Shown one piece after another: positions 1-64,000 of a stretch of 64,000 bases of DNA. Position numbers and translations under genes: made by a program. The stretch is taken from assembly GCA_023489335.1 (NCBI GenBank), contig JAMDCP010000018.1, forward strand, positions 1 through 64,000, in the 5' to 3' direction. The DNA is from Deltaproteobacteria bacterium (GTDB lineage: Bacteria > SZUA-79 > Acidulodesulfobacterales > Acidulodesulfobacteraceae). The stretch's first letter is position 1. Every line of letters starts with the position of its first letter. The notes below the pieces were generated by a model. The model worked only from the letters and a program-made list of their open reading frames with translations, did no database searches and was not told the origin of the DNA.

Positions 1-1
1 G

Positions 2-172
2 CTTAACGGCAGGGTCGTCAGGGTGTATAAAGATTTGCCGGTATGCAGGATAAAAAACTGCAAAAAGTACTATTCGATAAATTCCGTAAATGAGGTCCTC
101 GAGGTAAATGCAGGAACAGCGCAAGAATACGGTATTAAAAAAAACGATGAAGTTAAATTAAATTTAAATTAA
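2..172 (+). CDS. C-terminal fragment of an unidentified protein
   Basis: An open frame enters from the left edge and ends at the TAA at 170-172, giving 56 visible residues. The visible part holds two cysteines in a KNCKKYY context and ends in a stretch like VNAGTAQEYGIKKNDEVKL. That stretch resembles the tail of small beta-barrel domains (for example double-psi barrel proteins of the RlpA type), but the match is too weak to name a family. The next gene begins 13 bp downstream with the strong Shine-Dalgarno AAGGAG, so this gene is probably part of the same transfer-region operon. Confidence 0.45.
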   Translation, partial: LNGRVVRVYKDLPVCRIKNCKKYYSINSVNEVLEVNAGTAQEYGIKKNDEVKLNLN

Positions 173-185
173 AGGAGAAAAACCA

Positions 186-494
186 ATGAAATGTCCAAAT
201 TGTGAGGGAACAATTATTGAAAATAACAAATGGTTTGAATGCGAAAATCATCATTATGACAAGGAAAGTAAATCTAATACGGGTTCTTGCGATTTTGCGG
301 TTTATAGAGAAGTTGCCGGAAAAAAACTAAGTTCAAAGACGTTCCAAAAACTCTTAGGCGGAGAAGTCATATTCGTTGAAGGGCTAAAGAGAAAGAATGG
401 AGAGGAATTTGACACTAAGTTAAAGCTCGATGCCGAAGAACATAAAATCGTATTCGTAAAAGACAGTGATGACGACGACGCGGAAGAATTTTAA
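186..494 (+). CDS. Small zinc-ribbon protein with a stand-alone topoisomerase C-terminal repeat
   Basis: This 102-residue protein starts with MKCPNCEG, a CXXC zinc-ribbon half, with further cysteines at C19 and C35 that could complete a metal site. Residues from about 36 to 90 (FAVYREVAGKKLSSKTFQKLL, then GLKRKNGEEFDTKLKLD) resemble the repeat found at the C terminus of DNA topoisomerase III enzymes of mobile elements (Toprim_Crpt type). No catalytic topoisomerase domain is attached. The C terminus is acidic (four Asp, then two Glu). The start is supported by AAGGAG at 172-177. A role in single-stranded DNA binding during transfer is only an inference. Confidence 0.6.
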   Translation: MKCPNCEGTIIENNKWFECENHHYDKESKSNTGSCDFAVYREVAGKKLSSKTFQKLLGGEVIFVEGLKRKNGEEFDTKLKLDAEEHKIVFVKDSDDDDAEEF

Positions 495-495
495 A

Positions 496-753
496 ATGAA
501 ATATCTAATTATTTTTAGCGGTGATAAAAAATTTAATATTAACGAGTTAAAAAATTTCGTTGCCGTTTATGTGGACGACTTAGAATCGCTTTATAAGCTT
601 ACTGCAGAGCTTATAAAGAAAAAGCATTCCGTTTTTTGTTTATTCAAAGACACTTATCTGCACACTTTTAATCTTAAACTGTCGAATATTCAATATTTTA
701 GTTCACATTACGGGACTTATATATTAGGAGAAATTAACTTAGAGGGGAAATAA
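496..753 (+). CDS. Small hypothetical protein upstream of virB4
   Basis: This protein of 85 residues begins MKYLIIFSGDKKFNINELKNF. I chose the ATG at 496, one base after the stop of the previous gene, rather than the in-frame ATG at 466, which would overlap that gene by 29 bp. Translation is probably coupled to the upstream gene. The stop overlaps the ATG of the VirB4 gene (TAATG). The sequence shows alternating hydrophobic strands and helices with no signal peptide or recognisable motif. I do not recognise the family. Its position suggests an accessory factor of the transfer operon. Confidence 0.6.
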   Translation: MKYLIIFSGDKKFNINELKNFVAVYVDDLESLYKLTAELIKKKHSVFCLFKDTYLHTFNLKLSNIQYFSSHYGTYILGEINLEGK

Positions 754-3503
754 TGGGAGTATTGCTGCCGGTTCCGGTCGAAAGAAGCTTGGCGATAAAG
801 CCTAAAATGTTCGGACTTGAAATAACGGACCTGTTTATCATAGGGGCTGTTTTCGGGATAACGTTTTCGTTTTCGCAGGATTTGTTTTTGAATTTTGCAG
901 TCGTAGGGGCGGCTTATGCGGGTATAAGGCTTTTTAAATTCAATAAGCCGCCTAACTACACGACAAATCTTTTTTACTATCTCGGCAACAAAACGCCTTA
1001 TAAGCTGGTCGAAAAGGATGAAGATTATATAAATATTAAATCAGGGGTTAAAACCGTGAAAAAAGCGCAGACGCAGGGCAAATATAAGAGCTTTTACAAC
1101 AAAATCAATATATGGTCTATCGAGGACGCCTGCATTGTGGGGCTTAACGAAGACTATACGGCGGGTTTTAAAGTCGGAGGCCCTAATATATTTATTATGA
1201 CCGAGGAGGAAGCCTACGACGCCATAAAGGGCGTAAGAGGCATGCTCAATAATTTCACGGAGAAGGTCAAGGCGCAGATAATATATAAGGTTAAAGACGG
1301 CAACGAGGATACTATAAGGCAGTATAAGAATACGATAAAACCGGAAACGGATCTTGAAAGGGTAATTTTTGAAGACAAAATCAAAACGCTGGAAAAACAA
1401 AAGATAAGAAAGGTGGAAATCTTTTTATTTATTACGCTTAAAAAAACTTCAATAAGAGAAAGCCTTTCTCTGTCGGTAAATTTCAATAAATACAGATCCG
1501 AGGCGGAAAAGGAAAGACAGGAGAGTTTAACCGAGCTTAATATCGTTTTAAATAGGGTTAAAGAATACTTTGAATCCATAAAGCTGAAATGGGAAAGGCT
1601 CGAAGACGAAGACCTTACGGCGTACGTCTATGACCATTTAAACCCGTCCAGAATAAATTTTGCGGATAAGCCTAAAGCTTTTAACGCCGATATGACGGCA
1701 AGGGAACAGCTTGCTTTCAGCCCCGGACTTCCGTCCTGGAGCTACTTTTTTATAGACGGATTTTACTATGCGGGAGTGGTGATGAAAGTGCCTCCGGAGA
1801 GTTCTAAATATGAAGAGTTAAAAGAGCTTATGGATATGCCGTTTGCGTATGAATTAATGATAGGCATAGACGCTCCGGTATTGGAAAATGAAATCAACAA
1901 GCTGAAAAGAAAAGTAAGAAGCACGGAACTGCTTTTAAAAACGAGCGGCTCTAAAAACTACGAAGCTGAGCAGAAATACCTTGAGCAGGACCAGCTTTTA
2001 AAAGACCTGCAGAGTTCGGTTCAAAGGCTTTTTAACGTCTCGATAACTATTTTGGTAAGAGACAAAGTTTATTCCAACCTTGCAGGTAAAGTCGAAAAAG
2101 CCGTCCAGGCGTTTACAAAAATGTCGAATGCCCAGGCTATAAAATACGACTCAAACCACGAGCTTTTATATTTAAGTTTTTTGCCCGGACACGGCAGCCT
2201 TAATAAACTGACGTTTATGTTTAAAACCGACGCGCTTGCCGGCTGGCTGCCTTTCTGGTCAAACTGGCAGGGGACGAATAATGTGCAAATGCTTTTAAAA
2301 AGCGATAACGACGATTTAATAAAGCTCGATTTTGATGATACGAGCGTTAATGCGAAACATAAGACAATCGTCGGGGCAACCGGCAAAGGAAAATCTTTTC
2401 TAGTTCTTTTTCTTTTAGTTAATTTCCTTATAAGCAATTTAGAAAACGAATTATTAACGATAGACGTCGGTCCGGATTATAAATTTTTAAATGAAATTTT
2501 TGACGGTTCTTATTTTCAAGTGGATCTCGAGAAGGACAGCCTGAATTTATTTCCTATCAAAAAAGAAATAGCAAGAAGGGACGGATACGACCCCGATACA
2601 ATTTCATTTCTTGCTTCGATAATAGAATTAATGGTAAGCGAAAAGGGAGAGGAATTAACCAAAAACGAATTGAGCATAATAGAAAAGTGCATTATATACG
2701 CTTATGACGAAACCGACGACGACGATTGTCCGATTCTTTCAAACGTGGAAACTCATATGTTTGAATACAAGGGCAGGGACGACGACGACGCGAAGCAGGC
2801 AAGAATAATGGCAAAAGCTATGCACTACTGGACAAGCGGTATGTATGCAAAAATACTTAACAGAAAGGGCGGGTTGAATATTAACAACAGGGTCGTAAGC
2901 TTCGATTTAAGCCTGTTAAAAGCTCATCCTAAATTAAGGGATATAGTCTATTTCACTATTAACTTCATGGTTTTAAGGAAAATGCAGAATAAAAAGGGAG
3001 GGCGCTATCAAATCGTCCAGGACGAATTTCACGAGTTCGGATTAAATAAGATATCTGCAAAGATGACGGCGGACTTATATAGAATCGGAAGAAAATATAA
3101 TCTCGATATAACCACCGTAAGCCAGAGCCCCAAGGATTTTATAAAACATCCGGCGGCGGACGCGATAATGAACAATGCCTACATAAAATTCTTTTTGCAG
3201 GTCAACGACGGAATAGAGGTTCTCGAAGACTTTAGGCTGAGCTATAAAGAGGCGGAAATAGTATCCAACCTCAAGTCGAGGCCGGGTTATTATTCGCAGG
3301 TATTTTTGAAATACGACCAGACGCCGGCAGTTTTAAAAGTAGAGCCGGGGAGCATTGATTACTGGATTTGCACGAATAACAAAAACGACAACATCTTAAA
3401 AGAAGAAATGAGAAAGGAATATAAAGGAATATTGCCGGCAGAACTGCTTGTAAGGCTTGCGCATAAATACCCGAAAGGGCATTTTACATTGAAAGAGGCA
3501 TAA
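753..3503 (+). CDS. virB4: VirB3-VirB4 fusion, type IV secretion ATPase
   Basis: This 916-residue protein powers pilus assembly and substrate transfer at the inner membrane. The first 90 or so residues (KPKMFGLEITDLFIIGAVFG, then hydrophobic segments and FNKPPNYTTNLFYYL) look like VirB3, which is fused to VirB4 in several conjugation systems. The middle is the long VirB4 N-terminal region. The ATPase part has Walker A GATGKGKS at residues 541-548, a Walker B-like IVQDEF with D757 and E758, and a TVSQSPKDF motif typical of the VirB4/TraC branch. Length is normal for such fusions. The start overlaps the previous stop, and the next gene follows after one base. Confidence 0.9.
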   Translation: MGVLLPVPVERSLAIKPKMFGLEITDLFIIGAVFGITFSFSQDLFLNFAVVGAAYAGIRLFKFNKPPNYTTNLFYYLGNKTPYKLVEKDEDYINIKSGVKTVKKAQTQGKYKSFYNKINIWSIEDACIVGLNEDYTAGFKVGGPNIFIMTEEEAYDAIKGVRGMLNNFTEKVKAQIIYKVKDGNEDTIRQYKNTIKPETDLERVIFEDKIKTLEKQKIRKVEIFLFITLKKTSIRESLSLSVNFNKYRSEAEKERQESLTELNIVLNRVKEYFESIKLKWERLEDEDLTAYVYDHLNPSRINFADKPKAFNADMTAREQLAFSPGLPSWSYFFIDGFYYAGVVMKVPPESSKYEELKELMDMPFAYELMIGIDAPVLENEINKLKRKVRSTELLLKTSGSKNYEAEQKYLEQDQLLKDLQSSVQRLFNVSITILVRDKVYSNLAGKVEKAVQAFTKMSNAQAIKYDSNHELLYLSFLPGHGSLNKLTFMFKTDALAGWLPFWSNWQGTNNVQMLLKSDNDDLIKLDFDDTSVNAKHKTIVGATGKGKSFLVLFLLVNFLISNLENELLTIDVGPDYKFLNEIFDGSYFQVDLEKDSLNLFPIKKEIARRDGYDPDTISFLASIIELMVSEKGEELTKNELSIIEKCIIYAYDETDDDDCPILSNVETHMFEYKGRDDDDAKQARIMAKAMHYWTSGMYAKILNRKGGLNINNRVVSFDLSLLKAHPKLRDIVYFTINFMVLRKMQNKKGGRYQIVQDEFHEFGLNKISAKMTADLYRIGRKYNLDITTVSQSPKDFIKHPAADAIMNNAYIKFFLQVNDGIEVLEDFRLSYKEAEIVSNLKSRPGYYSQVFLKYDQTPAVLKVEPGSIDYWICTNNKNDNILKEEMRKEYKGILPAELLVRLAHKYPKGHFTLKEA

Positions 3504-3504
3504 A

Positions 3505-3954
3505 ATGACGAGAATAACGCATATGGCGGCGGGAGCATTAATAGGCGGATTATTCGGGAAATATGGAATGCTGGCTGGGGCCGTAGGCGGGGTCCTGCCG
3601 GACATAGATGTAAGGCTGTTCGGCGAGGAGAAAGATAGGGAATGGCATTTATTTAAACACAGAGGGATAACACACACGCTTTTATTAGCCTTTGCAGTTT
3701 CAATCGGAAGTTATATCTATTTATCCCTTTATGATTATGAAAAATTGGTATTTGTAATATTTTTAGCTTTGTTATCGCATATAGCTTTAGACAGTCTTAA
3801 CTTTCAGGAAGAAAAGCCTTTTTATCCGTTAAAAACTGGGATTTGCTTTAAGATTATAAAGGTAGGAACGATACAGGAATATTTATTTATAACATTGCCG
3901 TTATTTCTAATTTTAATCGAAGTCGTAATAACTAAATATAAATACTATATATAG
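3505..3954 (+). CDS. YdjM-like membrane metal-dependent hydrolase
   Basis: The 149-residue protein carries the hallmarks of the YdjM/DUF457 family of inner-membrane putative metal hydrolases: an early His (THMAAGALIGG), PDID near residue 30, HRGITHT near 52, and a later SHIALDSLNF. These His and Asp residues are the expected metal ligands. Several hydrophobic segments span the membrane, including one at the C terminus. The gene starts one base after the VirB4 stop, so it is co-translated with transfer genes. Members of this family are often SOS-controlled or carried on mobile elements. The true substrate is unknown. Confidence 0.8.
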   Translation: MTRITHMAAGALIGGLFGKYGMLAGAVGGVLPDIDVRLFGEEKDREWHLFKHRGITHTLLLAFAVSIGSYIYLSLYDYEKLVFVIFLALLSHIALDSLNFQEEKPFYPLKTGICFKIIKVGTIQEYLFITLPLFLILIEVVITKYKYYI

Positions 3955-4012
3955 TAAAATATACAGCTCGTTTCTAACTATATATAGCATTTAAACTAAT
4001 TAAGGAGGTTGT

Positions 4013-4801
4013 ATGAAAAAGCTTGTATTGTTTTTAACAATCGTAATTTTATTTAAAGCAGGAGCTGCGCAAGCGCAATTATCGGTTTATTCGGTGCCGA
4101 ACCCTCAGTCTGTTGCAACGGACATTGAGACGACGGCAACGGCGGTTAATACCAAATTACAAACAACCTTGCAGGACATAAGAAACGCCCAGGCTGTTCA
4201 GGAAGCCACCAATGCCTTTCAACAGTTTCAAACCTACCAGAACGATTATTATGAAGCGACCGGCTTTTTGCAAAATTTAAAAGAATTGGACGGCATCAGC
4301 AGTTTCCTGCAGAATTATAGACAATTTATACCAAATGTTCAGACCGGAACGCCCAACGACAGCCTTGACCAAGAGCTCGTCGGTTATGTAAACGGCTTGG
4401 GAAATTCAGACCTTAACGCCGCTAATCCCTGGGATAATGCTTTAGGGGTAAATTCGACGTCCACCGACGCGCAGCAGATAGAAGAATCGGCAATGAACAG
4501 CGAAACTTCAACGGCGGCATTAGACAGCAAGGAAGCTCAGACGGCCACTGCTGCGGGACATTTAATATCGACACAGGCTACAAGTGCAAACGGGCTTGAT
4601 GCGGAAAGATTAAGCGCAAGCGCAGACGGCAAAATCATAGAACTTTTAAGCGAGATACTGCAAAATCAGGCGGTCGAAAATCAGGCCAATGCGGCGGAGT
4701 CGGCGCAGCAGTTAAGATATCAGCAGGAGGCTACATATCAACAGCAAAAGGACACGCAAACAAATCAGTCGTTGGCCACGAGCTTATCGGCGGGGTGGTA
4801 A
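4013..4801 (+). CDS. Secreted VirB5/TrbJ-like conjugation protein
   Basis: The 262-residue protein begins with a clear signal peptide (MKKLVLFLTIVILFKAG, cleavage likely after AQA at about residue 21). The mature part is Gln, Asn, Ala and Thr rich and mostly helical, with coiled-coil-like stretches around residues 40-85 and 200-250. This composition and the position between VirB4 and a VirB6-like gene fit VirB5/TrbJ, the minor pilus component. I see no strict sequence signature, so the family call rests on context and composition. A strong Shine-Dalgarno (AAGGAGG, about 4001-4007) precedes the ATG, and the 58-bp gap upstream could hold a promoter. Confidence 0.65.
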   Translation: MKKLVLFLTIVILFKAGAAQAQLSVYSVPNPQSVATDIETTATAVNTKLQTTLQDIRNAQAVQEATNAFQQFQTYQNDYYEATGFLQNLKELDGISSFLQNYRQFIPNVQTGTPNDSLDQELVGYVNGLGNSDLNAANPWDNALGVNSTSTDAQQIEESAMNSETSTAALDSKEAQTATAAGHLISTQATSANGLDAERLSASADGKIIELLSEILQNQAVENQANAAESAQQLRYQQEATYQQQKDTQTNQSLATSLSAGW

Positions 4802-4803
4802 TT

Positions 4804-5871
4804 ATGAAGAAACTACTTGTTTTAATAATAGCGTTTATATCTATAACGGCAATAGCAAGTCCGGCTTTTGCAGATACGGGGCAAACCAATATAGCCACTC
4901 AATATCCCCAAATAGGGACGGCTTCGACAATCCCTACTTTATTCAGCACTTTAATGAACAGCAATATTATGCCTTTGGAAAAAACAATACTGCCTTTTGC
5001 TTTTATAGTATTTTTATTTGCTATGGCCATAAGATTATATCTTAACCAGGAAGGCGGATATATGAAGGAAATTTTTTGGATGATATTCATTATATCCCTC
5101 CTGATTATGTATAACGTGGTTTGGAATTGGCTGGAAGCGGTAGTCCACGGCATAGCGACGGCTATTATGCCGGCTGATGAGGTAACTACATTTTTCAAGA
5201 CGCTTTTCAGTCAAACAGCCCCGAAGATAAGCATATGGGATTTAAACGTTAATCTGGTCCTTGCGGCGGCGGCCGCCGCTATTGCCGGCATAGCGGCATG
5301 GATAATAGAATGGCTCAGATTTTTACTGCTTGCATTCATGTATTTAGTCGGCCCCATTGTAATATCTTTAAGCGTAATACCGCCCTTGCGGCCTCTTTTA
5401 AAGGCTTGGATAAGGGATACGATAGAAATAATGTCCTGGCTTATTACGCTTGCCCTTTTATACCAGATATTAAATACCATTATGTCTTCATATATAAGTT
5501 TTCCTTCTCTATCCAACAGCGATCCGGTCGTAATGGCGGCGATATTAATTTTATTTATAATCCTTGTAATACTGGCTCCGCTTTTAACGGGAAAGTTATA
5601 TAAAGGCGGTATGGGTGCTTTAGGCTCGATTGCAAGTGCGGCCACCACGATGATTATAACCGGAGGCACGGCGGCGGGACTCGGAGCGGCCGGAGTAACC
5701 GGAGGTGGTCTTGCCGGAGGAGTAGGAGCTAAAATGGCGGGAAGGGGGGCGGGAGCAGTTGCCGGCAATGCCGGTTCGACGGCGGCAAGGCATGCCGCGG
5801 AGGCGGCAGGTAAAAACAATAAATGGCACCCATACAGAAAAAAGAAGGGTTCGAGCGATGACGAAGAATAA
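4804..5871 (+). CDS. VirB6/TrbL-like polytopic conjugation protein
   Basis: The product of about 355 residues has an N-terminal signal-like segment (MKKLLVLIIAFISITAIASP), then at least six strongly hydrophobic helices between about residues 55 and 275. It ends in a Gly/Ala-rich, basic tail (KNNKWHPYRKKKGSSDDEE). This layout matches VirB6/TrbL, the inner-membrane channel component of type IV secretion. I prefer the ATG at 4804, just after the previous stop, over the GTG at 4795 that would overlap it. Its 3' end overlaps the lytic transglycosylase start by 14 bp. Confidence 0.8.
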   Translation: MKKLLVLIIAFISITAIASPAFADTGQTNIATQYPQIGTASTIPTLFSTLMNSNIMPLEKTILPFAFIVFLFAMAIRLYLNQEGGYMKEIFWMIFIISLLIMYNVVWNWLEAVVHGIATAIMPADEVTTFFKTLFSQTAPKISIWDLNVNLVLAAAAAAIAGIAAWIIEWLRFLLLAFMYLVGPIVISLSVIPPLRPLLKAWIRDTIEIMSWLITLALLYQILNTIMSSYISFPSLSNSDPVVMAAILILFIILVILAPLLTGKLYKGGMGALGSIASAATTMIITGGTAAGLGAAGVTGGGLAGGVGAKMAGRGAGAVAGNAGSTAARHAAEAAGKNNKWHPYRKKKGSSDDEE

Positions 5872-6427
5872 AAAACCTTCTAATTTGCGTTTTAAGGCTC
5901 GGAATAGGGCAAAGACATACTTTCCTATTCGCTTGTTTTTAAAATTATCTCTAATGGGTATCGTGTGTCTTGTTTTATTTAAAAGCGGGTCCGCTTATGC
6001 AGATACTTTTAAGAGAGTGGCAAAGGCAACGGGAATTAATTATAAAATTTTAGTATCCGTTGCTTATGTGGAAAGCGGATTAAATCCTTATGCGGTAGAT
6101 GTGGACGGAAAGGCGTATTTTTATAGAAATAAAAGAAAAGCTGTAATGGCCGTAAAAAGATATGTAAGAAAATATTCAAGCGTTGACATCGGCTTAATGC
6201 AGGTAAATTATGAAATATGGGGGCGGTATTTAAACTTATCGATACGGCAGCTGCTTAATCCTAAAACAAATATTTTAATAGGGGCATTTATTTTAAGGCA
6301 TTATATCCGGAAATACGGATATTCGTGGAAAACGATAGGAAGATACCATTCGGCGGAGAATTGGTCTAATTATAATTACAGGAACAGGGTTAAATATGTA
6401 TATAGGCTCCTTGGAAAAAATAAATAA
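5858..6427 (+). CDS. VirB1-like lytic transglycosylase
   Basis: The protein opens locally cuts peptidoglycan so the secretion channel can be built. An upstream in-frame ATG at 5759 exists, but the ATG at 5858 (MTKNKKPSN) is preferred: it has AGAAGGG upstream and overlaps the VirB6-like gene by only 14 bp. A basic N terminus precedes a membrane or signal segment (LSLMGIVCLVLFKSGSAYA). The SLT domain follows, with the catalytic Glu in VAYVESGLNP, then VDIGLMQVN and later GRYHSAENW. About 189 residues, typical for VirB1-type enzymes. Confidence 0.85.
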   Translation: MTKNKKPSNLRFKARNRAKTYFPIRLFLKLSLMGIVCLVLFKSGSAYADTFKRVAKATGINYKILVSVAYVESGLNPYAVDVDGKAYFYRNKRKAVMAVKRYVRKYSSVDIGLMQVNYEIWGRYLNLSIRQLLNPKTNILIGAFILRHYIRKYGYSWKTIGRYHSAENWSNYNYRNRVKYVYRLLGKNK

Positions 6428-7307
6428 CATAAAACAAAACCTCAATAACTACTTTATAGAGAGGCAGGATATTATCGACGGAATTTTTCTGGCAATAATG
6501 ACCGGCAAGCATATGCTTTTAATCGGACCGCCCGGCGTGGCAAAGTCTTATGTTTTACAAATGATATGCGAGCATATAAAAGGTATTGTATATTGGGAAT
6601 ACTTATTGACGCCGAGCACGCAGGAGAAAGAAATAATGGGGGACTGGAGTGTAAAAGAGGCTGCCCAGGATAGGATGATAAGAAATATAGAAAATAAACT
6701 TCCGGAGGCGCATATCGCTTTCGGCGATGAATTTTTTAAGGCGAAAGGAGAAACTCTGCAGAGTCTGTTATTGGCCATGAGCGATAAAATATATTACAAC
6801 CCTACCAGGCAGACGATTCCTTTAATAAGCTTTTTCGGTGCGTCAAACGAAAAGCCCGGACAGGGGGATTCTCTGGAAGCTTTATACGATAGATTTTTAT
6901 TGAGATATGAATTAAAGAGATTAAAGAAAAAAGAAGAAAGATTAAGATTATACAGTATAGACAGATACGAACCTAAAAATATATCGATACATCTCGATGA
7001 AATTTTAGATCTGCAGAAGCAGGTTAAGGGGATACATTTGCCGGATGATATGAAATGTTTGTTTGCCGACGTCATAGAGGAGTTGGAATATAAAAATATA
7101 GTCATATCGGAAAGAAGGCAGATTTGGTGCTTGAGCCTGTTAAGGGCAAATGCAATGCTGAACGGAAGGGATACGGTGGAAAGAGAAGATTTCAGGTGCT
7201 TGATACCGGCGTTGTGGACGTATTCGGTGGAATACAGGCCAGTATGTATAACGCTAAATAATTTTTTGCGGGAAGAAACAGGATTCAAGGAAACAAAAAT
7301 AATCTAA
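6396..7307 (+). CDS. MoxR/RavA-type AAA+ ATPase
   Basis: The 303-residue protein has Walker A GPPGVAKS at residues 44-51, a Walker B-like IAFGDEFF (D111, E112), a sensor-1 Asn in FGASNEKPG (N151) and an arginine-rich YDRFLLRYELKRL, all typical of MoxR/RavA AAA+ ATPases. These usually act as chaperones that load or remodel a partner with a von Willebrand A domain, encoded next door. No such partner is visible here; the next genes are an excisionase and an integrase. The start lies 32 bp inside the transglycosylase gene, so the two are translationally linked. Its role in the conjugative element is unknown. Confidence 0.85.
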   Translation: MYIGSLEKINNIKQNLNNYFIERQDIIDGIFLAIMTGKHMLLIGPPGVAKSYVLQMICEHIKGIVYWEYLLTPSTQEKEIMGDWSVKEAAQDRMIRNIENKLPEAHIAFGDEFFKAKGETLQSLLLAMSDKIYYNPTRQTIPLISFFGASNEKPGQGDSLEALYDRFLLRYELKRLKKKEERLRLYSIDRYEPKNISIHLDEILDLQKQVKGIHLPDDMKCLFADVIEELEYKNIVISERRQIWCLSLLRANAMLNGRDTVEREDFRCLIPALWTYSVEYRPVCITLNNFLREETGFKETKII

Positions 7308-7332
7308 GGCGACATAAAAGGGGTTTAGAAAA

Positions 7333-7524
7333 ATGATTGAAAAATTATTAAAAATTAAAGACGTAGCGGAGCTGATAAACTTAAACGAAAATACTATTTA
7401 TCAGCTTATATACCGCAGGAAAATTCCTTTTGTTAAACTCGGCCGCTCTGTTAGATTTAAGGAGTCGCAAATTTTGGCTTGGATTAATAAAAATTCCTGT
7501 GATAATATTACTGTGAGAAAGTGA
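7333..7524 (+). CDS. Excisionase-like helix-turn-helix protein
   Basis: This 63-residue protein (LLKIKDVAELINLNENTIYQ, followed by KIPFVKLGRSVRF and AWINK) has the compact winged-helix MerR-like fold of the HTH_17/excisionase family. The basic wing KLGRSVRFKES is characteristic. It lies 28 bp upstream of the integrase, the usual place for a recombination directionality factor. GGGG at 7320-7323 is a reasonable Shine-Dalgarno. It probably bends DNA at the attachment site and favours excision, and may also repress the integrase promoter. That role is inferred from family and position. Confidence 0.8.
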   Translation: MIEKLLKIKDVAELINLNENTIYQLIYRRKIPFVKLGRSVRFKESQILAWINKNSCDNITVRK

Positions 7525-7552
7525 GCTATGAATACCTGCGAGGGGGTGATAA

Positions 7553-8644
7553 ATGGGTATTTATAGGCAGAAAAACAGTAATTATCTATGGATGAGGAAG
7601 ACTGTCGGCGGTATTAAATACCGGAAGTCAACGGAAACCACGAGCAAGATGAGAGCCAGGGCTATTTATGAAGATTGGGTAGCAGAACTTAAAGAGAGCA
7701 TCCGGACCGGCAAGCCGGTCGTAACGACGGTGAGGACGGAACCTAAACCGGCGATGACTTTTAACGAGCTTGCGGATAGGTATTTGGAATTTACAACCAG
7801 ACTAAAATCGCATAGCAGACTTAAAAGTTTTGTAAAAAACCTTACAAATAGATTCGGGGATAAGGCTCTCAACGATTTTAGCATGGTTGATCTCGAGAAC
7901 CTGCAGGGAGATATTCTCAAGAAGGGTCAAACGGTAGCTTATGCAAACAGGCTTGCCGTTGTAGCCAAAATAATGTTCAATAAAGCTTTGGACTGGGAAC
8001 TGGTGGACGAAGACGTTATCAAAAAGCTTAAAAAATGCAAGCTGCTTAAAGGCGAAGTTAAAAGGCTGAGGTACTTATCGGAAGAAGAGACGGAAAGGCT
8101 TGTAAACAACTGCGATAACAGCTTGAAGCCTATTGTAATAACGGCTTTAAATACCGGTATGAGAAAATCCGAAATTCTGGGACTTACATGGGACAGAGTT
8201 GATTTAAGAAACCGGATAATTTTGCTCGATCAAACAAAAAACGGCGAACGCAGAGAAATTCCGGTAAACGATACTTTGTATAGAGCGTTATCAGGAATCG
8301 CAAGAAGGCTTGACTGTGAGTATGTTTTTTGCAACCGCAATACGCTAAAACCGTTCTATGACTTCAAAAAGCCTTTTTTAAAGGCTTTAAGCAAATCTCA
8401 TATAATCGATTTCAGATTTCACGATTTAAGGCATACATTTGCGAGCAGACTGGTAATGAAGGGGATTGATTTAACCACGGTTAAAGAGCTTCTGGGACAC
8501 AAGGATATAAAAATGACTTTAAGGTATGCTCATCTGGCGCCGGCACATATCCGGAAAGCCGTCGATGTTTTAGATCAGGAAAGGCATATTTCGGGCATAG
8601 AAGGTATAAATGGTGAAAATATGGAAACTCGGAAAGCCTTATAA
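7553..8644 (+). CDS. int: Tyrosine recombinase (integrase)
   Basis: The 363-residue protein is a phage-type integrase. It has an N-terminal arm-type DNA-binding region (about residues 1-60), a SAM-like core-binding domain (about 68-160) and the catalytic domain (about 170-345). Catalytic residues are visible: R204 (TGMRKSEILGLTW), K229, H290 and R293 (HDLRHTFASRL), H316 (LLGHKDIKMT) and the nucleophile Y325 (RYAHLAP). The GTG-free start at 7553 follows GAGGGGGTGATAA. The stop codon is 5 bp from the tRNA-Lys 3' end, so it very likely integrates the element there. It appears intact. Confidence 0.95.
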   Translation: MGIYRQKNSNYLWMRKTVGGIKYRKSTETTSKMRARAIYEDWVAELKESIRTGKPVVTTVRTEPKPAMTFNELADRYLEFTTRLKSHSRLKSFVKNLTNRFGDKALNDFSMVDLENLQGDILKKGQTVAYANRLAVVAKIMFNKALDWELVDEDVIKKLKKCKLLKGEVKRLRYLSEEETERLVNNCDNSLKPIVITALNTGMRKSEILGLTWDRVDLRNRIILLDQTKNGERREIPVNDTLYRALSGIARRLDCEYVFCNRNTLKPFYDFKKPFLKALSKSHIIDFRFHDLRHTFASRLVMKGIDLTTVKELLGHKDIKMTLRYAHLAPAHIRKAVDVLDQERHISGIEGINGENMETRKAL

Positions 8645-8648
8645 TACG

Positions 8649-8724
8649 TGGTGGGCTGTCCCGGGATCGAACCGGGGACCTACTGATTAAGAGTCAGTTG
8701 CTCTACCGATTGAGCTAACAGCCC
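8649..8724 (-). tRNA. tRNA-Lys (anticodon CTT)
   Basis: On the minus strand the sequence folds as a standard 76-nt tRNA. The acceptor stem pairs GGGCTGT with ACAGCCC, the D arm has GCTCAATCGGTAGAGC, the anticodon stem ACTGA pairs with TCAGT around the loop CTCTTAA (anticodon CTT), and the T arm has GGTTCGATCC. The discriminator is A and CCA is encoded (8649-8651). The gene is complete, so any integration here restored the 3' end. It decodes AAG. The integrase gene lies directly beyond its 3' end. Confidence 0.97.
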
Positions 8725-8825
8725 GCATAAATTGAATAAATAAAAAGGCAAGGTATTATAAATATATATTATGCTTGGGTAATTATATACTATTTTTATT
8801 TTTTTAGTCAATTCTTTTTAAACAT

Positions 8826-8908
8826 CCAAAAATTGCCGATAGAAAATTTTAATCCGGTGTTCTTAAAATATTGCGATACCTTTAATAATTTCTATCGGCA
8901 ATTTTGGG
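8826..8908. repeat. Long inverted repeat downstream of merA and tRNA-Lys
   Basis: Two arms of about 21-22 bp, at 8826-8847 and 8887-8908, are near-perfect reverse complements with the core TTGCCGATAGAAA and its complement TTTCTATCGGCAA. They are separated by about 39 bp. The element lies between the converging end of merA (minus strand) and the start of tRNA-Lys. It could be a transcription terminator for the mer operon, though the loop is long and no clean T-run follows. It could also be a small non-autonomous insertion with terminal inverted repeats. No target-site duplication is obvious. Confidence 0.7.
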
Positions 8909-8985
8909 AAACATTTTCTGCATTCGGCTTGCCATAGGCTAATTTGTTGTATTATGAATAATCTGGCCGTATAACGTATGTATCT

Positions 8986-10653
8986 TTAAGCGCAGCAGCT
9001 AAGTTTGCTTATATCTTTGGTAAATGTCTGTGCGCAAAGCTTCAAGGCTTCAGCCATGGTGGGATAAACCCCTATCTCCTGGCCGATTCTTTCGACGGTA
9101 TAATTATTTTGTAAATACAACGAAGCCTGCTGAATAGTTTCAGAGGAGTTATGGGCAAGGATGTGTATTCCTAAAACTCTTCCGGTGTCCCTTTCGGCAA
9201 TCATTTTAATAAGGCCTTCCGTTTTAAATATTGCCTGCGCTTTTGGGGTATAACTTATTGGAAATAAGACCTTTTCTATATAGTAGCCCGCTTTCACGGC
9301 CTGTTCCTCCGTCAGTCCGACCGAAGAAAGCTCGGGATCAGTAAATGTCGTATGCGCTATGGATGAATAATCCGTTTTTATGTGTGTTCCGTCCAAAAGG
9401 TTGCTTGCAGCGACCTTACCTTCGTAAGCCGCTGCGGTTACAAAAAACCACTTTCCGGTAATATCGCCTGCCGCATAAATGTTATCCGCCGAAGTTTTTA
9501 ATTCGCCATTTACGATAACGAAACCGTCTTTATCCGATTCAACACCTGCCGCTTTCAAATTAAGTTCGGTAGAATTTCCGACAATGCCGGCTGCCATCAA
9601 AAATTCGTCAAATTCAATAATTTTAATGCCGTCTTCCGTTTTTATTTCGGCAAATTTTTTTCCATCTTTTTTATATAGTTTCTTAATTTCAGAGCTTAAC
9701 AGGATTTCGATGCCCTCGTTTCTTAAAATATTTTTAAGCTCCGCCGAAACTTCGGGCTCCTCGTTCAATGCTATCCTGTTTGCCCTGCCGACCATAACGA
9801 CCTGAGAACCAAACCTGCCGAACATTTGGGCAAACTCAAGAGCCAGGGCCCTTGTTCCCTGAATAAGCAGGGTTTTCGGAATGTAGCCGATATCTAAAAG
9901 TTCGGCATTTGTCACATAACCCGTATTTCCAAGACCAGGGATATCGAGAATTCTATTTTTAGAACCCGTAGCTATAATAAATTTATCCGACGAAACGATA
10001 TATGGTTTTACGGTTTCGCCCGCAGGAATTATCTCAACCGCATTTCCGGATATAAATCCGGCTGTCCCCTGGATGAATTTTATCTGCGGATAGCCTTCAA
10101 GAACATTATAATATTTAATCTGCCTTAAAGCCTTAAGAAGGTTATTTTTTTCTTCGACAAGCGTTTTTATGTCGATAGATTTTTGTTCCAATGACACCCC
10201 TTTATATCTATTATTTAAGGGTTCATAAAATATCCTGGCGGCTTCAAGAAAGTGCTTAGACGGAACGCAGCCCCTGTTAAGGCAGGTGCCGCCTATTAGC
10301 CGGTTTTCGATTACGCAAACATTTAAGTTCTTTTCGGCGGCATATATAGCCGATGAAAAAGCGGCGGAACCGCCTCCTATAATAATAAGGTCGTAGTCAT
10401 ATGAGTTTTTCGGCTTGCTTTGCGTATATTTTTTTTCCGTAACTTCCGATTTTCCAGGTTTGTAACCGGCATTTTCAATCGCGGTTTTTATTGCATCAAT
10501 ACTCGCGTCGTCATTTGCCAGAATATACGACATATTTTCTTTTAAAACGGTATTTACATTTTGGATGCCGTTAACTTCTTTTATAAATTTATTAACCCTT
10601 GCAACGCAGTGTTCACAGGTCATTCCGTTTACTTCAATCTTAACTTCTTTCAT
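8986..10653 (-). CDS. merA: Mercuric reductase with N-terminal HMA domain
   Basis: The 555-residue flavoenzyme reduces Hg(II) to volatile Hg(0) with NADPH in the cytoplasm. Residues 1-70 form a heavy-metal-associated domain with GMTCEHC (C13, C16). The FAD site IIGGGSAAFS follows at about 91-100, then the redox disulfide GGTCLNRGCVPSK (C124, C129). The NAD(P)H domain and dimerisation domain come next, ending in the vicinal cysteine pair C553-C554 that hands Hg(II) to the active site, the diagnostic feature of MerA. A GGGAG Shine-Dalgarno precedes the start. It is the last gene of the mer operon, 46 bp after merR. Confidence 0.97.
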   Translation of the reverse strand: MKEVKIEVNGMTCEHCVARVNKFIKEVNGIQNVNTVLKENMSYILANDDASIDAIKTAIENAGYKPGKSEVTEKKYTQSKPKNSYDYDLIIIGGGSAAFSSAIYAAEKNLNVCVIENRLIGGTCLNRGCVPSKHFLEAARIFYEPLNNRYKGVSLEQKSIDIKTLVEEKNNLLKALRQIKYYNVLEGYPQIKFIQGTAGFISGNAVEIIPAGETVKPYIVSSDKFIIATGSKNRILDIPGLGNTGYVTNAELLDIGYIPKTLLIQGTRALALEFAQMFGRFGSQVVMVGRANRIALNEEPEVSAELKNILRNEGIEILLSSEIKKLYKKDGKKFAEIKTEDGIKIIEFDEFLMAAGIVGNSTELNLKAAGVESDKDGFVIVNGELKTSADNIYAAGDITGKWFFVTAAAYEGKVAASNLLDGTHIKTDYSSIAHTTFTDPELSSVGLTEEQAVKAGYYIEKVLFPISYTPKAQAIFKTEGLIKMIAERDTGRVLGIHILAHNSSETIQQASLYLQNNYTVERIGQEIGVYPTMAEALKLCAQTFTKDISKLSCCA

Positions 10654-10699
10654 TTCAAAATACTCCCATCTTAAGTATAAATTTAATTAAATTTTTTTG

Positions 10700-11098
10700 T
10701 TATTCATCTAATATGTCTATAATCGGGCAGGCATCTTTATATCTTTTATTTTCGCATAAATTTTTCAGTTTTATTAATCTTTCTTTTAAACTTTCTAAAG
10801 AGTTAATTTTTTTATCTACATCGGCAATCTTAGTTTCGGCCATAATTTTGACTTTATTGCAGGACTGCCTTTCGTTTACTCGCAGCAATAACAATTCCGA
10901 AACTTCCTTTAATGAAAATCCAAGATCCTTAGCATGCCTTATAAATTTGGCAGTTTTAATTGAATTTTCGTTATATTGCCTATAGCCCGACTCGCTTATA
11001 GTCGGTTTTGGAAAAACGCCGATCCTTTCATAGTATCTTATAGTCGTAGCCTTAATTCCCGTCTCCCTTGCAAGTTCGCCTATTTTAAGATATTTCAT
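10700..11098 (-). CDS. merR: Mercury-responsive regulator MerR
   Basis: The 132-residue protein has the MerR-family winged helix (IGELARETGIKATTIRYYERIG), a dimerisation helix and a C-terminal metal loop. The three ligands C80, C115 and C124 are spaced 35 and 9 residues apart, exactly as C82, C117 and C126 of Tn501 MerR, which bind Hg(II) in a trigonal site. This supports mercury rather than another metal as inducer. Unlike classic Tn21-type operons, where merR is divergent, the gene sits between merT and merA, so it is co-transcribed and autoregulated. The likely operator is at 12189-12210. Confidence 0.93.
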   Translation of the reverse strand: MKYLKIGELARETGIKATTIRYYERIGVFPKPTISESGYRQYNENSIKTAKFIRHAKDLGFSLKEVSELLLLRVNERQSCNKVKIMAETKIADVDKKINSLESLKERLIKLKNLCENKRYKDACPIIDILDE

Positions 11099-11173
11099 AA
11101 TAATTTTAGTTTTATCTTGTGTTGTTATCCTGGGTTATTAAATTTCGGTCCGGTTATGGTATTTGTTTTAGAT

Positions 11174-11638
11174 TTATATCGGAAACCATGAAGTAAAAAT
11201 CTGTCCGGTATCTATATACAAATACAAAAATATCCCAATTGTAATTAATAACGAAATAAAAAATATTATCTTGTTCAGAATAAATGAACGGCTTACTGCA
11301 GGATCACATGTTTCGCAACCTATAGCAGCGGGTTCTTTTCCGAACCCCTTTGCTCTGGCATAATACGGATATAAATATATAAAGTAAAAGGACATAACCA
11401 GGCCGATAATATTTAATAAAAGAAAATAATTTCTGTAAGGGGCTATAAACCCAAAAAAAGATGCAGTAGCTCCAAGCGCTCCTCCTCCGCTTGCCCCAAC
11501 GCCAAGTATGCTGAAAAATAGAGGACCCCAGCAGCAAACCCCTCCTAAAATTGCAAAAAGGGAGGAAAAGCCCGAAGATACCGAAGATATTATAGAACCG
11601 CTCCTTAAGGCATTAGCATTATCTTTTTTATCTTTCAT
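11174..11638 (-). CDS. merT: Mercuric ion transporter MerT
   Basis: The 154-residue inner-membrane protein has a cysteine pair in the first helix (GGVCCWGPLFF, C35-C36) and a second pair in a loop (GCETCDP, C108 and C111). These pairs pass Hg(II) inward to MerA. Hydrophobic segments lie at about residues 24-48, 52-66, 71-91 and 118-142, one more than the three of classic MerT. The C-terminal extension is therefore longer than in the 116-residue Tn501 protein, closer to MerT variants of deeper-branching bacteria. It lies 67 bp after the MerP-like gene and 75 bp before merR. Confidence 0.9.
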   Translation of the reverse strand: MKDKKDNANALRSGSIISSVSSGFSSLFAILGGVCCWGPLFFSILGVGASGGGALGATASFFGFIAPYRNYFLLLNIIGLVMSFYFIYLYPYYARAKGFGKEPAAIGCETCDPAVSRSFILNKIIFFISLLITIGIFLYLYIDTGQIFTSWFPI

Positions 11639-11705
11639 TATATTTAGTCCCCGATAAACCCGTTAAACAAAAGAGTCCCCTACAAAGTTTTTACGATTAT
11701 TTTAT

Positions 11706-12113
11706 TTATTTTATATAATGCGCATCATAATGAAACATGGCATTGGACGCTCCATTTATCGCATTTATAAAGACCCTGGGAGAAATGTTTCCGCGAAATT
11801 TCACGATTGCTTCCTGGTTTTCCGTATCAACCGTCGCCGAAATAACGCCGTTAATTTTATAAAGCGCCCTTTGGACCTGCGTTACACAGTAAGTATCGCC
11901 GCACACTAAACCATAAACCTTAAATCTATCCGTGCTAATATTATTCGCATTGCCGGAAGCCGCCAACGAAGTTCCCGCAAGCTTTGTATTATTCATAGCA
12001 TTAAGCCCCGTTGCGGCTAATTTGTTTGCAAACACGCCTTTGGTAAAGTACGCAATTGTTAATATAAAAATTATAGCCAAAAAAATCAAAAAACCGGAAA
12101 CGATTTTATTCAT
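11706..12113 (-). CDS. Membrane-anchored MerP-like protein with CX4C
   Basis: The first gene of the mer operon encodes 135 residues. I chose the start at 12113 rather than the in-frame ATG at 12137, because AAAGGAG lies 8 bp upstream of it. One N-terminal membrane segment (FLIFLAIIFILTIAYF) is followed by a Ser/Asn/Ala-rich linker and an HMA-like domain (about residues 63-128) with the beta-alpha-beta pattern of MerP. The metal motif is VCGDTYC (C71, C76), i.e. CX4C instead of the usual CXXC. The position and fold suggest a periplasmic mercury-binding partner of MerT, tethered rather than soluble. Confidence 0.75.
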   Translation of the reverse strand: MNKIVSGFLIFLAIIFILTIAYFTKGVFANKLAATGLNAMNNTKLAGTSLAASGNANNISTDRFKVYGLVCGDTYCVTQVQRALYKINGVISATVDTENQEAIVKFRGNISPRVFINAINGASNAMFHYDAHYIK

Positions 12114-12181
12114 GACATATTCTCCTTTTTTCTTCATATTGGTATTGGTTATTTTTCGTAATTCTTGTATTTATTAAATTA

Positions 12182-12213
12182 ATTATAAACCTTATAGTCG
12201 GGTATAAAGTCAA
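12182..12213 (-). promoter_or_regulatory. mer promoter with MerR operator
   Basis: On the minus strand, TTGACT (12208-12213) and TATAAT (12182-12187) are separated by 20 bp, or 19 bp if TTATAA is taken as the -10 element. This over-long spacer is the hallmark of promoters activated by MerR-type DNA distortion. Inside lies a 22-bp dyad (12189-12210) whose half sites ACTTTATA and TATAAGGT match with one mismatch around a 6-bp centre. It would drive the whole merP-like/merT/merR/merA operon, whose first start codon is about 70 bp downstream. Confidence 0.85.
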
Positions 12214-12462
12214 GAAAATTTTTTAAGGGCGTTTAAAAAATTATAATTTAGCATACGGAAAATTTAAAAAATAAACTTAATTAAAATTAGTGATATACTT
12301 CTATATAAGAGGATAAAGGGCTGCATTTTTAGACTAAGCTTAAGCATTTACCGTGAGGGGGGCGAGGGCGGCGAGGGCGGGGAGCGGGAAGGATAAATGA
12401 TAAAAATAATTTAAGTTTCAAGGCATAAGCGGGGGCGGATAAAAAGATTATCCGAAAGGCGT
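12214..12462. other. Intergenic region between mer promoter and phosphoribosyltransferase gene
   Basis: The region is AT-rich except for a conspicuous G-rich run at 12357-12392, with at least five runs of three or more G on the + strand. A perfect hairpin (CGGATAA at 12436-12442, TTATCCG at 12448-12454) sits directly upstream of the likely ribosome-binding AAAGG of the next gene. No open frame or RNA gene is recognised. The G-run could form a quadruplex and the hairpin could influence translation, but neither has supporting evidence beyond sequence. Confidence 0.5.
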
Positions 12463-13119
12463 ATGATATTTAAAAATCGGCTGGAAGCAGGAAGGCTTTT
12501 AGGGGAGAGTTTATTAAAGCATAAATATAAACCGGAAAAAACCGTGGTTATCGGTTTATTACGGGGCGGAGTTCCCGTTGCTTATGAAATTGCAAAGGCA
12601 TTGAAGGCGCCTTTAGATGTTGCATTAGTAAGAAAGCTCGGCGCCCCGGATCAAGAAGAATTAGCCATAGGGGCGATAGTGGACGGTGAAAATCCGAAGG
12701 TTTATCTTAATAAATCTTTAATATCGCGCATCGCAATGCCGGAAGGTTATATCGATAGGGTTAAAAAGATTAAGCTCGAAGAAATCAGGGAAAGGGAAAA
12801 AATTTATAGAAAAGGGGGAAAAAGGATAGATGTTCACGGTAAAATAGCAATAGTCGTAGATGACGGTATTGCAACGGGCGCTTCTATCAGGGTTGTAATA
12901 GAGGCTTTAAAGGAAGAAAAACCGGAAAAGATAATTATTGCCGTTCCCGTTATTCCGAAAGACACCCTGGGCGAATTTAAAAAAACCGTAGATGATATTG
13001 TAGTTCTGGATGCTCCGGAAGAGTTTTATGCCGTGGGAGAATTTTATGAGGACTTTGGTCAGACAACCGATGAAGAGGTAATATCGCTTCTTCAGAAATC
13101 GCAATCCAATTATAAATAG
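12463..13119 (+). CDS. Phosphoribosyltransferase family protein
   Basis: The 218-residue protein has a type I phosphoribosyltransferase fold. The PRPP loop is visible as AIVVDDGIATGAS (about residues 129-141), preceded by GLLRGGVPVAYEIA and followed by AVPVIP. The hood carries KLGAPDQEELAIGAI, a sequence common in uncharacterised members often found next to stress or dienelactone hydrolase genes. The substrate base cannot be predicted. It is divergent from the mer operon, and a 5' hairpin lies just before the start. It appears intact and not part of an operon with the next gene, which follows after about 150 bp. Confidence 0.85.
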   Translation: MIFKNRLEAGRLLGESLLKHKYKPEKTVVIGLLRGGVPVAYEIAKALKAPLDVALVRKLGAPDQEELAIGAIVDGENPKVYLNKSLISRIAMPEGYIDRVKKIKLEEIREREKIYRKGGKRIDVHGKIAIVVDDGIATGASIRVVIEALKEEKPEKIIIAVPVIPKDTLGEFKKTVDDIVVLDAPEEFYAVGEFYEDFGQTTDEEVISLLQKSQSNYK

Positions 13120-13196
13120 GTAAAATTGTGATTTAAGTCAATTTAATTGAGTTATATATTTGATAAACTTAGATTTAGAGCTTTAAAAGAAAGGGT

Positions 13197-13224
13197 ATCT
13201 TATAATTAATATTAATTATAAGAT
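13197..13224. promoter_or_regulatory. Perfect 28-bp palindrome upstream of the MIP18-family gene
   Basis: The sequence from ATCTTATAATTAAT at 13197-13210 to its exact reverse complement at 13211-13224 is a perfect palindrome with no spacer. It lies 78 bp after the phosphoribosyltransferase gene and about 49 bp before the start of the MIP18 gene. Two TATAAT-like boxes are embedded, one on each strand. It may be an operator for a dimeric regulator overlapping a promoter, or a cruciform or weak terminator. Confidence 0.6.
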
Positions 13225-13272
13225 TAAAATTAAAGCAAAAATTTATAAGACTTGTTAAATCGGGGGTTTATC

Positions 13273-13581
13273 ATGGTTATAATTAAGGAAAACGATATTT
13301 TAGAAAAATTAAAAGGTATAGTTGACCCTGAACTTGAAGTTAATATAATTGATTTAGGGCTGGTTTATAAGGTAAATATAGATGATAACGGAAATGTCGG
13401 CATAGATATGACTTTAACGGCTAAAGGGTGTCCGATAAGCGATGTGATAAAGTACGAGGTGGAAGAAGCGCTTAAAAGCATTGCCGGTGTCAATGCCGTA
13501 AGCGTCAATTTTGTTTGGGAGCCGGAATGGAGCCCATCGATGATAAAAGAAGGCGCATTAAAAAGATTAAAGTTGCATTAA
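13273..13581 (+). CDS. MIP18/DUF59 family iron-sulfur assembly protein
   Basis: The product has 102 residues from the ATG at 13273, chosen over the upstream TTG at 13252 because GGGGG lies 7 bp before it. The MIP18 (SufT/PaaD-like) signature is clear: IVDPELEVNIIDLGLVYKV near the N terminus, then MTLTAKGCPISDVI with the conserved Cys, and VNFVWEPEWSPSMI at the end. Family members help mature Fe-S proteins. The gene stands alone, followed by a membrane protein gene after about 75 bp that contains a small GC hairpin. Confidence 0.9.
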   Translation: MVIIKENDILEKLKGIVDPELEVNIIDLGLVYKVNIDDNGNVGIDMTLTAKGCPISDVIKYEVEEALKSIAGVNAVSVNFVWEPEWSPSMIKEGALKRLKLH

Positions 13582-13604
13582 TTCTATTTTATAAAGACTG
13601 GATT

Positions 13605-13618
13605 CCCGCTGAAGCGGG
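13605..13618 (+). terminator. Short GC hairpin between the MIP18 and NnrS-like genes
   Basis: CCCGCT pairs perfectly with AGCGGG around a 2-nt loop. The GC-rich stem stands out in AT-rich DNA, but no T-run follows, so it may be an attenuating hairpin or a fragment of a dispersed palindromic repeat rather than a true terminator. Confidence 0.4.
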
Positions 13619-13656
13619 TTGGGACAATACCAAAACACAAAAGGGCGATTAATACA

Positions 13657-14919
13657 ATGAACGCAACCGACAGCTCCATTAATATAGCGCTGAGGCATAT
13701 TAAGACAGCCCTGATATTTTTACCGATTTTTTTCATCGTGATGTTCCTCGACTCAAAAAGCTTTAGCGACTATTTTTTTATGAACACAAAAATAATTTCC
13801 CTTACTCATATATTTACCCTCGGGTTTTTGATGATGGTAATTATGGGTGCTTCTTATATGCTTTTACCGGTGGCGCTTGGCGTAAAAATTGCTTATGAAA
13901 AGTCCTTTTTTCCGGTTTATTACGCTTTTGTCGTATCTTTATTGTTATTCGTTATAGGAATGCATTATTTGATTTCCGTTTTAATAGCGCTTGGCGGGCT
14001 TTTTTTATTCATTTCTATTTTGACTTATAACATTAATATACTCTTGAGCTTAAAAAAAGTAAAAAAATGGGACTATTCGGCGTTAGGAATTGCTTTTGCC
14101 TATTCATACCTTTTTATAGGTTTATCGATAGGGCTATATTTAGCATTATCGTTTTACTTTAACATAGGTTTTAATCTTTACGATATATTGAAGGACCATA
14201 TTTACTTGATGTTTGCAGGCTTTGTCGTTATGCTTTTTATAGCTATTTCATACAGGCTTCTTCCGATGTTTTACATGACAAAAACGCCTGCCGAGTACTT
14301 TTGGAAAACGGATTTAATAATTATTAACTCGGGTATAATCGCCATATTGATCTCGTCATTTTTTAGCGGTGGAACCGATTATATTTATTTTTATCTGAAT
14401 GATATCGGCGGGGTGCTTTTAGGCCTTGGGGTGCTGTTATATTGTTTTATATTTTTCAACCTTATGCTAAAAAGGCTTAAAAAGAAACTTGATATCACTA
14501 CATTTTATTTATATAGCGGAATTATATTTTTAGTTTTAGCGGCTATTATCGGTTTATCGTTAATCATTATGCCGCAAAGAACGGCAGACTTAAATTACGG
14601 CATATATTATTCCTTTGGATTTACCGCTCTTTTTTGCTTTGCAGGCATGATTATCATTGGATTTTTGCATAAAATATTCCCGTTTTTGATTAGCCTGAAG
14701 GTATTTGAAAAGGCAAAAAAAGGCGCATATAACAAACTTTTTAACAACATGAAAGCCAAATATTTCGAATATTTAATCTTCGGTCTTTTTTTAATCGGCG
14801 GGACGGGCGGCATGTTCTCATTATTATTTATTAACATAGTTCTGATTAAAATAACCGCTATTATTCTTTTAATTTCTTCCGTATCGCTTTTGATTCATAT
14901 AATATCAATGGAATGGTAA
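13657..14919 (+). CDS. Polytopic NnrS/CcoN-like membrane protein
   Basis: The 420-residue protein is almost entirely hydrophobic with about 12 membrane helices. An early LTHIFTLGFLMMVIMGASYM segment, followed by LLPVALG, resembles the haem-binding helix of NnrS and of distant cytochrome oxidase subunit I relatives; further His residues sit in helices (KDHIYLMFAG, IGFLHKIFPFL). NnrS proteins protect against nitric oxide. The assignment is tentative: I see superfamily-level resemblance, not a strict signature. The downstream convergent genes (DUF2249, hemerythrin) are often co-regulated with NnrS, which supports the idea. A terminator hairpin follows immediately. Confidence 0.55.
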   Translation: MNATDSSINIALRHIKTALIFLPIFFIVMFLDSKSFSDYFFMNTKIISLTHIFTLGFLMMVIMGASYMLLPVALGVKIAYEKSFFPVYYAFVVSLLLFVIGMHYLISVLIALGGLFLFISILTYNINILLSLKKVKKWDYSALGIAFAYSYLFIGLSIGLYLALSFYFNIGFNLYDILKDHIYLMFAGFVVMLFIAISYRLLPMFYMTKTPAEYFWKTDLIIINSGIIAILISSFFSGGTDYIYFYLNDIGGVLLGLGVLLYCFIFFNLMLKRLKKKLDITTFYLYSGIIFLVLAAIIGLSLIIMPQRTADLNYGIYYSFGFTALFCFAGMIIIGFLHKIFPFLISLKVFEKAKKGAYNKLFNNMKAKYFEYLIFGLFLIGGTGGMFSLLFINIVLIKITAIILLISSVSLLIHIISMEW

Positions 14920-14930
14920 ATGTTTAGGTT

Positions 14931-14951
14931 CCCCTCCCATAAAGGGAGGGG
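14931..14951. terminator. Terminator hairpin between convergent genes
   Basis: CCCCTCCC (14931-14938) pairs perfectly with GGGAGGGG (14944-14951) around a 5-nt loop. It lies between the ends of the NnrS-like gene (+) and the DUF2249 gene (-), so it may serve both. The T-run is weak. Confidence 0.6.
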
Positions 14952-14968
14952 ATAGGGGAGGCGACTAA

Positions 14969-15505
14969 TTACCTCCAGACCTTTATTGTATAAAGGTCTT
15001 CGCCTGTTTCTTCCGTTAAAAACTTATAACCCGCGTCTTTTAACCTTGGATATAAATGTATGGGTTTTCTTTCATGGGTTATATATAAGGCTTCATCGGC
15101 CTTAATATTTTCTAATGTTTCAAATATCTTAAGAAGGGGTTGCGGCGGTTCGAGCCCCCTTACATCGATTTCTACGCCTTTTTTGTGGGCTAAATCCTTA
15201 AGGTCTTCATCGGTGAAGTTTTTTTCATCTGCTTCATCCGATACTTTAATGGGTTTTTTGCCTGTTTTATCCCTAAAAAATATTATCTGGAACCCTTCCC
15301 GTGTTTTATTCGTGATATGTTCAAAGCCTTTATTTTTTAAGACGGAATAAAGCGGAAACGGTTCGAAGCTATTTGTTAAATCCAAAGCCTCGTCCTCTTT
15401 TAATTCGTTAACCGCCTTCATAATTCTTTGAAATGGATCTGCGCCACTTTTAATATCTTCCCTAACATCCAATTTAATTCGTTTTAAATTATTTATGTTT
15501 TCCAT
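14969..15505 (-). CDS. Tandem DUF2249 (TusA-like) protein
   Basis: The 178-residue protein has two copies of the DUF2249 domain, a relative of TusA/SirA. The second copy is the clearer one: IDVRGLEPPQPLLKIFETL, later EALYITHERKPIHLYPRLKD and TGEDLYTIKVWR. The first copy (residues 10-80) has LDVREDIKSGADPFQRIM and LDLTNSFEPFPLYSVLKNKG. DUF2249 proteins occur with hemerythrins, NnrS and denitrification genes and are linked to NO or redox handling. It lies 21 bp downstream of the hemerythrin gene and is surely co-transcribed with it. Biochemical role unknown. Confidence 0.85.
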   Translation of the reverse strand: MENINNLKRIKLDVREDIKSGADPFQRIMKAVNELKEDEALDLTNSFEPFPLYSVLKNKGFEHITNKTREGFQIIFFRDKTGKKPIKVSDEADEKNFTDEDLKDLAHKKGVEIDVRGLEPPQPLLKIFETLENIKADEALYITHERKPIHLYPRLKDAGYKFLTEETGEDLYTIKVWR

Positions 15506-15526
15506 AACTATGGCCTCCTTTTATTT

Positions 15527-16021
15527 TTACTTGATTGTTCTCATCTTTTCCATTATGCTTTCTTTTTCGGTTGCGGTTAAGTGCATATCCGCCATGTTGA
15601 ATAATATGTGGTCTTCCTTGTCGATATGCTCGGATAAAAGGGAGGCAAACGAGTTGCCGGCGGATACGACGGCTTTATAGTTGCCGCTGGTTTGATAATC
15701 TTTGATACTCGTTTTAAAATCTTCCGAAAGCTCTCTGCTGTGTTTATGTTCAATCAGCATAACATGTATAGGACCTGTTTCCAGACCTATATAATTTCCG
15801 AGAACGGGAAATAAAGCCTCCTCCTCCTTTTTAAAATGAATTTCTAAATCCTTGTCGATAAATGCGGTTATTTCATTAAGTTGATTTATAAGGTTTTTTC
15901 TTAAGTTATCCGAGGAGTCCCCCCCGATCTTTTTTAAATACCCGGAAAGATTATTTAAAACTCCCCTGACGATTTCGTGGTCGCTTCTTAAAGACATAAT
16001 CGGGTCAAGATTTGTATCCAT
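15527..16021 (-). CDS. Hemerythrin-like (HHE) di-iron protein
   Basis: The 164-residue helical protein carries the HHE cation-binding pattern: an N-terminal SLRSDHEIVRG, then LEIHFKKEEEALFPVL, a middle LIEHKHSREL and SEHIDKEDHILFNMA near the end. The His and Glu residues are placed to bind a non-haem di-iron centre that senses or scavenges O2 or NO, as in YtfE-like proteins. The start has a strong AAGGAGCT Shine-Dalgarno 7 bp upstream. It leads a two-gene operon with DUF2249, and a CRP/FNR-type palindrome lies about 120 bp upstream. Confidence 0.9.
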   Translation of the reverse strand: MDTNLDPIMSLRSDHEIVRGVLNNLSGYLKKIGGDSSDNLRKNLINQLNEITAFIDKDLEIHFKKEEEALFPVLGNYIGLETGPIHVMLIEHKHSRELSEDFKTSIKDYQTSGNYKAVVSAGNSFASLLSEHIDKEDHILFNMADMHLTATEKESIMEKMRTIK

Positions 16022-16140
16022 AATTAACAGCTCCTTATTTATTTTAATTTATTTAATTTATTTTCAACTGTTTAACAAATTAATAAAAGAGTGATATAAT
16101 ACAACACTATATAATTTTATCATATAATTAATTTTACGCA

Positions 16141-16154
16141 GTGATAAATATCAC
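16141..16154. promoter_or_regulatory. CRP/FNR-family palindrome between divergent operons
   Basis: GTGATAAATATCAC is a perfect palindrome of the type GTGA-N6-TCAC bound by CRP/FNR-family regulators (FNR, HcpR, NnrR/DNR). It sits about 120 bp before the hemerythrin start and 90 bp before the lipoyl-protein start, in a 222-bp divergent region. TTATAT-type -10 elements lie about 40 bp away on the minus side, consistent with activation. Confidence 0.65.
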
Positions 16155-16243
16155 AAAAATATAAAAAAAATTATATTAAAATATAATTAAAATTATCGCA
16201 GGCATTTTACTTGCAAATATTAATTATAAAAAGGAGGGCGTAA

Positions 16244-16693
16244 ATGGCTGAAGTACAGGGTTGCGAACTTCCCGAGGATTTGTATTATGATGTCGAAAAG
16301 GACACATGGGCAAAGCCTATAGGTAATAATGTAATTATGCTCGGAATGACCGATGTGGCTCAAACCCAGGCAGGTAAGATTTTGCATGTAACATTTAAAA
16401 AAATAGGCAGTCTTGTTCAAAGAAGGGGCAATACCGCAACAATCGAAAGCGGTAAATGGGTCGGTCCCATTCCGTCCCCCGTTGCGGGCGAAATAGTCGA
16501 GGTTAACGAAGCCCTGTTAAAAGACCCTCTCCTTTTAAATATATCTCCGTATAAAGACGCATGGGTGAGTAAAGTGAAAGCATCCGACTTGGGCGAATTA
16601 AAGAATCTTTTAACCGGCAAAGAAGCGGTGGAAAAATATAGGGAAAAAATAATAAAGGAACAGATTCAATGCATGAGGTGTTCAAGCCAGTAA
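16244..16693 (+). CDS. GcvH-like lipoyl-domain protein
   Basis: The 149-residue protein is a GcvH-type lipoyl carrier: IMLGMTDVAQTQAGKILHV, then TIESGKWVGPIPSPVAGEI with the lipoylation Lys (K71), then VNEALLKDPLLLNISPYKDAWV. The C terminus carries an extra CMRC pair (C143, C146), not usual in glycine-cleavage GcvH. No glycine-cleavage P or T protein is nearby. Instead a thioredoxin-like gene follows, which resembles settings of lipoate-binding proteins in sulfur metabolism, though no heterodisulfide-reductase genes are seen here. GGAGGG lies upstream of the start. Confidence 0.85.
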   Translation: MAEVQGCELPEDLYYDVEKDTWAKPIGNNVIMLGMTDVAQTQAGKILHVTFKKIGSLVQRRGNTATIESGKWVGPIPSPVAGEIVEVNEALLKDPLLLNISPYKDAWVSKVKASDLGELKNLLTGKEAVEKYREKIIKEQIQCMRCSSQ

Positions 16694-16736
16694 TAAATAT
16701 TTCATTAAAATTATTAAATTATCATTATTATAAATT

Positions 16737-17018
16737 ATGGCCGATGAAATTAACAAAATAAAGGCAAAGCATGATGTTATACTCCTTGTCTCCAGGTGGT
16801 GCGAAGAGTGCGTGCCTGCGGATAATGCATGGAAGAGATTATATGAGGAACGCAAGGACTTTAATTACAGGTCTTTAGATGTTTCCGAGCCTGAGGGAAG
16901 ACGGCTTTCCATCGAACTTTACATAAGAAGCGTGCCGTCCACCGTTATCGATGGAAAACTTTCCTATGTCGGAATTCCCACCAAGGAAGATGCCAATGAA
17001 CTGCTCAATTTAGCTTGA
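16737..17018 (+). CDS. Small thioredoxin/glutaredoxin-like protein
   Basis: The 93-residue protein has a thioredoxin fold with the redox pair WCEEC (C22, C25) and a cis-Pro loop in IRSVPSTVIDGKLSYVGIP. The active-site pair CEEC differs from CGPC of thioredoxin and CPYC of glutaredoxin. No signal peptide is visible, so it is cytoplasmic. It follows the lipoyl-protein gene after 43 bp and may reduce the dihydrolipoyl group or the CMRC pair of that protein. That pairing is an inference from position. Confidence 0.8.
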   Translation: MADEINKIKAKHDVILLVSRWCEECVPADNAWKRLYEERKDFNYRSLDVSEPEGRRLSIELYIRSVPSTVIDGKLSYVGIPTKEDANELLNLA

Positions 17019-17147
17019 TTTATCGAAAAATAAAAATGAAAACCCTCAAAAAATAGGGATACCCCCGCCTTTCATTTATTAGATTATCCATATATTTATA
17101 TTATAATATATTATTGTGTAAAATAGTTAAAAATTGTAATTGATTTA

Positions 17148-17171
17148 TTTGTTTTAATATGTTAAAACAAA
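17148..17171. promoter_or_regulatory. Perfect dyad upstream of the DUF302-like gene
   Basis: TTTGTTTTAA (17148-17157) and TTAAAACAAA (17162-17171) form a perfect 10-bp inverted repeat with a 4-bp spacer, 42 bp before the start codon. It lies in the 195-bp AT-rich gap after the thioredoxin gene. An operator in the leader or core promoter is likely. Confidence 0.55.
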
Positions 17172-17213
17172 ACCAAAATTAATTTATTTTAAACTTAAAC
17201 GGAGGGAGTTATT

Positions 17214-18209
17214 ATGAGATTTTTTAAACGAAAACTATTGTTAACCCTGGCCTTGGGTTTTTTATTCATATTTATAGGTTCGGTTAATGTGTTCGCGGCG
17301 ACCTACGGCGTATTTACCCGGGTTGCCGTCAATGTTCCAGGAAGCCTTTCATCTGTTGTCCATAATATTAAATCTGCCTTGAATCATGCGGATTGGAAGG
17401 TTGTTGGAACGACTAATATATCTCTTCCAAAAAGTGATACTCATAAAGCAATCGTCATAGCCGCAACGAACAGCGTCTATGATAAATATATGGTCGATAA
17501 CGGCAACAATCCGGCGGCCGCTTTCGGACTTCCGTTAAGGGTAGAGGTCTATACCACGCCGGCACAGGGCACTGTCGTCAGCATGGTAAATTTACCTGCT
17601 TTAGCAAGGACATTTTCAGGGAATTCTTATGTAGATTATGCAATTGAAGTAAATAATATGTTAAAGCATACCATAAGGGGCGCGGTAGGCGGCACCCCTT
17701 CAAATCTGCAATACGGCCCGATGAGAAGCGGGAGATTTCCCGGCGGTATCGGCGGCGGTTCTTTTCCCGGCAGTATTGACCAGATATCGAACTATTCGGG
17801 CAGTACCGATTCTAATTTAAGGGGCGTCGCAAAATTAGTAGAAACGGGAATTAGCCATAATAACGGCGGGTGGCGGTTAGTTTACGAGATAAGTAAACCA
17901 CAGATAGGTTTTATAGAATTTGGCGTTACAAGGAATTCGACCGAAAGGCATTCTATAGAGATTGATAGCGGCGCAAGGGCAACCTCTACATATAAAACTC
18001 CTGGAATAGACCATGGCGCATCTTTTCCAATAGAGATACTTGTTTATAGGGATGGAAATTATACCGATGTGTCGATACTCGGCGAGATGTGGAGAATGAA
18101 GTATTATTTTGCTGATGCGGGAATGCTGGCATTTATGACTCATATGGGAATGCCGGGTTCCATACAGGGTTCTTTAAAACAGATGATTTTATACGGATTG
18201 GCATACTAA
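17214..18209 (+). CDS. Secreted protein with two DUF302-like domains
   Basis: The 331-residue protein has a signal peptide (KRKLLLTLALGFLFIFIGSV, cleavage after VFA at about residue 28). The first half (YGVFTRVAVNVPGSLSSVVH, then LRVEVYTTPAQGTVVSMVNL and PALARTF) resembles DUF302, and the second half repeats a similar arrangement (FPIEILVYRDGNYTDVSILG, then MWRMKYYFADAGMLAF). A Gly/Ser-rich linker (GGIGGGSFPGS) joins them. The function of DUF302 is unknown. GGAGGG precedes the start. The gene stands alone between a dyad-containing promoter and a strong terminator. Confidence 0.7.
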   Translation: MRFFKRKLLLTLALGFLFIFIGSVNVFAATYGVFTRVAVNVPGSLSSVVHNIKSALNHADWKVVGTTNISLPKSDTHKAIVIAATNSVYDKYMVDNGNNPAAAFGLPLRVEVYTTPAQGTVVSMVNLPALARTFSGNSYVDYAIEVNNMLKHTIRGAVGGTPSNLQYGPMRSGRFPGGIGGGSFPGSIDQISNYSGSTDSNLRGVAKLVETGISHNNGGWRLVYEISKPQIGFIEFGVTRNSTERHSIEIDSGARATSTYKTPGIDHGASFPIEILVYRDGNYTDVSILGEMWRMKYYFADAGMLAFMTHMGMPGSIQGSLKQMILYGLAY

Positions 18210-18290
18210 ATTTTATGAAAATTTTATGAAACGGGCTTTAATTCCCTCGCCATGCGGCAGGGGAGTTTGAGGCGGCTACGCAAATATATC

Positions 18291-18327
18291 AGCCCTGCCT
18301 CCCGATAATAAGTCGGGCGGCAGGGCT
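18291..18327. terminator. Strong bidirectional terminator
   Basis: AGCCCTGCC and GGCAGGGCT form the outer stem and CCCGA with TCGGG the inner stem, about 14-15 bp in total around a 7-nt loop. It lies between the DUF302-like gene (+) and the nrdJ end (-), so it probably ends both transcripts. Confidence 0.8.
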
Positions 18328-18342
18328 CTTGTGATTATAAAC

Positions 18343-20835
18343 TTATCCGCAATCCGAGTATCCGCAATCGAGGCATACCGTGCAGCCTTCCGCATGTTTT
18401 AAATTGGAACCGCCGCACATTGGGCAGGCGCCCCTTCCCTGAATTTTGTATGTATCCGTATGACTGCTTTGAAGGTTTTTATGGGATATTTTCAGGCTTC
18501 CATTTTCCAACAGGCTTTTTTCCAGCGCTTTTCCGATAGCATCAGCGCATGAGTATATTATGTTATCGCCGAAGCCGTGCGGTATATTACATCTAATACC
18601 TTTTAACTGGTTTATTATTTCTTCCGTGTCTATTCCAGACCTTAAAGCTAAACTTACCATTCTGCCGGTTGATTCGGTTTGAGATTGTGCGCAGCCGCCG
18701 GATTTGCCGATAGAGTTAAATATTTCAAAAGGCCTTCCGTTTTCGTCATAATTTATCGTTACATATAAAGGGCCGCAGCCGGTTATTGTTTTAATCGTAA
18801 CTCCATGTATAATATCTGGCCTTTTTCTAGGTTCGATCCTTTTTTCACCTTCCTTCTTTTCTTTACCTGCATTATTATCTACGGCGCTTTTGTTTTCAAC
18901 GATAGGAACGATAGATTTGATGTCGATAGGTTCCTGTACCGGAGAACCGCATACCGGGCACCTATATTTGCCGTTTACAGATGGACCCGTCGTTAAAACC
19001 TGTTCCCTCGATCCGTCCCTGTAAACAGTAATACCTTTCAAATTGAGATTATACGCAAGCAGATATACCTCTTTAATATCTTCTTTTTTTGCCGAGTTTG
19101 GAAAATTTACGGTTTTACTGACAGCGTTGTCCGTATATTTTTGAAATGCCGCTTGAAGCATAACATGCCATTTTGGCGTAATATCGTGCGAGGTTATAAA
19201 TATGCGGCTTAAATATTCATAGGTTTCGGGGTTTAGCAAATTGGGTGGTAAATCCTTATAAGAGTGTCCAAGATTACCGTTCTTAACGACAAAATCTATA
19301 AGTTCATTTGAATAAACGCCTAAATCTTCCAATATATTTTTAAAATTTTTATCGGTTTCTATTAAAGTTTGATTGTCTAAGACGTGCCTTTCATAAGCCA
19401 ATGCAAATAACGGTTCTATTCCGCTGGACGCCCCGGCAATTATGCTTATTGTGCCGGTTGGGGCAATAGTTGTGGTTGTTCCGTTTCTCATGGCTTTATA
19501 ACCCTTTTCTTTCCAGACGGAGCCTTTAAAATTAGGAAAACTGCCCCTGATCATTCCCAGCTCTTCCGATTTTAATTTTGATTCCTTATCTATAAAACCC
19601 ATTATTTTTTCGGCTACTTTAAGCGCCAGGTCGCTATTATAGGGTATCCCCAATTTTATAAGCGTATCGGCATATCCCATAATTCCCAGTCCTATTTTTC
19701 TATTGGAAAGCGTCATCTGTTTTATTTTTTCGATTGGGTAATGATTTTTGTCTATTACATTGTCTAAGAAATGAACCGCCGTGCGTACGGTTTTTTTAAG
19801 CGCCTCAAAGTCGATAATATCGAGGTAATAAGGCAGGATAACTTCAGGTTTTTCGTTAAGCCTTTTTAACGCCTCTTTATAATTAAATTTGCCTTTTTTG
19901 TTTTCATCTCCTTTTATGAATTTTCTAAGATTAATGGAACCCAAATTACAGGATTCGTAAGCAACTAAAGGCTGCTCGCCGCATGGATTAGTCGCCTCGA
20001 TTTTGCCGGCTTTAGGAATAGGGTTAAGTTTGTTTATCCTGTCTATAAAGATAATTCCGGGTTCTCCGCTGGACCATGCCATTTCTACAATCAAATCGAA
20101 AACTTCTTTTGCGTTAAGATGTTTAACGATTTCATTGTTTCTCGGGTTTATCAACGGATAATCTTCGTTTTTAATAACGCGGCCCATAAAATCTTCCGTG
20201 ATTGCAACGGATATGTTAAAATTGTTAAGTTTTGAGGTATCTTTTTTAGAAGAGATAAAGTCCAATATGTCCGGGTGGTCTATCCTTAAAATGCCCATAT
20301 TGGCGCCTCTTCTTGTCCCCCCTTGTTTTATCGCCTCCGTTGCGCTGTTAAATACCTGCATAAATGAAACAGGGCCGCTTGACACGCCTTTTGTGGAGTG
20401 AACCGTATCATTTTTTGGCCTTAAATTAGAAAAAGAAAAACCTGTGCCGCCGCCGCTCTGGTGTATTAGCGCGGTATTTTTTATTGTTTCGAAAATCGAT
20501 TCCATAGAATCTTCGATTGGAAGCACAAAACAGGCGGAAAGCTGCTGCAGCGGCCTTCCCGCATTCATAAGCGTGGGAGAGTTAGGTAAAAAGCGTAAAC
20601 TTGACATCTCTTCGTAAAATTCTTCGGTTATTTTATCGATATCCTTTTTGGTTTTGCCGTAATTTAAATCGGCTTCGGAGATGTTTTTTGACACTCTTTT
20701 AAACATTCCAGATATCGTTTCGATAATTTCGCCCTTTTCATCCTTTGCCAGATATCTCTTCTTTAAAACCGTTATCCCATTTTCGGAAAAGCTTTTTATA
20801 AGCGGGTCATTAAGCAGGTCATTTTTATCTTTCAT
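18343..20835 (-). CDS. nrdJ: Adenosylcobalamin-dependent ribonucleotide reductase
   Basis: The 830-residue class II enzyme reduces ribonucleotides to deoxyribonucleotides without oxygen. Class II signatures are present: FVLPIEDSMESIFETIKNTA, SGGGTGFSFSNLRP, KQGGTRRGANMGIL, and the catalytic NPCGEQPLVAYESCNLGSIN. The C terminus has a zinc-ribbon CPMCGG, then CTVCLDCGYSDCG with the likely redox-shuttle cysteines. Length fits vitamin B12-dependent enzymes. No NrdA, NrdB or NrdD is in the window. GGGGAGG precedes the start. Possible NrdR boxes lie 60-100 bp upstream; no cobalamin riboswitch is recognised. Confidence 0.96.
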   Translation of the reverse strand: MKDKNDLLNDPLIKSFSENGITVLKKRYLAKDEKGEIIETISGMFKRVSKNISEADLNYGKTKKDIDKITEEFYEEMSSLRFLPNSPTLMNAGRPLQQLSACFVLPIEDSMESIFETIKNTALIHQSGGGTGFSFSNLRPKNDTVHSTKGVSSGPVSFMQVFNSATEAIKQGGTRRGANMGILRIDHPDILDFISSKKDTSKLNNFNISVAITEDFMGRVIKNEDYPLINPRNNEIVKHLNAKEVFDLIVEMAWSSGEPGIIFIDRINKLNPIPKAGKIEATNPCGEQPLVAYESCNLGSINLRKFIKGDENKKGKFNYKEALKRLNEKPEVILPYYLDIIDFEALKKTVRTAVHFLDNVIDKNHYPIEKIKQMTLSNRKIGLGIMGYADTLIKLGIPYNSDLALKVAEKIMGFIDKESKLKSEELGMIRGSFPNFKGSVWKEKGYKAMRNGTTTTIAPTGTISIIAGASSGIEPLFALAYERHVLDNQTLIETDKNFKNILEDLGVYSNELIDFVVKNGNLGHSYKDLPPNLLNPETYEYLSRIFITSHDITPKWHVMLQAAFQKYTDNAVSKTVNFPNSAKKEDIKEVYLLAYNLNLKGITVYRDGSREQVLTTGPSVNGKYRCPVCGSPVQEPIDIKSIVPIVENKSAVDNNAGKEKKEGEKRIEPRKRPDIIHGVTIKTITGCGPLYVTINYDENGRPFEIFNSIGKSGGCAQSQTESTGRMVSLALRSGIDTEEIINQLKGIRCNIPHGFGDNIIYSCADAIGKALEKSLLENGSLKISHKNLQSSHTDTYKIQGRGACPMCGGSNLKHAEGCTVCLDCGYSDCG

Positions 20836-20894
20836 CTCTACCTCCCCTTATATTTATTTTAATAAATGTTTAATTTTAAAAATTTTTATAATTA

Positions 20895-20937
20895 ACAATA
20901 TGTAGATATTTTTTTTATTTCTATACAATATATTGTA
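20895..20937. promoter_or_regulatory. nrdJ: Candidate tandem NrdR boxes upstream of nrdJ
   Basis: TACAATATATTGTA (20924-20937) is a perfect palindrome of the NrdR-box type. A second, degenerate copy starting ACAATATGTAGA (20895-20906) lies exactly 30 bp away, three helical turns. Paired boxes with this spacing are the norm for the NrdR repressor of ribonucleotide reductase genes. Confidence 0.6.
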
Positions 20938-21104
20938 ATTTATCTTTTGTCAATATCTTTTTTTATCTTTTTTTAAGCACCGTTTTTAATTGTAAATCAT
21001 TAAAAAAAGTTTTATAATTTTAAAATATGGCTAAGAAATAATAAATAAAATAATAAATAATAAGAAATACATAAAAATTGCAAGGGGGATATTAAAATAA
21101 AATA

Positions 21105-21809
21105 ATGCATAGCTTAAATTACCTGCATGGTATGAATATTTTAACCCACATTCTAAGCACAAACATCGTTGTAAAATTAGTCCTTTTAATTCTATTTTTT
21201 TTCTCTTTAACATCATGGGCAATTATTTTTTATAAATTAAATTATCTTAATAAAGCAAAAAAAGAAGACAAAGAGTTTCTCGATTTATTTTGGGAATCGA
21301 AAAGATTGGATTATGTTTATACGGCTGCCAAAAATTTTAATTATAGTCCGATAGCCTCTATGTTTAATGCTACATACAAAGAGCTTGTGGATATTAAAAA
21401 AAAATCGGAAGAGAAGGATAAGCTTTTTGGTAAAGAAAATAACGGAGAGAATCAAGCATATATAGAAAGGGCTTTAAAAAAATCGCAACTCTCGTCCATT
21501 GCAAAACTCGAGATGTCCCTTCCATTTTTAGCGACGGTCGGTTCCACCGCCCCGTTTATAGGCTTATTTGGAACGGTTTGGGGCATAATGACATCATTCG
21601 AAAGCATAGAAAAGGCAGGGACAGCCGGCTTGGCGATTGTCGCTCCCGGTATTGCGGATTCGCTTATTGCGACTGCGGCAGGTCTTTTTGCGGCAATTCC
21701 CGCCGTTATTGCATATAACTATTATTCAAACAAGGTAAGAGTGATAGCTAACGGGACAATCGATTTTGCCTATGAATTTATGACAATAATCGAAAGGCAG
21801 ATTCTATAG
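21105..21809 (+). CDS. tolQ: Tol system proton-channel subunit TolQ
   Basis: The 234-residue MotA/TolQ/ExbB-family protein has an N-terminal membrane helix (KLVLLILFFFSLTSWAIIFY), a cytoplasmic domain, and two more helices around LPFLATVGSTAPFIGLFGTV and SLIATAAGLFAAIPAVIAY. The conserved GSTAPFIGLFGTVWGIM block is diagnostic. With TolR it converts proton motive force into envelope work. AAGGGGG lies rather far (about 17 bp) upstream of the ATG used here; an internal ATG at 21132 is an alternative. It opens the tol operon, divergent from nrdJ. Confidence 0.93.
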   Translation: MHSLNYLHGMNILTHILSTNIVVKLVLLILFFFSLTSWAIIFYKLNYLNKAKKEDKEFLDLFWESKRLDYVYTAAKNFNYSPIASMFNATYKELVDIKKKSEEKDKLFGKENNGENQAYIERALKKSQLSSIAKLEMSLPFLATVGSTAPFIGLFGTVWGIMTSFESIEKAGTAGLAIVAPGIADSLIATAAGLFAAIPAVIAYNYYSNKVRVIANGTIDFAYEFMTIIERQIL

Positions 21810-21818
21810 TAAATAATT

Positions 21819-22253
21819 ATGTTTACATCTTTTGAAGGTAGAGACGACAAAAAAAGTTTTTCTTCCGGCTATAAGCTTATGTCGGATATAAACATCACTC
21901 CATTTGTCGATGTAATGCTTGTTCTTCTTGTTATATTCATGGTAACTGCGCCGATATTGGTCCATGGAATAAAGGTTCATTTGCCGGCGGCAAAGGCGCG
22001 GGCATTAAAAGCTCCGGAAAAAACAATAGTAGTTTCGGTTACTTCGGGCAGGGAGGTTTATATAAACAACTTGAGAGTGAGCCTTCCCCTTTTAACCCAA
22101 AAGTTAAGCGTTTTATACAGAAACAGGAGAGATAAGCAGATATTTCTCAAGGCAAGTTCAGCCCTGCCTTACGGCTATGTAATAAGGATAATGTCTGCAA
22201 TAAAAGATGCGGGCATAACAAAAATCGGCATGGTAACGGCAAATCTTAAATAA
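21819..22253 (+). CDS. tolR: TolR/ExbD-type biopolymer transport protein
   Basis: The 144-residue protein has a short cytoplasmic N terminus, one membrane helix and a periplasmic domain. The helix contains the essential Asp of the family in DINITPFVDVMLVLLVIFMV. The periplasmic part (EVYINNLRVSLPLL, then ALPYGYVIRIMSAIKDAG) fits the ExbD/TolR fold. It lies 9 bp after tolQ. Assignment to TolR rather than ExbD rests on the tolQ-tolR-tolA-tolB order. Confidence 0.92.
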   Translation: MFTSFEGRDDKKSFSSGYKLMSDINITPFVDVMLVLLVIFMVTAPILVHGIKVHLPAAKARALKAPEKTIVVSVTSGREVYINNLRVSLPLLTQKLSVLYRNRRDKQIFLKASSALPYGYVIRIMSAIKDAGITKIGMVTANLK

Positions 22254-22270
22254 TTAACATATTAAATGAA

Positions 22271-23062
22271 GTGAAAATCGTGCTGCGCTCAATGTTTAAT
22301 GAAAATCGAAGCGGAATCGGAAAATATTATATATATTCAATTTTATTTCATGCAGTTTTAATCGGTTTAATAGTTTATCTGGGGATAAGGTTTAGACCGG
22401 AAATAGAGTCCATCGGCTCGAAGGTGGTTGTCAGCGTAGTAAGCAGCGTTCCGGGGCCGCCCGCTTCTATTAAAGCGATATTAAAACCGCCTGCGCCAAA
22501 GGTTAAAAGGCAAATTATAAGCAAGCCCGCTCCGGCAAAAAAACCTGTGCAATTGCCCGTTACCAAAACGCCTGCTTCTATGGTTTATCCAAAAAAGGTT
22601 CTGCCGAAGCCCGTTCCGGTTAAAAGGTATGTTAAGAGGCAAGTCCCCGTTCCCGCGGTTAATTCCAGCGTCTATACGAATTTACATAACATGGTAAGCC
22701 TTAATAATGCGTATAGCAAGGTTCAGGAATCTTTGATCAGGGGAAATATCCATAAATTTCAAGGTTATGTCAATAAGATAGTGTCGATTATCATGTCCCA
22801 TTTTAATATTTCTCTTTCCAAATATTTGCGCTATAAGTCCGTGGTCGCCATTCAAATATCTGCTTCGGGAAGGATTTACGGCGTCAGGCTTGCCAAATCT
22901 TCTGGTAACGGCTATTTCGATTCCCAATCGATAGAGGCTGTAAAATTATCAAGCCCGTTACCCCCGCCGCCCAAAGGATTTATGAGCTTTATAAACTCTA
23001 AGAACGCAGGCGAGGGTGCATTAATAGTTTTTAATCCAAGAGAGATTCTAAAAAATAAGTAA
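22271..23062 (+). CDS. tolA: TolA/TonB-like energy transducer
   Basis: The 263-residue protein has an N-terminal membrane anchor (YYIYSILFHAVLIGLIVYLG with the Ser and His typical of TolA/TonB helices), a Pro/Lys/Val-rich periplasmic spacer at about residues 60-130, and a C-terminal domain resembling TonB_C/TolA_III (VVAIQISASGRIYGVRLAKS, then SPLPPPPKGF). It is shorter than E. coli TolA (421 residues) and lacks its long Ala/Lys helix. The start is uncertain: GTG at 22271 is used, and ATG at 22292 is possible. Position between tolR and tolB favours TolA. Confidence 0.8.
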   Translation: MKIVLRSMFNENRSGIGKYYIYSILFHAVLIGLIVYLGIRFRPEIESIGSKVVVSVVSSVPGPPASIKAILKPPAPKVKRQIISKPAPAKKPVQLPVTKTPASMVYPKKVLPKPVPVKRYVKRQVPVPAVNSSVYTNLHNMVSLNNAYSKVQESLIRGNIHKFQGYVNKIVSIIMSHFNISLSKYLRYKSVVAIQISASGRIYGVRLAKSSGNGYFDSQSIEAVKLSSPLPPPPKGFMSFINSKNAGEGALIVFNPREILKNK

Positions 23063-23097
23063 TATTATAATATAATGGAGGAATAAGGCGGGCAAAA

Positions 23098-24477
23098 ATG
23101 TTTAAATTTAAACTTAACGATTCTTGCGGGTATAAGGTTTTTTACGCCATATTAGCATCTTTGACGGTTTTATTTTCTTTATTTTTATTTCCGGTAAATT
23201 CTTACGCAAAGATATATATAAATATTTATGCCGCAAGAATTAAAAAAGTCAGGGTTGCCGTTCCTAACTTTAAAAATATTTCAAGGTACAGGCAGCATCA
23301 AAAGATTGCAAAAAGTGCTGCCCGCATAATCAGGCACGACCTTTCCGTTATCGGATATTTTCATGTGGTAAATCCGCTTTCGTATCTTGAAAACTCCCAA
23401 GATGCCCCTATAAATGTTAATAAAATAGACTTTACAAACTGGAGCGTGTTAAATGCGCAATATTTGATAAACGGCGAATATAAAACGGAAAACGGCATTA
23501 TAAAAATTAAAGCAAATCTTATAAGCATCTATTCTCAAAAATTACTTTTTACCGAGAAATTAGAAGGACATAATAAACAATACAGGTATCTGGCAAATAA
23601 GTTTGCCGACGGTATATTGAAATTTTTAACGGGGCTCAAGGGGCCGTTTACGACAAAAGTATTCTTTGTCGGGGAACAGGACGGCGCAAAAAATATTTTT
23701 ATGATGGATTTCGGCGGACACAGGGTTAAAAGAATTACAAATAACCCGTCGATTAATATATTTCCGCATCCGTCACCTAACGGCAATAAGGTTGCCTATA
23801 TTTCTTTTAAAGACGGCAATCCCGCAATTTTTATTAAAAATTTAAATACCGGCAGAACTGCAAGGCTTAGCCTTCCCGGGCCTGCCGATTATGTTTCCTG
23901 GTCGCCTAAAGGAAATAAGCTGGCCATAGCGCTTACTCCTGACCATTACAATACCGAGATATATACTATTAATATAAAGGGAGGGAATCTTAAACAGCTG
24001 ACTTACACTGACGGCATTAACACATCTCCGTCGTTTTCCCCAGGCGGAAATAGAATTGCCTTCGTGTCAAACCGGGGAGGAAGCCCTCAAATTTACATAA
24101 TGAATTCTGACGGAAGCGACCAGCATAGAATTACTTATAATAATAGTTATTATAATACGAGCCCTGCATGGTCGCCTAACGGGAAAAAGATAGCTTTTGC
24201 CTCATTCGTAAACGGCGCTCTTCAAGTGTGCATTATGAATACGGACGGAACGGATGAAAGGCAGATTACCGATACGCCGTATAGCGCCCAGCATCCTGCA
24301 TGGACAAGGGATTCAAGAATAATTACCTTTGATACCGAGATTGCCGGAAGACAGGAATTATTTATGATAGATGTGAACGAAAGCGGCATGATGAGGCTGA
24401 TGCCCCGCCTGTTTCCAGAAATGCAAAATTATTACAGTCCCGAGTGGACATTAAAATCATCTTACCCGCCTTATTGA
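23098..24477 (+). CDS. tolB: Tol-Pal system beta-propeller protein TolB
   Basis: The 459-residue periplasmic protein starts with a signal peptide (cleavage near SYAK, residue 38). The N-terminal TolB domain (VRVAVPNFKN to about residue 175) is followed by a beta-propeller of PD40-type repeats, with repeated blocks such as IFMMDFGG, PHPSPNGNKVAYIS, PSFSPGGNRIAFVS and PAWSPNGKKIAFAS. TolB links TolA and Pal in outer-membrane constriction. GGAGG lies upstream. No pal gene follows, which is unusual. Confidence 0.95.
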   Translation: MFKFKLNDSCGYKVFYAILASLTVLFSLFLFPVNSYAKIYINIYAARIKKVRVAVPNFKNISRYRQHQKIAKSAARIIRHDLSVIGYFHVVNPLSYLENSQDAPINVNKIDFTNWSVLNAQYLINGEYKTENGIIKIKANLISIYSQKLLFTEKLEGHNKQYRYLANKFADGILKFLTGLKGPFTTKVFFVGEQDGAKNIFMMDFGGHRVKRITNNPSINIFPHPSPNGNKVAYISFKDGNPAIFIKNLNTGRTARLSLPGPADYVSWSPKGNKLAIALTPDHYNTEIYTINIKGGNLKQLTYTDGINTSPSFSPGGNRIAFVSNRGGSPQIYIMNSDGSDQHRITYNNSYYNTSPAWSPNGKKIAFASFVNGALQVCIMNTDGTDERQITDTPYSAQHPAWTRDSRIITFDTEIAGRQELFMIDVNESGMMRLMPRLFPEMQNYYSPEWTLKSSYPPY

Positions 24478-24541
24478 AAAATATCGCTTTATATGATAAA
24501 GTCAATGTAATATTTATAATATAATACGAGGGCATTGCATT

Positions 24542-25345
24542 ATGAAAAATAAAAAATATTTTAGAGTTTTTCTTTTGCTTTTTGTTTTTTTATTTTTTAC
24601 GGCGGCTTTTTTATCTGGATGCGCCGAGATGGAACCTGATACTATACACAATTTAAAGGTTCAGGTTAAAAAATTAAATAAAAAAACTGACAAATTATCC
24701 CAAAGCAATGCTTATTTAGAGCAAAAGATTCATGAGATACAGTTGCATCTGGCTAATCAAGGTGCTCATATAGCAGGTTTAGATTCAAAAATAAAGGATG
24801 TTTACGGAAAATATGAAGTAGAATCCCACAATCTCCATATGCTTCAAAAAAGGTTTAGGCAGTATCGTTTAATTGTCAATAAAGAGCTTATTAAATTGCT
24901 TAAGCATGCCCAAATTAAGCCGCCCGTAAAAGAAATCACCCCATCCAAAAAGGCGGTTGTCAGCGTAAGCCCCAAACTTAAGGGGTTTAACAAGGGTATG
25001 GATTTATATAAAAAGAAAGATTACGCTAACGCCGTTTTAGCTTTCAATAAATTTATAAGTAAATATCCGCAGTCAAAAGACACCCCTGATGCCGTATTTT
25101 ATAAAGCTGTGTCAAACTTCAATCTTAAAAAATATCCCGTATCCATATTGGAGTTTCATAAATTTTCCGAAGTTTATCCAAAAAGTTCCCATGTTCCTAT
25201 GGCGATATATTTACAGGGAATGGGGTTTTTAAAGCTTTCCGATAAGTCCGACGCATCGATTTTATTTCAACAGGTTGTTTCGAAATACCCGGATACGGAG
25301 GCTTCAAAACTTTCGGCGGCAGAGCTTAAAAAACTTTCGAAATAA
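24542..25345 (+). CDS. cpoB: CpoB/YbgF-like lipoprotein with TPR domain
   Basis: The 267-residue protein has a lipoprotein signal (FFTAAFLSGCAEM; lipobox LSGC, lipidated Cys at about residue 29). A coiled-coil region follows (LKVQVKKLNKKTDKLSQSNA, about 38-120), as in CpoB trimerisation domains, then TPR repeats from about 150 (GMDLYKKKDYANAVLAFNKF, YPKSSHVPMAIYLQGMGFLK). CpoB coordinates cell-wall synthesis with Tol-driven constriction. It follows tolB after 64 bp, where pal would normally intervene. The lipid anchor may compensate for the absent Pal. Confidence 0.85.
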   Translation: MKNKKYFRVFLLLFVFLFFTAAFLSGCAEMEPDTIHNLKVQVKKLNKKTDKLSQSNAYLEQKIHEIQLHLANQGAHIAGLDSKIKDVYGKYEVESHNLHMLQKRFRQYRLIVNKELIKLLKHAQIKPPVKEITPSKKAVVSVSPKLKGFNKGMDLYKKKDYANAVLAFNKFISKYPQSKDTPDAVFYKAVSNFNLKKYPVSILEFHKFSEVYPKSSHVPMAIYLQGMGFLKLSDKSDASILFQQVVSKYPDTEASKLSAAELKKLSK

Positions 25346-25349
25346 AGGT

Positions 25350-26393
25350 ATGGGATATTCCAAAAATATTATTAATCTGGCATTTGAGTCAAGTTGCGAC
25401 GATTTTTCCTGCGCAGTGCTTTTAAAAGATGCTCAAGGCATAAAAATCCTTTCTAATATAGTATATTCGCAGGATTTTGTGCATGATATTTACGGCGGCG
25501 TCGTTCCGGAACTTGCTTCAAGAAACCATATAAAAGCATCTTTGCCCGCCCTATCGTTTGCTTTGTCAAAAGCGGGCATCGTTCTAAAAGATGTCGGCTT
25601 AGTATCCGCAACAGCCGGTCCGGGACTTGTCGGCTCCTTATTAATAGGGCTTATGGAGGCAAAAACTATATCGTATGCGCTAAATATTCCGTTAGTCAAA
25701 ATAAATCATATCGAAGGGCACATATTCAGCCCCTTTTTGGAAAATAAAGAGGAATTTCCCTTTATTGCCTTAGTTATTTCAGGAGGACACACCCATATAT
25801 ATTTAGTAAAATCCCACAGCGATATAAAACTTATCGGGAAGACAAGGGATGACGCCTGCGGAGAACTATTCGACAAGGTTTCTAATTACCTTGGCTTTGG
25901 TTATCCGGGCGGCAGGATTATAGACGAGCTTGCCGAAAAGGGCAATAAGAATGAATTTAAATTTACCCTTCCGATGGCGCATAGCCATAATCTGGATATG
26001 AGTTTTAGCGGACTTAAGACGGCCGTTATTGCATTGATAGATAGACTTGGCGGGCGGGGTAAGATTAAAGAAAAAACAGTTTTTGATATTTTTGCTTCCA
26101 TAAGGGAAGCAGTGGCCAGGATTCTTTATAAAAAGACCTTAGATGCATGTAATATTTACGGAATAAATACGGTGGCGGTTTCCGGCGGGGTTTCGGCTAA
26201 TTCAAGAATAAGGTCTCTTTTTAAGCAACCTGCGAAAAACCCTTGTTTTAAAGTAATTTTTCCTTCCATTTCGCTTTCGACCGACAATGCCGCAATGATT
26301 GGTTATGCCGGTTTTTTTAAACCTCCGGTGGACCCAGTTAAAAATAAGGAAGAATTTTTAAATATTAATGCCGATTCCTCATGGGAGTTGTAA
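25350..26393 (+). CDS. tsaD: tRNA threonylcarbamoyladenosine transferase TsaD
   Basis: The 347-residue enzyme transfers threonylcarbamoyl to A37 of ANN-decoding tRNAs. I use the ATG at 25350 (MGYSKNIINLAFESSCDD), four bases after the cpoB stop, with TAAAGG upstream; an upstream frame start at 25275 would overlap cpoB. Motifs include FESSCDD, VVPELASRNH, NHIEGH (metal ligands), VISGGHTHIYLV, FDKVSNYLGFGYPGG and AVSGGVSANSRIR. Length is normal. Confidence 0.96.
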   Translation: MGYSKNIINLAFESSCDDFSCAVLLKDAQGIKILSNIVYSQDFVHDIYGGVVPELASRNHIKASLPALSFALSKAGIVLKDVGLVSATAGPGLVGSLLIGLMEAKTISYALNIPLVKINHIEGHIFSPFLENKEEFPFIALVISGGHTHIYLVKSHSDIKLIGKTRDDACGELFDKVSNYLGFGYPGGRIIDELAEKGNKNEFKFTLPMAHSHNLDMSFSGLKTAVIALIDRLGGRGKIKEKTVFDIFASIREAVARILYKKTLDACNIYGINTVAVSGGVSANSRIRSLFKQPAKNPCFKVIFPSISLSTDNAAMIGYAGFFKPPVDPVKNKEEFLNINADSSWEL

Positions 26394-26399
26394 ATTATA

Positions 26400-27272
26400 A
26401 TGGGAAAATTACCTAAAAACCGCAAAGTAATTTATGGGCAAAATTTTTTAATAAATAAGGAAATAGCCCGCAATATTATAGATTCATGCAATTTTTCCTT
26501 TAACGACAATGTACTTGAAATAGGTCCCGGGGAAGGGATACTGACCGAATTAATTATAGGAAATACAAAAACCTACACTATAATCGAAATAGACCCCTTT
26601 TATTATAATTTTATTAAAGGAAAATTTAATTTAAACAAATTTAGCGGAATTAATATCGTCAACGAAGATGCCCTTAAATTTGATTATAAAGGATTAAGCC
26701 GCAATCTTTCCTCTAAAATAAGGGTTGTTTCAAACCTGCCTTATGAAATTTCAAGCCCTATTATGGAAAAATTTATAAGGGAAAAAGATGCTTTTTCGGA
26801 TTTAACGCTTATGTTTCAAAAAGAATTTGCCCGGAGGCTTTATGCAAAAGAAAATGACTCTGAAAGAGGCGCGTTAAGCATTATTGCCGATATAAATTTT
26901 GAAATCGTCAAACTTTTCGATGTGGGCAAATCGAATTTTAATCCCGCGCCAAAGGTCGATTCGACGGTATTAAGGATAATCCCAAAATACCATGCGGATA
27001 ATAATTATATTTGGGCGGTAAATTCCCCATTCTTTAGCTATTTTGTGCATCAAATTTTTAAGCTGAGAAGAAAAAAACTTAAAAACTCTATATATGCGTC
27101 ATTTTTTGGAGTGCCTCCAGACATAAAGGAAAAAATATTTACGGAGTTAAACATCGATTTAAATAAAAGGCCGCAGGAATTAACGACAACCGAGTTTATA
27201 AAAGCGGCGAAAAAATATGACGACTATTTGAAAATTGCGGAAAAACGGTATAATAATAACATTAACGGTTGA
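26400..27272 (+). CDS. rsmA: 16S rRNA dimethyladenosine transferase RsmA (KsgA)
   Basis: The 290-residue SAM-dependent enzyme dimethylates two adjacent adenines near the 3' end of 16S rRNA. Visible features are YGQNFLINKEIA at the N terminus, the SAM motif VLEIGPGEGILTELI, the acidic motif IIEIDPFY, and the catalytic SNLPYEISSPIM (NLPY type). The C-terminal domain has FNPAPKVDSTVLRI. It starts 6 bp after tsaD and is probably co-transcribed. Confidence 0.96.
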   Translation: MGKLPKNRKVIYGQNFLINKEIARNIIDSCNFSFNDNVLEIGPGEGILTELIIGNTKTYTIIEIDPFYYNFIKGKFNLNKFSGINIVNEDALKFDYKGLSRNLSSKIRVVSNLPYEISSPIMEKFIREKDAFSDLTLMFQKEFARRLYAKENDSERGALSIIADINFEIVKLFDVGKSNFNPAPKVDSTVLRIIPKYHADNNYIWAVNSPFFSYFVHQIFKLRRKKLKNSIYASFFGVPPDIKEKIFTELNIDLNKRPQELTTTEFIKAAKKYDDYLKIAEKRYNNNING

Positions 27273-27324
27273 CGGTTAGGTCGAGCGGATAAACGGGAAT
27301 AAAAGAAATAAAGGGGATAAATTT

Positions 27325-28806
27325 ATGAAAAAGGCAGTTATTGCCCTCGATTTGGGTACGACGGGCAACAGGGCTATAGCTTTTGACAAAAATGCCGGCA
27401 TTATCGCCAGTTCTTATTATGAATTTCCGCAAATTCATCCGAAACCTGCATGGGTTGAGCAAAATCCGGACGATATTTTGAATTCCGCCGTAAAAGCCCT
27501 TAAAGAAACTATCGAAAAATGCGATTCGCATGAGATAACATCTATGGGAATTACCAATCAGAGAGAAACCGTTATATTGTGGAATAAAAGAACGGGGAAA
27601 CCTGTTTATAATGCCATAGTCTGGCAATGCAGACGGACTGCCAAGGCCTGCGAAGATTTATCGGAATATCGCGCATTAATCAAAGAAAAAACAGGCTTGT
27701 TTTTAGACCCGTATTTTTCGGCGACAAAGATTAAATGGATAATCGACAACGTTAACGACGCTAAAAGCCTGGCTGAAAAAGGAGAACTGGCTTTCGGAAC
27801 CGTGGACAGCTGGATTTTATGGAATTTGACGGGCGGTAAAGTTCACGCTACAGACGCTTCAAATGCCTCGCGAACGCTTTTATATAACATTAATACATTA
27901 AAATACGATGGAGAACTCCTCGAAATATTTAATATCCCCGGGTCGATTCTTCCGGAGGCGCATGACAGCAATCACAATTTTGGCTGTACGGTTAAGTCTG
28001 CGGCAGGCAAATCTATTCCTGTAATCGGAATTTTGGGCGATCAGCAGGCTTCCCTTTTTGCCCATGGCGGTTTTGAAACAGGCATTATAAAAAACACATA
28101 TGGAACGGGGCTTTTTGCAATGGTAGAAACCGGAAATAAAATTTATAATTCGGACAAATTGGTTGCAACGGTTGCGTGGAAAATAGACAGCCTCCCGTAT
28201 TATGCGCTGGAAGGAAGCATTTTTACGGGCGGCGGGATTATGCGGTATCTTAAAGATAATTTGAATTTTATAAACTCCGCAGGCGAATCTTCCGATGCGG
28301 CAAAAAGCTTAGATTCTAACGGCGGCGTATATTTTGTTCCGGCTTTATCCGGTCTCGGCGCGCCGTACTGGGATCCGGACGCAAGAGGCTTGATTATCGG
28401 CCTGACAGGGGCTGCCACTAAGAATCATATTGTCAGAGCGGCATTAGAATCACTGGCTTACCAGACGAAAGATGTTATTTTGGAATTTAAAAATGCTTTA
28501 AAAAAAGATTTAAACTTACCTGCGTATAAATTAAGGGTTGACGGAAAAGCAAGTGAAAATGAGTTTTTGATGCAATTTCAGTCGGATATTTTAAATATGG
28601 TTGTCGAAAAAACAGTTTTTACCGAGATGACGGCCTTTGGAATAGCAGGGCTTAGCGCAATAACAACGGGTTTTTGGACAATCGATGAATTTTACAATCT
28701 TAAAAAAATAGAGCATGTTTATAATCCAAAGATGGACGATAAATATAGGAATGACTATTATGACAGATGGAAAAAGGCTGTGTTAAAATCTCTTAAATGG
28801 GCATAA
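27325..28806 (+). CDS. glpK: Glycerol kinase
   Basis: The 493-residue FGGY-family kinase phosphorylates glycerol to glycerol 3-phosphate. It begins ALDLGTTGNRAIAFDKNAG (phosphate 1 loop), then GITNQRETVILWNKRTGKPV and NAIVWQCRRT typical of GlpK, the catalytic-site Asp in ILGDQQASLFAHG, and FVPALSGLGAPYWDPDARG. Length equals family norm. No glpF or glpD is adjacent. The start is 52 bp after rsmA with a purine-rich leader (AAAGGGG). Confidence 0.95.
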   Translation: MKKAVIALDLGTTGNRAIAFDKNAGIIASSYYEFPQIHPKPAWVEQNPDDILNSAVKALKETIEKCDSHEITSMGITNQRETVILWNKRTGKPVYNAIVWQCRRTAKACEDLSEYRALIKEKTGLFLDPYFSATKIKWIIDNVNDAKSLAEKGELAFGTVDSWILWNLTGGKVHATDASNASRTLLYNINTLKYDGELLEIFNIPGSILPEAHDSNHNFGCTVKSAAGKSIPVIGILGDQQASLFAHGGFETGIIKNTYGTGLFAMVETGNKIYNSDKLVATVAWKIDSLPYYALEGSIFTGGGIMRYLKDNLNFINSAGESSDAAKSLDSNGGVYFVPALSGLGAPYWDPDARGLIIGLTGAATKNHIVRAALESLAYQTKDVILEFKNALKKDLNLPAYKLRVDGKASENEFLMQFQSDILNMVVEKTVFTEMTAFGIAGLSAITTGFWTIDEFYNLKKIEHVYNPKMDDKYRNDYYDRWKKAVLKSLKWA

Positions 28807-28892
28807 TTTATGGACAAGGCGATCAGGATTAGGGGATAGACATGCAGTGTTCAATATGATATAATTTAACCTAAATTTAAGAAGGGGGTAAA

Positions 28893-29252
28893 ATGCGTAA
28901 AATCACTATCTTGAGTTTAATTTTAATATTATCCTTGGTTGTATTTTCAAAGGATTCCCTGGCAGCCAAAATGTCAGGTCCTGCCAATGTTCACAGCGCT
29001 AAATTTCAATACGAGAAAGGCCTTGGCGCAATGAAAGGGGGTTATTACTATACCGCAGTTCAACATTTTCAAAAAGCTATTCTTGTAAAACCGCATTTTG
29101 CATTAGCCTGGGCGCATATGGGGGTGGCTTTATATAAACTCGGGTTTCCGTCTTTAGGCATAGTCAGCCTTAAAAAGGCCTTAAAATATGATCCAAATAT
29201 CAAATGGGCAAAAATTAAATTAAAAGAATACCTTGCCTCTTCAAAAAGATAA
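28893..29252 (+). CDS. Small secreted TPR protein
   Basis: The 119-residue protein has a signal peptide (ITILSLILILSLVVFSKDSL, cleavage near AAK at about residue 25) and two to three tetratricopeptide repeats: AKFQYEKGLGAMKGGYYYTA, then ALAWAHMGVALYKLGFPSLG and VSLKKALKYDPN. Strong Shine-Dalgarno GAAGGGGG. Such small TPR proteins act as periplasmic scaffolds; no partner is evident. It is followed after 4 bp by a nucleotidyltransferase gene. Confidence 0.8.
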   Translation: MRKITILSLILILSLVVFSKDSLAAKMSGPANVHSAKFQYEKGLGAMKGGYYYTAVQHFQKAILVKPHFALAWAHMGVALYKLGFPSLGIVSLKKALKYDPNIKWAKIKLKEYLASSKR

Positions 29253-29256
29253 CTAA

Positions 29257-30093
29257 ATGGCTTTTGACGGTTTTGACAAATTTGCAAAGTCGGGCGTATT
29301 CGAAAACATCATTAAAGAAAAGGCTTTGAGTCTCAATATTGCTTTTGTCTGTTTTTACGGATCAAGAAATTATAACCTTGAAACAGGCAAAAGCGATTAC
29401 GATTTTTTTATTGTTTACTACCCCTCGTTCGATAATTTTTATACTAATAGATTTGAAAGATTTTCGGTTATAGAAAAGGAGTACGACTATTTTATAACCC
29501 CGGTTCATGAATACATCAGCCACGCAATGAAGGGTAATATAAAGTTTATAGAGCCTATCATATGCGGGACGGTTTTTGAGCTTAAAGGTTTTAAAGCCGT
29601 AAAAGCAAGAGGTTCCGGATTATTAGAAAAAATAAGAAAATTTATTTTGATTAATTATAAAAAGAATTTTAACGCTATGCTCGGAATCGCAAATAACAAA
29701 AAACTAAATATCGTTAAAGGATTGTACACATCAAACACATTAAAATACGAAGAGACTCACGGGTATGACATTAAAGAGGCAATAAATTCCTTAAGGATAC
29801 TTTTCTTGCTCGAGAATTATATTAAAAGCGGACAGTTCTCTTTCATGGTTAAGGGAAACCCTGTTTATAAAGAATTCGAAGATTATATGCTTAAAATAAA
29901 CGAGGGAATTATCTCGAAAGAGATTTATTTGGAAATAGTAGGTAAAAAAGCAAGCGATGTTTTAAAATTAAAAAATAACTTAGATATATTATACGAAGAG
30001 CAAAAGCAGGTTATTATAAAAAAGGAAGAAGAAATTAAAGATTGCGTTAAGAAACTTTGCAGGGATAATATCTGTTTTGCAAAACAGATATAA
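29257..30093 (+). CDS. Pol-beta superfamily nucleotidyltransferase (YcgL-like)
   Basis: The 278-residue protein carries the minimal nucleotidyltransferase motif CFYGSRNYNLETGKSDYDFF (GSR, then DYD metal ligands) of the COG3541/YcgL family of predicted nucleotidyltransferases. A further acidic residue may be in EYDYFITP. The C-terminal half is helical and basic with no recognised motif. Family members occur in phage and accessory regions and their substrates are unknown. It is probably co-transcribed with the TPR gene 4 bp upstream. Confidence 0.8.
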   Translation: MAFDGFDKFAKSGVFENIIKEKALSLNIAFVCFYGSRNYNLETGKSDYDFFIVYYPSFDNFYTNRFERFSVIEKEYDYFITPVHEYISHAMKGNIKFIEPIICGTVFELKGFKAVKARGSGLLEKIRKFILINYKKNFNAMLGIANNKKLNIVKGLYTSNTLKYEETHGYDIKEAINSLRILFLLENYIKSGQFSFMVKGNPVYKEFEDYMLKINEGIISKEIYLEIVGKKASDVLKLKNNLDILYEEQKQVIIKKEEEIKDCVKKLCRDNICFAKQI

Positions 30094-30112
30094 TATGTTA
30101 TATAATTATTAA

Positions 30113-30577
30113 ATGGGCGTTTTGGCAAAAATATTTTTTTCTATTTTAATTTATCTATTTATCGAGATTTATGTCTTTGTGGAGGTGTCTATCCGGCTCG
30201 GCTTTTTCCCCGCCGCTATTTTGCTCATTTCCTTTAGCATAATAGGATATGCGATTACAAAAAGGATAAAAGGCATCTCTTTTCAAAAAGCGGCAGCGGA
30301 TTATTCTAAGGGCGAATCGCCGTCCAAAAATTTAGTTAAAACAGCCGGATTTTTTATAGCGGGCGTGCTGTTTCTTATGCCCGGATTTATTACCGATTTT
30401 ATTGCAATACTTTTTTTAATCCCATTTTTAAACTATTATTTAATGTATTTAATTTTTAGATATTTTAAAAATAAATTTAACGGTTCCTATACATATCAAA
30501 GCCAAAACGGGGGCGGGGATTTCAATAGCGCCGCTTTCACATTTATATCTCTGCCTTTTAAAAAGAACGAAAAATAA
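30113..30577 (+). CDS. fxsA: FxsA-family inner-membrane protein
   Basis: The 154-residue protein matches FxsA, the suppressor of F-mediated exclusion of phage T7. It has the N-terminal helix ILIYLFIEIYVFVEVSIRLG, a second helix AAILLISFSIIGYAITK, and the conserved GFFIAGVLFLMPGFITDFIA followed by a terminal helix and cytoplasmic tail. The cellular role is unknown. It lies 19 bp after the nucleotidyltransferase gene and 15 bp before panD. Confidence 0.88.
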   Translation: MGVLAKIFFSILIYLFIEIYVFVEVSIRLGFFPAAILLISFSIIGYAITKRIKGISFQKAAADYSKGESPSKNLVKTAGFFIAGVLFLMPGFITDFIAILFLIPFLNYYLMYLIFRYFKNKFNGSYTYQSQNGGGDFNSAAFTFISLPFKKNEK

Positions 30578-30592
30578 AACGGAAAACAATAT

Positions 30593-30952
30593 ATGTATAA
30601 AATTTTACTAAAATCAAAAATTCACAGGGTTAAGATAACCGATGCCAATCTCGAATACGAAGGCTCGATTTCCATAGATGAGGAACTTATGGATAAAGCC
30701 GATATCTTGCCGTATGAGAAAGTTAATATTTGGGATATAAACAACGGCAACAGGTTCGAGACATACGCAATTCCATCTACAAAACACTCCGGGGATATCA
30801 TTGTTAACGGGGCTGCTTCAAGAATGGTTCAGGTAAACGATATTATAATTATCGCAACCTTCGGGTTCTATGACGAAAAAGAGCTAAACGGATTTAAACC
30901 CACGCTGGTTTATGTTGACGAAAAAAACCATATAAGCGATGTGGTTAAATAA
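30593..30952 (+). CDS. panD: Aspartate 1-decarboxylase proenzyme
   Basis: The 119-residue enzyme makes beta-alanine for pantothenate. Self-cleavage between G24 and S25 (YEGSISID) yields the pyruvoyl group. Other family residues seen are KSKIHRVKITDANL at the N terminus, VNIWDINNGNRFETY and NGAASRMVQVNDIIIIATF. Length is as expected. It clusters with panC (third gene downstream region), with an amidohydrolase between them. Confidence 0.96.
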   Translation: MYKILLKSKIHRVKITDANLEYEGSISIDEELMDKADILPYEKVNIWDINNGNRFETYAIPSTKHSGDIIVNGAASRMVQVNDIIIIATFGFYDEKELNGFKPTLVYVDEKNHISDVVK

Positions 30953-30990
30953 TTTTATATACTTAATCAAAACTGAAGCGACCTGAAACA

Positions 30991-32286
30991 TTGATTAAAA
31001 AGTATTTTGCGGATTATATTCTTATATCTCAGGCAGCCTCTCCTCCATTTATCGAAAATGGAGAGTTAATCGTAGATGAAACTTCAGGCAAAATTTTATC
31101 CGTTCTGAAAAGCAATAAAAAAAACTATCCGTCCCTTGAAGGAAGCGGAGATCTCCGAACAATAATTATTCCCGGTTTTATAAACTCCCATACGCATACC
31201 GACCTTACTATTAAACCCGATGATAAAACACCCCGGGTCTTTTCAAAATGGGTTATTTCTTTAATGGAAAAAAGGAAATCCTTCAGCCCCGATAAACAAA
31301 ATAGCCTCAGGATTAAAGCCTTTAAGGAGTTTGTAAAAAGCGGAACCACGCTTATAGGGGATATAATCCCGATAGATTCGTTTTATAATATAAACGCCCC
31401 GCTTTTAAAAACCAGGCTTGTCCCTAAGGTTAAGGGGTTTATCGAATTAAGGGGTCTTGACCCCGCCCGCGCCCCTGAAGTATTAAATGAATTTAAAGCG
31501 TTTTATAAAGAATACAACGATATTTTAAGGAAAAATGAAAATTATTTTTCTTTGGGCATTTCTCCCCATTCCGTCTATTCCGTATCGGAGGAGCTATTTA
31601 AAGGGATAATAAGAGAAAATTCAAGAATAGGGCTTAAAATAGCAATCCATGCCTCCGAACATTCAGCCGAAACTCGGTTTATATCGGGAAGGGGCGGGAA
31701 TATCGCAACAAATCTTTTATCCGCATTCAATTTATCTAAGTTTTCAAAACCGCTTAAAACTTTTTCATCACCCATATCTTATCTGGATTATTTAAAAATC
31801 TTGAACCACAATACATCGCTCATTCATGCGAATGAAATAAACGACGAGGATATCGAGATTATAAAAAAAACAGGCGCAAATATCATCCACTGTCCGAGAA
31901 GCAACGCCTTTTTTAATTCAAAAAAACTTCCGTTAAAAAAAATATTGGATAGAGGCATTACGGTTTCCTTGGGGACGGATAGCCTGTATTCGAATAAAAC
32001 ACTGAGCATCCTTGACGAACTCAGGTATGCAAAGAAAATACATCCCGATGTTTCCTCTAAAGACTTATTTGCCATGGCAACGATTAACGGCGCCAAAGCC
32101 CTGTCTTTTCCAAATACTACAGGAACGCTGGAGCCAAATTCCTACGGGGATTTTACCGTTTTTAAAATAGATAAAACCATGAAAGTGAACGAAGACAATA
32201 TCTATGATAATATATTATCGTTTAAAAAAAGGGACATAATAAAGGTTGTAATAAACGGAAATGTTGTTTATAATAAACTTAATTAA
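30991..32286 (+). CDS. Amidohydrolase of the ATZ/TRZ (SsnA/MtaD-like) family
   Basis: The 431-residue protein is a metal-dependent deaminase-type amidohydrolase: IPGFINSHTHTDL (metal His pair), a His in ISPHSVYSVS, IAIHASEHSAETRF, LIHANEINDEDI with NIIHCPRSNAFF, and the metal Asp in VSLGTDSLYSNKT. This fits S-adenosylhomocysteine/methylthioadenosine or aminofutalosine deaminases. The start is a TTG at 30991. Its location between panD and panC is suggestive, but no pantothenate function is known for the family. Menaquinone genes are not in view. Confidence 0.8.
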   Translation: MIKKYFADYILISQAASPPFIENGELIVDETSGKILSVLKSNKKNYPSLEGSGDLRTIIIPGFINSHTHTDLTIKPDDKTPRVFSKWVISLMEKRKSFSPDKQNSLRIKAFKEFVKSGTTLIGDIIPIDSFYNINAPLLKTRLVPKVKGFIELRGLDPARAPEVLNEFKAFYKEYNDILRKNENYFSLGISPHSVYSVSEELFKGIIRENSRIGLKIAIHASEHSAETRFISGRGGNIATNLLSAFNLSKFSKPLKTFSSPISYLDYLKILNHNTSLIHANEINDEDIEIIKKTGANIIHCPRSNAFFNSKKLPLKKILDRGITVSLGTDSLYSNKTLSILDELRYAKKIHPDVSSKDLFAMATINGAKALSFPNTTGTLEPNSYGDFTVFKIDKTMKVNEDNIYDNILSFKKRDIIKVVINGNVVYNKLN

Positions 32287-32353
32287 ATAAGGTAATACTA
32301 TTTATAATAATTATAATAAATATAAATATATGAATATTTAATTAAATTATAAA

Positions 32354-33184
32354 ATGAAAATTATAACTAATATTGCCGAAATGAAAAAAATTTCAAAGGA
32401 TTTAAAGAAATCGTCGAGGCGGATTTCTTTCATTCCTACGATGGGCAAACTTCATAACGGACATGTAAAACTTATAGAAAAAGGCAAAGAATACGGCGAT
32501 GTTATTGTTTCCATTTTTGTCAACCCCGCACAGTTTGGTCCTGATGAGGATTTTAATAATTATCCGAGGGACTTCGAGAATGATTCTAAAATATTAAAAG
32601 ATTTAAATATCGGTTATCTTTTTCATCCGGCAGCGGATATCGTCAAAAATACGGAAACATTTTTAATAGACCCTGAATACTCGAACAGGCTCGAAGGCGT
32701 TTTCAGACCGGCCCATTTTCAGGGCGTCCTTACGATAGTAATGAAACTATTTTGCATAATAAATCCGGATTTTGCTTTTTTTGGACTGAAGGATTACCAG
32801 CAATATATCTTAATAAAAAAAATGGTTGAGGATTATTTTCTGGATATAGAGGTAATGCCTGTTCCCACCGTAAGGGAAAAATGCGGGCTTGCGATGAGCT
32901 CGAGAAATGCATATTTCAATGAAGACGATAAAAAAATTGCCTGTAATTTTTATAAATCGTTAAAAAAGACGGCAGATTTATTTAAGGCTGGCGAAACATC
33001 GGGAGAAAAATTAACCGTTTCAACCATAAAAGAATTGATTAAAAGCGGATTTAAAATAGATTATTTGAAAATTATGGATAAAGGACTAAATATAGAAAAA
33101 CAATCTGTAGAGGCGGGCGATATTCTGCTTGCCGCCGCAAGATTTAAAGGAGTAAGGTTGATAGACAATATTTTTTTCGAATAA
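32354..33184 (+). CDS. panC: Pantothenate synthetase
   Basis: The 276-residue ligase joins pantoate and beta-alanine using ATP. Signatures are FIPTMGKLHNGHVKLI (HIGH-like), VSIFVNPAQFGPDEDFNNYP, VVMKLFCIINPDFAFFGLKD-like spacing, and the KMSKS-like AMSSRNAYF. Normal length. It acts on the beta-alanine made by panD, 1.4 kb upstream; panB is not in the window. Confidence 0.96.
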   Translation: MKIITNIAEMKKISKDLKKSSRRISFIPTMGKLHNGHVKLIEKGKEYGDVIVSIFVNPAQFGPDEDFNNYPRDFENDSKILKDLNIGYLFHPAADIVKNTETFLIDPEYSNRLEGVFRPAHFQGVLTIVMKLFCIINPDFAFFGLKDYQQYILIKKMVEDYFLDIEVMPVPTVREKCGLAMSSRNAYFNEDDKKIACNFYKSLKKTADLFKAGETSGEKLTVSTIKELIKSGFKIDYLKIMDKGLNIEKQSVEAGDILLAAARFKGVRLIDNIFFE

Positions 33185-33252
33185 TTTCCTAAAGATTTCA
33201 TGTAATTTTAATTTGAATTTTAAAAAATAAAAAATGGAGTTAGGGAGGTCTT

Positions 33253-34236
33253 ATGTTCAAAAATCTTTCTTTAAAAACGAAATTTACCCTGATTATGGCG
33301 ATTGTCGGATTCGCGGCGATTCTTGCCAGCCTAATCTGGACTTTAAGCTTATTTCATTATTTTGGCAGGAAAGTTCTTATCCATGAAGCTCACATAATAT
33401 TAAATTTTGAAAATTCCACCAGATATTATGTTTCCCAAAAATTAAGACCGGCGGCGATAAATGGAAATAATAATTTTAATAACATACATTTTGATTCCGA
33501 CGATATGGGCGCAAATGCAAAACTGCAAAGAATAATAAGCGAAAATAACGATTTTAATATACACGCTTATTCAGGGACATCCGTTGCCATTCATGTAGGA
33601 AAATTAATGAGGGAGTTTGTGCCGCATTTTATTTATTCGGAACCGACATCGAATCCGTTAAACTTAAAAGACAGGGCAAACCAGTTCGAGATCAGTATTA
33701 TCAATAAATTTAAATCTAATCCGTCTTTAAAATCTGTCAGCGGCTTTCATGTTTTTAACGGGAAATCATATTTTTATTTAATGCAGCCGGTTATTGTCAA
33801 GAAAAGCTGCATGGTTTGCCACGGAAATCCGTCAAATCCTTCGCCTATAACCGCGGCGGTAGTAAAAAGATATGGGGATACCCACGGCTGGCACTGGAAA
33901 GTTGGAACGACAACCGGAGTCTTAAGCGTCTTAGTTCCGACTAAACACAGGGCAAATATTGCATTGCACAATGCTATCATAATAACAACTGCTTTCCTTA
34001 TCCTGTTTATTTTAGCTTTTATAATCGCAATTTATTTCATTAATAAGGCTATCATTAGGCCGATACACGAGATGACCAAATTGGCGGAGGATGTTTCGGT
34101 AGGCAAGTCCAACGAAGATTTTAGAGTTAAAGGAAACGACGAAATAGGCGCCCTTGCCAAATCTTTTAACAGGCTTAAAAAAAGCTATTTAAAAGCCGTT
34201 CAATTATTGGCGGAGAGAAATAAAGACAAAAAATAA
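33253..34236 (+). CDS. Membrane haem sensor with DUF3365 and terminal HAMP domain
   Basis: The 327-residue protein has an N-terminal membrane helix (LIMAIVGFAAILASLIWTLS), a periplasmic domain of the DUF3365/Tll0287 type with one c-type haem motif CMVCH (C186, C189, H190), a second helix (about 237-260) and a HAMP domain (RPIHEMTKLAEDVSVGKSNE to FNRLKKS). It stops shortly after HAMP, so there is no kinase, cyclase or chemotaxis output. It would sense redox state or a gas and signal through a partner. AGGGAGG precedes the start. A paralogue follows directly. Confidence 0.88.
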   Translation: MFKNLSLKTKFTLIMAIVGFAAILASLIWTLSLFHYFGRKVLIHEAHIILNFENSTRYYVSQKLRPAAINGNNNFNNIHFDSDDMGANAKLQRIISENNDFNIHAYSGTSVAIHVGKLMREFVPHFIYSEPTSNPLNLKDRANQFEISIINKFKSNPSLKSVSGFHVFNGKSYFYLMQPVIVKKSCMVCHGNPSNPSPITAAVVKRYGDTHGWHWKVGTTTGVLSVLVPTKHRANIALHNAIIITTAFLILFILAFIIAIYFINKAIIRPIHEMTKLAEDVSVGKSNEDFRVKGNDEIGALAKSFNRLKKSYLKAVQLLAERNKDKK

Positions 34237-34245
34237 AAAATGGGA

Positions 34246-34280
34246 ATAGGGATGCCTTGTGTTTAAAAATCTTTTTGGCT
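34246..34280 (+). pseudogene. Remnant of a third sensor-gene 5' end
   Basis: The stretch around 34246-34280 (AGGGATGCCTTGTGTTTAAA then AATCTTTTT) closely resembles the ribosome-binding site and first codons of both flanking sensor genes (GGGAGGTCTTATGTTCAAAA; AGGAGGACTTATGTTTAAAA). After about 35 bp the similarity ends. It looks like a leftover from tandem duplication and partial deletion, though a short start-site repeat by chance cannot be excluded. Confidence 0.45.
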
Positions 34281-34327
34281 GCATCGATTGGGCTATATCT
34301 TCTATTGACCGGAATTTAGGAGGACTT

Positions 34328-35233
34328 ATGTTTAAAAATCTTTCTTTGAAAATGAAATTTACCATAATTATGTTAATTGTGGGATTCGTTGCAAACTTAA
34401 CCGTTGCCGCAGGCGCTTTTTATTATATTCAAAAATTTAAGAAACACGAGTTGATGCATGAAGCAAAAATGGTTCTTTTTGCGGAAAAGGCGGCAAGAGA
34501 TTACGATTCTAACAGCTTGAGGCCGGCTGTTATGAAAGCAACCGACAAATTTGTCATTCAGGCCGAATCCGCCACATTTTTATCTCTCGGCGTTGCAAAA
34601 TTGATTAAAAAGTTTCTGCCTCATTATACATATTCAGAACCGACGCTTAATCCTTTAAATTTAAAAAATAAGGCAAATTCATTTCAGGAAAAAATTATAG
34701 ACAGATTTAAATCAAGCCCCTTTTTAAAATCGGTTAGCGGCTATCACAGATTTAACGGTTTATCTTATTTTTATGTGATGAAGCCCGTTGTGGCAAAACA
34801 GGGATGCATGGTTTGCCACGGCAATCCCGAAAATAATTCTCCTATAACCAAGGCCATTGTTAAAAGATACGGAGATACGCACGGCTGGCACTGGAGGGTC
34901 GGGACGGTAGTCGGAGCCCTGAGTGTTTGGGTTCCAACAAAATATATCGACCAGTCCGCTATGAAAAATTCTATTATAATAGGCATTGCAATTTTTGTCC
35001 TGCCGTTTTTAGCATTTATAATAGCTCTTTTATTCATAGACAGGGTTATTATAAAGCCTATACACGATATGTCAAAATTAGCCGAGGATGTCTCGGTCGG
35101 CAAATCGAACGAGGATTTTAAAGCCAGAGGAAACGACGAAATAGGCGCCCTTGCCAAATCCTTTAACAGGCTTAAAAAAAGCTATTTAAAAGCCGTTCAG
35201 TTATTGGCGGAGAGACATAAAGAAGAAAAATAG
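34328..35233 (+). CDS. Paralogous haem sensor with terminal HAMP domain
   Basis: This is a tandem duplicate of the previous gene. I take the ATG at 34328, preceded by AGGAGG, over the GTG at 34259. The 301-residue product has a membrane helix, DUF3365-type periplasmic domain with CMVCH (C160, C163, H164), second helix and HAMP. The last 45 residues are nearly identical to those of the paralogue (NDEIGALAKSFNRLKKSYLK), whereas the sensor part has diverged and is shorter, lacking an Asn-rich insertion near residues 70-100. This suggests different ligands or potentials with a shared partner. Confidence 0.88.
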   Translation: MFKNLSLKMKFTIIMLIVGFVANLTVAAGAFYYIQKFKKHELMHEAKMVLFAEKAARDYDSNSLRPAVMKATDKFVIQAESATFLSLGVAKLIKKFLPHYTYSEPTLNPLNLKNKANSFQEKIIDRFKSSPFLKSVSGYHRFNGLSYFYVMKPVVAKQGCMVCHGNPENNSPITKAIVKRYGDTHGWHWRVGTVVGALSVWVPTKYIDQSAMKNSIIIGIAIFVLPFLAFIIALLFIDRVIIKPIHDMSKLAEDVSVGKSNEDFKARGNDEIGALAKSFNRLKKSYLKAVQLLAERHKEEK

Positions 35234-35249
35234 CGTGAATATTTTTTCT

Positions 35250-35278
35250 TATCCTTGAAAAAATAAATTTTCAGGATA
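35250..35278. terminator. Hairpin after the haem sensor pair
   Basis: TATCCTTGAAAA (35250-35261) pairs with TTTTCAGGATA (35268-35278) with one bulge. No T-run follows on the + strand, but a T-run precedes it, so it may terminate minus-strand transcription or act as a weak + strand terminator. Confidence 0.4.
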
Positions 35279-35359
35279 TACTTAAAACAGATGCGGTAAA
35301 AAAGAAATAAGACGGCGGCAATGTTTAAAATCCGGTTTTATCTAAGGGGGTTTCTATAA

Positions 35360-36550
35360 ATGGAAAATAGCCTGAAGGTTACTCTTATATTCAATCAGGA
35401 TTTATTAAATAAAGCCAAAATAAAAAAGACAATTTATGCTAAAATCTCCGACGAGAAAAAGGAACAGGGTTTAATTGAAAAATTAAAAGCAAAGGCTTTA
35501 GATGAAAATATCCGGTTTCAGAAAAGAAAGCTTCCTCAGTCGTTTGAACCCGTATTTAAGGGATATGTCCTTTTTTCAGGGGAAACAAAATTAAGCGACG
35601 AAATTCTTAAGAGTTTTGCAAATATATTTTTTGACAGATTAGAAGAAAATTTTGGAATAAATGTCATAAATTATAGCTTAATAGAAGCCAAAAAAGGCGC
35701 TATAAAAGAAAATTACAAATTAAAATTGCTTGATTTTGAGATATTTAATTATAACTTTAATGAGCACAGGGCTATAAAGAGCGAATTAACTAAAGCAGGC
35801 AGAATAAAAGAAGCTAACGAACTTGCAGAAACTATTTTTGCTAAACCCAAATTAAAACCCAAACTTAAAAAAATCGTTAATAAAAAAGCCGTCCGCGGTA
35901 AAGCAATAAAAGAAAATGCGCCTGTCGAGGCTTTCGGGGTTTACGAAGCTCCCGAAGAACAGGCTGCCGGGAGAGTAGAAGTTAGCGAAGAAGTTATTAA
36001 AGTAGATACCCGCGAACAGGTAAGCTTAATCTCTTTGAACTGGAGCTTATTAAGCCCGTCGGAAAGCCTTCCCGTGCTTGAAAGTGGCGAGCCTGCGGAG
36101 ATAAGGCAAAATAGCTGGGTAAGGATTTACTTTCAAAAACCCGGCGTCAGACAGGTTGTCTGGAGATTAAGGGATAAACCGAAAACAAATTCTGCGAGAC
36201 CTATCTTAAGAGTTTATGTCGATGATAAAATGCTCTGGTATGAGCTGTTAGATAATCAATTTGGAAGCAGGTATATTATTTTTCCCGATGATTATGAATT
36301 AGCTAAGACATGGGTGGAGATTGGATATATATTAGAAAAAGGAGAATTTATATTTATAGCGAGAAGCCCTATATGGCCGCCTGCCTGTTTATTTAAAAGG
36401 CCGCCGAAAATAAATTCCAAAAAAAGAATTCCTAAAGGGGTCGCCTTAATAGGCGCAACGGAAGGTATCCCAGGGGGCAGGCACCTTCCAGTTAATTTAT
36501 CCGGCGGTTCCGGGGCGGGTTTTTTGTCCCCGGGGCAGGAAAATAAGTAA
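35360..36550 (+). CDS. DUF4912-like protein at the head of the glucan cluster
   Basis: The 396-residue protein has an N-terminal half of unknown type (Lys-rich, about residues 1-200). The C-terminal half is predicted beta-rich: NSWVRIYFQKPGVRQVVWRL, then RPILRVYVDDKMLWYELLDN and TWVEIGYILEKGEFIFIARS. This resembles DUF4912-type domains that sit next to GH57 genes in other bacteria, but I am not certain of the family. The tail is Pro/Gly-rich. AAGGGGG precedes the start. It is 16 bp upstream of a GH57 branching enzyme, so a role in binding or organising alpha-glucan is a reasonable inference. Confidence 0.55.
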   Translation: MENSLKVTLIFNQDLLNKAKIKKTIYAKISDEKKEQGLIEKLKAKALDENIRFQKRKLPQSFEPVFKGYVLFSGETKLSDEILKSFANIFFDRLEENFGINVINYSLIEAKKGAIKENYKLKLLDFEIFNYNFNEHRAIKSELTKAGRIKEANELAETIFAKPKLKPKLKKIVNKKAVRGKAIKENAPVEAFGVYEAPEEQAAGRVEVSEEVIKVDTREQVSLISLNWSLLSPSESLPVLESGEPAEIRQNSWVRIYFQKPGVRQVVWRLRDKPKTNSARPILRVYVDDKMLWYELLDNQFGSRYIIFPDDYELAKTWVEIGYILEKGEFIFIARSPIWPPACLFKRPPKINSKKRIPKGVALIGATEGIPGGRHLPVNLSGGSGAGFLSPGQENK

Positions 36551-36566
36551 GGTAATAATTTTATAT

Positions 36567-38264
36567 ATGAACAATAAAACAGGAAAATGGATTCCCGTCC
36601 TGCATTTTCACTTGCCGTTCGTCAGGCATCCGGAAAGCCCGAAATATTTGGAAGAGGAGTGGTATTTCGAAGCAGTTACCGAAACATATCTTCCTTTACT
36701 GGAGGTTTTTGAAAATCTTGAAAGAGACAATGTGGATTATTGTCTCACAATGTCTTTGACGCCGACGCTTTTGAGCATGATGAACGACGATTTGCTTTCC
36801 GAACGGTTAGGGGAATATATCAGGCTTCGCTTAAAGGTTTTGGATGAAGAGGCGTTCAGAACGGAAGGCGACCCGGATTTCCACCCCGTTACCCTTTTTT
36901 ACAGGCAAAGGTATAAAAATTGGTACGAAAGAATAAAAAACGGCGGCGGGAAATATCTTATAAACGAGTTTTTAAGCCACTACACAAAAGGGCATTTAGA
37001 TATTATAACCTCTGCCGCCACCCATGGATTTCTTATATCCATGGTGGGGGAACCCGAGGCTATAACTGCCCAAATAGAGGTCGGAATAGAAACACATAAA
37101 AATATTTTAGGCGTAACCCCAACTGGCATATGGCTTCCGGAGTGCGGCTATACCGCAGGGTTCGATGCAATTCTTGAGCGGTATGGTTTAAAATACACAT
37201 TTCTCGACCAGCACGGAATCGAATTAGCCGAGCCTGAGCCGCCTAACGGCTGTTTTTCCCCTATTATCTCTCCGTTTAATGTCGTAATGTTCGGCAGGGA
37301 CCCTGAAAGCTCAAGGCAGGTGTGGTCTTCAAAAGAAGGATACCCCGGCACTCCTGTTTATCGCGAGTTTTATAGAGATGTCGGATTTGATTTAGACCTG
37401 CCGCATCTAACCCCTTTAAGGCATGGCGGCATTAAGACTTTTACGGGGCTTAAATATTATGCCATTACCGGAAGCGGAACATATAAAGAGGCTTACAGGC
37501 CTTCGGCCGCAAAAAGAAAGGCTTATGAACACGGCGCCCAGTTTGTGTATCACAGGGAACTTCAATCAAATTATCTTAAGGAGTTTATCGATGAACCTAT
37601 TATTGTTTCTATGTATGATGCCGAACTCTTTGGGCACTGGTGGTTTGAAGGGCCATGGTGGTTTGAATCCGTGTTTAGAAGAATGCACGAAAATAATTTT
37701 ATAAAAGGGGCTAAGGCAAAAGATGTCGCGGAAACTTCATTACTTAGATACGATGAGGCGGTAAAATATATTCGTAGAAGCGAAAAAGACGGAAACAATG
37801 AAAATGGAAGTTTTTCGGAGTTTGCCGCCAGTGTTTACGGCAGGAATAATATTTGGGTCGCAGAGCCTGCAACATCCTCATGGGGCGGCGGCGGGTATGC
37901 GGAAGTGTGGCTTAACGGGAAAAACGACATCATACAGCCTTTTTTGACTGATTTAGTTATGGAATTAATCGATATTTGCGCAAACAGATATGATGATGTA
38001 AAATATCAGGAGGTAATTAACCAGGCGGCAAGAGAACTTCTTTTGGCGGAGTCCAGCGATTGGCCGTTTTTACTTACGACCGGACAGGCGGTAAGTTATG
38101 CGGAAAGGCGGGTCAAGGCGCATCTGGCAAGAGCCAAAAGGTGTATTTTAATGTCCGTCGGCAAAGAACCGTACGATGAAAAATGGTTTAAGGATATAGC
38201 AGGTAAAGACAATATATTTCCATGGATAAATGCCAGGGCTCTATACGGCAAAAGTATTTGTTAG
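36567..38264 (+). CDS. GH57 1,4-alpha-glucan branching enzyme
   Basis: The 565-residue enzyme introduces alpha-1,6 branches in glucan. It has the GH57 N-terminal HFHLPFVRHPE, the nucleophile in GIWLPECGYTAG (E192) and the acid/base Asp in SMYDAELFGHWWFEGPWWF (D351), which match the branching-enzyme subgroup (TK1436/AmyC type, WLPEC and DAELFGHWW). Length fits. It replaces the GH13-type GlgB. It is the first of three consecutive GH57 genes. Confidence 0.9.
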   Translation: MNNKTGKWIPVLHFHLPFVRHPESPKYLEEEWYFEAVTETYLPLLEVFENLERDNVDYCLTMSLTPTLLSMMNDDLLSERLGEYIRLRLKVLDEEAFRTEGDPDFHPVTLFYRQRYKNWYERIKNGGGKYLINEFLSHYTKGHLDIITSAATHGFLISMVGEPEAITAQIEVGIETHKNILGVTPTGIWLPECGYTAGFDAILERYGLKYTFLDQHGIELAEPEPPNGCFSPIISPFNVVMFGRDPESSRQVWSSKEGYPGTPVYREFYRDVGFDLDLPHLTPLRHGGIKTFTGLKYYAITGSGTYKEAYRPSAAKRKAYEHGAQFVYHRELQSNYLKEFIDEPIIVSMYDAELFGHWWFEGPWWFESVFRRMHENNFIKGAKAKDVAETSLLRYDEAVKYIRRSEKDGNNENGSFSEFAASVYGRNNIWVAEPATSSWGGGGYAEVWLNGKNDIIQPFLTDLVMELIDICANRYDDVKYQEVINQAARELLLAESSDWPFLLTTGQAVSYAERRVKAHLARAKRCILMSVGKEPYDEKWFKDIAGKDNIFPWINARALYGKSIC

Positions 38265-38292
38265 CGCATTTTTACGGGAGAATATAAATTAA

Positions 38293-40107
38293 ATGGATTT
38301 AGTTCTGTGGTGGCATATGCATCAGCCTGATTATAGGGACCTAAACGGCGAGTTTATGCTTCCATGGGTTTATCTTCATGCCATAAAAGATTATATCGAT
38401 ATGCCTTTAAATATAATGGCAAACCCCGGCATGAAGGCTAATATAAATATTACCCCCGTTTTAATAGACGAATGGCAGGATTATAATTATTTATTAGAAA
38501 AGGCTTTGAACGAGACCATCGCAATTAAAGCCGTTCAAATAATACCCGACCCCTTTTTAAGGCCGCTTCTTCTTCAAAAATTGGACGATAAAACAAAATC
38601 ATGGATGCTCGTGCATTATAAATGGGCAAATTATGAAAGAATGGTGGAGCGGTTTGAACATTATAAAACGCTTTTTGATATATCATTGTCTGCTTTCAAT
38701 GTTTTTTATCTTAACGATTCCTACTACTTCGATTTGTGCGTCTGGTTTCATCTTGCCTGGTGCGGGGAATGGATGAAAAGATATGACCCCGTGATCAATT
38801 ATTTTTTTAAGAAAGGGCATAATTTTACAATTGACGACAGGCGCTTGCTTCTTAAAAGACTGGCGGAGTGGATGAATTATGGCATATCTTTATATGGATT
38901 TCCCGCTGTTAAAGGTGAAAAAAATCCGACCTTCCCCCCAAAATATCCAAATTTTATCGGGAAAAATAAATTGAACGAATTAAATAAAAAAAAAATGGGC
39001 GAGTATTCCGTAACACTTTCCCCTCATTATCACCCGATTATTCCCCTCCTTATCAATATTCACGGAGGAGCCATTTCCGCTCAAATGACCGATATAAATT
39101 ATGAACCCGTCAACATTCAGGAATACCCCGAAGGTCTTGACAGCGCCAAAAAGCACCTTGACATACTAAATGATTACTGGACCGGGCCTGGCAGGGATGT
39201 CAGGGCGTTATGGCCGTCCGAAGGGGCGCTGTCTTCACAATCGCTTGACCTTTTTGATGAATACGGCATAGATATTTGCGCAAGCGGGGAAGAACTTCTT
39301 TCCATGTCCATGGGAATAGATGTCAGCAAGCCCGCGTCAACTTACGGAAGGAATGTTATACCTCTATACAAGGTTTACAAATGGAAAAACACGAATCTTA
39401 AAATAATTTTTAGAGACTCCGGGCTTTCCGATTTAATAGGATTTACTTATGCTAAATGGAGGGGGGACGATGCGGCAAACGATCTGGCGGGCAAGCTGAA
39501 TTCTATAGATGATTTCGATAAAGAGGCCGTCGTAGCTATTATATTAGACGGCGAAAATGCCTGGGAATATTATCACGAAAACGGTTTTTATTTTTTAAAT
39601 GATTTATATTCGTTAATTTCCTCGTCAATTAAAATAAATCCGTTACTTATAGGCGATATTTATAAAAATTACGATGAGGATAACTGCATTAAACTTGATT
39701 ATATATATCCCGGTTCATGGGTAAACGGCAATCTTGGCATGTGGGTCGGGGAAGAGCAGAAAAATAAGGCATGGGTTTTGCTCTGCAATGCAAAAGAAGA
39801 GTTTTTAAACTGGGTTAATGGTTTGATGGATAATGAGGAAAATAGAAACAACAAAATAATCAAAGAAAAGATTGATTCGGCCTTAAGGCAGCTTATGGCG
39901 GCGGAAGGGTCGGATTGGTTCTGGTGGCTCGGGAAGGATAGCCCCCTTTTTTCTCAATACTCTATGGAGAAAATTTTCAGGAATTTTTTAAAAAATATTT
40001 ATATAATAATGGACAAGCCTGTGCCAAACCGCCTTTTTCATTCTCTGGCATCCACAAAAAAGACCATTGCGGAAATGGGCGGAATAATGCAAAGGGGGCA
40101 TAAGTGA
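38293..40107 (+). CDS. GH57 family alpha-amylase-like glycoside hydrolase
   Basis: The 604-residue protein has the GH57 opening LVLWWHMHQPDYRD, a nucleophile region LWPSEGALSSQS (E310), and acid/base ILDGENAWEYYHENG (D419). The C-terminal part (IYPGSWVNGNLGMWVGEEQK, then LMAAEGSDWFWWLG) is typical of the alpha-amylase-like GH57 group, in contrast to the branching enzyme upstream. It probably hydrolyses or remodels alpha-1,4-glucan in the cytoplasm; no signal peptide. Tightly packed in the operon (28-bp and 9-bp spacers). Confidence 0.88.
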   Translation: MDLVLWWHMHQPDYRDLNGEFMLPWVYLHAIKDYIDMPLNIMANPGMKANINITPVLIDEWQDYNYLLEKALNETIAIKAVQIIPDPFLRPLLLQKLDDKTKSWMLVHYKWANYERMVERFEHYKTLFDISLSAFNVFYLNDSYYFDLCVWFHLAWCGEWMKRYDPVINYFFKKGHNFTIDDRRLLLKRLAEWMNYGISLYGFPAVKGEKNPTFPPKYPNFIGKNKLNELNKKKMGEYSVTLSPHYHPIIPLLINIHGGAISAQMTDINYEPVNIQEYPEGLDSAKKHLDILNDYWTGPGRDVRALWPSEGALSSQSLDLFDEYGIDICASGEELLSMSMGIDVSKPASTYGRNVIPLYKVYKWKNTNLKIIFRDSGLSDLIGFTYAKWRGDDAANDLAGKLNSIDDFDKEAVVAIILDGENAWEYYHENGFYFLNDLYSLISSSIKINPLLIGDIYKNYDEDNCIKLDYIYPGSWVNGNLGMWVGEEQKNKAWVLLCNAKEEFLNWVNGLMDNEENRNNKIIKEKIDSALRQLMAAEGSDWFWWLGKDSPLFSQYSMEKIFRNFLKNIYIIMDKPVPNRLFHSLASTKKTIAEMGGIMQRGHK

Positions 40108-40116
40108 AAATTCGCC

Positions 40117-42237
40117 ATGGTTAACTTTATTTTAGGTTTTCACTGCCATCAACCCGAAGGAAATTTTGATTCCGTTTTTAAAGAGATTCACAAAAAGTCT
40201 TATAGTCCGCTTATCAGAACCCTTTTAAAATATAATGTAAAATTTTGTTTTCATGCCTCGGGGGTATTGCTTGAGTGGTGGGAAAAAAATGACCCGGAAT
40301 TATTAAGCATAATTGCAAAAGCGGTCGAATTAAACCAGATCGAATTAATGGGCGGCGGTTATTATGAGCCGATACTTGCAATGATACCGCAAAAGGACAG
40401 AATAGCCCAGCTTGAAATGTTGAACGAAAGCCTGAGCAGGCTTTTCGGGAAATATCCGAAGGGCGCATGGATTACTGAAAGAATATGGCAGCCCGATATA
40501 ATCAAGGATTTAAGGCAAGCCGGTTTAAGTTACGCCTTTTTGGACGATTTTCAATTTTTTCAGGCAGGCGTACCTCTTGACGATATAGATAATATTTTCA
40601 GGACGGAATACGGCGGGGCGTATCTGGATATATTTCCCATACACGAAAGGCTGAGATATAAACTTCCCTTCGCAAACCCGGACGAGTCATTGAAAGAGGT
40701 TTTATATTTAAACGGACGGGATTCAAACCTTTCCGTGATGTTTGACGACGGCGAAAAAATGGGGGGATGGCCGGATACCCATGAATGGGTTTACGGCAAA
40801 GATGGCAAAGAGGGATGGCTCGATAGTTTTATAAAATTGGCGAATAATAGCGAGCCGCCGTTGAAATTTGAGCTTCCTTCAAATATTTTAAATAATACGT
40901 CCAAAAGGGTCCCCGTATATTTGCCTATTTCGAGTTACAGGGAAATGGGGGAGTGGACATTGCCCGTGGAAAAGAGGCATAATTATGAAATTATAAAGTC
41001 GGAAAATCCTTCTGCGCCGTTAGGCGGAGGTATATGGCATAATTTTTTAACAAGGTATCCCGAAGCAAATTTGCTTCACAAAAGAATGGCGAATTTAAGT
41101 TATAAAATCAATTATGCAATTAAAACCCGCCATAAAAATTTTAAAGAGGCTTTAAACGAGCTTCTAAAGTCTCAGGCTAACGATGCATACTGGCATGGCG
41201 TTTTTGGCGGGATTTATCTTCCACACCTTAGAAGAGCCGTTCATAAAGCCCTTATCTCATCTTATTTGTTGTATAGGAATAAGGTTAAAGAAGGCATGGA
41301 AATAGAAAAGTATGATTTCGACATGGACGGGGAAAAAGAAATCCAGCTTTCCAATAATTACTGGCTTATCATATATAAACCGTCCGCAGGCTCTTTTTTG
41401 GCGTTAGATTATCTTGAGAAGGGTTTAATTCAATCTTTAGGCGATGTTTTTTGTCTTCATAACGAGTATGATATTATGAAATTAAAAGAAAATAATTTTA
41501 AAAAAGACGGCAATGACCTGTATAATAGTAAAGAAAACAATGAAAATCCGCCGCAAACTATCCATAAAGATGTAAAATACCCGGCGGAATTGTCGGAAAA
41601 GGATTTAATAATATGCCCGAATTTATTGCCGGCATTTGAAATTAAGTTTAACGATAGGCAGATTTATTTTAAGGGTGAGTCCGTTAAAAAGAATAAAGAC
41701 AAAAAATCCATTACAATTAAAACCTCAGGCTTTCCGGACAATAATCATCCCGACGATGGCAGTTATGAAAATGGTAATGAAAATGAGATTTTAGCAAGTT
41801 TAAAGATAGAAATAGCTAAATCTATCGGCTTTTTTATTGATTCTAAGCCAGGGGTAAACGGCAATTTAGATATAATTATAAGGTTTGCGCTTCCCGGTGG
41901 AAACGGACCCGCCGCGAATATTAAAACCGGAGGGGGCATAAAAGGTTTAAGCGATTATTTCGAAGAAGAATTAAGCGTGGGCGTTGACAGCCCGGTTTAC
42001 ATCAGCGATTCGTTCTGGGGCGGAAAGATTATTATCAAACAGCAAGCGGGCGGCAAATTCTCCAAAAAATATAATTTTGTTTTCAGCCCTATAACAACAA
42101 TTTCTTTGTCGGAAAGCGGATTTGAAAGGATTTTTCAGGGCATAGAAATTAAGTATCGGTTTAATTTAGTTACCGAAGAGATTTTTCGGAGTATAATAAT
42201 AATGGATATAGAAAAGATTGAGCTGCCTAACAGGTGA
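40117..42237 (+). CDS. GH57 4-alpha-glucanotransferase (amylomaltase-like)
   Basis: The 706-residue enzyme matches the Thermococcus litoralis-type 4-alpha-glucanotransferase: GFHCHQPEGNF, GAWITERIWQP with E121 and VMFDDGEKMGGWPDTHEW with D210 or D211, close to E123 and D214 of the archaeal enzyme. A C-terminal beta-sandwich (about residues 430-706) of the DUF1925/DUF1926 type follows. It would transfer glucan segments and adjust chain length. The Asn- and Lys-rich linker around residues 470-500 and 545-565 is an insertion relative to archaeal enzymes. Confidence 0.9.
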   Translation: MVNFILGFHCHQPEGNFDSVFKEIHKKSYSPLIRTLLKYNVKFCFHASGVLLEWWEKNDPELLSIIAKAVELNQIELMGGGYYEPILAMIPQKDRIAQLEMLNESLSRLFGKYPKGAWITERIWQPDIIKDLRQAGLSYAFLDDFQFFQAGVPLDDIDNIFRTEYGGAYLDIFPIHERLRYKLPFANPDESLKEVLYLNGRDSNLSVMFDDGEKMGGWPDTHEWVYGKDGKEGWLDSFIKLANNSEPPLKFELPSNILNNTSKRVPVYLPISSYREMGEWTLPVEKRHNYEIIKSENPSAPLGGGIWHNFLTRYPEANLLHKRMANLSYKINYAIKTRHKNFKEALNELLKSQANDAYWHGVFGGIYLPHLRRAVHKALISSYLLYRNKVKEGMEIEKYDFDMDGEKEIQLSNNYWLIIYKPSAGSFLALDYLEKGLIQSLGDVFCLHNEYDIMKLKENNFKKDGNDLYNSKENNENPPQTIHKDVKYPAELSEKDLIICPNLLPAFEIKFNDRQIYFKGESVKKNKDKKSITIKTSGFPDNNHPDDGSYENGNENEILASLKIEIAKSIGFFIDSKPGVNGNLDIIIRFALPGGNGPAANIKTGGGIKGLSDYFEEELSVGVDSPVYISDSFWGGKIIIKQQAGGKFSKKYNFVFSPITTISLSESGFERIFQGIEIKYRFNLVTEEIFRSIIIMDIEKIELPNR

Positions 42238-42260
42238 ATGGAATGAGGATGGGTTGAAAT

Positions 42261-43850
42261 ATGGGACAATTTAATAATGAAATATGGTTTGTGGGGGCGG
42301 AAATGGCGCCCTTGGTTAAGGCCGGCGGTTTAGGCGATGTAATGGGCAGTCTTCCGGGGGTGCTGTTAAAGGCGGGTATAAATGTGAGAGTCGTTATCCC
42401 GTATTATAAAAATTTAATCCCGCAAAATCTTATAGAAATTAAAGAAAGCTATCCTGCCGGCAAGGTTAATTTTGGAGAAATTCCTTTCGAGTTCGGAATT
42501 AAAACCGGAATCGCAAACGGGGGAATACCTTTAATATTAATCGAGCAAAATCATTTTTTTAATCGCGAAGAAGTTTACGGTCCCCATGGCGGCATTTGCG
42601 GTTATAAGGATAATTTGTGGCGGTTTGCCATGCTTGCCCATGGCACAGCTTACGCAATGAGAATTTTTGGAATTCCACTTATAATTCACACGCATGATTG
42701 GTCGGGCGGCTTTGTTCCCGCCGTCATAAGGCAAACATTCGGCGATAAAAAAGTTCGGTTTGCAGGCGCAGGCATATTAAATGCAAAGTTAAGCAAGCAT
42801 ATAAGCGCGGGCGGCTTGAGGCCTGCCGTCATTCTTACCATCCATAACCTTGGGTATCAGGGGGTTTACGGCATCGATGATTTTTACGATATCGGAATAG
42901 ATTTTAGATATAATTCTTCTTCCGCTTACGAACATTTTGGAACCTTAAACAGTTTGAAAGGAGGGATGCTCCTTAGCGACGCCGTTACAACCGTCAGCCC
43001 CACATATGCAAACGAGATTACGACCCCCGGCTTCGGTTTTGGGCTCGACGGCGAGTTAAAAAATCTTTATAACAACGGTAAGTTAAACGGAATACTTAAC
43101 GGGATAGACTTAGATTACTGGAATCCAAAAACCGATAATCTTATACCGTATAATTTGAATTTAAAAGAAAATAATTATAAACTAAAGGATTATAAGGAGT
43201 GGAAAGAGTTTAAACTTAAAAATAAAAAAGCATTGTTTTCGGAAGTTTCCCTGCCGCTAAAAATAGGCAGGAATGGCAAACCCTTGCCTCTTTTGGGTAT
43301 TGTAAGCCGGTTTACCGAAGAAAAAGGCATAGATATATTTTTGGATTCGCTTTTTAATTGGGACGATTTTCCGTTCCAGGTTATCATATTGGGAAGCGGC
43401 AAAGATTACATCGAGGGGAAGGCATTATATCTGTCGGAAATTTACAGGGATAAGGTGTATTCCCAGACAGGCAAATATGACGAAGCATTATCCCATAAAA
43501 TATATGCCGCCTCGGATATTTTTGTTATGCCGTCAAAATTCGAGCCGTGCGGATTATCCCAAATGATATCTATGAGATATGGCGGCGTCATTGCGGCGGG
43601 GGATACAGGCGGGCTTCATGATACGGTTTCGGATATAATGGCTCCAAATGCTAAGAAACCGTCGGGCATTCTCATTAAACATATAGATGCAAACGGTATT
43701 TCGTGGGCGCTTAACGAGTTATATAATATTTATATGAGTAATAATGACGAAATATGGGGTAATCTGGTTATTAATTCTGCAAATAAGCATTTTGGATGGG
43801 ATAATTCAGCCAAAGTTTATGAAAACCTGTATTATAATATCATAAAATAA
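42261..43850 (+). CDS. glgA: Glycogen synthase
   Basis: The 529-residue GT5 enzyme elongates alpha-1,4-glucan from ADP- (or UDP-) glucose. It has the nucleotide-sugar site KAGGLGDV (residues 20-27), THDWSGGFVPAVI, LTIHNLGYQGVYG, GILNGIDLDYWNP, and the C-terminal GIVSRFTEEKGIDIF and PSKFEPCGLSQMISMRYGG. Length is slightly longer than E. coli GlgA because of an insertion around residue 170. No glgC is nearby. It ends the glucan operon. Confidence 0.95.
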   Translation: MGQFNNEIWFVGAEMAPLVKAGGLGDVMGSLPGVLLKAGINVRVVIPYYKNLIPQNLIEIKESYPAGKVNFGEIPFEFGIKTGIANGGIPLILIEQNHFFNREEVYGPHGGICGYKDNLWRFAMLAHGTAYAMRIFGIPLIIHTHDWSGGFVPAVIRQTFGDKKVRFAGAGILNAKLSKHISAGGLRPAVILTIHNLGYQGVYGIDDFYDIGIDFRYNSSSAYEHFGTLNSLKGGMLLSDAVTTVSPTYANEITTPGFGFGLDGELKNLYNNGKLNGILNGIDLDYWNPKTDNLIPYNLNLKENNYKLKDYKEWKEFKLKNKKALFSEVSLPLKIGRNGKPLPLLGIVSRFTEEKGIDIFLDSLFNWDDFPFQVIILGSGKDYIEGKALYLSEIYRDKVYSQTGKYDEALSHKIYAASDIFVMPSKFEPCGLSQMISMRYGGVIAAGDTGGLHDTVSDIMAPNAKKPSGILIKHIDANGISWALNELYNIYMSNNDEIWGNLVINSANKHFGWDNSAKVYENLYYNIIK

Positions 43851-43897
43851 ATTATAAAGCCGGATTAAAGGAATAACCCAAAATTGAGGTTTTTGGA

Positions 43898-45298
43898 TTG
43901 AACATCCTGTTATTTATTAAAATAGCCGTAATAGCCGGAGCAGGCATTATTTTAATTGCAATGGCCGTAAAAAGGCCGGATTTAGCCGGTTTCTTTGAAA
44001 AGGCGGGGCTTTTCGGCATATTTTTATTTGCCCTTTTCATACCCATTAAAGATGGATTTGCCCTGTTCGGTATGGTTGTGACTATCGGTTTCTTTATCGC
44101 ATATAAAATTGCGAAGCGGGATGCCTCTATCCCCAAGACGGGTTTTAATATGCCTATCGCGGTTTACACGGCTATCGTGGCGGCTTCTTTTTTATGGACA
44201 TACAGCATTAAAGACAGCATTAATGAAGGCGGCGAGATAATTTATTTTGTCCTGTTCTTTTTTGCCGCCGCAACTTTATTAAACACAAAAAAAAGAATAG
44301 ATTTTATGGTTTATACATTTACATTTTCGATAAGCATTGCTATCATTTACGGCCTTTTTCAGGGAATTTTTATAAACGCCCTTCACTCTACAAACAGGTT
44401 AACGGGACTTATAGGCAACTGGACAGGCTTTCCTGTCCAGGTTTCTTACGGCTTGGTTGTTATAATGGCATATTATTTGATAAATTTTAAAAAACAAAAT
44501 AAAGAGGCAGGTTTTAAAAAAATACCGTCTTGTACACAGTCTTTTTTGTTTGGGATATTAATATTGGCGGGATTTTTCGATATCATATTTTCCAAGGCGA
44601 GATCCGCATGGATAGGGATTATACCGGCCATTTTTGTTTTGATGTATTTAAAGTCGAAAAAACTTTTTTTGGCGGCTTTGGTTTTGCTTTTAGTGCTAAA
44701 TATCGGAATGTTTTCCATTTCAAAAACATTTAAAAGCAGAATGCTGGCAATGTTTAATCCAAAAATTTATAAAATGGAATTAAAAAGCCACGGAGACATA
44801 GAAAGCCATCTTGCTTTAATAAAATCCGCATGGACTGTTTTTAAGAGATTTCCTTTAACCGGTGTAGGAGTCGGGGCATTCTCGAAATATTTTGACGAGC
44901 ATAAAGGGGTTCGTTTCCCGTGGTATTACAACCCTAAAACGGGGGAAAAAATTTACGACCTGTATGATAACTGGCCGGAAAACGGCTATATGCAAACCCT
45001 GGCTGAAACAGGGTTGTTTAGCTTTTTGGCATTGATGTGGCTTTTTTTCCTTGCATTAAAGCAGCCGATTAAGCTCTTTATTGGCACGGATGACGAATTT
45101 AAACGAAAAATTGCCGCAATGACGATAGGCGTTAGCATAATTTTTTACGGTTCATTTGCGGGGGTATCGAACATGTCCAACGACCAGCTTGCCAACCTCT
45201 GGCTTTTTTTCTTGGCTTTATTTGCGGCAGCAAATTTAATGCCCGGGGTAATACCAAAATCAAAAGATTTTCAAAACCAAAACGATGTTATCTCATAG
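43898..45298 (+). CDS. O-antigen ligase/polymerase-like membrane protein
   Basis: The 466-residue protein has about 10-12 membrane helices and a large periplasmic loop, as in the Wzy_C/WaaL family. Characteristic are KARSAWIGIIPAIFVLMYLK and FPLTGVGVGAFSKYFDEHKG, the latter in the loop with conserved charged residues. It would ligate or polymerise surface polysaccharide on the periplasmic side. The start is a TTG at 43898. It overlaps the sugar transferase gene by 14 bp, so both act in one surface-glycan pathway. Confidence 0.8.
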   Translation: MNILLFIKIAVIAGAGIILIAMAVKRPDLAGFFEKAGLFGIFLFALFIPIKDGFALFGMVVTIGFFIAYKIAKRDASIPKTGFNMPIAVYTAIVAASFLWTYSIKDSINEGGEIIYFVLFFFAAATLLNTKKRIDFMVYTFTFSISIAIIYGLFQGIFINALHSTNRLTGLIGNWTGFPVQVSYGLVVIMAYYLINFKKQNKEAGFKKIPSCTQSFLFGILILAGFFDIIFSKARSAWIGIIPAIFVLMYLKSKKLFLAALVLLLVLNIGMFSISKTFKSRMLAMFNPKIYKMELKSHGDIESHLALIKSAWTVFKRFPLTGVGVGAFSKYFDEHKGVRFPWYYNPKTGEKIYDLYDNWPENGYMQTLAETGLFSFLALMWLFFLALKQPIKLFIGTDDEFKRKIAAMTIGVSIIFYGSFAGVSNMSNDQLANLWLFFLALFAAANLMPGVIPKSKDFQNQNDVIS

Positions 45299-46667
45299 AA
45301 GTAAAATCCTTGCGCAATATCTTTATGTTTTATCCGTTATCTTTGTGTGCGGAAGTTTTTTCCTTGCATTTATAACCTACAATGCGATAAGCCCTTTAAT
45401 TATCGGTTATAAGTTATATAGCATAACGGATTATATCTGGCTTCTGATTCCTACCGGCATTATTTTTTATTTCCTCCTTTTCGCCTTTCGAATGTATTTG
45501 AGCTTAAATATTAAGGATTTTAAGTCGGATACCGTAAATCTTTTAGAGGTAACGGTTATAGCTGTATTTTTAATTTACGCAATTTTATTTATGTTTAAGA
45601 TAACATACATTTCAAGGCTTTTTATAGGATATTTTGCGGTTTATTCGTTTTTATCGCTTGTTTTGGCGGATTACATAGGGAGAAAACTTGCAAAAGGCTT
45701 AAAAAGGCGCGGTTATTCCATTAGGAATATTCTCCTTGTAAGCGGCGGAGGTAGTAATTTTAATGCCGATGTTAAAGAAGCGATTGCATCGCAGGAGTAC
45801 CTCGGGATAAAATTGGTCAAAGAAATAAACAAAGAGGGTTTAAACGAGCTGGGGGATTTTGTTTTAAATAATCCGATAGATGAGGTTATATTTGACATTA
45901 AGGGCGATGAATTAAGGGATATTAAGGATACGATACTTCTCTTAGAGGAAAAAGGGATAACGGTTAAAATATTAACCAATTTTATTCCGTTTAAAAATTC
46001 AAAGGTTTCCTTCGAAAAATTAGGCGGCTTTCCCATTATTTCCTTCCACACATCTCCGGAAGACGATGTAAGGCTTTTTGCAAAAAGGGTATTAGATATT
46101 ATTGGCTCTATTATTGCCGTAATAATATTTTTTATACCCGCCGTTATTATAGCAATTTTGATTAAACTAACATCTGACGGCAAGGTATTATATAAGAGCA
46201 AAAGGGTCGGCAAAAACGGAAGGCTGTTTACATTTTATAAGTTTAGGACGATGTATGCGGGAAGCGATGAACTGAGGGAAGAGCTGATAAAAAAGTATAG
46301 CAGGGACGGAATAGAAATTAAGATTAAAAATGACCCAAGGATTACAAAGGTCGGCTGGTTTTTACGAAAAACCAGCCTCGATGAACTTCCCCAATTTTAT
46401 AATGTATTACGGGGAGATATGAGCCTTGTCGGTCCCCGCCCGCCGATGCCCGACGAAGTTAAAAAATATTCGATAAGGCAGAGGCGGAGAATTTCCATGA
46501 AGCCGGGAATCACCTGTCTCTGGCAGATTAGCGGAAGAAGCGGGCTCAGTTTTAACGATAGGGTTGAACTGGACTTAAAATATATCGATAACTGGTCATT
46601 AAAACTTGATTTTATAATTCTTTTGAAAACTGTTCCCGCAGTTTTGTTTGCTAAAGGGGCATTATGA
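45285..46667 (+). CDS. Polyprenyl-phosphate sugar-phosphate transferase
   Basis: The 460-residue protein is a WbaP/WcaJ-type polyprenyl glycosylphosphotransferase that starts surface-polysaccharide synthesis by loading a sugar phosphate on undecaprenyl phosphate. Four N-terminal helices precede a Rossmann-like CoA-binding domain (about 145-245), a fifth membrane segment (LDIIGSIIAVIIFFIPAVII) and the catalytic domain with FYKFRTMYAG, RKTSLDELPQFYNVLRGDMS and LVGPRPPMPDEV, then RRRISMKPGITCLWQISGRS. Length is normal. The start overlaps the ligase-like gene. Confidence 0.93.
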   Translation: MLSHRSKILAQYLYVLSVIFVCGSFFLAFITYNAISPLIIGYKLYSITDYIWLLIPTGIIFYFLLFAFRMYLSLNIKDFKSDTVNLLEVTVIAVFLIYAILFMFKITYISRLFIGYFAVYSFLSLVLADYIGRKLAKGLKRRGYSIRNILLVSGGGSNFNADVKEAIASQEYLGIKLVKEINKEGLNELGDFVLNNPIDEVIFDIKGDELRDIKDTILLLEEKGITVKILTNFIPFKNSKVSFEKLGGFPIISFHTSPEDDVRLFAKRVLDIIGSIIAVIIFFIPAVIIAILIKLTSDGKVLYKSKRVGKNGRLFTFYKFRTMYAGSDELREELIKKYSRDGIEIKIKNDPRITKVGWFLRKTSLDELPQFYNVLRGDMSLVGPRPPMPDEVKKYSIRQRRRISMKPGITCLWQISGRSGLSFNDRVELDLKYIDNWSLKLDFIILLKTVPAVLFAKGAL

Positions 46668-46711
46668 TATAATGCGCTCTGCGCCTATAATCGTTAAGGA
46701 GGTTCACAATT

Positions 46712-47470
46712 ATGTCCATATTTAGACGGAATAAGGTGGCGGTAATCCGCTATTCAGGAGCTATTACATCGCAAAGCGTACTGCCTTATATTAATATCTT
46801 AAAAAAGATAGAAAAAATTAAATCCATAAAAGGAGTAATATTTATAATAGACAGCCCCGGCGGCAGCGCCATACATTCGGAGCTTTTATATTTTGCCATT
46901 AAAAGGCTTCAGGAAAAGGGCAAAAAGCTTTACGGCTATCTCGAAGTTTCTGCTTCGGGCGGATATATGATTGCTTGCGCTTTAGAAAGGTTGTATGCTC
47001 CTTCCTCGGCTATTATAGGTTCCATCGGCGTTATAAGCATGAAGCCTGTGTTAAAAGAGATATTGGAAAAGTTAGGCATTGGTTATGAAGTGATTAAAAA
47101 GGGAAAACACAAGGATATGTGGCTTTTTACAAGAAAATATTCGGATGAGGAAAGAGCGAGCATTGACGAACTTCAGGAGGATATTTATACGCGCTTCATC
47201 GAAATAGTATCGGGCGGGAGAAAAATTCCTCCGGAGGATATTTTAAAACTTGCAACGGGCGAGCTATTTTCATCCAAAAAATCCCTTGCAAACAAATTAA
47301 TCGATGAAATATCGGATTTCGATAAAGCCCTTGAAGACCTCTGCAAAAAGGTTAATGTCGATCCGTCGAGAACCGTTTATCTGAGCATAAAAAAACCGTT
47401 CTTTCAAAGAATAATAGGCGCTTCCATCCTTAATGCGATAGAAGAAATATATTACAGGGCGATATATTAG
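46712..47470 (+). CDS. sppA: Short SppA-like peptidase (S49 family)
   Basis: The 252-residue serine-lysine protease digests leftover signal peptides. The S49 core is IDSPGGSAIHSELLYFAIKR, EVSASGGYMIACALERLYA with nucleophile S82, IIGSIGVIS, and GKHKDMWLF with the general base K134. It is a single-copy (short) form like archaeal or Bacillus SppA. No N-terminal membrane anchor is seen (it starts SIFRRNKVAVIRYSG), so it may be cytoplasmic or peripheral. AAGGAGG lies upstream. Confidence 0.88.
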   Translation: MSIFRRNKVAVIRYSGAITSQSVLPYINILKKIEKIKSIKGVIFIIDSPGGSAIHSELLYFAIKRLQEKGKKLYGYLEVSASGGYMIACALERLYAPSSAIIGSIGVISMKPVLKEILEKLGIGYEVIKKGKHKDMWLFTRKYSDEERASIDELQEDIYTRFIEIVSGGRKIPPEDILKLATGELFSSKKSLANKLIDEISDFDKALEDLCKKVNVDPSRTVYLSIKKPFFQRIIGASILNAIEEIYYRAIY

Positions 47471-47744
47471 CCAGCCGCAATGCATCGTTATCCTAAAATT
47501 TGGTTATAAAACCTGCTTAAAACCTGTTTACTTTTTTAAAAAATAATATTATAATAACTGAAATTTTTTTAAACCTTTTTAGTTTTAACCCGAAAAAACA
47601 CCTTAAACATTAAATTTGCGTATAATTAAAGCAATACTTAAAAATAAAACACCTGTTTAACTTTTTTAAATAGGTTTATTTATTAAAAAATTGTTGATAA
47701 CTTTTTGCAATAATATTAATATTTAATCAGGAGGAAATTAATTT
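47471..47744. other. Intergenic region upstream of aconitase
   Basis: The 274-bp gap is very AT-rich with many A and T runs and no open frame or RNA gene recognised. It repeats AAAACCTG-like words (for example AACCTGCTTAAAACCTGTTT and CACCTGTTTAACTTTTTTAA) around 47511-47530 and 47650-47670, and ends with the strong Shine-Dalgarno AGGAGG. Promoter elements are likely but cannot be fixed. Confidence 0.5.
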
Positions 47745-49673
47745 ATGGGACTTAGCTTGACAAACAAAATTTTAAAAGCGCATCTTGTAAAAGGCGAATT
47801 AAAACCCGGAGAGGAAATCGCAATTAAAATCGACAGGACATTAACCCAGGATGCCACAGGTACTATGGCATATCTCCAGTTCGAAGCGATTGGCGTTCCA
47901 AGCGTTAGAACCGATTTATCCGTCAGTTTTATCGACCATAACACGCTCCAAACCGGTTTCGAAAATGCGGATGACCATAAGTTTTTACAAACCGTTGCCG
48001 CAAAATACGGCATATATTATTCTAAGGCAGGAAACGGGATTTGCCATCAGGTTAATCTTGAAAGATTCGGCGTTCCCGGAAAAACCCTTTTAGGCTCCGA
48101 TAGCCATACCCCCACGGCGGGCGGCGTAGGCATGATTGCCATCGGCGCCGGCGGACTCGATGTTGCCGTTGCCATGGGCGGCGGGGCATTTTATATGACC
48201 GCCCCAAAGGTTGTTTTAGTAAAACTTTCGGGAAAACTTTCGGAGTGGGTTTCCGCTAAGGATGTGATTCTTGAGCTTTTAAAGAGATTAACGGTAAAGG
48301 GCGGCGTCGGAAAGATTTTTGAGTATGGCGGAGAAGGCGTTAAAACCTTAACCGTTCCCGAAAGGGCTGTTATCACGAATATGGGCGCGGAACTTGGGGC
48401 TACCACATCTATTTTTCCAAGCGATGAAAAAACCCTTGAATTTTTAAAAGCCGAAGGCAGGACCCCCGATTATACGCCGCTCGCTGCCGATAGTGACGCT
48501 GCCTACGACGAAGTTATAGAAATAGATTTAAGCTCTTTGGAACCATTGGCTGCTAAACCGCATATGCCGGATCAGGTGGCTAAGGTTAGCGAGCTAAAAG
48601 ACATAAAAGTTGACCAGGTTGCTATCGGAAGCTGCACCAATTCTTCATATGTCGATTTAATGACTGTTGCAAGCGTATTAAAAGGCAAAAAGGTTCATCC
48701 CGATGTGAGCCTTGTAATATCTCCGGGTTCAAAGCAGGTTTATGAAATGATAGCCAAAAACGGGGCGCTTGCAGACTTAATAGCATCCGGCGCCAGAATA
48801 CTTGAATCCACCTGCGGACCTTGCATCGGCATGGGGCAGGCTCCAAGATCGGGTGCGGTTTCATTGAGGACATTTAATCGTAATTTTGAAGGGAGAAGCG
48901 GAACTAAAGACGCAAAAATTTACCTTGTTTCCGTTCAAACCGCTGCGGCTTCCGCATTAACGGGATATATTACGGATCCAAGGACGATGGGCAAGGCTCC
49001 GGATATTAAAATGCCCGAAAAATTTGATATAGACGATTCCATGATATTGCCCCCGTCGACGAATCCGGACGAGGTCGAGGTTTATCGGGGACCAAATATT
49101 AAGCCGCTCCCGATTCAACAGAAACTTCCGGAATCTTTAACCGGAAAGGTCCTTCTTAAAGTTGGAGACAATATTACGACCGACCATATAATGCCTGCCG
49201 GTTCTAAAATACTTCCGTTAAGGTCAAACATACCTGCAATATCGAAGTATGTCTTTGAGTCTGTCGATGCCTCTTTCTCCGAAAGGGCTTTAAAAGAAAA
49301 AGGGGGCTTTGTAATAGGCGGAGAAAACTACGGCCAGGGTTCAAGCAGGGAACATGCCGCGCTTGCGCCGATGTATCTGGGGGTGAAGGCCGTTATTGCA
49401 AAATCGTTTGCACGGATCCATTTTGCAAACCTTATTAATTTTGGAATTTTGCCTTTGACATTTGAAAATCCTTCGGATTATGATAAAATAGGACAGGGAG
49501 ACGAGCTTTACGCGCCGAATATTCTAAAAGAGCTTGGCGAGCATAAACCTGTTACATTTATTAATAAGACTAAGAATAACGAAGAGTATAAATTTAAGTA
49601 TAATTTAACCGACAGACAGGTTAAAATTATTAAAGAGGGCGGATTGCTAAACGAGACGAAAAATTCAAATTAA
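47745..49673 (+). CDS. Aconitate hydratase, LeuCD-like single-chain type
   Basis: The 642-residue enzyme isomerises citrate to isocitrate. It is the shorter putative aconitase type related to fused LeuC and LeuD, as in Aquifex-like bacteria. Seen are LLGSDSHTPTAGGVGMIAIG, the cluster ligands in AIGSCTNSSYVD and STCGPCIGMGQAPRSG, and the swivel domain with DNITTDHIMPAGSKILP and GENYGQGSSREHAALAP. The DLTQD/DATGTMAYLQFEA region is well conserved. AGGAGG precedes the start. It lies alone upstream of nadK. Confidence 0.93.
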   Translation: MGLSLTNKILKAHLVKGELKPGEEIAIKIDRTLTQDATGTMAYLQFEAIGVPSVRTDLSVSFIDHNTLQTGFENADDHKFLQTVAAKYGIYYSKAGNGICHQVNLERFGVPGKTLLGSDSHTPTAGGVGMIAIGAGGLDVAVAMGGGAFYMTAPKVVLVKLSGKLSEWVSAKDVILELLKRLTVKGGVGKIFEYGGEGVKTLTVPERAVITNMGAELGATTSIFPSDEKTLEFLKAEGRTPDYTPLAADSDAAYDEVIEIDLSSLEPLAAKPHMPDQVAKVSELKDIKVDQVAIGSCTNSSYVDLMTVASVLKGKKVHPDVSLVISPGSKQVYEMIAKNGALADLIASGARILESTCGPCIGMGQAPRSGAVSLRTFNRNFEGRSGTKDAKIYLVSVQTAAASALTGYITDPRTMGKAPDIKMPEKFDIDDSMILPPSTNPDEVEVYRGPNIKPLPIQQKLPESLTGKVLLKVGDNITTDHIMPAGSKILPLRSNIPAISKYVFESVDASFSERALKEKGGFVIGGENYGQGSSREHAALAPMYLGVKAVIAKSFARIHFANLINFGILPLTFENPSDYDKIGQGDELYAPNILKELGEHKPVTFINKTKNNEEYKFKYNLTDRQVKIIKEGGLLNETKNSN

Positions 49674-49685
49674 TTCATTTGTCAT

Positions 49686-50555
49686 TTGATAGCATTAACA
49701 ATTTTAATGTTTGCATCCGAATTCAATAAAAATATTAAAAGAGTTCTTATCTCCTATAAAAAAGACGCCGAAGAAGCATTTAAATCTGCGAACTATATTT
49801 ATGAATTTATAAAAGCAAAGGGCATCGATGCGGCGGTGAAGCCGAGTATGAACATAACCGCCGCAGATACCGAGAATGTCGGGCTTGTCGTGGTTTGCGG
49901 CGGAGACGGAACTCTTTTAATTACCTTTGGAAAGATTTTTCCTTTAGAGGTTCCCATTATAGGAATAGATTTTGGAAAACTCGGCTTTCTTGTCGAGGTT
50001 TCGGAGTCCTTAAGAGATGAGGCGCTCAAAAAGATTTTCGACGGTTCTTTGGAATTTAACCCGCGAATGGCTTTAGATATCGATGTGATAAGGAATGGCG
50101 AATCAATCTCCAAATTCGTTTCGTTAAATGAAGCGACCATCGCCAGAGAAAAAAGTATTCATGCAAGGATTATAGATTTAAGCGTTCATATCAACGATGT
50201 ATGGTTGAATGATTTTAGGGCCGACGGCCTCATTATTGCAACCCCAACCGGCTCTACCGCTTATTCGCTGTCAGCCGGGGGGCCCATTGTTCAGCCCGAC
50301 GTCGAGGCATTTATTCTCACGCCTATCTGCCCCCATACCCTTACGAATAGGCCTGTAATAATAAACCCATGTGAATTAAAGATAAAAATTGCGCCGCAGG
50401 AGCGGAATATTTTTATATCGGCTGACGGAAGAGACGGCATAAAACTCTGCGATAACGACGAGATAATCATCAAAAAACATCCTTCCAGGGTCTATCTTTC
50501 CGCATCTTTAAGTCTTAATTATTGGGATATACTGAGATTAAAACTAAATTGGTAA
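49686..50555 (+). CDS. nadK: NAD kinase
   Basis: The 289-residue enzyme phosphorylates NAD to NADP. Motifs are VVCGGDGTLLITFGKIF (GGDG), IIGIDFGKLGFLVEV, SLNEATIAREKSIHARII and the TPTGSTAYSLSAGGPIV loop. The start is uncertain: a TTG at 49686 is used; ATG at 49707 is an alternative, and neither has a clear Shine-Dalgarno. Housekeeping, followed by recN as in many genomes. Confidence 0.95.
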   Translation: MIALTILMFASEFNKNIKRVLISYKKDAEEAFKSANYIYEFIKAKGIDAAVKPSMNITAADTENVGLVVVCGGDGTLLITFGKIFPLEVPIIGIDFGKLGFLVEVSESLRDEALKKIFDGSLEFNPRMALDIDVIRNGESISKFVSLNEATIAREKSIHARIIDLSVHINDVWLNDFRADGLIIATPTGSTAYSLSAGGPIVQPDVEAFILTPICPHTLTNRPVIINPCELKIKIAPQERNIFISADGRDGIKLCDNDEIIIKKHPSRVYLSASLSLNYWDILRLKLNW

Positions 50556-50587
50556 AACAATTTATTTTTATTTAATACAGGTACGCG

Positions 50588-52288
50588 ATGATAAAAAAGA
50601 TATATATAAAAAATTTTGCTACGATAGATTTTCTGGAGGCCGGTTTTTGCGAAAATTTAAATGTCTTAAGCGGAGAAACAGGCGCAGGCAAGAGTATTAT
50701 AATAGAATCTATCAATTTTTTATTTGGAAAAACAAAAGGAACGGATGTTATAAGGACGGGTGAAAAAGAGGGGTATGTCAGCGCCGTATTCGATGCCCTT
50801 AACGGGAAGGTTAAAGCCAATTTAGCGCAGATTTTTGAGGAAAACGGGATAAACTTCGAAGAGGGCGAAGATATAATCGTAAAGAGAGTAATATCTGTAA
50901 CAGGCAAGAGCAAATATTTTATAAATAATGAACCTGTAAATAAAACTGTTGCCGAAAGGATAGAGGGGAGCCTTGTCAATATTTTTGGACAAAACGATAA
51001 AAGGTTTTTAATATCGAATGACAGCCAGCTGGCTTTTTTGGACGAATTTGCCGAAAATCTCAAGCTATTATCGGATATTAAAGGCCTATACAACGATATT
51101 AGGGGACTTGAAAGCGAAAGGGAAAAAGTTAAGAAAAAAATAGGCGACATATCGATGCTCAAAGCCCTTAATTCATACATTATAGACGATGTGGAAAGAC
51201 TTGAAATCGAATCTGAAAATGATGATATAATATTGCAGGAAGAACTTAGAAGGCTTGAAAACATCAATAGCATAAAAGAGTACATTTCATCGTCGATAGA
51301 TTTAATCGATAATGAAGAATACGGCATACTAAAAAATTTAACCCCGTTAGTATCCAATCTTTTAAAATTGTCGGATGTCGATTCCAATTTTAAGAAAAAG
51401 GAAGAATTTAAAAATGCCGAAAGCGCTAAAATTTTAATAGAAGACATACTTTTATCTTTGGAAAAATATGCAGGTTTCGAATTTGACGAACAGAGATTAA
51501 ACGAAATTAGATTGAAAATAGATAGGATAATAAGCACGGAAAATAAGTACTCCGTTTCCGGCCTGAAGGAACTTATAGACCTGTATAATAAAGCTAAAAT
51601 CGAGTTGGAAAATGTTTCAAGTCTCGAAGAAAGGGTAGGGGAGCTTGAAAACAACATTAACGGTTTAAAAGACAGGTTTCTCGGTGCGGCGGATGTTTTA
51701 CATAAAAGAAGAGCAGACTTTGCTTCCGTCCTTGAAAAAAAAATAGAAGCGGAGCTTTTATCTTTGGGGATTAAACCTGTCTTTAAGGTAGAATTAAATA
51801 AACTGGATTTTAAGGAAGGTTTTTCCGAGACGGGACTCGATGAATGTAAATTTATGTTTTCGGCTAATCCGGGTGAAGATCCGAAACCGCTTTCCATGGT
51901 TGCTTCAGGCGGGGAACTCTCCCGGCTTAGCCTTTGCATGCTAAAGATTGTAAATGTAAAAAAAGGCTCGTCTTCTTTTATATTTGACGAGGTCGATTCC
52001 GGAATCGGAGGGGATGTTGCCAATTTTGTCGGAGAGGCGCTTAAAAACATATCTAATGTTAATCAGGTTATTCTTGTTACGCATCTTGCGCAGGTAGCCT
52101 CGTTTGCGGGGAGGCACCTTTTTGTTTATAAAGAAGTAATAAATGGGAAAACATATACTAAAATAAGAGAACTTTCACTTAAAGAAAGGGTTAATGAAAT
52201 TGCAAGGATGCTTTCCGGCTATGCAAAAAGCGAGGCCGCAACCGCTCATGCGAAGGAAATATTAAAGAGGAGAGGTTTTATTGTATAA
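50588..52288 (+). CDS. recN: DNA repair ATPase RecN
   Basis: The 566-residue SMC-like protein acts in double-strand break repair. Walker A is SGETGAGKSIIIESINFLFG near the N terminus, with coiled coils about residues 150-370, the ABC signature MVASGGELSRLSLCMLKI and Walker B FIFDEVDSGIGGDVAN, followed by VILVTHLAQVASFAG. It lies downstream of nadK, a conserved neighbourhood. The end overlaps the next gene by 8 bp. Confidence 0.96.
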   Translation: MIKKIYIKNFATIDFLEAGFCENLNVLSGETGAGKSIIIESINFLFGKTKGTDVIRTGEKEGYVSAVFDALNGKVKANLAQIFEENGINFEEGEDIIVKRVISVTGKSKYFINNEPVNKTVAERIEGSLVNIFGQNDKRFLISNDSQLAFLDEFAENLKLLSDIKGLYNDIRGLESEREKVKKKIGDISMLKALNSYIIDDVERLEIESENDDIILQEELRRLENINSIKEYISSSIDLIDNEEYGILKNLTPLVSNLLKLSDVDSNFKKKEEFKNAESAKILIEDILLSLEKYAGFEFDEQRLNEIRLKIDRIISTENKYSVSGLKELIDLYNKAKIELENVSSLEERVGELENNINGLKDRFLGAADVLHKRRADFASVLEKKIEAELLSLGIKPVFKVELNKLDFKEGFSETGLDECKFMFSANPGEDPKPLSMVASGGELSRLSLCMLKIVNVKKGSSSFIFDEVDSGIGGDVANFVGEALKNISNVNQVILVTHLAQVASFAGRHLFVYKEVINGKTYTKIRELSLKERVNEIARMLSGYAKSEAATAHAKEILKRRGFIV

Positions 52289-52871
52289 ATCGGGCAGACA
52301 GAGGTACGAAAAGGGTGGAAATGTTATATATTATCCATCAAAAGTAAAAATTGAGGCAGATGGGGAGATTTTTGAGGTAGTTCTGCGAAAGGCGCTAATG
52401 TGCGATGTCAAAGCCCTTTATAATCTTTTTTCGGAATATTCAAAAGCGGGGGAGATGCTTCCCCGCTCGATGAGCGATATATATGAACATTTAAGGGATT
52501 TCTATATTGCGGAAATCGAACATTTTGACGAAGAAGATTCGAGCGAGATAATCGGGGCCTGCGCTTTAACCATAGTATGGGAAAATCTTGCCGAAATAAG
52601 GTCGTTGGCCGTTAAAAGGCCTTACACAAGGAAACTTATCGGGACAGAGTTAATAGCAAAATGTATCGAAGAAGCAAGATTTTTTAAGATAACGAGAATA
52701 TTTGCCCTTACTTATAAACCGCAATTTTTTCAGAAATCCGGCTTTAAAATAATAGACAAATCGGAACTTCCGCATAAGATATGGAGCGATTGCATAAATT
52801 GCGTTAAATTCCCCGATTGCGACGAGACTGCCGTGATGCTCGAGTTTGATAAATTTGACGGCGTAATTTAA
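52281..52871 (+). CDS. Short N-acetylglutamate synthase-like GNAT acetyltransferase
   Basis: The 196-residue protein starts at TTG 52281, with AGGAGAGG upstream, overlapping recN. The GNAT fold shows acetyl-CoA motif LAVKRPYTRKLIGTELIAKC and the later FFQKSGFKIIDKSELPHKIW. The latter, followed by SDCINCVKFPDCDETAVM, is the hallmark of the short ArgA-like synthases of delta-proteobacteria, which make N-acetylglutamate for arginine. ArgJ in the same window also recycles the acetyl group. No amino-acid-kinase domain is attached, so arginine feedback would need another site. Confidence 0.8.
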   Translation: MYKSGRQRYEKGGNVIYYPSKVKIEADGEIFEVVLRKALMCDVKALYNLFSEYSKAGEMLPRSMSDIYEHLRDFYIAEIEHFDEEDSSEIIGACALTIVWENLAEIRSLAVKRPYTRKLIGTELIAKCIEEARFFKITRIFALTYKPQFFQKSGFKIIDKSELPHKIWSDCINCVKFPDCDETAVMLEFDKFDGVI

Positions 52872-52947
52872 TAGACAAAATAAAAACTATATATTATAAT
52901 GTTATGAAATATACATATATATTCTATAAAAATGGAGGCATTACAAA

Positions 52948-53319
52948 TTGTTTAATATTTTTAGAGGGGGAGGACTGTCCGAAGAAATAGAACAGATTAC
53001 TCCCGAAGAGGCGTTTAAAAAAATATCCAAAGAGCATAAAGGAGAGGAGGTTTTAATAATAGATGTCAGAGAGCCGCATGAATTTAACGGCAATTTGGGA
53101 CATATAGAAAATGCAAAGCTGATTCCTTTAAGGCTTTTACCATTAAAAATAAAAGAACTGGAACATTCCAAAGATAAAGAGATTATCGCTGTTTGCCATA
53201 GCGGCGCCAGAAGTTATTCGGCATGCGCGATGCTTAAAAGGCACGGCTTTAATAAAGTCCGCAATTTAAAGGGCGGCATGCTTTTGTGGAAAAAAAACGG
53301 GTTAAAGTCCCATATTTAA
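52948..53319 (+). CDS. Single-domain rhodanese-like protein
   Basis: The 123-residue protein is a one-domain rhodanese: IIDVREPHEFNGNLGHIENA, then IIAVCHSGARSYSACAMLKR with catalytic C83, and NLKGGMLLWKKNG at the end. It transfers sulfane sulfur or acts as a thiol carrier. There is no signal peptide. The start is a TTG at 52948, with GGAGG upstream. Its neighbours do not fix a pathway. Confidence 0.9.
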   Translation: MFNIFRGGGLSEEIEQITPEEAFKKISKEHKGEEVLIIDVREPHEFNGNLGHIENAKLIPLRLLPLKIKELEHSKDKEIIAVCHSGARSYSACAMLKRHGFNKVRNLKGGMLLWKKNGLKSHI

Positions 53320-53339
53320 TCAATTGAATAGCATAAGAC

Positions 53340-54167
53340 ATGGATCATAAAATAGATTCTAAAAGCGGGGATTTTTATGTTTTTGTGGTGTCCGATTCCA
53401 CGGGTGAAACCGCAGAAAAGGTCGCAAGGGCTGCAATTTCACAATTTTCCATTCCGGATGCCCATTTAAAAAGATTTCTATTGGTAGATTCCGAGTTAAA
53501 GCTAAGGGAAATCATCACCGAAGCTTCGGAAAAAAAGGCCCTGATTATTTTTACTTTAGTTAAAGACAACCTTAGAAATATTATGCTTCAGGAGTCGAAT
53601 GAAAAAGGCGTTACAAGTATCGATATTATCGGTCCCGTATTAAACTCCATTTCATATATCCTGAACCTCTCTCCTGAACGGAAACCTGGATTAATCCATC
53701 GAGTAAACGATGAATATTTTAGAAGGATAGACGCGCTGGAGTATGCCGTAAAACATGATGACGGACAGAGAATAGACGAGGTCAATGAAGCCGATGCACT
53801 TGTTTTAGGGGTTTCCAGAACATCCAAAACTCCTCTTTGTTTATTTCTTGCCCAAAGGGGATTTAAGGCCGCCAATATTCCCATAATAGATGAACAGGGC
53901 ATCAGCGATGTTGTCTATAAAATGCCTAAGGGAAAGATATTCGGCTTAGTTTCGGATGCCGTTAGAATCTCGAATCTGAGAAAGGAAAGATTAAAAAGAA
54001 TGGGGCTCCCCTTTTCGACGGATTATATCTCGAAAGAATCTATAGAAAAGGAATTGGCTCATTCAAAAGATTTATATGCCGAACTAAATGCTTTTGTTAT
54101 CGATATTACCGATAAATCTATCGAGGAAGCTGCCGCAGATATTATCTCCCATATAAATAATAGATAA
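53340..54167 (+). CDS. ppsR: PEP synthase regulatory protein (DUF299)
   Basis: The 275-residue bifunctional kinase/pyrophosphorylase switches phosphoenolpyruvate synthase (pyruvate, water dikinase) on and off. It has the N-terminal VVSDSTGETAEKVARAAISQ, the P-loop GVSRTSKT (157-164), and LSRTSKTPL-type downstream FLAQRGFKAANIPI. Length matches the family. The dikinase gene itself is not in the window. It starts 20 bp after the rhodanese gene. Confidence 0.94.
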   Translation: MDHKIDSKSGDFYVFVVSDSTGETAEKVARAAISQFSIPDAHLKRFLLVDSELKLREIITEASEKKALIIFTLVKDNLRNIMLQESNEKGVTSIDIIGPVLNSISYILNLSPERKPGLIHRVNDEYFRRIDALEYAVKHDDGQRIDEVNEADALVLGVSRTSKTPLCLFLAQRGFKAANIPIIDEQGISDVVYKMPKGKIFGLVSDAVRISNLRKERLKRMGLPFSTDYISKESIEKELAHSKDLYAELNAFVIDITDKSIEEAAADIISHINNR

Positions 54168-54244
54168 GAACTCGCCGAATGCTTGTTAAAAATTTTATTA
54201 AGTAATAAAATAAAAATAAATTGAATAAAAGGGATGAATTTTAA

Positions 54245-55606
54245 ATGAATTTTGACGATGCAATTTCATTAATAGACGATTATTCTAAGAAAAAGGGGAT
54301 AAAATACGGGGTGTATCTTTTTAATTCAAAGGTTTTAAAGATGGAGTCGGAAAATAGTTCGATATCAAATTTTATCAATGCCGAAACAAATGGATTTAAT
54401 TTAAGATTATTAAGCAATAAAAAGATGAGTTTTTCGTATTGCCTGGGGCTTGAAGAGCAAAAGATAAGGGATACTTTTGATAACGGGCTATCTATGTTAA
54501 GTTTTATGGAAGAAAACGAGTATGCGGATTTAGCCCTCTGCTTACATGAACAGGGCGGCGTTCCGGCGCCGGATTTTGAAGAAAAATTGGGAATTTATTC
54601 TTCAAAATCGGATAAAATAGATATGGATAAAAAAAAGGCATGCTTAGTGGAAATGGAAGAAACTGCGTATTCCTATGATAAAAAAATATATAAAGTCGAT
54701 AAGCCGACCTATTCCGAAGCCTTAATTACAAAAAGGATTTGCAATTCAAACGGCTTAAATTTATCATCCAGAAAAACTTCTTACGAAGTTTTCTTATCGG
54801 TTGCCGCAAGGCAAGGCGCTGACACCGGTTCAGGGTTTGATTTTGATTTTTCCCATGAGTTCGATAAACTGCAATTTAAAAAGGTTTCCATGAATGCCGC
54901 AAAAAGGGGCGTAGATCAGCTTGGGGCGAGGGTGATAAGCAGCGGAAGCTATAATATACTATTCGATAATTTTACGGCATCGGAGTTCCTGGGGGTATTG
55001 AAACAGTCTTTCTATGCCAATAATATTTATAAGAAAAAGTCTATTTTGGAGGGGAAGTTAGGCCAAAAGGTTTTTTCGAGCAAACTTAACATTATTGACG
55101 ACGGGCTTTTGCCCGGCGGGTGGCTGACCGACATCTTTGACTACGACGGGGTAAATATGCAAAGAAAACCATTATGCGTTAACGGCATTGTAAGTTCTTT
55201 TCTTTACGACATCGAATATGCAAATAGATTTAATACAAAATCTACCGGAAATTCCGCTATGCAATCATATGCGCTTCCGCCCGAGATTGGTTCAACCAAT
55301 TTTTTTATAGAAAACGGGGAAACCCCTCTCATCGATATTATTATGTCAATAAAAGAAGGCTTATATATAAATGAACTTATGGGGCTCCATATGGCCAAAC
55401 CTTACACAGGCGAATTTTCGCTTGGGGCATCGGGTTTTTATATTAAAAACGGTAAAATTGAATTTCCGGTTAAAGGGATTGTCGTAAGCGGTAATTTATT
55501 ACAACTCTTTAATAACATAGCCGGCATTGCAAACGATATCCGATTTTTCGGTTCTACAGGTTCGCCTTCGATTTTATTTGAAAATGTCGAGGTTTCCGGC
55601 AAATAA
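54245..55606 (+). CDS. pmbA: PmbA/TldE-like metalloprotease subunit
   Basis: The 453-residue protein belongs to the U62/TldD-PmbA family. N- and C-terminal halves fit PmbA: NIIDDGLLPGGWLTDIFDYD, GVNMQRKPLCVNGIVSSFLY and GEFSLGASGFYIKNGKIEFP. There is no HEXXXH, so it is the TldE/PmbA subunit rather than TldD. TldD is not nearby. It would help cleave modified peptides or unfolded proteins. Confidence 0.85.
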   Translation: MNFDDAISLIDDYSKKKGIKYGVYLFNSKVLKMESENSSISNFINAETNGFNLRLLSNKKMSFSYCLGLEEQKIRDTFDNGLSMLSFMEENEYADLALCLHEQGGVPAPDFEEKLGIYSSKSDKIDMDKKKACLVEMEETAYSYDKKIYKVDKPTYSEALITKRICNSNGLNLSSRKTSYEVFLSVAARQGADTGSGFDFDFSHEFDKLQFKKVSMNAAKRGVDQLGARVISSGSYNILFDNFTASEFLGVLKQSFYANNIYKKKSILEGKLGQKVFSSKLNIIDDGLLPGGWLTDIFDYDGVNMQRKPLCVNGIVSSFLYDIEYANRFNTKSTGNSAMQSYALPPEIGSTNFFIENGETPLIDIIMSIKEGLYINELMGLHMAKPYTGEFSLGASGFYIKNGKIEFPVKGIVVSGNLLQLFNNIAGIANDIRFFGSTGSPSILFENVEVSGK

Positions 55607-55633
55607 ATTATAAAATTCACGGAGCAGGATAAA

Positions 55634-58279
55634 GTGGCGATTAAGTTATTAAAAAGCATTTTTGGAACAAGCAATCAAAGGGAGATTTCAAAATTAAAAC
55701 ACGTCTTAGAAAAGATTAATTCCTTAGAGGCTAAATATTCGGGTTTTACAGACGGGGAACTTAAAGGAATGAGCTTTAAGTTTAAAGAGGAGCTTAAAGG
55801 GCTTTCAAATGACCGGCAGGATAAAAGATTGGAAGAAATTTTACCCGAAGCCTTTGCCGTTGCAAGGGAAGCCGCCAAAAGGGCGTTAAATATGCGCCCG
55901 TTCGATGTTCAGCTTATCGGGGGAATGGTGCTGCATTCGGGTAAAATAGCCGAGATGGCAACGGGGGAAGGTAAAACGCTCGTGGCCGTCCTTCCCGTTT
56001 ATCTTAACAGCTTAACAGGAAGAGGCGTTCATGTCATAACGGTTAACGACTATCTTGCTAAGAGGGACTCGGAGTGGATGGGCAAGGCCTATAATCTTTT
56101 AGGTCTTTCCGTAGGAGTAATAACGAATGATTTAGACGACGACGGCAGAAAAAAGGCTTATAATTGCGATGTAACATACGGCACGAATAACGAATTCGGT
56201 TTTGATTACTTAAGGGATAACATGAAGTTTTCTTTAGACGACTACGTCCAGAGAGAGCTTAATTATGCGATTATAGATGAGGTTGATTCGGTATTAATTG
56301 ATGAAGCAAGGACCCCGCTTATAATTTCCGGAGAATCCGATGAAGCCACCGAATTATATTATAAAGCCGATAAGGTTGTCTCGCATTTGCGTAAGGATGT
56401 CGATTATACCGTCGATGAAAAGTTAAAAACCGCGATTTTAACCGAAGAAGGGATAGAGCGCGTAGAAAAGGCATTGGATATAAAAAATATTTACGATCCG
56501 AGGCATCTCGATGCCCTTCACTCCATAAACCAAGCTTTGCGGGCGCACGCATGTTATTTTCGGGATGTGGATTATTTAGTTCAGGATAACTCGGTTGTCA
56601 TAGTCGATGAATTTACAGGCCGCCTTATGAACGGAAGGCGTTACGGGGAAGGGCTTCATCAGGCGCTGGAAGCCAAAGAGCGCCTTAAAGTCGAAGGTGA
56701 AAACCAGACCCTTGCCACTATCACCTTCCAGAATTTTTTCAGGATGTATAATAAGCTTGCGGGAATGACGGGAACGGCTGATACCGAAGCGGAAGAATTC
56801 AAAAAAATATACAATCTCGATGTAGTCGTTATTCCAACCAATAAGCCTATGATAAGGCGCGATTATCCCGATTTTGTTTTTGCTACCGAAGCCGAAAAAT
56901 TTAACGCCGTTTCGGAAGAAATTATAGAAAATTATAAAAAGGGCCAGCCGGTTCTCGTTGGAACGGTTTCCGTCGAGAAATCCGAAAGGCTCAGCGCTCT
57001 TTTAAAGAAAAAGGGCATCCCCCATTCCGTTCTAAATGCAAAAAACCATGCGAAAGAAGCGCACATTATTGTCCAGGCCGGCCAAAAAAAATCCGTGACA
57101 ATTTCGACAAATATGGCGGGCAGGGGAACAGACATTGTTCTGGGCGATGGGGTTGTGGAATTAGGCGGCCTGCATGTTATAGGAACGGAAAGACATGAAG
57201 CGAGGCGGATAGATAACCAGCTCAGAGGCAGGGCCGGCAGGCAGGGCGATGTCGGTTCTTCAAGGTTTTATGTTTCGCTGGAAGACGACCTTATGAGGAT
57301 ATTCGGCTCCGAAAGGCTTGCCCCGTTTCTTGAAAGGTTAGGGTTAAAGGATGGGCAGGCAATCGAGCATAAGATGATTTCGAAGGCCATAGAAAACGCT
57401 CAAAAAAAGGTTGAAGGGCATAACTTCGATATAAGAAAAAATCTTATAGATTACGATAATGTTATGAATAAGCAGAGGGAGCTAATTTATGCCTACAGAA
57501 AAAGGATACTCCATACCTTTAAGCTTGACGAAATTTATGACGAGATAATATTTGACATTAAATCTTTAATAGAATCATACTTCGAAACTTATATTCCCGA
57601 AAAATCCCACAGTGAAAATTGGGATATAGACGGGCTTATGGATGTTATTAAAGTTAATTTGGATGTGGATATTCCATCATTGCTTGCAGGGGCTCCAGAG
57701 TTAAATATTCGGGATTCCCAGGATAAGGATTTTGACGCGGCAAAAACAGCTTTGACGGAGAGGTTTAAAAGGCTTAATAGAGGTGAATTGTTAAATAATA
57801 TTATAGAGCTGATTAAAAAGCAAATCGATTTGAAAATTTCCGGGTTTCCTGAAGAGGAAAGGGTAAATATAATTAAAGCATTATATTTGCAGGCGGTCGA
57901 CAGCCTCTGGAAAGATGCCTTAACATCCTTAGAGAGCTTGAAGGAGGGCATCGGGCTGAGGGGATATGCCCAGGTAAACCCGTTAATCGAATATCAAAAA
58001 GAGGCGTATATATTATTTATTAATATGCAATTCAGAATGAAGGAAGAAGCTATAAATTCTATTATGACCGTTCAACTGGAAGAAAATTTGGCGGCTGAGG
58101 ATATTTTTGCCGGAGCGGGTCTTTACGGCGGCAACTTGATTTTATCGCATGATGGAATGCTTCCCGAAAATGAAGCGGTACAGAAGCCCATTGTAAAACC
58201 TAAAAAGATTGGAAGAAATGAACCATGCCCATGCGGAAGCGGAAAAAAATATAAAAATTGTCATGGAAAAAATCTATAG
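55634..58279 (+). CDS. secA: Preprotein translocase ATPase SecA
   Basis: The 881-residue motor pushes preproteins through SecYEG. Hallmarks are [20 protein letters not shown] (Walker A), [16 protein letters not shown], the DEVD box in [59 protein letters not shown] and a C-terminal zinc/SecB-binding tail with [14 protein letters not shown]. The GTG start at 55634 is used. Length is normal. Confidence 0.97.
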
Positions 58280-58287
58280 GGTAAAGA

Positions 58288-59475
58288 ATGTATATTAAAA
58301 ATTTTTTATTTTCGGGAAAATACTGCGGGTTAAAAAAGAACAGGGATTTAGATGTCGGATTAATGGTATCTAAAATTCCTTTGAGGGTGAGCGCGGTTTT
58401 TACGAAAAATAAAATAAAAGCGGCGCCAGTTATTATCTCAAAAAGCCATTCCAAAAATGTTATTAAGGCATTAATCGTAAATTCCGGAAATGCAAATGCC
58501 TGCAACGGCGATTACGGTTTGGACGATGCCCGCAGGGTTATACATGGGCTTTCAAAAGAACTTGAAGTTATGGAAAGCAACATTTTTGTTTGTTCCACAG
58601 GCGTAATAGGGGAAAGGCTTAATGCCTCGTTAATAGAAAGCGGTATTCCCGAATTGGTTAAGTCGGCAAAGGAAGACGGGCTTGATGATTTCGCAAAATC
58701 CATAATGACAACCGACACATTTCCTAAAATAGCCTCTAAAGATGTTTCAATAAACAATTCTATATATAAAATAACAGGGGTTGCGAAAGGGTCTGGTATG
58801 ATAATGCCCGATATGGCAACGATGCTTGCATTTATTTTTACCGATATTCCAATTAAGAAAGAGTTAGCAGATGCCATGTTTAAAGAGTGCGTCGATTTGT
58901 CTTTTAATTCTATCACCGTTGACGGCGATACATCGACAAACGATACCGCCGCATTCTTTTATCCGGACGGGGAGCAAATTTCCAGCAAATTTCAAATCGG
59001 AAAAACCGATGCAAATTACGCTTCCGCAAAAAAAGTCCTTTTAGAGATATGTTTTGAATTGGCAAAAATGATTGTGAAAGATGGAGAAGGCGCATCAAAA
59101 CTTATAACAATTACCGCACTGAATGCCCGTACCGAAACCGAAGCAAAAAGGGTTGCTTTTACCGTTGCAAATTCTCCCCTATTTAAGACCATGATTACGG
59201 GAGAGGATTTAAATTGGGGTAGAATAATGGCGGCGATAGGAAGGTCTTTTGCCAGGATAAAACCTAACGATATCGATATTTATATAAACGATAAAATAAT
59301 AGTCGAAAATTCCGCCGCATCTGAAGAACTGAACAAAAATATCGAAAGAACGATTTTATCCCCGAAAGAAATAAATTTAAAAATAGACCTGAAATGCGGC
59401 AAGGCTTCCAGGACGGTTTTGACCTGCAACCTTACGAAGGAGTACATAGACATAAACGCTTCGTATAGAAGTTAG
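58288..59475 (+). CDS. argJ: Bifunctional ornithine acetyltransferase/N-acetylglutamate synthase ArgJ
   Basis: The 395-residue enzyme transfers acetyl from N-acetylornithine to glutamate and may start the cycle with acetyl-CoA. The autocleavage site is MPDMATML with nucleophile T178 in GVAKGSGMIMPDMATMLAFI. Other family parts are LIVNSGNANACNGDYGLDDA, VCSTGVIGERL and ITGEDLNWGRIMAAIGRS. It begins 8 bp after secA. Confidence 0.95.
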   Translation: MYIKNFLFSGKYCGLKKNRDLDVGLMVSKIPLRVSAVFTKNKIKAAPVIISKSHSKNVIKALIVNSGNANACNGDYGLDDARRVIHGLSKELEVMESNIFVCSTGVIGERLNASLIESGIPELVKSAKEDGLDDFAKSIMTTDTFPKIASKDVSINNSIYKITGVAKGSGMIMPDMATMLAFIFTDIPIKKELADAMFKECVDLSFNSITVDGDTSTNDTAAFFYPDGEQISSKFQIGKTDANYASAKKVLLEICFELAKMIVKDGEGASKLITITALNARTETEAKRVAFTVANSPLFKTMITGEDLNWGRIMAAIGRSFARIKPNDIDIYINDKIIVENSAASEELNKNIERTILSPKEINLKIDLKCGKASRTVLTCNLTKEYIDINASYRS

Positions 59476-59491
59476 CCCCCAACTTAAATTT

Positions 59492-60199
59492 ATGAAAATA
59501 CCCGTTTTATATTACCATAAAATAGATTTTCCAAAAAAAAATGCGGTATATAAAGGATTATATGTAACTCCAAAGCAGTTTAAAAGGCAGATGGCTTTAT
59601 TAAAAATCCTGGGTTATAACGCCATAAAACCGGAAGACCTTATATCCTTCATTAAAGGGCACAAACCCGGCGTAAAAAAACCTGTATTAATTACCTTTGA
59701 CGACGGATACGAAAATAACTTTATCAATGCTTATCCTGTATTAAAAAATTTAGGCTTTACCTCTTTAATTTTTATCAGCACGGGATTTATCGGAAAAAAA
59801 AAATCAGCGCCTGATGAGAGAGAAAGCGTTCCAGAAGATTTTTTGGATAAAAACGAGATTAAGTCAATGTATAATGGCGGTTTTTCGATAGGCTCGCACG
59901 GCATTAGCCATTATTATCTCGATAGATTAGACGAAAGCGTTTTGATAGACGAATTAACCTTTTCAAAGGCATATCTGGAAAACCTGCTAAAAACAGACAT
60001 AAATTTTTTTTCATATCCGTTCGGGGCTTATAATGATAATGTCATGAAGGCCGTTAAAAAGGCGGGTTATTCGGGGGCATTTACGACGGCAAAAGGCAAG
60101 GTCGGCGTCGGGGATAACCCTTATGAATTAAAAAGGATAGCCGTTAACGGGTATAACACCATTTTTAATTTTCTTTATAAAATAATTTTCTTGCAATAA
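59492..60199 (+). CDS. Polysaccharide deacetylase (NodB-like)
   Basis: The 235-residue protein has the NodB homology domain: VLYYHKIDFPKK at the N terminus, the metal motif VLITFDDGYENNFINAYPVL, then SIGSHGISHYYLDRLDES (His pair) and FFSYPFGAYNDNV. It probably removes N-acetyl groups from surface or cell-wall glycans. No signal peptide is clear, so its location is uncertain. It lies 16 bp after argJ. Confidence 0.9.
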   Translation: MKIPVLYYHKIDFPKKNAVYKGLYVTPKQFKRQMALLKILGYNAIKPEDLISFIKGHKPGVKKPVLITFDDGYENNFINAYPVLKNLGFTSLIFISTGFIGKKKSAPDERESVPEDFLDKNEIKSMYNGGFSIGSHGISHYYLDRLDESVLIDELTFSKAYLENLLKTDINFFSYPFGAYNDNVMKAVKKAGYSGAFTTAKGKVGVGDNPYELKRIAVNGYNTIFNFLYKIIFLQ

Positions 60200-60274
60200 A
60201 AGTGTAAAAATGATAAAAAGTTAAATTTAGTATTTGTAATGTTCGCTTTTTATTTTAAATTAACCAAAATCGTA

Positions 60275-60334
60275 CCCGTCTATCAATAAGTGCTTATTTA
60301 GCTTATAGGCGGGGAGAAAAAAGCACTTAAGGAG
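60275..60334 (+). ncRNA. rpsB: Predicted H-type pseudoknot leader of rpsB
   Basis: Stem 1 pairs CCCGTCTAT (60275-60283) with ATAGGCGGG (60305-60313), one G-U pair. Its loop contains AAGTGCTT (60288-60295), which is perfectly complementary to AAGCACTT (60321-60328). The latter directly abuts the AAGGAG Shine-Dalgarno (60329-60334), 5 bp before the start. The resulting pseudoknot would control access to the ribosome-binding site, as known for S2 leaders that are repressed by ribosomal protein S2. Confidence 0.75.
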
Positions 60335-60339
60335 AATAA

Positions 60340-61158
60340 ATGCCATTTAATGTTACAATTAAGCAGTTATTAGAAGCAGGGGTTCATTTCGGACATCAAA
60401 CGAAAAGATGGAATCCAAAGATGAGGCCTTATATTTATGGGTCAAGAAACGGGATACACATAGTTGACCTTCAAAGAACTATTTCTTATTTTCAATCGGC
60501 GTACAATAAGTTGCTGGAAATCGCGCAAGACGGAGGGGTAATTCTTTTTATAGGCACAAAAAAGCAGGCAAGTCCTATCGTTGCGGAAGAAGCAAAAAGG
60601 TGTAATATGCCTTATGTCAATGAGAGGTGGCTTGGGGGCATGCTTACTAACTTTGCCACTATTAGGCTTTCCATTCAAAGATTAAAAGAACTCGAAGGGC
60701 TAAAAGAATCGGAAGAATTTTCTAAATTTACAAAAAAAGAAATGTCAAAAATGGATAAAGAGATTTTAAAACTTCAAAAAGTCCTTAACGGGATTAGAGA
60801 TGTCGAGAAAATTCCCGATGCCGTTTTTATTGTCGATATTCACCATGAGATAATTGCGGCTAAGGAGGCAAAGAGGCTTGATGTCCCAATCATAGGCGTT
60901 GCGGATACAAACGCCGACCCCGCGCTTGCCGACTATTTAATTCCGGGAAACGACGATGCCATCAGGGCGATTAAACTAATTTTGAGCACAATGGCGGATG
61001 CGGTCATAGAAGGGAGAAAAATTTACGAAGAAAGATTTAGCAAAGGGAAAACAACCGAAAATATGGCAGAGGGTATCGGCGAAGAAACATTTGCGGCACC
61101 CGTCGCCGCAGAAGAAGGCTCAAATTCCGGCAATGAAGATGCGGATATCTCCATATAA
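60340..61158 (+). CDS. rpsB: 30S ribosomal protein S2
   Basis: The 272-residue protein has the S2 signature GVHFGHQTKRWNPKMRPYIY, then RWLGGMLTNFATI and IPIIGVADTNADPALADYLI-like spacing. The C-terminal tail (about residues 245-272) is acidic and longer than E. coli S2. The start is preceded by AAGGAG inside a predicted pseudoknot leader. It opens the conserved rpsB-tsf-pyrH-frr-uppS-cdsA operon. Confidence 0.97.
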   Translation: MPFNVTIKQLLEAGVHFGHQTKRWNPKMRPYIYGSRNGIHIVDLQRTISYFQSAYNKLLEIAQDGGVILFIGTKKQASPIVAEEAKRCNMPYVNERWLGGMLTNFATIRLSIQRLKELEGLKESEEFSKFTKKEMSKMDKEILKLQKVLNGIRDVEKIPDAVFIVDIHHEIIAAKEAKRLDVPIIGVADTNADPALADYLIPGNDDAIRAIKLILSTMADAVIEGRKIYEERFSKGKTTENMAEGIGEETFAAPVAAEEGSNSGNEDADISI

Positions 61159-61231
61159 ATCAAAATATAATTATACTTAATAAAGGAAAGGTTTAATTTT
61201 TAAAGTTAAAAGTTAAGAAGGGGGAAAATAA

Positions 61232-61837
61232 TTGGAAAAATCATCAAACATCGATGCAGGGTTGGTTAAAAATTTGCGCTCCATGACAGGCGCCGGTTTT
61301 GTCGATTGCAAAAACGCCCTTGTCGAAACTAAAGGAGATATGGATAAAGCGGTTGAGATATTGAGAAAAAAGGGGCTTGCAAAGGCGCAAAAAAAGGCTA
61401 ACAGGGAGGCAAAAGAGGGGTTAATTTACTCTTATATTCATGCGGGAGGAAGAATCGGCGTTTTATTGGAAATTAATTGCGAGACCGATTTTGTCGCAAG
61501 AACTTCCGAATTTCAAGAGCTTGCTAAAAACATTGCAATGCATATAGCCGCTTCAAACCCTCTTTATATAAAAAGGGAACTTGTTTCACCCGAGCTCGTA
61601 TCGAAGGAAAGGGAGATATATAAAGAACAACTTGCCGCAATGGATAAGCCGCAAGCCGTTAAAGAAAAGATAGTGGACGGCAAGCTCGAAAAATATTATC
61701 AGGATGTTTGCCTATTGGAGCAGCCGTTTATAAAAGACCCTTCAAAAAACATTGCCGAAATAATAGATAACGAAGTGGCAAAATTGGGAGAAAATATAGT
61801 TTTAAAAAGATTTGTAAGATACCAGTTAGGGGAATGA
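61232..61837 (+). CDS. tsf: Elongation factor Ts
   Basis: The 201-residue nucleotide-exchange factor for EF-Tu starts with a TTG at 61232, preceded by AAGGGGG. Motifs: [20 protein letters not shown], the N-terminal helix pair, and [20 protein letters not shown]. It is short compared with E. coli EF-Ts (283 residues), because the coiled coil and second core copy are reduced, as in many bacterial short forms. Confidence 0.95.
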
Positions 61838-61838
61838 A

Positions 61839-62564
61839 GTGGGCGAATTCCGGTACAAAAGAATATTGCTTAAAGTTAGCGGAGAGGCTTTAGCCGGCGG
61901 GAATAAGTGCGGTATCGATCCCGCCGTTATCAATTTCGTTTCCGATGAAATAAAATCGGTGGTAGATATGGGTATAGAGGTTGCTATCGTTATCGGCGGG
62001 GGCAACATATTCAGGGGTTTTGGCTCGTCGTCGAAAGGCCTTGGCATAGAGAGGTCCTCCGCCGATTATATGGGCATGCTTGCAACGGTTATAAATGCGC
62101 TGGCATTACAGTCAAGTTTAGAAGATAAAGGGGTTATATCAAGGGTTCAGACGGCTATTGCCATGCAGCAGGTCGCAGAACCTTATATCAGGCGAAGGGC
62201 TTTAAGGCATTTGGAAAAAAAGAGGGTTGTCATATTTGCCGCTGGAACCGGAAACCCTTATTTTACGACAGATACCGCCGCTTCTCTCAGGGCGATGGAA
62301 ATACATGCCGATGTGATACTTAAAGCAACCAGAATAGATGGAGTTTATAGCGACGATCCGCTTTTAAATAAAGATGCGATAAAATATAATAAACTTTCAT
62401 ACATAGATGTATTAAACAAAAATTTAAAGGTAATGGATTCCACATCAATTTCCATGTGTATGGATAATATGCTTCCGATAGTAGTTTTCAATCTGTTGAT
62501 TCCCGGTAATTTATTAAAGGTTGTTCAGGGTGAACCTATCGGAACTATAATCACAAATCCTTAA
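61839..62564 (+). CDS. pyrH: UMP kinase
   Basis: The 241-residue kinase makes UDP from UMP. The GTG start follows the tsf stop by one base, with AGGGGA upstream, so translation is coupled. Motifs: [43 protein letters not shown] and [20 protein letters not shown]. Length matches the family. Part of the rpsB operon. Confidence 0.97.
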
Positions 62565-62592
62565 CTTTTAGCCTTCAATTTAAGGTGGGATT

Positions 62593-63153
62593 ATGAATGA
62601 AACAGATATCGTGCAGGAAATAAAAACAAAGATGACCCATGCCATTTCAAGTTATAAAAGCGAATTATCGAGGATTAGAACGGGCAGGGCATCCACAGGG
62701 CTTATAGACAGCATCAATGTTGAATATTACGGCTCTGTTTCACCGCTTATAAGGCTCGCCTCTATCTCCATTCCCGATAGCAAGACCATAATGATAAACC
62801 CGTGGGATGTCAATTCGCTTCCAGCCATAGAAAAGGCGATACAAAAATACGACCCTTCGCTAAATCCGTCAAATGACGGTAAAAGCATAAGTATTATAAT
62901 ACCTCAATTAACAGAAGAAAGGCGAAAGGAAATAATAAAACAATTAAATAAGCTTGCCGAGTCTATAAAGCAAGAGCTCAGAAATCACAGACGAACTTTT
63001 AATGAAAAGATAAAGGCATCCGAAAAGTCAAAAGAAATATCGGAAGATATGTCTGCCAGATTTCAGAAAAGGGTTCAGGAATTAACCGATGGTTTTGTTA
63101 AAGAGGTGGATGAAATAACAAAGCGCAAAGAAAAGGAAATAATGGCGGTTTAA
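62593..63153 (+). CDS. frr: Ribosome recycling factor
   Basis: The 186-residue factor splits post-termination ribosomes with EF-G. Visible features are KSELSRIRTGRASTGLIDSI, VEYYGSVSPLIRLASISIPD, INPWDVNSLPAIEKAIQKYD and a C-terminal basic helix LTDGFVKEVDEITKRKEKEI. Length is exactly typical. It lies 28 bp after pyrH, with AAGGTGGG upstream. Confidence 0.97.
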   Translation: MNETDIVQEIKTKMTHAISSYKSELSRIRTGRASTGLIDSINVEYYGSVSPLIRLASISIPDSKTIMINPWDVNSLPAIEKAIQKYDPSLNPSNDGKSISIIIPQLTEERRKEIIKQLNKLAESIKQELRNHRRTFNEKIKASEKSKEISEDMSARFQKRVQELTDGFVKEVDEITKRKEKEIMAV

Positions 63154-63164
63154 AATTTCTTGAA

Positions 63165-63884
63165 ATGATTAAAAAAATAAATTTTAAAAATGTTCCAAAC
63201 CATCTTGCAATTATTATGGATGGAAATGGAAGATGGGCAAAAAAAAGAAACTTAGACAGGATAAAAGGACATATAGAGGGAATAAAATCTTTAAGAGCCG
63301 TCACCTCAGCCGTAATGGAATACGGAATTAAATATCTTACCGTTTATGCTTTTTCCTCCGAAAATTGGCAAAGACCGAAGACAGAAGTAAGTTCCTTAAT
63401 GTTCCTGCTGGAAGAATACCTTAATATGGAACTTCCGTCCCTTATAAAAAATAAAATCAGGCTTAATTTTATAGGCAACATAGAGAGGATTCCGGAAAAC
63501 TCGAAAAAAACACTTTTGCGGGTTATCGATAAGACAAAAGAATTCGACAACTTGCATTTAACACTTGCATTAAGTTACGGCTCCAGGGAAGAAATATTGA
63601 CGGCCGCGGTTAGAATGGCTAAGGATGCAAAAAACGGTAAAGTTCAAATAGAAGACGCGGATGAAAATCTTTTTTCATCCTATCTGTACACTAAAGATAT
63701 GCCAAACCCTGATTTCCTTATTCGAACAAGCGGAGAAAAAAGGATATCCAACTTCATGTTATATCAGATTGCTTATGCCGAAATCTATTTCACAAAGACT
63801 TTGTGGCCTGATTTTGGCAGGAAAGAATTAATCAGGGCATTAAAAAATTATGAAAAGCGGGTCAGAAGATTTGGAAAAACTTAA
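63165..63884 (+). CDS. uppS: Undecaprenyl diphosphate synthase
   Basis: The 239-residue cis-prenyltransferase builds the C55 lipid carrier for cell-wall and surface glycans. It has HLAIIMDGNGRWAKKR with catalytic D19, the AFSSENWQRPKTEV block, and the C-terminal FLIRTSGEKRISNFMLYQ and YAEIYFTKTLWPDF. The start has no strong Shine-Dalgarno, suggesting coupling to frr, 11 bp upstream. The end overlaps the cdsA start by 35 bp. Confidence 0.96.
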   Translation: MIKKINFKNVPNHLAIIMDGNGRWAKKRNLDRIKGHIEGIKSLRAVTSAVMEYGIKYLTVYAFSSENWQRPKTEVSSLMFLLEEYLNMELPSLIKNKIRLNFIGNIERIPENSKKTLLRVIDKTKEFDNLHLTLALSYGSREEILTAAVRMAKDAKNGKVQIEDADENLFSSYLYTKDMPNPDFLIRTSGEKRISNFMLYQIAYAEIYFTKTLWPDFGRKELIRALKNYEKRVRRFGKT

Positions 63885-64000
63885 GTTCGATTTTAAGAGG
63901 TTTATATTCGGCATTCTTTTTGGCATCGTTATAATCCTTTCTATATTTTTGCTTAATAAACTTGAATTTTTCTTCATCTGTGTTATTTTAACAGCGTTAT
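63850..64000 (+). CDS. cdsA: Phosphatidate cytidylyltransferase, 5' part (cut by window edge)
   Basis: The open frame from the ATG at 63850 (MKSGSEDLEKLKFDFKRFIF) runs to the window edge, showing 50 residues. A basic start is followed by two hydrophobic segments (GILFGIVIILSIFLL and FFFICVILTAL), as expected for CdsA. The identity rests mainly on the conserved uppS-cdsA order. A TTG at 63871 is an alternative start that would reduce the overlap with uppS. Confidence 0.65.
   Translation, partial: MKSGSEDLEKLKFDFKRFIFGILFGIVIILSIFLLNKLEFFFICVILTAL

Follow-up and report, generated by a model that had tools for sequence, protein, structure and literature searches.

The ribosome-binding site of rpsB in the DNA analysed here (the window, a stretch of 64,000 nucleotides) is directly preceded by an H-type pseudoknot that occurs before rpsB in every leader compared from the family. 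This element probably serves the autoregulation of the rpsB-tsf operon from its 5' leader, as a diverged, streamlined form of the rpsB motif. The earlier note had proposed a pseudoknot at this site with S2 autoregulation as its likely role, and the proposal is well supported by conservation, covariation and an architecture that is that of the rpsB motif.

The 3' part of the window contains secA, argJ, a polysaccharide-deacetylase-like gene, rpsB, tsf, pyrH, frr and uppS. The names come from reading the translations, except for rpsB, which was identified with the PF00318 profile. The deacetylase-like gene ends at 60199, with 140 bases from there to rpsB, and tsf and pyrH (61232 to 62564) are likely to be downstream members of the rpsB operon. 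The features of the region are as follows.

60190 to 60219, forward strand: promoter-like box CTTGCAATAA-N10-ATGATAAAAA, with conserved spacing in relatives
60266 to 60274, forward strand: 5' flank AAAAUCGUA; CGUA is invariant across the family alignment
60275 to 60283, forward strand: 5' arm of P1, CCCGUCUAU; changes on both sides in 7 of 9 pairs, 95% of cells paired
60284 to 60286, forward strand: loop L1, 3 nt (1-5 nt in relatives)
60287 to 60295, forward strand: 5' arm of the pseudoknot, UAAGUGCUU; core GYGCUU in 28 of 28 leaders
60296 to 60304, forward strand: loop L2, 9 nt (9-86 nt in relatives), the site of P3 in the known motif
60305 to 60313, forward strand: 3' arm of P1, AUAGGCGGG; covariation
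60314 to 60320, forward strand: loop L3, GAGAAAA, counterpart of GAGGNNNA in the known motif; GAGAA in all relatives
60321 to 60329, forward strand: 3' arm of the pseudoknot, AAGCACUUA; 94.4% of cells paired
60329 to 60334, forward strand: Shine-Dalgarno (SD) sequence AAGGAG, directly 3' of the knot
60340 to 61158, forward strand: rpsB, ribosomal protein S2, 272 aa (PF00318, E 2.1e-94, 314.5 bits)
61232 to 61837, forward strand: tsf, TTG start, from the list of open reading frames and named from its translation
61839 to 62564, forward strand: pyrH, from the same list and likewise named from its translation

Read from the sequence, P1 pairs 60275-60283 with 60305-60313 through nine base pairs, one of them U-G, exactly as the earlier note had placed it. 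The loop segment AAGUGCUU (60288-60295) forms eight perfect pairs with AAGCACUU (60321-60328), also as claimed, and U60287-A60329 adds a ninth, so that the full knot runs from 60287-60295 to 60321-60329. The two helices interlock as an H-type pseudoknot with an L1 of 3 nt (CAA), an L2 of 9 nt and an L3 of 7 nt. The abutment on AAGGAG was confirmed: the 3' arm ends on 60329-60334, and the rpsB ATG (60340) follows five bases further on. None of the SD guanines is paired by the knot, which thus abuts the SD without hiding it. In the relatives the SD also lies close 3' of the knot, with a short insert in two leaders (L019 and L020).

Such a fold is seldom produced by chance. When dinucleotide shuffling of the 78-nt leader was repeated 20,000 times, knots with a first stem of at least 9 and a second of at least 8 base pairs appeared in 6 of the products. 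The rpsB leader also scored highest for an H-type pseudoknot among the upstream regions of the window's 65 open reading frames that have 120 codons or more. Nested-only folding of the leader was unremarkable (z -1.36), and the signal therefore lies in the knot and its conservation.

We compared the window leader with those of 27 relatives spanning its genus and family. P1 and the knot helix are present before rpsB in all 28 leaders, with the common layout CGUA, P1, a loop with GYGCUU, P1', GAGAA, AAGCRC and SD; P1 is interrupted or shorter in a few of them, for example L005, L019 and L021. Across the family leaders the knot has 6-9 bp and L3 is 6-7 nt long, while the length of L2 varies freely from 9 to 86 nt. 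In two leaders of genus g2 (L022 and L023), L2 has expanded to an AT-rich, repeat-like stretch of 63-86 nt, and P1 and the knot are intact.

Covariation statistics were calculated on the 20 distinct rows of the alignment, with 500 shuffles and with slid-partner controls. Standard pairs filled 94.7% of the pair cells compared with 85.9% in shuffles, nine pairs showed changes on both sides, and the covariation score was 0.352 against 0.168 in shuffles and at most 0.168 in the slid controls, where the signal was lost. Four of the five measures exceeded all 500 shuffles and the fifth exceeded 498. Compensatory change is strong in P1, where seven of the nine pairs have changed on both sides. When the changes were followed on the rpsB tree, the basal pair of P1 alternates between C-G and U-A, and its fifth pair (9-27) passes through C-G, U-G, G-C and U-A in 10 state changes with no breaks. 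The edges of the knot covary as well: pair 18-41 appears as U-A, U-G and C-G, with 5 changes on the rpsB tree, and is always paired. In genus g1, L019 and L021 the outer three pairs of the knot vary and are in some cases broken. Five of the nine knot pairs never vary, and the support for the knot is near-invariance more than covariation. The check in relatives that the earlier note had called for thus found the compensatory changes.

The same note had also drawn a competing local hairpin, AATAA with TTATT, as an alternative fold. This hairpin can indeed be drawn in the window species (60285-60289 with 60295-60299), and to that extent the claim stands, although RNAfold favours UAAGU/AUUUA over it. 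As a conserved feature it does not stand: several relatives have no counterpart, the loop having a minimum free energy of 0.0 in L003, L004 and L011, and the relatives of genus g6 have a different, weak hairpin (0 to -4.5 kcal/mol). We therefore rejected it as a conserved switch and regard AATAA/TTATT as specific to the window species. In four g6 leaders (L007, L008, L012 and L029), with the loop GUGCUUGAAGUGCUUUGC or a similar one, the knot arm itself can be drawn as a hairpin, GYGCU-UGA-AGYGY, and a second copy of GUGCUU could pair with the 3' arm of the knot. These are possible alternative states for which the evidence is weak; in the hairpin that covers the knot arm, most of the variable positions show C/U exchanges facing G, and the hairpin is for this reason too weak to claim.

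Upstream of the element, TTGCAA or TTGCAT and ATGATA[AG]A recur at a fixed spacing in 26 of the 28 leaders, and one of the exceptions has no upstream DNA. A simple sigma-70 scan made no call on the corresponding box of the window (60190-60219). This box is likely to be the promoter of rpsB, its -10 element being unusual, and probably marks the start of the rpsB transcript; the leader would then be roughly 110-120 nt long, a length that depends on the inferred start point. The box, CTTGCAA(T/A)...ATGATAAA, overlaps the stop codon of the gene that precedes rpsB.

The rpsB motif described by Meyer in 2009 consists of P1, optional P2 and P3, and a pseudoknot between J2-3 and the 3' extension of P1; it lies upstream of rpsB in many phyla and has been tied to S2 autoregulation in E. 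coli (PMC2704228). We found the published motif in the rpsB leaders of Geobacter, Desulfobacterota, Rokubacteria, Clostridia and E. coli, where the order of its parts is AAUUC[AG]CAC, a P1 starting with CG, GGU, P1', GAGG, an A-rich stretch and ACC. The element described here likewise stands before rpsB, with a long P1, a knot in which the loop pairs with the 3' extension of P1, and an A-rich stretch, and in many members of the motif the knot is near the SD as it is here. The gap between P1 and the 3' arm of the knot is 7 nt in the window and mostly 7-10 nt in the motif, and in both it starts with GAG. The 5' flank resembles AAUUC[AG]CAC, and AAxUCGxAC and GAG are common to both. Set against the conserved motif sequences CRCACG, GGU, GGAGG and ACC, the flanks show a resemblance, whereas GYGCUU/AAGCRC, in many cases lengthened to 9 bp, takes the place of the GGU/ACC knot and the 5' CACACG reads CGUACC. 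Conserved P2 and P3 were not found in the family leaders; where P3 would lie, they have 9-86 nt of inserted sequence that is unconserved or AT-rich.

Individual known leaders have the same layout. The E. coli leader combines P1 CACGUAUC/GAUACGUG with an L3 of 8 nt (GAGGCAUA) and a 7-bp knot, UUGGGGU/ACCCCAA, and comparable knots are UUCGGU/ACCGAA in Rokubacteria and CCUGGGU/ACCCAGG in Desulfoplanes. The short GGU/ACC knots of the known members have a median per-sequence p of 0.57, which is no surprise for a helix of 3 bp. Those that stand out individually are confined to some knots of Rokubacteria, Desulfoplanes and, marginally, E. coli. In t44 RNA (RF00127), which is the E. coli rpsB leader, the SD is further from the knot than it is here. 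The pseudoknots of the rpsO (S15) leaders in mycobacteria and E. coli also exert autogenous ribosomal-protein control near the start site (PMC10931766), although with a different gene and protein they provide an analogy only.

Model searches gave a divided answer. A covariance model built from nine Geobacter leaders (R1), which holds no sequence from the family of the window, recovered 49 leaders across phyla, including that of E. coli at 17.4 bits. The same model picked the leader in 17 of the 27 family loci (best E 0.0004) and scored the window leader at 19.8 bits (E 0.012), higher than E. coli's own, though the SD and the A-rich stretch may account for part of these matches. Scored with a 12-nt profile of the known-motif flank, 14 of 28 leaders had the P1 flank as the best of about 171 positions; with the first P1 base removed the profile was weaker, giving rank 1 in 7 of 28 and a place in the top three in 16 of 28. 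A second model (R2), built from the 49 known-motif leaders recovered by R1, found none of the family leaders; since R2 was unvalidated on held-out known members, we take this miss as a limit on the claim and not as proof of a separate origin. The Rfam t44 model (gathering score 44 bits) also found no family leader, and had no match in the region of the window at E values up to 10. It scores the E. coli leader at 83.5 bits. Because R1 and the flank profile match while R2 and t44 miss, we class the element as a variant of the rpsB motif and not as a member of t44.

Of the 30 genomes from the phylum, 24 carry the strict element pattern, with a single match in each except for one extra in G026; the pattern was absent from about 356 sampled genomes of other families. 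Within the sampled set, in which the 29 relatives of the window genome represent the sole family from its phylum, the element is confined to this lineage. That restriction to one family, together with the failure of R2 and Rfam t44, the absence of P2 and P3 and the different knot sequence, could suggest a convergent S2 leader, similar in job and shape to the rpsB motif and of its own origin. We consider this unlikely, given that the position and the L3 length are those of the rpsB motif, that the AAxUCGxAC and GAG flanks recur in both, and that R1 was derived independently and still matches. It is correspondingly doubtful that the GYGCUU/AAGCRC core in place of GGU/ACC defines a separate, convergent class of S2-binding pseudoknot confined to the phylum.

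A constitutive element of translation or mRNA stability that is not governed by S2, such as a landing site for S1 or the 30S subunit or a form of 5' protection, would accord with a fold that stops at the SD and does not cover it, and pseudoknots can be high-affinity targets of bS1 (PMC10931766). The position before rpsB, and the S2 control in E. coli of the class of rpsB leader that it matches, make this reading somewhat less probable still than convergence. We give almost no credence to a small-molecule riboswitch placed before rpsB by chance: although preQ1-II has a similar stem and an SD-proximal pairing, its weak match (17.1 bits, E 2.1) is far under the gathering score of 47 and was set aside as noise, and the element precedes rpsB, never a metabolic gene, in every genome of the family. 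A match to mir-154 was also noise. Mimicry of 16S rRNA was considered as well and rejected; no likeness was found to the S2 sites in h26 and h35-37 of the family's own 16S, and the longest exact word that the window leader has in common with this 16S (8 nt) lies outside these helices. The lack of such a likeness counts against the autoregulatory reading.

The reading that we favour, an autoregulatory leader of the rpsB-motif type, allows a mechanism to be proposed. S2 of E. coli represses rpsB-tsf and needs bS1 for effective repression, with mechanistic details still open (PMC10931766); a bS1 homologue in the genome of the window scored 560 bits, slightly below the cut-off of 577. Homology to the rpsB motif is inferred, as are S2 as the ligand and a steric block as the mechanism. 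By analogy with E. coli, S2 in excess over free 30S subunits would bind the leader, there together with bS1, and lock the knot. The locked knot would present a stable fold where the 30S subunit must dock, at the adjoining SD. Translation of rpsB would then fall, and that of tsf would follow through coupling. As the SD guanines are left unpaired by the knot, repression would not come from sequestration; it would work sterically or by trapping.

For structural work on the recognition by S2 of its own mRNA, still a question even in E. coli, a leader of about 60 nt with one stem, one knot and a changed knot core would be a convenient minimal target. Such a leader also suggests that the motif can do without P2, P3 and GGU/ACC, but not without P1, the knot, GAG and the spacing. 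The comparison shows, too, that outside Gammaproteobacteria many rpsB leaders escape the Rfam model. Geobacter leaders score 30-32 bits with it, below the 44-bit cut-off, and scores of this kind leave such leaders unannotated. Five rpsB leaders from outside Gammaproteobacteria (L036, L038, L072, L092 and L095) reached 26-32 bits against the same cut-off, and the t44 family is typed as an sRNA even though it corresponds to the E. coli rpsB leader.
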